From the NCBI GenBank assembly GCA_016789785.1, contig JAEUQE010000183.1, positions 1 through 19,133 on the forward strand: DNA of 19,133 nt, written 5' to 3'. The number at the start of each line of letters is the position of its first letter. The first letter of the stretch is position 1. Origin of the DNA: Bryobacterales bacterium (GTDB taxonomy: Bacteria > Acidobacteriota > Terriglobia > Bryobacterales > Bryobacteraceae). Below the pieces are notes generated by a model. The model ran no database searches. It was not told where the DNA came from and worked only from the letters and a program-made list of their open reading frames with translations. Made by a program: the position numbers and the translations under genes. Positions 1-19,133 of the stretch are shown piece after piece.

Positions 1-1269
1 AACAAGGGCGATGTCCAGCGCGCCGCCGGGTTCGTCGCCAACCAGCTCAAAGCCGCTGGCATGGAAAATGTCGAGATCATTGCCACGGACAAGCACCCTT
101 TGATCTATGCCGACTGGCTCCACGCGCCCGGCAAACCGACCGTTCTTTGCTACGGACACTACGACGTCCAACCGCCCGATCCGCTGGAACTCTGGCATAC
201 GCCTCCCTTTGAGCCCACCATCCGCGACGGCAATCTCTATGCGCGCGGATCCGCCGACGACAAAGGCCAGATGTACATGCACGTGAAAGCCGTGGAAGCG
301 CTCTTCGCAATCCATGGCAAACTGCCGCTGAACCTGAAGTTCCTCATCGAAGGCGAAGAAGAAGTCGGTGGCGCTTCGATCTCGAAATATGTCCCTCTTC
401 ACAAGGACAAGTTGAAGGCGGACGTCGCTCTCGTCAGCGATACGGCCTTGTACGCCGAAGGCATCCCCACGCTCTGCATCGGACTGCGTGGCCTCGTCTA
501 CACCGAAGTGGAATGCACCGGGCCAGGCCGCGACCTGCATTCGGGCCTGTATGGCGGCGCTGCGCCCAACGCAGTGTTCGCGCTGATCGAACTGCTGTCG
601 AAAGCGAAAGACGCGAACGGCGTAATTCAGATTCCAGGCATCTACGACGATGTGAAGTCGCCGGCACCGGCGGAACTCGATAGTTGGAAGAGTCTGCCGT
701 TCGACGAAAAGGAGTTCCTCGAAAAGGAAGTTGGCTCCACGAAGCTCACCGGCGAGTCTGGCTACAGCGTGTTGGAGCGCGTGTGGGCAAGGCCGACCAT
801 GGAAGTGCACGGCATCGCTGGTGGCTTTACCGGCGCCGGCGCCAAAACCGTGATCCCCGCGAAGGCAACCGCGAAGGTGAGCTTCCGTCTGGTTCCCGAT
901 CAGAATCCCGAAAAGGTGATCGCCGCCATCCGTGAGTTCTTCAAAGCCAATGCACCCGCGGGCACCACGGTCGAACTCCGCGTGCTGAGTGCGGGGCCGG
1001 CTGTCGTGGTGAATCCCGATCACCCCGCCATCGCCATTGCAGGCAAGGCGTTCAGTGAGATGTTGGGACGCCCCACAGTCTTCACTCGATCCGGCGGCTC
1101 CATTCCGATCGTCGGAGAGTTCGCGCATCATCTGGGCATTCCCACCGTACTCATGGGCTTCGGCCTGCCGGACGACGGCTTGCATTCGCCGAACGAGAAG
1201 TACAAGCTGGATAACTACTACAAGGGCATCATGACTGTTGCCCATTTCTTTGAGCAATACGGAGCATAG
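1..1269 (+). CDS. M20 family metallo-dipeptidase (5' partial)
   Basis: This cytoplasmic di-zinc peptidase should hydrolyse dipeptides or short peptides, as the carnosinase/PepV/DapE-like branch of M20 does. The reading frame is open from base 1, so the true start lies upstream; the ATG at 61 is internal. Visible zinc and catalytic motifs appear in the family's order: GHYDVQPP (His and the catalytic Asp region), RGSADDKGQ (bridging Asp), EGEEEVGG (catalytic Glu followed by a ligand Glu), LVSDTA (Asp) and a C-terminal GLHSPNEKY (His). The dimerisation (lid) domain lies between, beginning near the DLHSG motif. With 422 visible residues and usual lengths near 450-460, only a few dozen N-terminal residues are missing. 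It heads a same-strand series and ends 38 bp before murJ. The family call is firm; the substrate is not known. Confidence 0.93.
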   Translation, partial: NKGDVQRAAGFVANQLKAAGMENVEIIATDKHPLIYADWLHAPGKPTVLCYGHYDVQPPDPLELWHTPPFEPTIRDGNLYARGSADDKGQMYMHVKAVEALFAIHGKLPLNLKFLIEGEEEVGGASISKYVPLHKDKLKADVALVSDTALYAEGIPTLCIGLRGLVYTEVECTGPGRDLHSGLYGGAAPNAVFALIELLSKAKDANGVIQIPGIYDDVKSPAPAELDSWKSLPFDEKEFLEKEVGSTKLTGESGYSVLERVWARPTMEVHGIAGGFTGAGAKTVIPAKATAKVSFRLVPDQNPEKVIAAIREFFKANAPAGTTVELRVLSAGPAVVVNPDHPAIAIAGKAFSEMLGRPTVFTRSGGSIPIVGEFAHHLGIPTVLMGFGLPDDGLHSPNEKYKLDNYYKGIMTVAHFFEQYGA

Positions 1270-1307
1270 AGATTAGCGCCACGACCCCCATTCCGGCGGA
1301 GCCAGCG

Positions 1308-2942
1308 GTGTCGCCCTCTGAAAGTGTGGTGCGATCCGCGGGCGTAGCGTCGATCGCGATCCTCTCCAGCAGGATCACGGGGCTCGTGCGCGAAATCGTG
1401 ATGGCCCGGATGTTCGGCGCCGGCATGGCGTACGACGCGTTTCTGCTGGGCTTCCGCATCCCCAATCTCACGCGCGACCTCTTCGCCGAAGGCGCCCTCA
1501 CCTCCGCGTTCGTTCCCGTCTTCACGCAGTATCTCTCCACGCGCGGACCGCAGGCGGCGGCCATGCTCTCCAACCTCGTCGCCACCGCGTTGATCCTCAT
1601 CGTCGGCGGCGGATGTTTCCTCGGCGCCGTATTCGCGCCCGCGCTGGTCGACCTTCTTGCTCCCGGCTTCCATCAGATTCCCGGCAAGTTCGAGCTTGCC
1701 GTCACCATGACTCGCATCATGTTCCCGTTCCTGCTTCTGGTGGCACTGGCCGCGCAGGCTATGGGCATTCTGAACGCGTGCGGCCAGTTCGGTGTTCCCG
1801 CCATGTCGTCCACGATGTTCAACATCGGATCCGTGATCTTCGGCATTGTCCTGGGCACTGTGGCCGGTCCGCGTATCGGGATCTCAGCGATTGAAGGCAT
1901 GGCCTACGGGGTTGTACTTGGTGGCGCTCTGCAACTGTTGTGGCAAGTGCCGAGCCTCTACAAGCATGGCTTCCAGTTCATGCCGAAGATCGATTGGTCC
2001 GACCCCGGCCTGCGCAAGATCATCGCCATGATGGGCCCCGCGATTCTCGGCAACGCCGCCGTGCAGATCAACGTGATGGTCAACACCAACTTCGCGGCGT
2101 CGCTCTTCGATGCCGTACGCGGCGCCGATGGTCCGGTGAGCTGGCTCGGCTACTCGTTCCGCTTCATGCAGCTTCCCTTGGGCATCTTCGGCGTCGCCAT
2201 GGCATCCGCGACGCTGCCCGCGATTTCCCGTAGCGCCGAAACCGGCAACTTCGATGAGTTCCGACGCACACTGTCGCGTTCCCTTGCCACCGTCTTCCTG
2301 CTTACTGTTCCTTCCTCGGTCGGTCTGATCGTCCTCGGCGAGTCCATCATTGGCGCCATCTACCAGGGTGGCCGCTTCGAACTCTATGACACGCAGAAGA
2401 CCGCCGAAGCTCTGTCACTTTACGCCATTGGCCTTATCGGATACGCGGGGCTGAAGGTTGTGGTGCCGGCGTTCTACGCTCTCGGCGATTCGCGTACCCC
2501 CATGATCGTCAGCCTGCTCTCGGTCCTGATCAACTTCGCTACCGCCGCCATGCTGATCCATGCCTTCAGCTTCGGACACGCAGGACTCGCGTTCTCCACC
2601 TCCGTCGTCGCGATCTTCAACTTCATTACGCTCTTCACGCTCTTGCGGTCGAGATTGAGCGGCGTCTACGGGCGCGATCTCGTCGCCAGTTTCTCGAAGG
2701 TGACGGTCGCCGCGGGCATGATGGGCATTGTGGTGGCCGGTTCGAATGCGCTCATGCTGGGATGGCTCGGCGAAACGCGCACTGCGTTCCTCATGGACCT
2801 TGCGGTGTCCATTCCACTGGGTCTCGCCGTCTTTTACGTGGTCTCGCGCATGTTGGGTGTGCCCGAACTTGAGCCCGCCATGCGAGCACTTTCCGGGCCC
2901 GTGATGCGGAGGCTCCGGGGCCGGCGCAAAGAAATCCGGTAA
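1308..2942 (+). CDS. murJ: Lipid II flippase MurJ (MviN)
   Basis: MurJ flips the lipid-linked peptidoglycan precursor lipid II from the inner to the outer face of the cytoplasmic membrane. The 544-residue protein has the N-terminal MurJ signature: SRITGLVREIVMARMFGAG, then DAFLLGFRIPN, then DLFAEGALTSAFVPVF. This gives the conserved Arg residues of the first helices and the family's FAEGA motif. About 14 hydrophobic segments follow, and the tail is short and basic (RRLRGRRKEIR). Length is slightly above the usual 510-530. The start is GTG at 1308 with GGCGGAG about 6 bases upstream; no better start exists between the previous stop and this codon. The stop lies 10 bases before the next gene, so co-transcription is likely. 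Confidence 0.95.
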   Translation: MSPSESVVRSAGVASIAILSSRITGLVREIVMARMFGAGMAYDAFLLGFRIPNLTRDLFAEGALTSAFVPVFTQYLSTRGPQAAAMLSNLVATALILIVGGGCFLGAVFAPALVDLLAPGFHQIPGKFELAVTMTRIMFPFLLLVALAAQAMGILNACGQFGVPAMSSTMFNIGSVIFGIVLGTVAGPRIGISAIEGMAYGVVLGGALQLLWQVPSLYKHGFQFMPKIDWSDPGLRKIIAMMGPAILGNAAVQINVMVNTNFAASLFDAVRGADGPVSWLGYSFRFMQLPLGIFGVAMASATLPAISRSAETGNFDEFRRTLSRSLATVFLLTVPSSVGLIVLGESIIGAIYQGGRFELYDTQKTAEALSLYAIGLIGYAGLKVVVPAFYALGDSRTPMIVSLLSVLINFATAAMLIHAFSFGHAGLAFSTSVVAIFNFITLFTLLRSRLSGVYGRDLVASFSKVTVAAGMMGIVVAGSNALMLGWLGETRTAFLMDLAVSIPLGLAVFYVVSRMLGVPELEPAMRALSGPVMRRLRGRRKEIR

Positions 2943-2952
2943 ACTTGCTTCG

Positions 2953-3684
2953 ATGAGCCCCGACCTTCAAAACATCCTCACACTCCAATCTCTCGACTTG
3001 AAAACCACGGAGTTGGAGAAGGAGATCGCTGCTCTGCCGAAGTATGTTGCACAAATCGAGAAGCAGCTCGACGCGCACAAAAAGCAACTCGATCTCGACA
3101 AGGCCGCGCTCGCCGCGAATCAGAAGGAGCGCAAAAAGATCGAGGACGATATCAAGGTCCAGGATCAGAAGGCGTCGAAACTCAAGGACCAGATGCTGTC
3201 GGCGAAGACCAACGACCAGTACCGCGCCTTCCAACATGAGATCGAGTATTGCGCCAAAGAGATCCGCAGGTACGAAGACCGCATCCTTGATCTGATGGGC
3301 GAATCGGAACCTCTGGAAGCCGCCGTCAAGAAAGCCGAAGTGGAACTCGCGGCGGAAGGCAAAAAGGTCGAAGCCGAAAAGAAAGCCGCGCGCGAACGTT
3401 CCGCCGCGGATCAGAAACTCGTCGCCGAAATCAAAGCCCAACGCGCCGGGATCGTCGCAGCCGCCGGCGCCGAATATGTCACCAACTACGAAAGAATTCG
3501 TAAGAAGAACACCATCGCTATCTCCGAAGCCGCCGACGGACGCTGCACCGCCTGCCAGATGATCCTGCGGCCGCAACTCATGCAGGATCTCCGCAAAGGC
3601 TCGGACACGATCATCTACTGCGAGTACTGCAAACGAATCCTCTACTACAATCCGCCGCAGAGTTTCGAGAACGACGTGGCATAG
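2953..3684 (+). CDS. Coiled-coil protein with C4-type zinc ribbon (DUF164 / zf-RING_7 family)
   Basis: A 243-residue soluble protein. Residues about 5-165 are a charged, Lys/Glu/Ala-rich long coiled-coil hairpin; the C-terminal part carries a zinc ribbon with C198-x2-C201 and C223-x2-C226 (CTAC and CEYC). This matches the COG1579 family, suggested to bind nucleic acid and including chlamydial CdsZ; exact function is unsettled. The conserved TNDQYRAFQHEIEY patch in the coiled coil (residues 86-99) is typical of the family. The ATG at 2953 is 10 bases after murJ, with no obvious Shine-Dalgarno sequence. A TAAACT box ends 7 bases upstream, so a leaderless transcript is possible. The gene ends 9 bases before the permease gene. 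Confidence 0.9.
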   Translation: MSPDLQNILTLQSLDLKTTELEKEIAALPKYVAQIEKQLDAHKKQLDLDKAALAANQKERKKIEDDIKVQDQKASKLKDQMLSAKTNDQYRAFQHEIEYCAKEIRRYEDRILDLMGESEPLEAAVKKAEVELAAEGKKVEAEKKAARERSAADQKLVAEIKAQRAGIVAAAGAEYVTNYERIRKKNTIAISEAADGRCTACQMILRPQLMQDLRKGSDTIIYCEYCKRILYYNPPQSFENDVA

Positions 3685-3693
3685 CGCGGGATC

Positions 3694-4734
3694 ATGCTGG
3701 GCATTGAGCCGAGAGCGATTCGCATCACATGGTCGGTGCTTCTCACCGTGGGCGCCGTCGCATTCCTCTATCAGGCGCGCCGCTCCGTTCTGATCTTTCT
3801 TCTGGCCATCTTCTTTGCCTATCTGCTATCCCCGGTTGTGGCGTTCGTCAATCGATTCACTTCCGGCCGGATCTCGCGCACGGTGTCGTTGACCATCGTC
3901 TACGTACTGCTCATCGCGGTGCTTGTCACCGTCGCGACATCCATCGGCATGCGCGCCTCCCGCGAAGCAGCGGCCTTCATCAACCAGATGCCCGATCTCG
4001 CCAAGAGCGCTCACTCCATCTCGACCGCGCCACTGCCGCCGCTGCTGGAACCACTCCGGGGCAAGCTGTTCGACCTCATTCAGGAGCAGTTGGAGACGGG
4101 CCTTGAACGCGCTCTCCCCATGCTTCGCGCCGCCATCGGGCAACTCGTGACCGCGCTCTCCAGCATTGGATTCGCAATCCTCGTCCCCATCCTCAGCTTC
4201 TTCTTCCTGAAAGACGCCGCGGAGTTGCGCGACTCCGTACTGGGCCTCTTCGCAAGCACCCAACAGCGCGAATTCTTCGAAGGCCTCATGAACGATGTGC
4301 ATGCGATGCTTGCCGAGTATATCCGCGCGCTGTTCCTGCTCAGCGTCGCGGTCTTCATTGCTTTTGAACTGTTCTTTCAGATCATGGGCGTCCCCTACGC
4401 CTCGCTGCTTGCCACCATTGCCGCCGTGCTCGAAATCATCCCCGTCATCGGGCCGCTCACCGCCGCGGTCACCGCATGCGTGGTTGCGCTGATCAGCGGC
4501 TATGCCGGCATCGGCTGGATGGTCTTGTTCTTTGTGATCTACCGGCTGTTTCAGGATTACGTGATGCAGCCCTTCCTTCTGAGTTCCGGCGTTGCGCTCC
4601 ATCCGTTGCTCATCGTCTTCGGCGCGCTTGCGGGTGAGCAGATCGCCGGTATCGCCGGCATGGTGTTCTCCGTGCCCGTTCTTGCGGCCCTGCGTTTGAT
4701 CTGGGTGCGCGCTTCCCGGAAGGTCCAGGCGTGA
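3694..4734 (+). CDS. AI-2E family transporter (PerM/YdiK-like permease)
   Basis: A polytopic inner-membrane protein of 346 residues, the usual size for the AI-2E/UPF0118 family, which contains exporters and ion-coupled transporters of varied and often unknown substrates. Two N-terminal hydrophobic helices (about residues 10-50, with FFAYLLSPVV) are followed by a third helix near 65-85, a soluble amphipathic stretch (90-145), and then several helices. The family signature is in the second half: a Pro-Val-Ile-Gly-Pro segment near 250 and a C-terminal QPFLLSSGVALHPLLIVFG block. The start ATG at 3694 has GCGCGGG about 3-9 bases upstream. The stop TGA overlaps the next gene's GTG start by 4 bases (GTGA), indicating translational coupling with the HupE-like gene. 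The transported compound cannot be told from sequence. Confidence 0.88.
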   Translation: MLGIEPRAIRITWSVLLTVGAVAFLYQARRSVLIFLLAIFFAYLLSPVVAFVNRFTSGRISRTVSLTIVYVLLIAVLVTVATSIGMRASREAAAFINQMPDLAKSAHSISTAPLPPLLEPLRGKLFDLIQEQLETGLERALPMLRAAIGQLVTALSSIGFAILVPILSFFFLKDAAELRDSVLGLFASTQQREFFEGLMNDVHAMLAEYIRALFLLSVAVFIAFELFFQIMGVPYASLLATIAAVLEIIPVIGPLTAAVTACVVALISGYAGIGWMVLFFVIYRLFQDYVMQPFLLSSGVALHPLLIVFGALAGEQIAGIAGMVFSVPVLAALRLIWVRASRKVQA

Positions 4735-5690
4735 ACCTGCTCATCTGCCTGCTTGCCGTGCCTCTCTACGCTCATGTGGTGAGCATGAGCACTGCCGACC
4801 TCGAAGTGAAGGGCTCGCAGGCAACCTACACCTTGCGCATGCCCCTGTACGAGTTGCAGCATGTCGCAGGTCCCGAGAAGACGCTGTTCGATCATCTCCG
4901 CTTCGTGAGTGGCGGTGTGCAGGGAACTCTGATCTCCAAGCAGTGCCGCGAAGACAAAGAGGACGGCGCTTTTCTCTGCAAGGCCGAGTATCAATGGAAA
5001 GAGCCCGTGGATGCGATGGAGATTGTGTGCACGTTCCACTCGGTCACCGTCCCCAATCACGTGCATCTCATCCGCGCGGTGAAGGACGGCAAGTCCGATC
5101 AGGCTGTCTTCGACTTCTCCAATCAGAAAGCGCAGATCCGCTTCCGCCCGCCCACGCGATTCGAGCAATGGATCACCGCCGCCGGCTCCGGCATCGCGCG
5201 GGCATTTTCCAGCGCGGCCGCCGTGTTGTTTCTCGCCTGTCTCGCGCTTGCCGCGCGCAATCGCAACGAACTCGTCTGGATCACCATCGCGTTCTTCATC
5301 GGCGAAGCGATCTCCGCTGTCGTTGTCCCGCTCACACCCTGGAACCCGGCTCCGCGCTTCGTGGATGCGGCACTCGCGCTCACCATCGCCTATCTTGCCG
5401 TGGAGATTCTCAGTCTCCCGGCGGCCGGCCAGCGATGGATCGTGTGCGGAGTGCTTGGTGCGTTTCATGGCCTCTCCTACGCGATCTATCTCACCGCCAC
5501 CGGCTACGATGCACTGCCGGTACTCACCGGAGTCGCGATCTCCAATCTCGCCGCCGTCGCGTTCTTTGCATTTCTCTTCAGCCGCATCGCGCGCGGACTC
5601 GCCGAGATCGCACCCATCGCCAGCAAGGTCGCGGCGAGCCTTCTGTTGCTCACCGGCCTCTTTTGGTTCTATCAGCGTCTTCGTGGATAG
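4731..5690 (+). CDS. HupE/UreJ-like membrane protein with degenerate metal motif
   Basis: A 319-residue protein: a signal peptide at residues 1-14 or so, an extracytoplasmic beta-rich domain (to about residue 140), then six or so hydrophobic helices. The membrane half resembles the HupE_UreJ_2 family, whose better-known relatives HupE and UreJ are nickel permeases: residues GAFHGLSYA correspond to the family's IHGFGFA helix, and the protein ends GLFWFYQRL like the family's WFVERL. In the first membrane helix, the family's G-I-E-H-x6-D-H pattern appears here as GIARAFSSAAAVLFL, so the histidine and Asp-His pair are missing; nickel transport is therefore doubtful. The start is GTG at 4731, overlapping the permease stop. 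It sits directly upstream of the nickel enzyme LarA, which is suggestive but not proof of a metal role. Confidence 0.8.
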   Translation: MNLLICLLAVPLYAHVVSMSTADLEVKGSQATYTLRMPLYELQHVAGPEKTLFDHLRFVSGGVQGTLISKQCREDKEDGAFLCKAEYQWKEPVDAMEIVCTFHSVTVPNHVHLIRAVKDGKSDQAVFDFSNQKAQIRFRPPTRFEQWITAAGSGIARAFSSAAAVLFLACLALAARNRNELVWITIAFFIGEAISAVVVPLTPWNPAPRFVDAALALTIAYLAVEILSLPAAGQRWIVCGVLGAFHGLSYAIYLTATGYDALPVLTGVAISNLAAVAFFAFLFSRIARGLAEIAPIASKVAASLLLLTGLFWFYQRLRG

Positions 5691-5726
5691 CCCGTTGCGG
5701 CGCGTGCGAGAATTGCCTTGTTGAGC

Positions 5727-6986
5727 ATGTTCTCATTGCCCTTCGGCGAAACCACTCTCGACGTCTCCGTGGATGCGCAATTGATCCGTCATCGCGATGT
5801 CGCGCCCGAACCAGACGAAGCCGCCGCCATCCGCGACGCGATCCGCAACCCCATCGGCTGCGCGCCACTCACGGACATCGTGAAGCCGGGCGAACGCGTC
5901 GCGCTGATCGTAAACGACATCACTCGCCTCACCCGCAGCGAACTGATGCTGCCGCCACTGGTCGAGTGTCTGAACACCGCCGGCATTCCCGATCACGACA
6001 TCCTCATCGTCTTCGCGCTCGGCATTCATCGCCCGCAGACTCCGGAAGAACGCCGCCGCATCCTCGGCGACGGCCTGTACCAGCGCCTGCGCGCGGTGGA
6101 TCACGATGCATTCGATGAATCAAACCTCGTCAACATCGGCACCACTTCGTTCGGCAATGTGGTCGAGATCAACCGCCATGTTCTCGATGCCGATCGCATC
6201 GTGCTCACCGGAGAAATCATCTATCACTTGATCGCCGGCTACAGCGGTGGACGCAAGAGTCTGGTGCCGGGCGTCGCCGGAGCGCGCACCACCACGTTCA
6301 ACCACAACATGATCTTCGATCCGCGCTGCCGTAGCGGCGTGCTGGAAGGCAATCCCTCGCACGAAGATCTGATGGAAGCCTGCCGCATGGTAGAGCCTGA
6401 TTTCCTGCTCAACGTGGTCCTAAGCCCCGAAGGCCGGCTGGTGAAAGCAGTGGCGGGTCACTGGGAGCATGCGCATCGCGAGGGCTGCAAGGCGGTGGAT
6501 GCGATGCTGCGCGCGGATCTTGATGAACCGTTCGATCTCATCATCGCTTCGGCCGGCGGCTATCCACTCGACATTGACTTGCGTCAGGCGCACAAAGGTC
6601 TGGAGAACGCCGTCCAGGCCCTGAAACATGGCGGGTCGATTTTGTTTTATGCCGAATGCCCCAGCGGATCCGGCCATCCCTCCTTCGACGAGTACATCGC
6701 GAAGTACGCCAATGATCGGGAGATGGAAGCGGCCCTTCGCCGCAAGTTTGAAGTCGGCGGCCACAAAGCGTGGTGGATCGCGAGACTTGGGCGCATGTTC
6801 GACGTGCATCTGGTCTCCACATTGCCCGAAGACTTCGTCCGCCGCTGTCATTTCCATCCCGTCCCTCCGGGCTCGCATCAACGGCGCGCAACGGAACTGG
6901 CCGCAAGGTCGCGCCGCATCGGCGTGCTTCCCTACTCTGGATTCACCCTGCCCTTCGTCGAAAGAAAGGAAATGGTCACGTCATGA
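5727..6986 (+). CDS. larA: LarA-type nickel-pincer racemase/epimerase
   Basis: Homologue of nickel-dependent lactate racemase LarA, which interconverts D- and L-2-hydroxy acids using a nickel-pincer nucleotide tethered to a lysine. The 419-residue protein keeps every key residue seen in the Lactiplantibacillus enzyme, numbered here from the ATG: H101 (GIHRPQT), H167 (YHLIAGYSGGRK), tether K177, H193 (TTFNHNM), and the late Q287/K290 pair (RQAHKGLEN). It should thus be active once the cofactor is supplied. LarB, LarC and LarE, which make the cofactor, are not in the window. The start is uncertain: ATG 5727 gives the usual N-terminus, but in-frame TTG codons at 5718 and 5721 are better spaced from GCGAG at 5706-5710. 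The stop overlaps the next ATG (ATGA). Because its partner is an oxidoreductase, the substrate may be another hydroxy or sugar acid rather than lactate. Confidence 0.88.
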   Translation: MFSLPFGETTLDVSVDAQLIRHRDVAPEPDEAAAIRDAIRNPIGCAPLTDIVKPGERVALIVNDITRLTRSELMLPPLVECLNTAGIPDHDILIVFALGIHRPQTPEERRRILGDGLYQRLRAVDHDAFDESNLVNIGTTSFGNVVEINRHVLDADRIVLTGEIIYHLIAGYSGGRKSLVPGVAGARTTTFNHNMIFDPRCRSGVLEGNPSHEDLMEACRMVEPDFLLNVVLSPEGRLVKAVAGHWEHAHREGCKAVDAMLRADLDEPFDLIIASAGGYPLDIDLRQAHKGLENAVQALKHGGSILFYAECPSGSGHPSFDEYIAKYANDREMEAALRRKFEVGGHKAWWIARLGRMFDVHLVSTLPEDFVRRCHFHPVPPGSHQRRATELAARSRRIGVLPYSGFTLPFVERKEMVTS

Positions 6987-8023
6987 ACCGCCGCTTGTTC
7001 CTTGGCGCAACGCTTCTTGGCGCAGCCGCAGGCGCCCCGCTCGCACCCGCGCAACAGAAGATTCGAGCCGCGCTCTACGGCACACGCCACAGCCATGCGC
7101 GCGGAAAGCTAAAAGCGATGCTCGATTCGCCCCACTACGAACTGGCTGGTATCTGTGAGCCCGACTCCTCCGCACTGGCGAAATCCGCGGATCTCGCGAC
7201 ACACCGCAAGCTCACCGAAGAGCAGATGTTGAACGATCCGGGCATCCAACTCATCGTCGTCGAGACGCCCGTCTGGGAGTCGATGAGTTACGCGCGAAAG
7301 GTGATCGCCGCCGGCAAGCATCTGCATCTTGAAAAGCCGCCGACCCATGAGTGGAAGCCCTTTCAGGACCTGATCGCGGAAGCGCGCCGCAAGCAGTTGC
7401 TCGTGCAACTCGGCTATATCTGGCGCTTCCACGAAGGAATCGGACGCGCCATCGGCCTCGCGAAGAGCGGCACGCTCGGAAACGTTTACCTGATGCGCGG
7501 CACCATCCACACGAACCTCGGCGAGGATAGCCGCCCGCCGCTCGCACGCTACAAAGGCGGCATGATGTTCGAACTCGGCTGCCACCTGCTCGATCGCACC
7601 GTCGACCTCTTCGGACGCCCGAAAGCCGTCAAGAGCTGGCTGCAGAAAGGCGCCACTAGCAAAGACGAACTCGCCGACAACACGCTCGCTGTCCTCGAGT
7701 ACGACTCCGCCCTCGCCGTGATCACCACGTCCGCCCGCATGTCCGGCAGTTCTGAGCACCGATCCTTCGAAGTGATCGGCGATGATGGCTCCGTGCTCAT
7801 CCAGCCCGTGGAGCCCGGAACAAAAATGCGCGTGAATGTTCGGACCGCGCGCGGCCCATACAAAGCAGGATGGCAGGAGATCGATCTTCCGCCGCAGCCG
7901 CGCTATACCGGCGACTTTCGGGATCTCGCGCGGGCCATTCAAACCGGCACGCCGCTCAAGTACTCGTACGATTTCGAACTTCTGCTCCAGGAGACCATTC
8001 TGCGAGCCTCTCAGGAACTGTAG
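6983..8023 (+). CDS. Gfo/Idh/MocA family oxidoreductase with Tat-type signal
   Basis: Predicted NAD(P)-dependent dehydrogenase of 346 residues. The N-terminus MNRRLFLGATLLGAAAG has a twin arginine, a hydrophobic stretch and an Ala-rich cleavage region (APAQ), so export of the folded, cofactor-loaded enzyme by Tat is likely. The Rossmann domain follows (about 27-145), with an unusual dinucleotide loop GTRHSHARG instead of GxGxxG. The typical family motif HLHLEKPPTHEW (Glu-Lys-Pro) is near 112-123. The C-terminal alpha/beta substrate domain includes GGMMFELGCHLLDRTVDLFG. The start is chosen by the 4-base ATGA overlap with larA; a longer in-frame start at 6770 would bury the Tat signal and run through larA. 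The tight coupling suggests both act on the same carbohydrate or hydroxy acid, although LarA is expected in the cytoplasm. Confidence 0.87.
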   Translation: MNRRLFLGATLLGAAAGAPLAPAQQKIRAALYGTRHSHARGKLKAMLDSPHYELAGICEPDSSALAKSADLATHRKLTEEQMLNDPGIQLIVVETPVWESMSYARKVIAAGKHLHLEKPPTHEWKPFQDLIAEARRKQLLVQLGYIWRFHEGIGRAIGLAKSGTLGNVYLMRGTIHTNLGEDSRPPLARYKGGMMFELGCHLLDRTVDLFGRPKAVKSWLQKGATSKDELADNTLAVLEYDSALAVITTSARMSGSSEHRSFEVIGDDGSVLIQPVEPGTKMRVNVRTARGPYKAGWQEIDLPPQPRYTGDFRDLARAIQTGTPLKYSYDFELLLQETILRASQEL

Positions 8024-8025
8024 GC

Positions 8026-11000
8026 ATGCGTTTGAACCACCGCCCGGCATTGGCTTCTTTGTGTCTCGGAGCAACGCTCTTTGCCGCCGCCCTATCCGCG
8101 CAGCAGACCGGAGGCAGCATCTTCGGCTACGTCATCGACCCGTCGCAGCGGGTGATTCCTGGCGCCGTAGTGGAGGTTCGGGAAACCTCGCGCAACCTGC
8201 TTCAACGCACCTCCACCGATTCGCAAGGCTTCTTCCGGCTGGCACAATTGCCTGTGGGTGTCTACGAAATCACCGTATCGAAGACCGCGTTCCGCAGCCA
8301 GACCAGCCCGCCGGTTGCTGTCACCGTCGACTCCACTCGCCGTGCCGACTTCCAACTGCCTCTCGAAACCGCATCCATCGCGGTCGAGGTGAACGCCCCG
8401 CTTCTGCAAAGCGATGCCGCGGATTCCGGCGCCGTCATGGAGCGCGCCCGCATTGAGAAGTTGCCGCTCAACCGCCGCAACTTCCTGCAACTCGCACTGC
8501 TCACTGCCGGGGTGCAGCCTCCGGTGCAGGACTCCGAACTCTCCACTCGCGGCACGTTCGCAACCCACGCCAATGGGGCTCGTGAGGAATTCAACAACTT
8601 CCTTCTGGATGGCATCGACAACAACGATCTCTATACCAACCGCTACGTGATGGAGCCCTCGGTGGACACGATCCAGGAGTTCAAGATCACGACAGGCAGT
8701 TACTCCGCCGAGTATGGACGCAGCGGTGGCGCCCAAGTGAACGTAATCACGCGAGGCGGCACCAACGCGTGGCACGGAACCGCGTACGAATACTTCCGCA
8801 ATCGCGCGCTCGACACCTCGAACTACTTCGATGCCGGCACCACCAACAAATACGTGCGCAATCAATTCGGAGGAGTGCTGGGCGGCCCCATTCGCAGGGA
8901 TCGAACGTTCCTCTTCCTCAATGCCGACGCGCTGAAGGAGCGCCGCGGTCTCACCCGCCTCGCCACGGTACCGCTGACCGCCGAACGCAGCGGCGACTTC
9001 GCGCAACGAACCACCGCCGTGCGCGATCCCTTCACGCAGAGGCCATTTCCAGGCAATCTCATCCCCGCCAGCCGCATCAATCGCATCGCACGAAATGTGG
9101 TGAATTTGTTTCCGCTCACGGCCAGCACATCTTCCGCCGGCAACTTCCTCGCACAACCCGTCCTTCGTGAATCATTCGCGCAAGGTGGCGCGCGTGTCGA
9201 CCGGCAGTTGGGCGCCGGCCATTCGCTCACGGTGCGCTATCTCTACGGGCGTCAGGAGTTGTTCGAGCCATACGCCGAAGACTCCACCGACGTTCCCGGC
9301 TTCGGCAGTTCCGTGGAGAACTCCGGCCACAACGCGCTCATTCATCATCAGAAGAGCTTCGGCGCGGGCTTGCTGCACTCGTTACGGCTCGGGTTCAATC
9401 GTGCACCGCGCAAGGCACTTCCGGAAAACTCCGCGCGAAACATCGCCGAAGAGTGGAACGCGCCCTGGCTCGCTGGTATTGATCCGCGATCGAACGGCTA
9501 TCCGTTCTTCAATGTGCAAGGTCTCTCCGCGATCGGCGATGCAACCCCACTGCCGCTAATCCGCTACAACACCACCTATCAACTCATGGAAGATCTCGCG
9601 TGGATTCGCGGCCGTCACGCCGTGAAGTTCGGCTTTCAGGCGCGCAACACGAGAGCCAACGCCAACCTCGACCTGCTCGCACGCGGCTCGCTGTCTTTCA
9701 GCGGCGCAATCTCTGGCGCCGGCTTGAGCGACCTGCTGCTCGGCTTTCCTACCTTCACCCTGCAGGCCAAGCTCGACAATACGCAGACGCTTCGTACCAC
9801 GTCCTACAGCGGCTACGTACAGGATGAGTGGCGAGCCTCACCAAAACTGAGCCTCACCGCCGGGCTTCGCTACGAATACAACACACCGCCCACCGATCCC
9901 TACGACCGCATGAGCGTGCTGCAAGTCGCCACCGGCAACATCGTACGCGTCGGCACACAGGGTGTTTCGCGATCCGGCATCGCCGCCGACCGCAACAACT
10001 TCGCACCTCGCGCGGGCTTCGCATGGAACGTGCGCCCGTCACTTGTCATCCGTGGCGGCTACGGCCTTTACTTCGATAGCGGCATGCTGGTGGTCGCTTC
10101 CTCGCAATACTTCAATCCGCCGTACTTCACGCTGCGCGCCTTCTTCCCCACGGCCACATCGTTCCTCAGCCTCGATAATCCGTTTCCCGCCCAAGGCGGC
10201 ATCTCACCTGTATCGCCCAGCACGCTGAATCCCGATTTCTCCACGGGCAGCGTCCAACACTGGAGCTTCGGCGCACAACAGCAATGGAGCAACTCGACCA
10301 CGCTCAGCGTCTTCTACGCGGGATCCAAGGGCACTCATCTCGTCCGTTCGCGCGACATCAATCAAGCACCACCCGCTCCGGGCGACGTTGCCCCACGCCG
10401 CCCCAATCCCCGCTTCGGCGGAACCGTCTTTATTGAGAGTGCCGCGAATTCAAACTACCATTCGATGCAGGCGACGTTCGATCACCGTTTCTCACGGCGC
10501 ATCTCGTTGCTCTACGCCTACACTTGGTCGAAGTCGATTGACGATACCTCCGCATTCCTCAGCACGAAGCCCGACAAGAACTTCCCGCAGAACAGTTACG
10601 ACTTCCGGGCCGAACGTGGCGTCTCCAGCTTCGATATCGGACATCGCTCCGCGACATCACTACTCGTGTCACTGCCCTATCGCCTCGAGCTGCGAACCAT
10701 CGGCATCGTGCAAGGCGGGCAGGCGTTCACTCCACTGCTTCGCTTCGACAACAGCAACACCGGCAACACGGGCGGCAACTTCGGCTCCGACCGGCCCAAC
10801 GTGCTGCGCAAGCCGGATTATCCAAAGACTCCCGATCGCTGGTTCGATCCCGGCGCCTTTTCCGTGCCCGCGCGCTTCACCTTCGGCAACGCTGGACGCA
10901 ATGTCTTGCGAGGTCCGGGCTTCGCTACTGTCGACACATCCCTCGCGCGAGGCTTCCGTCTCCGCGAACGCGTCAACGCCACACTGGAACTGCAAGTCTA

Positions 11001-11127
11001 CAATCTGCTGAACCGCACGAACTTCGATTTGCCGGAGAGATTCGCCGATGAGCCGTCGACGTTCGGAAGGATTTTTTCGGCCAAGGCGCCGAGACAGGTT
11101 CAACTGGGGTTGCGGATCGGGTTTTAA
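8026..11127 (+). CDS. Oar-type TonB-dependent receptor with carboxypeptidase-regulatory domain
   Basis: Outer-membrane barrel of 1033 residues, of the type greatly expanded in Acidobacteriota and thought to import large or complex organic ligands. A signal peptide ends near residue 25 (ALSA/QQ). It is followed by a carboxypeptidase-regulatory-like beta-sandwich (about 28-112: GGSIFGYVIDPSQRVIPGA, then DSQGFFRLAQLPVGVYEI). Next is a plug domain (about 115-240: LPLNRRNFLQLALLTAGV, FLLDGIDNND, GRSGGAQVNVITRGG). The remainder is beta-strand-rich and ends LGLRIGF with a terminal Phe, the usual outer-membrane assembly signal. The ATG at 8026, 2 bases after the oxidoreductase stop, is preferred because it begins the signal peptide; the frame is open further upstream but only inside the previous gene. 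It closes the plus-strand series and would give ligand entry for the enzymes upstream. Confidence 0.92.
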   Translation: MRLNHRPALASLCLGATLFAAALSAQQTGGSIFGYVIDPSQRVIPGAVVEVRETSRNLLQRTSTDSQGFFRLAQLPVGVYEITVSKTAFRSQTSPPVAVTVDSTRRADFQLPLETASIAVEVNAPLLQSDAADSGAVMERARIEKLPLNRRNFLQLALLTAGVQPPVQDSELSTRGTFATHANGAREEFNNFLLDGIDNNDLYTNRYVMEPSVDTIQEFKITTGSYSAEYGRSGGAQVNVITRGGTNAWHGTAYEYFRNRALDTSNYFDAGTTNKYVRNQFGGVLGGPIRRDRTFLFLNADALKERRGLTRLATVPLTAERSGDFAQRTTAVRDPFTQRPFPGNLIPASRINRIARNVVNLFPLTASTSSAGNFLAQPVLRESFAQGGARVDRQLGAGHSLTVRYLYGRQELFEPYAEDSTDVPGFGSSVENSGHNALIHHQKSFGAGLLHSLRLGFNRAPRKALPENSARNIAEEWNAPWLAGIDPRSNGYPFFNVQGLSAIGDATPLPLIRYNTTYQLMEDLAWIRGRHAVKFGFQARNTRANANLDLLARGSLSFSGAISGAGLSDLLLGFPTFTLQAKLDNTQTLRTTSYSGYVQDEWRASPKLSLTAGLRYEYNTPPTDPYDRMSVLQVATGNIVRVGTQGVSRSGIAADRNNFAPRAGFAWNVRPSLVIRGGYGLYFDSGMLVVASSQYFNPPYFTLRAFFPTATSFLSLDNPFPAQGGISPVSPSTLNPDFSTGSVQHWSFGAQQQWSNSTTLSVFYAGSKGTHLVRSRDINQAPPAPGDVAPRRPNPRFGGTVFIESAANSNYHSMQATFDHRFSRRISLLYAYTWSKSIDDTSAFLSTKPDKNFPQNSYDFRAERGVSSFDIGHRSATSLLVSLPYRLELRTIGIVQGGQAFTPLLRFDNSNTGNTGGNFGSDRPNVLRKPDYPKTPDRWFDPGAFSVPARFTFGNAGRNVLRGPGFATVDTSLARGFRLRERVNATLELQVYNLLNRTNFDLPERFADEPSTFGRIFSAKAPRQVQLGLRIGF

Positions 11128-11192
11128 GCCGGCGTTCCCGAGAGATCCGCGCGGCGCTACTCCGAAACAGCGTACTCGGAAAGTGCGCCGTA

Positions 11193-11222
11193 TTGGCGCG
11201 GGCTGGCCGGATTCGTGATAAT
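11193..11222 (+). promoter_or_regulatory. Putative sigma-70-type promoter of the VapBC module
   Basis: TTGGCG at 11193-11198 and GATAAT at 11217-11222 are separated by 18 bases, matching a -35/-10 pair at 4 of 6 and 5 of 6 consensus positions. The pair lies in the 112-base gap after the TonB receptor gene and 17 bases before the antitoxin start, where a toxin-antitoxin promoter is expected. It is a match by eye only. Confidence 0.45.
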
Positions 11223-11224
11223 CA

Positions 11225-11234
11225 AGGAAGAAGG
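11225..11234 (+). promoter_or_regulatory. Ribosome binding site of the VapB-like antitoxin
   Basis: The purine-rich run AGGAAGAAGG ends 5 bases before the ATG at 11240. It fixes this start and predicts efficient antitoxin translation, as is usual for the first gene of such modules. Confidence 0.6.
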
Positions 11235-11239
11235 CCTAC

Positions 11240-11509
11240 ATGTCGGTCGAAGAAGCCATTCTCAATGCTGTACGAGAGCTCCCCGTCGACAAGCAACAGG
11301 AGATCTTGAGCCACGCCACTCGCCTGCGCGATGAGGCTGCCCCGAAGAAGCCATTCCGAAGTATCAAGGGTATCCTGGCGGACCGGGGGATTTCGATTTC
11401 GGATGAGGACATTGACGGGGCGAGGCATGAGATGTGGAAGGACTTCCCGAGGGAAGACATCGGATGGCTGCGGCCCTCGCCGACACTCACACAATCCTCT
11501 GGTAGCTGA
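11240..11509 (+). CDS. VapB-type antitoxin (DUF2281-like) with run-on C-terminus
   Basis: An 89-residue acidic/basic small protein. Residues 1-35 (MSVEEAILNAVRELPVDKQQ, then EILSHATRLRDEAAP) form the helical segment typical of DUF2281-type antitoxins. The C-terminal toxin-binding part has RSIKGILADRGISISDEDID and EMWKDFPREDI. Related antitoxins usually stop directly after FPREDI and overlap the toxin ATG by a base. Here the codon after ATC is GGA (11462-11464) where TGA would give exactly that overlap, and the frame runs on for 15 more residues (GWLRPSPTLTQSSGS) to a TGA at 11507-11509, reading over the toxin start. The expected role is to bind and neutralise the PIN toxin encoded next and to repress the shared promoter. 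The next gene is damaged, so the antitoxin may now be an orphan. Confidence 0.78.
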   Translation: MSVEEAILNAVRELPVDKQQEILSHATRLRDEAAPKKPFRSIKGILADRGISISDEDIDGARHEMWKDFPREDIGWLRPSPTLTQSSGS

Positions 11510-11850
11510 CGGCAGACGCAAGGATCTCACACACCGCCACGGCAATCCTGGACAACGCAACAGCGGCGGGCGATCCCATATTCGTTTCCGCGATCACAAT
11601 GGTGGAGATCCAATACCTTGTCGAAAAGGGACGCCTCAGCGCCGGCGACCAACGAATCGTGCTCTCGGCCGTCGACGATGTTCAGAATCCCGTGCGCCTT
11701 GTACCGGTGGACCGAGCCGTTGTAGACGGGCTACGCCAAGTCAACCGGGATGAAGTTCCCGACATGCCTGACCGAGTGATCGCCGCAGCCGCTGTCGCGT
11801 TTGGTGTACCGCTTCTGAGCCGTGACGGTAAGATCCGCGCGAACCAATAG
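11464..11850 (+). pseudogene. VapC-like PIN-domain toxin interrupted by an in-frame amber codon
   Basis: Reading from ATG 11464 gives a PIN-domain ribonuclease of the VapC type, 128 codons, except that codon 14 is TAG (11503-11505) inside the TILW-x-L motif where relatives commonly have Tyr. All four acidic positions that would hold the catalytic metal are present: D7 (ADTHTILW), E48 (SAITMVEIQYL), D103 (PDMPDRVIAAAAV) and D121 (LLSRDG). The rest of the frame is clean to a TAG at 11848-11850, with no other stop or frameshift. An internal ATG at 11599 (inside ITMVEI) would give only 83 residues without D7. So the toxin is probably a very recent knock-out, or the stop is a sequencing error or is suppressed. 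It overlaps the antitoxin by 46 bases. Confidence 0.82.
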
Positions 11851-11871
11851 ATCCCATCGATCTCCTCGCCG

Positions 11872-11877
11872 TATACT
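11872..11877 (+). promoter_or_regulatory. Possible -10 element before the second toxin-antitoxin pair
   Basis: TATACT matches the -10 consensus at 5 of 6 positions and lies 11 bases before ATG 11889 (17 before ATG 11895). No convincing -35 hexamer is visible. It would give the PemK-type module its own promoter rather than dependence on the VapBC promoter. Confidence 0.35.
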
Positions 11878-11888
11878 GGGACAGGGCT

Positions 11889-12086
11889 ATGGAAATGCAA
11901 CTAAACGAGCGAGAAACCTCTCTGTTGAACGCCTTTCGCCGCCTACCTCCAGGCACAGCTACAGAGTTGTCCGCGCTCATCGAGCGACTAGCGGACCTCG
12001 CTCCGAACCATCGGATTGACTGGTCGGATTCCTGGTCCGACGAGGACCTGGACGAGTTTCAGGTCCGCCTCGCTACGACGCTTTGA
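11889..12086 (+). CDS. Small antitoxin-like protein upstream of a PemK/MazF toxin
   Basis: A 65-residue protein I do not recognise as a named family. It begins MEMQLNERETSLLNAFRRLP, has a helical Leu-rich segment (ELSALIERLADLAP) and ends with a Trp/Asp/Glu-rich acidic tail (RIDWSDSWSDEDLDEF). An N-terminal helix-forming part and an acidic, disordered-looking tail are the usual layout of MazE/PemI-type antitoxins, and the next gene is a PemK/MazF toxin 24 bases downstream, so an antitoxin role is inferred from context. CAGGG at 11882-11886 is too close to ATG 11889 (2 bases) but well spaced (8 bases) for the second ATG at 11895, so a 63-residue product is equally likely. Confidence 0.65.
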   Translation: MEMQLNERETSLLNAFRRLPPGTATELSALIERLADLAPNHRIDWSDSWSDEDLDEFQVRLATTL

Positions 12087-12110
12087 AACTGAGGAATCAG
12101 AGGACAAGGA

Positions 12111-12431
12111 TTGAAGCCAGGCGATGTGGTGGTTGGCGTTCTGGTTGGAGCCCACGAAACCAAGGTCCGGCCGGCCGTGGTTGCGAGCGCTACCTACCTC
12201 TCTGAACGTCCGGATGCCGTCGTCGGTATCCTGACCACGAAGTCTCCCAAACCGCCGGGCGCCACGGACTACATCTTGCTCGACTGGGGATTTTCGGGAC
12301 TCCGCGCGCAGCCCTGCTTCCGGGCATGCGTGCTGACCGTCCGCCGGTCAGAGTTGACCGTAATCGGACGTCTGTCCGACCGCGATTGGGAAGCCATCAA
12401 ACGCTGCGTCCGCGCAGCGTTTGCGATTTGA
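12111..12431 (+). CDS. PemK/MazF family toxin (endoribonuclease)
   Basis: A 106-residue protein with the MazF/PemK fold, mRNA interferases that cleave RNA and stop growth when unopposed. Visible family features: the N-terminal MKPGDVVVGVLVGAHETK followed by VRPAVVASATYLS (the conserved R-P-A/V-V strand), a central strand VVGILTTK, then DYILLDWGFSGLRAQPCF resembling the L-x-DW-x-x-A/S-G-L motif of this subgroup, and a closing VIGRLSDRDWEAIKR helix. The start is TTG at 12111: AGAGGA at 12099-12104 is spaced 6 bases before it and there is no ATG nearby. No lesion is seen, so this module, unlike the VapBC pair before it, looks functional. The catalytic residues cannot be confirmed by eye. Confidence 0.83.
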   Translation: MKPGDVVVGVLVGAHETKVRPAVVASATYLSERPDAVVGILTTKSPKPPGATDYILLDWGFSGLRAQPCFRACVLTVRRSELTVIGRLSDRDWEAIKRCVRAAFAI

Positions 12432-12478
12432 TCCACCTGCCGGGCTGCGGTCTACGCCGGAAAGAGCCGTCTGCGGAA

Positions 12479-12498
12479 GGCATCGGGATACCGATGCC
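12479..12498. terminator. Stem-loop between convergent genes (possible bidirectional terminator)
   Basis: GGCATCGG (12479-12486) and CCGATGCC (12491-12498) form a perfect 8-base stem around the loop GATA. It lies in the 105-base gap between the PemK-type toxin (ends 12431) and the convergent secreted-protein gene (ends 12537). Neither side has a U-tract, so it is not a canonical intrinsic terminator; Rho-dependent ending, an RNA-stability element or a protein-binding palindrome remain possible. Confidence 0.4.
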
Positions 12499-12536
12499 CT
12501 CAGAAAGTCTCACTGCTCCGATCCGCGCGCACCAGC

Positions 12537-12842
12537 CTACTCGCTGTAGGCAATGCTGTCGATCTCGATCGTGTCGCCCGTCACCTTACCCGACACCTTC
12601 ACCTTCTTATCGAGAAATTTCGCGGCCTTGGCGGTGTCGCTGACCTTGTAGACCTTCTGGTCCTTCTCGGTCACAAACACAGCCTTCGCTCCACCCTTGA
12701 TGCAGGCGGACGCGCAATCACGAGCACCCTTGTCGTTGCTGGCGTTGGCGGCGCCGCAGGAACTGTCACTGATCCAGCCCGTCATCTCTCCGGCGGAGAG
12801 TACGGATCCCAGAAGAATCGTGGCGAGAAAAGCTTTCTTCAT
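12537..12842 (-). CDS. Small secreted protein, DUF5818-like
   Basis: A 101-residue exported protein of unknown role. Residues 1-18 or so (MKKAFLATILLGSVLSAGEM) form a Sec signal peptide. The mature part starts with GWISDSSCG, has Cys residues in SSCG, DCASAC (three in all after the signal) and a beta-rich C-terminal half (AVFVTEKDQKVYKVSD, then KKVKVSGKVTGDTIEIDSI), compatible with an OB-like barrel. This pattern resembles a small secreted family frequent in Acidobacteriota (I believe DUF5818). An upstream in-frame ATG at 12893 would add 17 residues ahead of the signal peptide, so the ATG at 12842 is chosen. The gene is convergent with the toxin gene and divergent from the DUF1963-like gene, with an 83-base shared upstream region. 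Confidence 0.72.
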   Translation of the reverse strand: MKKAFLATILLGSVLSAGEMTGWISDSSCGAANASNDKGARDCASACIKGGAKAVFVTEKDQKVYKVSDTAKAAKFLDKKVKVSGKVTGDTIEIDSIAYSE

Positions 12843-12883
12843 AACTCTCAGATTAGCAGGACGGGCGCACCCCTGCCCAACCT

Positions 12884-12889
12884 TACAAT
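12884..12889 (+). promoter_or_regulatory. Possible -10 element for the DUF1963-like gene
   Basis: TACAAT lies in the divergent gap between the small secreted protein and the DUF1963-like gene, inside the string CCTTACAATT. The same core, CCTACAATT, occurs before thiG at 13911-13919, which raises the chance that both are promoter elements. No clear -35 is seen. A nine-codon reading frame (ATG 12898 to TAA 12922-12924) lies between it and the gene start. Confidence 0.35.
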
Positions 12890-12931
12890 TCACACCTATG
12901 GCCGCGCGCGGACACAGCCGATAAAATGTGT

Positions 12932-13885
12932 ATGAGAGGCATCACCAGAAGAACCCTCCTGGGAACGCCGTTGCTGCTTCCTGCCTCCGCGCAGACGCCG
13001 CAACGCATGTCTCCTACTCCGCCACCGCCCATTGACCGGCATGCCTACATGGCCGACTTGCGCCAGTTCGAGCGTGTCGCCATCCGTCTGCTGCCATGCC
13101 CCGCCACGAAGCCGCTGCCCTTGGATGCGAGCAAGATCGGCGGCATGATTCTCTGGCCCAAGGCAGAGCCATGGCCAGCCACGCGCAACTGGAAACACAC
13201 GCCGGTTCTCCAGATCCGCAAGGACGATGTTCCCGAAGTGCCCTTCCCCGCCGGCATGGATCTGCTGCAGATCCTGTGGCCGCCGAAGTTTGAAGCCCTT
13301 CAGAAAGGGTACGACCGTTACAATAACCATCTGGTTGCCGCCACCGTGAAATGGCGCAGGCTGATTCCCGATGCTCTCTGCCTCACGGATCTGCCCTCAG
13401 GCATTGATGCGGATGCTGGCCTCACTCCCGCGGAATGCGTCCTCCAACCGCAGCGCGTCGTCGAGTATCCCACCAGCATGGACGACGTCTTCGGCCACGA
13501 TTTCGATTGGGATAGCCTGCCCGTCCCCGCTGCCCACCGCCAGCACAATCCGAACTTCCGCGTTTTCTGGGACGCGCATCTCTCCGCCGCGCCCGGCACG
13601 AAACTCATGGGCTGGGGCCAGTGGCTCCAGGACGGTCAGTTCCATCCGCACTGCCCTCAATGCAATCGTAAGACCCGCCTGCTTGCCTCGATTGCGAGCC
13701 TGGAGTTCGACGACGTGGGCGATCTCCGCTGGGGAGCACCCTACCTGTCGTTGCCCCCGTCGAAACAGAAGGGTCCTTTGCACGACTACGCGGGACTTCA
13801 GATCGCGGGCAGCGGCGTGGTCTACGTGCACTACTGCCCAACCTGCCCATCGCGTCCCACTGTGAGCACCATGCAGTTCACCTGA
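12932..13885 (+). CDS. DUF1963/YwqG-like protein with Tat-type leader and Cys4 site
   Basis: A 317-residue protein from ATG 12932 (an alternative ATG at 12926 adds two residues). The leader MRGITRRTLLGTPLLLPASA has a twin-arginine motif and an ASA/Q cleavage site, suggesting Tat export or a lipid-free secreted form. The body resembles the DUF1963 (YwqG) family, function unknown: SKIGGMILWPKAEPWP, then PVLQIRKDDVPEVPFPAG and DLLQILWPP, then a late GTKLMGWGQWLQ segment. CPQC (HPHCPQCNRK) and CPTC (YVHYCPTCPSRP) form a likely zinc ribbon near residues 244 and 305. It is followed by thiG after 39 bases, though with a separate promoter-like box. I can name the family only tentatively and assign no function. 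Confidence 0.65.
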   Translation: MRGITRRTLLGTPLLLPASAQTPQRMSPTPPPPIDRHAYMADLRQFERVAIRLLPCPATKPLPLDASKIGGMILWPKAEPWPATRNWKHTPVLQIRKDDVPEVPFPAGMDLLQILWPPKFEALQKGYDRYNNHLVAATVKWRRLIPDALCLTDLPSGIDADAGLTPAECVLQPQRVVEYPTSMDDVFGHDFDWDSLPVPAAHRQHNPNFRVFWDAHLSAAPGTKLMGWGQWLQDGQFHPHCPQCNRKTRLLASIASLEFDDVGDLRWGAPYLSLPPSKQKGPLHDYAGLQIAGSGVVYVHYCPTCPSRPTVSTMQFT

Positions 13886-13912
13886 TCGAAGTGCCGCCAC
13901 CGCGCCTTGGCC

Positions 13913-13918
13913 TACAAT
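13913..13918 (+). promoter_or_regulatory. Possible -10 element of thiG (leaderless or short-leader transcript)
   Basis: TACAAT ends 6 bases before the thiG ATG at 13925, so a transcript starting at the usual distance would begin at or next to the start codon. Between them is TGAGGT, which is too close to the ATG for a normal Shine-Dalgarno sequence. No -35 hexamer is evident. Confidence 0.35.
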
Positions 13919-13924
13919 TGAGGT

Positions 13925-14701
13925 ATGTCTGATCGCATCGTAATCGCCGGAAGAGAGTTCCGCTCTCGTCTCTTCGTGGGTACAGGCAAGTATCGCAGCC
14001 ATCAGGAAATGGCGCGTTGTCACGAAGCCTCCGGCGCCGAAGTGGTAACGGTCGCATTGCGGCGCGTCAACCTCACGGACAAGTCGAAGGAATCCCTGCT
14101 CGATTACATTGACCGCTCGAAGTACTTTCTGCTGCCGAACACGGCCGGCTGCTACAACGTGGAAGAAGCGTTGCGCACCGCACGTCTTGCGCGCGAACTC
14201 GGCCTCTCCGATTGGGTGAAGCTCGAAGTGATCGGCGATGAGCGCACCCTGTTCCCCGACAATGAAGGACTCCTCGAAGCCACTCGCATCCTGGTGAAGG
14301 AGGGCTTCACCGTGCTGCCCTACACCAACGACGATCTCATCAATGCGCGCAAACTCGTCGACGCGGGCGCCGCGGCGGTGATGCCTTTGGCCGCGCCCAT
14401 CGGCTCCGGGCTCGGCATCCAGAACGTCAACAATCTGCGCATCATTCGCGAGATGATCACGTCCGTTCCGCTCATCGTCGATGCCGGCGTCGGCACTGCT
14501 TCCGATGTGGCGATCGCGATGGAGCTTGGCTTCGAAGGCGTTCTGCTGAATACCGCCATCGCAGCCGCCGAGGATGCCGTCAAAATGGCCGAAGCGATGA
14601 AACTCGGCGTCGAGGCAGGCCGGCTCGCCTATCTGGCAGGCCGCATGCCCAAGAAACTCTACGCAACCGCAAGCAGCCCCGTTGAAGGTGTGGTCCGCTA
14701 A
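13925..14701 (+). CDS. thiG: Thiazole synthase ThiG
   Basis: ThiG makes the thiazole phosphate ring of thiamine from 1-deoxy-D-xylulose 5-phosphate, ThiS thiocarboxylate sulfur and dehydroglycine, in the cytoplasm. The 258-residue TIM-barrel protein has the typical length and motifs: [12 protein letters not shown] at the N-terminus, VALRRVNL, the [13 protein letters not shown] block, [15 protein letters not shown] with K99 as the likely Schiff-base lysine, [32 protein letters not shown] and a phosphate-binding [14 protein letters not shown]. ThiS, ThiO or ThiH are not beside it, unlike many genomes; its neighbours are unrelated. No TPP riboswitch is possible in the 39-base upstream gap. It faces the STAND gene convergently with 34 bases between. 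Confidence 0.95.
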
Positions 14702-14735
14702 CAGCCGCAGTGCGCCGCGGCATGCCTCCGCGCGC

Positions 14736-16652
14736 TCAGCGATCGGCCCCGAGACGATACCCATGACCGCGCACCGTTGCCAGTTGCGCGGATCGTGTCC
14801 CCATCTTCTTCCGTAACGACCGGACCACCACGTCGACAACATTGCTCGACGCGTCCGCCCTCCTGCCCCATATGTGCGCGAGTAACTCCTCGCGGCTTAC
14901 GGCTTTGCCCGCGCGTTCCTGTAAGTGGCGGAGTAACTCGAACTCCAGCGTGGTCAGCGGAACCCGCAGGTTGTCCATCACAAGCTCGCGGGACTCCAAG
15001 TCCAGAATCCCATCCGTTTTCACGCCCAGTTCCTCGGCCACCAGCCCCGTCAGCCACCCGTCCACGGATCCAGGGCCGAAATCAAGCACCGCCAGATGAT
15101 GAGTTACCCCGCCCATCGTCACCGCGGCGCTTTCCACAATCTGGAACCCGAGCCTCTTCGCGGTAGGGCCATAAGCCGCCAGATCGCACAGCGAAAGGTA
15201 GCACCGGCGGAGCCGCGGCCGTAACTCCATGTATGACCGCTTCACGTCGAGCCAGCACGCGGCCTGCACTGGCGAAGGCAATTCCCCATGTTCCGCGCTC
15301 AGCCAGCGGCGCAGAAACACCACCGTCTGTTCCTTGGGAACCGGATGCGTCCGCAGATGACGCCGCCACGCCCGCATCATTGGATCGGCATCCATGCGCG
15401 GCAGTTTGTCATCGCGCAACTCCGCATAAATGTAGAAGCCTGATACCGCGCCCGGCGCGTCGCGCACCACCCGGAACGTCCAGGGCGCCTGTTCCCACCA
15501 ACACCCGAGAATCGCCGCCGCCTCTCCGGTTTCGCACGCACTTCCAATCCCGAGAATGCTCGCGCCATCCGCGGGCCCGGCGGGTTCCACGCTGACCAAC
15601 GGGGACGCCGAGGGGACGAAGGCCTCCCGCACCACAGGGTTTTGCAGCAGAAAGATCATCCCGCTGGTGTAACCCCACATTTGCTCGCGGCTCGCCGACC
15701 GGGCCTCCTCCCGCAGCAGGCGCCACGCGGTCTGCCGGTAGGTCTGGAAACGATGGGGATCGGACACCCGCAGGCTTCCAGCCACCGCATCCCGGACCGC
15801 GTCGTGCACCATCAGCCCTTCGTGCGCGACGTACACGAAACAGGAATCGGCCAGGCGCTCGTAGGTGTCCGCCGGAGCACCCGGTATCATTGCGTTCGCC
15901 AATGACCTTGTGAACCGGTACACCACCGAGGCCGCCTCCAGTGCCGCCCGCGACGCCGGATCCAGTACCGACTCCAGATACAGAGCCGCAAGTTGCCGTA
16001 CCACCGCCTGCGCCGCGCCCTCCTCCATGGCTTCTCCGGAGCGGGTGCCCAGCGCCGCAAGCGCAAGCCTTAGAGCCAGAGGATTGCCTCGCGCGAATCG
16101 GTTCAGACGCTCCGCGTCCGCTTGCCCGATTCCGGACCGCTTCAGCAGTTCCAGAGCATCCTGAACCGGCATCTCCCGAAGCTGCATCACCTTTAGCAGC
16201 CCCTGCCATTCCAGCGCCAGCAGCCAGGCCGCACTCGGCGGATACCGGCTTGCGAACACCAGACGCACAGACTCGCTCAACTCGGGAATGTAGGTCTGAC
16301 GAAGCCAGCCATCAATCAACAAGAACGACTCGTAGGCGTCGATCACCAGCACCAGGCGCTTCGTCGCCCTGCTCGGATCCACGCCACCCAGCGCACGCTG
16401 GAATCCTTCCGGCGTCGGCTCCACAAACCGGCCATCGAGAGCGATCACATCCGCCCCCGCCGCCATCGCCCTCGTCTGAAACTCGCCAAGCAGCGCCGAC
16501 TTGCCGATGCCGGCCATTCCGTGCACCCACGTGACCACGGGACCGCCTTCGTGCAGGCATTGAAGCAACTCCGCGAGTTCTTCCTGGCGTCCGGCGAAGT
16601 TCTGGGATGCCTTGTCCGCCAGGATGTCCTTCACGCGGCGTGCGGTTGCCAT
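14736..16652 (-). CDS. STAND ATPase with GNAT-like middle and C-terminal OmpR-type DNA-binding domain
   Basis: A 638-residue putative signal-responsive regulator. Residues 1-30 are a short lead-in with FAGRQEELAEL, typical of NB-ARC/AAA_16 regions. Walker A is GMAGIGKS (45-52) and Walker B is LVLVIDAYE (100-108), followed by a LVFASRYPP sensor-like strand and a winged-helix/helical part to about 340. Residues about 348-547 resemble a GNAT acetyltransferase fold (FYIYAELRDD, SPVQAACWLDVKRSYMEL, YGPTAKRLGFQI), with no proven activity. Residues 548-638 are an OmpR/PhoB-type winged helix (LTTLEFELLRHLQE, VSREELLAHIWG, VDVVVRSLRKKM, TVRGHGYRLG). ATG 16652 is chosen because a longer start at 16751 would overlap the upstream gene and add unlike sequence. 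The YdhR-like gene ends 10 bases upstream, so the two are likely co-transcribed. Confidence 0.85.
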   Translation of the reverse strand: MATARRVKDILADKASQNFAGRQEELAELLQCLHEGGPVVTWVHGMAGIGKSALLGEFQTRAMAAGADVIALDGRFVEPTPEGFQRALGGVDPSRATKRLVLVIDAYESFLLIDGWLRQTYIPELSESVRLVFASRYPPSAAWLLALEWQGLLKVMQLREMPVQDALELLKRSGIGQADAERLNRFARGNPLALRLALAALGTRSGEAMEEGAAQAVVRQLAALYLESVLDPASRAALEAASVVYRFTRSLANAMIPGAPADTYERLADSCFVYVAHEGLMVHDAVRDAVAGSLRVSDPHRFQTYRQTAWRLLREEARSASREQMWGYTSGMIFLLQNPVVREAFVPSASPLVSVEPAGPADGASILGIGSACETGEAAAILGCWWEQAPWTFRVVRDAPGAVSGFYIYAELRDDKLPRMDADPMMRAWRRHLRTHPVPKEQTVVFLRRWLSAEHGELPSPVQAACWLDVKRSYMELRPRLRRCYLSLCDLAAYGPTAKRLGFQIVESAAVTMGGVTHHLAVLDFGPGSVDGWLTGLVAEELGVKTDGILDLESRELVMDNLRVPLTTLEFELLRHLQERAGKAVSREELLAHIWGRRADASSNVVDVVVRSLRKKMGTRSAQLATVRGHGYRLGADR

Positions 16653-16662
16653 CAGGTTCAGC

Positions 16663-16971
16663 CTACGCGATTCCCCGAGTTTCGCGAGTGGGCTGCTCCA
16701 GGATGCTGAACTCACGCGACACCATGTTCGCCAGATTCGGATGAGTGGCAACGGCCTGATAGAGTGGTGACGCGAGATACGCTTGGAAAGCCTCGCGGTC
16801 CCGCCATGTGTATACGCCGCCGTAGGTATTCGCCGCCGGATCGCTGAGCCACACCTTGGTCAGCAGACCAGGGACGTCCCGGAATGCGGGAGCGAATTGG
16901 GTCTCGCAGGCATGCTCGTATTGAGCCTGCGTGAGCCCGTTCAGTTCAAATGTCACGATTTGGATATGCAT
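16663..16971 (-). CDS. YdhR-like small monooxygenase-fold protein
   Basis: A 102-residue protein with the dimeric ferredoxin-like fold of the YdhR/antibiotic-monooxygenase families. It matches the pattern of E. coli YdhR (101 residues): an N-terminal strand MHIQIVTFELNG, then FAPAFRDVPGLLTKVWL (YdhR has PGFLWKVW), GGVYTWRDREAFQAYL (YdhR has GGIYLF) and a C-terminal VSREFSILEQP strand. Function of YdhR is putative. The start at 16971 is preferred because the upstream in-frame codons to 17031 (MEFSSCSHRMLWFG...) do not fit the fold. It precedes the STAND regulator by 10 bases; a shared promoter in the 103-base gap behind it is likely. No Shine-Dalgarno sequence is evident. Confidence 0.78.
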   Translation of the reverse strand: MHIQIVTFELNGLTQAQYEHACETQFAPAFRDVPGLLTKVWLSDPAANTYGGVYTWRDREAFQAYLASPLYQAVATHPNLANMVSREFSILEQPTRETRGIA

Positions 16972-17074
16972 CGTGATGCCAGTGTATGTCCCAAACCAGA
17001 GCATTCGATGAGAGCAGGATGAGAATTCCATGAGGTTTCGCTTTGCAGCGCGAACCGCACGTGCGCGCGCCGCC

Positions 17075-17482
17075 TTACTGTGGCGCTTCGCAGTTGATCA
17101 TCCACTTCACGCCGAACTTGTCGGTGACCATGCCGAACGCCTCAGCCCAGTACGTCTTCTGCAAAGGCATGATCACGCTGCCACTGTCCGCAAGGTTGCC
17201 GAAGATCTGGTTTGTCCGTGCCGGATCGCTCAGTCCGATGGCCAGACTGATCCTCCCCTCGCCCACTGCGGCGCTTTGATTCGGATCATCGCACATCATG
17301 ATCGTGGAGCCGCCCACCTGGATCGTGCAATGCATGATGTTGGTGGCCGGACCCATATTCGGCATCGGTGATTCGCCCATGGTTTGAACGAACAGCAACT
17401 CCGCCCCGAGCGCCCTCTGGTAGAACTCGATGGCTTCGCGGCAATTGCCCGCGAACGCGACGTAAGGATTCACTCCCAGCAT
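17075..17482 (-). CDS. VOC family protein (PhnB/glyoxalase-like)
   Basis: A 135-residue protein of the vicinal-oxygen-chelate superfamily, PhnB subgroup (annotated elsewhere as 3-demethylubiquinone 3-methyltransferase-like; true reactions mostly unknown). The typical opening is NPYVAFAGNCREAIEFYQRA followed by LGAELLF, a middle MHCTIQVGGSTIMMCDD and a C-terminal VIMPLQKTYWAEAFGMVTDKFGVKWMIN block, the characteristic W-x-x-x-F/Y-G-x-x-x-D-x-F-G-x-x-W pattern. The length is usual for a single two-module VOC unit. AGGAGGGG at 17486-17493 precedes the ATG at a good distance, making this the strongest ribosome binding site seen in the window. A stand-alone gene 103 bases upstream of ydhR-like. Confidence 0.9.
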   Translation of the reverse strand: MLGVNPYVAFAGNCREAIEFYQRALGAELLFVQTMGESPMPNMGPATNIMHCTIQVGGSTIMMCDDPNQSAAVGEGRISLAIGLSDPARTNQIFGNLADSGSVIMPLQKTYWAEAFGMVTDKFGVKWMINCEAPQ

Positions 17483-17485
17483 AGT

Positions 17486-17493
17486 CCCCTCCT
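17486..17493 (-). promoter_or_regulatory. Strong Shine-Dalgarno sequence of the VOC gene
   Basis: On the minus strand AGGAGGGG lies 3 bases before the ATG (5 bases if the AGGAGG core is counted), a near-perfect anti-16S match that fixes the start at 17482. Most other genes in the window lack such a site. Confidence 0.75.
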
Positions 17494-17550
17494 GTTGCGA
17501 AGCTCATCGTAGCAAAAGATCTCGGCGGGGACATCCGCTCGTGAGTTTCG

Positions 17551-18077
17551 TCAGGACACCCGCCACGGCACCCCAGCCCTCGGCGTTGTTTGCATGTTCA
17601 GCACCAGCGGCGGATTCTCCGGACCGGACAACTGCTTCAGTTTCTGTCTCACGTTCGCCGACGGATCGCGCGGAAACAGCTTCGAAGCGTGGCCAGTGTA
17701 TGGTTCCAAGTGAAGCACGGCAGTGCATCGCAGCGCCGAAAGCACACACGAGGCGTGGGACCGTTCGCGATCATCGGTGGCTCTGGCCGCGGCATCCGCA
17801 AGTCCCTCGCGCGTGTCCGCGATTTTGCGGCGGAAATCCTCAACAATTTCACTCGGCGTGAAATCCTTGGGCTCACCCTGCATCTTGCGATAGTCCTTGA
17901 GCTCGATCATCCACGACTGCCCAGGGCAAAGGCCCATCTCTACCGCCACCACATCAACGGCCCTCTTGCCTTGGTTCTTCCGCTGAAACTCCTTGTAGTG
18001 AACCCATTCGTCATACTTTCAGCGGCGACGTTCGGATCGAAATGGAACTGAAGCGTGTCAACTTGTAGTGTGGCCAA
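17551..18077 (-). pseudogene. PD-(D/E)xK-like protein broken by a one-base frameshift
   Basis: Read from TTG 18077, the first 20 residues are MATLQVDTLQFHFDPNVAAE; the frame then goes to a stop at 17940-17942. In the -1 frame the protein continues as KYDEWVHYKEFQRKNQGKRA and ends ...VPWRVS at 17551. The junction reads GCT GAA AG TAT GAC; one extra A (GAAAAG) would restore a smooth 175-residue protein. VDVVAVE (D42) and WMIELKDYR (E59-x-K61) form a D-x16-E-x-K signature of restriction-type nucleases, so a DNA- or RNA-cleaving role is inferred. The remaining, helical part (EIVEDFRRKIADTREGLADA) and a C-terminal beta segment (VLHLEPYTG) give no family name. It follows the AAA ATPase by 21 bases. 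A deletion or a homopolymer sequencing error is equally possible. Confidence 0.75.
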
Positions 18078-18098
18078 GGCAGGTCGGTTCCCGTTCGA

Positions 18099-19133
18099 TC
18101 AAGATATTTCCATCAAGTTCATTTCCGTCGCGATGTACCGGCCGGACTGTTCCAACTCCTCGTCCAATACGGCGATGTTGCCGATCTCGTCCATCGACTC
18201 ACCCTGATGTAAATCCACGCCATCGCCGTTCAGCCGCAGTCCGAAACACCTCGTATCCAAGCCGGGAAACTCTCGCTGCTGGAGGATATGCAACTCGCGA
18301 AGCAGAAACAGACTGTGCGACGCGATGAAAACCTGGATCCCGTTCTGCGCCACGGACAGGATGGTCTTCGCGACGGTCTTGATGGCGCGCGGATTGAGAT
18401 TCGCTTCAGGCTCGTCCCAGAACAGGTATCCGGTGTCCAACAGCGACCCGGTCGCGATCAAGCGCGCAACCATCGCCAGCTTGCGTAAGCCTTCCGCCAC
18501 CAGATGCATCTCCATCCTGCCGGAGTCCAGAATCAGGTAGAATCGGCCGGTCGCGTCCACGTCCACCTTTCCTCCCATCGCCTGCTCCAAGGGCTGCAAC
18601 AACTGATGAATCCGCGCTTCACGCGGTCCGCGCGCCAGGGGTGCCTCCAGCAGAATGCAGGTGTCACGCCATGTCTCCTCAAACGGGAGATGCGTGGTTT
18701 CGTACAACGAGACAAAGCCCGGGGCAATCGTGAGTAACTCGCGCGTCGGAAGGTATGCTGGCCGCTTGCCGACTCTGCTTTCTGGCATGACACCCATCTT
18801 CACCTTCGATAGAGTGCTGAACGTGAGATCGAAGTCCAGTGCGCGCGCATCGAACTGATAGCGGATCTGGCACTTGCTCCGCCCTCGGGCGCGGCGCACC
18901 AGCCTACCAAGCGCATCTGGACGAAACACTCCGAGGAACTTCTCTCCGGCCGCTGCCGCAAGTGCGGCCTTGGATTGAGCATCATTCGCGCCATCGCGCG
19001 CTCGTGCCGCACTGACGGCGATCCCGCAATAGGCGGCCTTGAGGATGTGCGTTTTGCCAGTCCCGTTCTCGCCGGCGATGATGTTCAGATGCCTTCCAAA
19101 TCGCAGGTCAGCTTCATTGAAGACTGTGAAGTT
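18099..19133 (-). CDS. RecF/SMC-like AAA ATPase (AAA_21/AAA_15 type), 5' partial
   Basis: 344 residues are visible and the frame runs off the right edge, so the start lies outside the window. Since the first visible residues (NFTVFNEADLRFGRHLNIIA) look like the usual N-terminal strand of this ATPase class, probably only about ten residues are missing. ATP-binding elements: Walker A IAGENGTGKT (about 19-28), an ABC-type signature-like AEGLRKLAMVA, Walker B YLFWDEPEANLNP with catalytic Glu and D-loop, and the H-switch IASHSLFLLREL. The insert between these lacks a long coiled coil, so it is not a true SMC; it belongs with OLD/RecF-like stand-alone ATPases found in phage-defence gene pairs. A GTG at 18929 is internal, not the start. 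It is followed 21 bases later by the PD-(D/E)xK-like gene, and the two form one unit. Confidence 0.88.
   Translation of the reverse strand, partial: NFTVFNEADLRFGRHLNIIAGENGTGKTHILKAAYCGIAVSAARARDGANDAQSKAALAAAAGEKFLGVFRPDALGRLVRRARGRSKCQIRYQFDARALDFDLTFSTLSKVKMGVMPESRVGKRPAYLPTRELLTIAPGFVSLYETTHLPFEETWRDTCILLEAPLARGPREARIHQLLQPLEQAMGGKVDVDATGRFYLILDSGRMEMHLVAEGLRKLAMVARLIATGSLLDTGYLFWDEPEANLNPRAIKTVAKTILSVAQNGIQVFIASHSLFLLRELHILQQREFPGLDTRCFGLRLNGDGVDLHQGESMDEIGNIAVLDEELEQSGRYIATEMNLMEIS

Follow-up and report, generated by a model that had tools for sequence, protein, structure and literature searches.

A damaged copy of the candidate defence system HEC-02 and a proposed Septu-like ATPase-nuclease mechanism for its family

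The two genes at the edge of the window

The window, meaning the whole 19,133-nucleotide stretch of DNA that was analysed, ends within an ATPase gene on the minus strand that is followed by a small nuclease-like gene. The ATPase ORF has its stop at 18099, and its frame extends to the window edge at 19133. Relative to the 359-aa protein at locus L001, eight N-terminal residues are cut from the window ATPase, a loss that coincides with the end of the contig, of which the window seems to be the whole. Residues of the small protein are numbered below according to P0001, an intact sibling of 175 aa that shows 89% identity to the window protein across the C-terminal part used in the search.

18099..19133, minus strand: ABC/SMC-type ATPase, assigned to the HEC-02 ATPase subunit; ORF of 344 aa that runs off the window edge
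19050..19073, minus strand: Walker A motif GENGTGKT, residues 21-28; G21, N23, G26 and K27 in 36/36 ATPases
18480..18497, minus strand: signature-like motif AEGLRK, residues 213-218; E214 and G215 in 36/36, R217 in 34/36, K218 in 35/36
18390..18425, minus strand: Walker B and D-loop region LFWDEPEANLNP, residues 237-248; D240, E241, P242, E243, N245, L246 and P248 in 36/36
18315..18317, minus strand: switch histidine H273; 36/36 ATPases
18018..18077, minus strand: small gene, N-terminal piece; TTG start, ends at the frame change; corresponds to the beginning of the intact relatives in the alignment
17551..18018, minus strand: small gene, C-terminal piece in the other frame, PD-(D/E)xK-like effector; matches PADLOC PDLC04145 and 16 database relatives
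17953..17955, minus strand: predicted catalytic aspartate D42; 66/66 relatives
17896..17904, minus strand: E59-L-K61 of the D...E-x-K motif; E59 in 66/66 and K61 in 64/66 relatives

The initial annotation had credited the ATPase with complete Walker A, signature, Walker B and H-switch motifs. The ABC set is indeed complete, with AEGLRK as the signature-like motif and the catalytic glutamate in Walker B, and its residues are invariant or nearly so in an alignment of 36 ATPases (the window protein and those of 35 of the 38 loci described below; L014 is without an ATPase, and the broken L026 and L035 were excluded). The protein also matches Pfam AAA_21 (E 4.6e-15), and a sequence search of solved structures returned three weak retron/AAA ATPase chains. 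No long coiled coils were found in the predicted ATPase model, and the HEC-02 ATPase is modelled as a compact head of the SMC/Rad50/PtuA type. Confidence is low for the C-terminal helix (residues 331-356 in the L001 protein).

A small gene on the same strand had been placed 21 bases past the ATPase stop, and the first in-frame TTG falls exactly there. One frame change near 18,018 splits this gene between two frames. Its product had been described as a protein of 175 aa with D42...E59-x-K61; these residue numbers agree exactly with P0001, and the motif is conserved rather than a chance occurrence. The first motif count comprised 66 relatives (65 distinct sequences), leaving out eight of the 38 loci (L006, L007, L014, L025, L026, L027, L032 and L035) and nine of the 29 loci from the reverse search. 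With 11 more sequences, broken ones included, namely those eight loci together with L044, L045 and L047, the glutamate is present in 77/77, the lysine in 75/77 and the aspartate in 75/77, the two non-D cases being gaps in broken copies. Six reverse loci stayed out: L039, L046 and L048 repeat seed loci, and L049, L051 and L060 are without an intact small gene. Two further positions stand out among the 66 relatives. K85, in the helix that follows the strands of the active site, is invariant (66/66). Position 23, just before the first helix, is D in 61/66 and E in 2/66.

Structure prediction bears out the expectation of a restriction-endonuclease core, in that P0001 folds confidently into a PD-(D/E)xK-like arrangement of a helix (26-34), two strands (43-47 and 54-62), a second helix (75-99) and a further strand (117-125). 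D42 sits just ahead of the first strand, and E59 and K61 lie within the second. Compared with solved structures, the effector model gives weak matches, and many of its nearest folds, among them FokI, a Pyrococcus repair endonuclease and BspD6I, are DNA nucleases. No solved structure was found by a sequence search with the effector profile at E<=10, and the effector has no match in the viral structure library at E<=0.001. Likewise, the small piece belongs to no family in Pfam (E<=0.1) or NCBIfam (E<=1), and the 16 small-protein relatives show scattered Pfam matches only, at E 0.079 or worse. The assignment of the small protein as a PD-(D/E)xK nuclease is well supported by the motif and the predicted core, and less so by solved folds.

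Identity, pairing and surroundings of the HEC-02 family

Both window proteins match models of the PADLOC candidate defence system HEC-02 (PADLOC-DB version of 2023). The ATPase matches PDLC04146 (HEC-02B) at E 8.9e-139 over nearly the whole model, with residues 1-336 aligned to positions 9-342 of 344. The C-terminal piece of the small gene (17554-17952) matches PDLC04145 (HEC-02A) at E 3.2e-16 over positions 52-168 of 170, and the same small model is matched by P0001 (E 1.1e-26) and by 16/16 database relatives. Both genes are adjacent, on the same strand and in the order seen in relatives. Since both models match, and since relatives lie between HmaB and HmaC, the family of the pair is the catalogued HEC-02, and judged from its sequence the window pair is a copy of this system with a broken small gene. 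The window copy is not seen inside Hma, its upstream side being cut, and its small gene is split. The pair had been proposed as an undescribed system; this has to be given up, because PADLOC-DB already lists models for both proteins and relatives occur inside the Hma operon.

The name HEC, for Hma-embedded candidate, was introduced in a 2024 preprint by Payne et al. (10.1101/2024.01.29.577857), as cited in PMC12988326, passages of which describe several HECs, including HEC-06, as active and do not name HEC-02 among them. HEC-05 and HEC-06 are mentioned in PMC11411939. Within the literature searched, which did not extend to the founding preprint, there is no report of HEC-02 activity or mechanism; the name HEC-02 occurs there only in a nano-silver paper, and other HECs occur in defence papers. 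Searches inside the two PADLOC papers and PMC13092281 did not find HEC. The mechanistic reading given below may be unreported. The A and B labels are swapped between branches of the family (PDLC04145/04146 versus several models between PDLC04213 and PDLC04229), which could confuse automated counts; in one distant pair, L063, the ATPase best matches a HEC-02A model and the small protein a HEC-02B model.

When the small-protein alignment was used as the query, 37 genomes yielded 38 loci, spanning Acidobacteria, Verrucomicrobia, Planctomycetota, cyanobacteria, Bacteroidetes, Chlorobaculum, several proteobacterial groups, Actinobacteria and a spirochaete. In 37 of these loci the gene immediately upstream of the small gene is the ATPase. 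The exception, L014, has only part of the small gene, and its genome, a reconstructed one that may be incomplete, gives no match to the ATPase. Between the two genes there is anything from a 4-base overlap to a gap of 26 bases in 29 of the 37 pairs; the figure for the other 8 is distorted by longest-frame starts or breaks.

The reverse search, with the ATPase at E<=1e-60, identified 4/297, 7/292 and 17/398 genomes of three phyla, seed genomes included, and yielded 29 loci. For strict ATPases (E<=1e-100) the small gene is adjacent in 12 of 13 loci, four of the 13 being re-found seed loci; the one locus that lacks it, L051, is on a plasmid, next to an N-6 DNA methylase. Thirteen of the 16 weaker ATPases have a weakly matching small gene (E 5e-7 to 0.003 in a small set), and the rest, inspected by eye, comprise a 169-aa ORF with E-x-K (L041), a C-terminal remnant (L060) and a cut ATPase with none (L049). 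Pairwise identities of the two proteins are also correlated (r 0.885 over 30 loci, a value in which shared species ancestry remains), compared with at most 0.38 in 2000 permutations. Thus neither of the two results named beforehand as counting against the initial annotation, a structure lacking the nuclease core or an absence of conserved pairing, was obtained.

The plasmid that carries L051, from Sulfuricystis multivorans, was also recorded as L087, where a HEC-02-type ATPase without a small gene occupies 9617-10645 and a convergent gene for an N-6 DNA methylase lies 112 bases away. A fusion of nuclease and ATPase was considered for L051 and rejected, as the long frame has no small-gene match and the plasmid record contains the ATPase alone. 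Elsewhere, one genome of Candidatus Parabeggiatoa (G036, with L036 and L038) matches the HEC-02 ATPase model 13 times, in some cases with fragments, compared with at most 2 matches in any other of the 37 genomes searched. Among mobile elements, two records in the plasmid collection contain the small protein, and viral contigs provided two loci, with the ATPase upstream in both and one cut inside the small gene. Phage records gave no match, and E. coli genomes gave no DNA match to a Pseudomonas copy.

In 4 of the 37 genomes (G004, G005, G007 and G030) the pair lies between HmaB and HmaC on one contig, with only the end of HmaB matched in G007. In two such loci, L030 (Acidovorax) and L004 (Verrucomicrobia), HmaB and HmaC flank the pair and Septu PtuA and PtuB are found just upstream. 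A wider comparison took 83 neighbours in 14 of the 38 loci (one of 84 planned was dropped as a piece of the pair itself) and 82 control genes from other stretches of the same 14 genomes against PADLOC at E<=1e-40. Among the neighbours there are matches to 38 families, which by our reading involve at least six proteins, four of them in the Hma locus L030; the controls match no family. When ten neighbours of six loci were scanned singly, the one match was to a desaturase model, which is taken as spurious, and for this reason the island enrichment is not relied on here. Clustering with other defence genes is real in some loci; overall the signal is weak. A defence function of the HEC-02 pair is plausible.

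A proposed ATPase-gated nuclease and its alternatives

Among known two-gene systems, a close likeness is to Septu and the PtuAB of retron Ec78. The head fold of the ATPase is alike, Septu PtuAB is the best Foldseek match (E 2.8e-15), and the gene order, ATPase and then nuclease, is the same, as can be seen from the PtuA and PtuB genes of L030 and L004. The effector, in contrast, is an HNH protein in Septu and PD-(D/E)xK-like in HEC-02, and the HEC-02 ATPase is shorter, with PtuA models matching it weakly (best E 8e-8) relative to HEC-02B. At E<=1 the small piece has no match among the PtuB models, and at E<=0.01 neither does any of the 16 relatives. PARIS is likewise a two-gene ATPase and nuclease system; its AriA models match the window ATPase weakly (E 1.4e-17), and its TOPRIM component AriB has no match in the small piece or the 16 relatives. 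The effector had been judged to be neither HNH nor TOPRIM, which agrees with this lack of matches to models of either kind and with the D...ExK motif. Some Lamassu systems combine an SMC-like ATPase with a PD-(D/E)xK-type LmuA and are in that respect similar, but they possess LmuB coiled coils and LmuC (PMC10586767), whereas the HEC-02 ATPase is modelled as a compact head and no conserved third gene occurs in the HEC-02 loci examined.

By analogy, we consider it likely, at a probability of roughly two in three, that the HEC-02 pair is a Septu-like two-part defence in which a compact ATPase gates a minimal, single-domain PD-(D/E)xK nuclease. The analysis shows that the two genes are paired and inherited together, which folds are predicted for their products, and that both active sites are conserved. 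The gate itself is proposed by analogy with Septu, in which defence depends on the Walker motifs in PtuA as well as on the HNH motif in PtuB (PMC13096335). The ATPase would dimerise or oligomerise through Walker A, the signature and the D-loop and, in a complex that we infer, would keep the nuclease inactive. A phage-linked trigger, conceivably a nucleotide change, a DNA end or a replication structure, would then free the PD-(D/E)xK protein to cut nucleic acid, most likely DNA, given the predicted fold of the effector. Complex formation, trigger, substrate and anti-phage outcome are inferred.

The same two proteins could, however, act on a different substrate. The effector would then cut RNA, for example tRNA, so that an infected cell stops growing, which has been reported for some PtuAB systems. 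This is a serious rival, if an unlikely one, because tRNA-Tyr is the target of both Septu Ec B88 and retron-Eco7 (PMC13096335 and PMC11555353) and the HEC-02 ATPase resembles PtuA. The PD-(D/E)xK-like core and the DNA nucleases among the nearest solved folds argue instead for DNA, and according to PMC11555353 other PtuAB target DNA or leave tRNA intact. Very improbable, in our estimate, is a role in DNA repair or maintenance of the Rad50-Mre11 kind rather than in defence. Rad50-Mre11 likewise combines an ATPase with a nuclease (PMC10586767), and in structure comparison the ATPase matches Rad50 and SMC heads no less well than PtuA; yet the rare and patchy presence of the pair in three phyla, the two loci in which it sits within Hma beside Septu, the plasmid copies, the recurrence of broken copies and an ATPase model without long coiled coils all speak against such a role.

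Within the Septu-like reading, a more specific formulation is that the HNH effector has been replaced by a minimal stand-alone PD-(D/E)xK nuclease with K85 and D23, such that one PtuA/Rad50-type gate fits unrelated nuclease folds; we put this at slightly short of an even chance. Predicted folds and active sites are now available for the ATPase and the effector of a candidate defence system that is widespread. If HEC-02 does join a PtuA-like gate to a restriction-type nuclease, then related ATPases are joined to HNH, TOPRIM and PD-(D/E)xK effectors, and comparing the ATPases linked to each would show what the shared ATPase senses.

Condition of the window copy and other genes of the window

As a single locus, the window copy is ordinary and damaged. 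The frame change splits the nuclease gene, so that no whole nuclease would be made unless the sequence is in error; probably, then, either the copy is inactive or a sequencing error is present. Differences from L001 at the first, second and third codon positions amount to 0.22/0.13/0.58 in the ATPase and 0.33/0.31/0.61 in the C-terminal piece of the small gene. The third-position excess in both indicates that both genes were constrained until recently, the small gene more loosely.

It could be, for this copy only, that the pair is decaying in its genome, with a real frame change and the ATPase left as a remnant, a reading that is compatible with the ATPase-nuclease proposal for HEC-02 and that we regard as possible but somewhat doubtful. 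Besides the split gene itself, it is favoured by the recurrence of broken or partial HEC-02 copies (L006, L014, L026, L027, L032 and L035), which occur in reconstructed genomes and in cultured strains, and by the solitary ATPase of L051. As L032 and L035 come from cultured strains, not all of the breaks are likely to be assembly errors. Against decay stands the third-position excess in the ATPase, which is weaker in the C-terminal piece, together with the single-base errors that occur in assembled contigs of the kind that the window appears to represent.

Downstream of the pair, the window contains glyoxalase-like and ydhR-like genes; on the upstream side it is cut at the ATPase. Farther away, two pairs of small genes on the plus strand look like toxin-antitoxin modules. 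At 11240-11850 a PIN-like protein (Pfam PIN at E 2.6e-4, under the cut-off) follows a DUF2281-like one (E 0.021), and at 11889-12431 a PemK/MazF-like protein (E 3.2e-5) follows a 65-aa ORF without a match. On the minus strand, 14736-16751 encodes a protein of 671 aa in which an AAA_16/STAND-like NTPase region is combined with a Trans_reg_C DNA-binding domain at the C-terminus.
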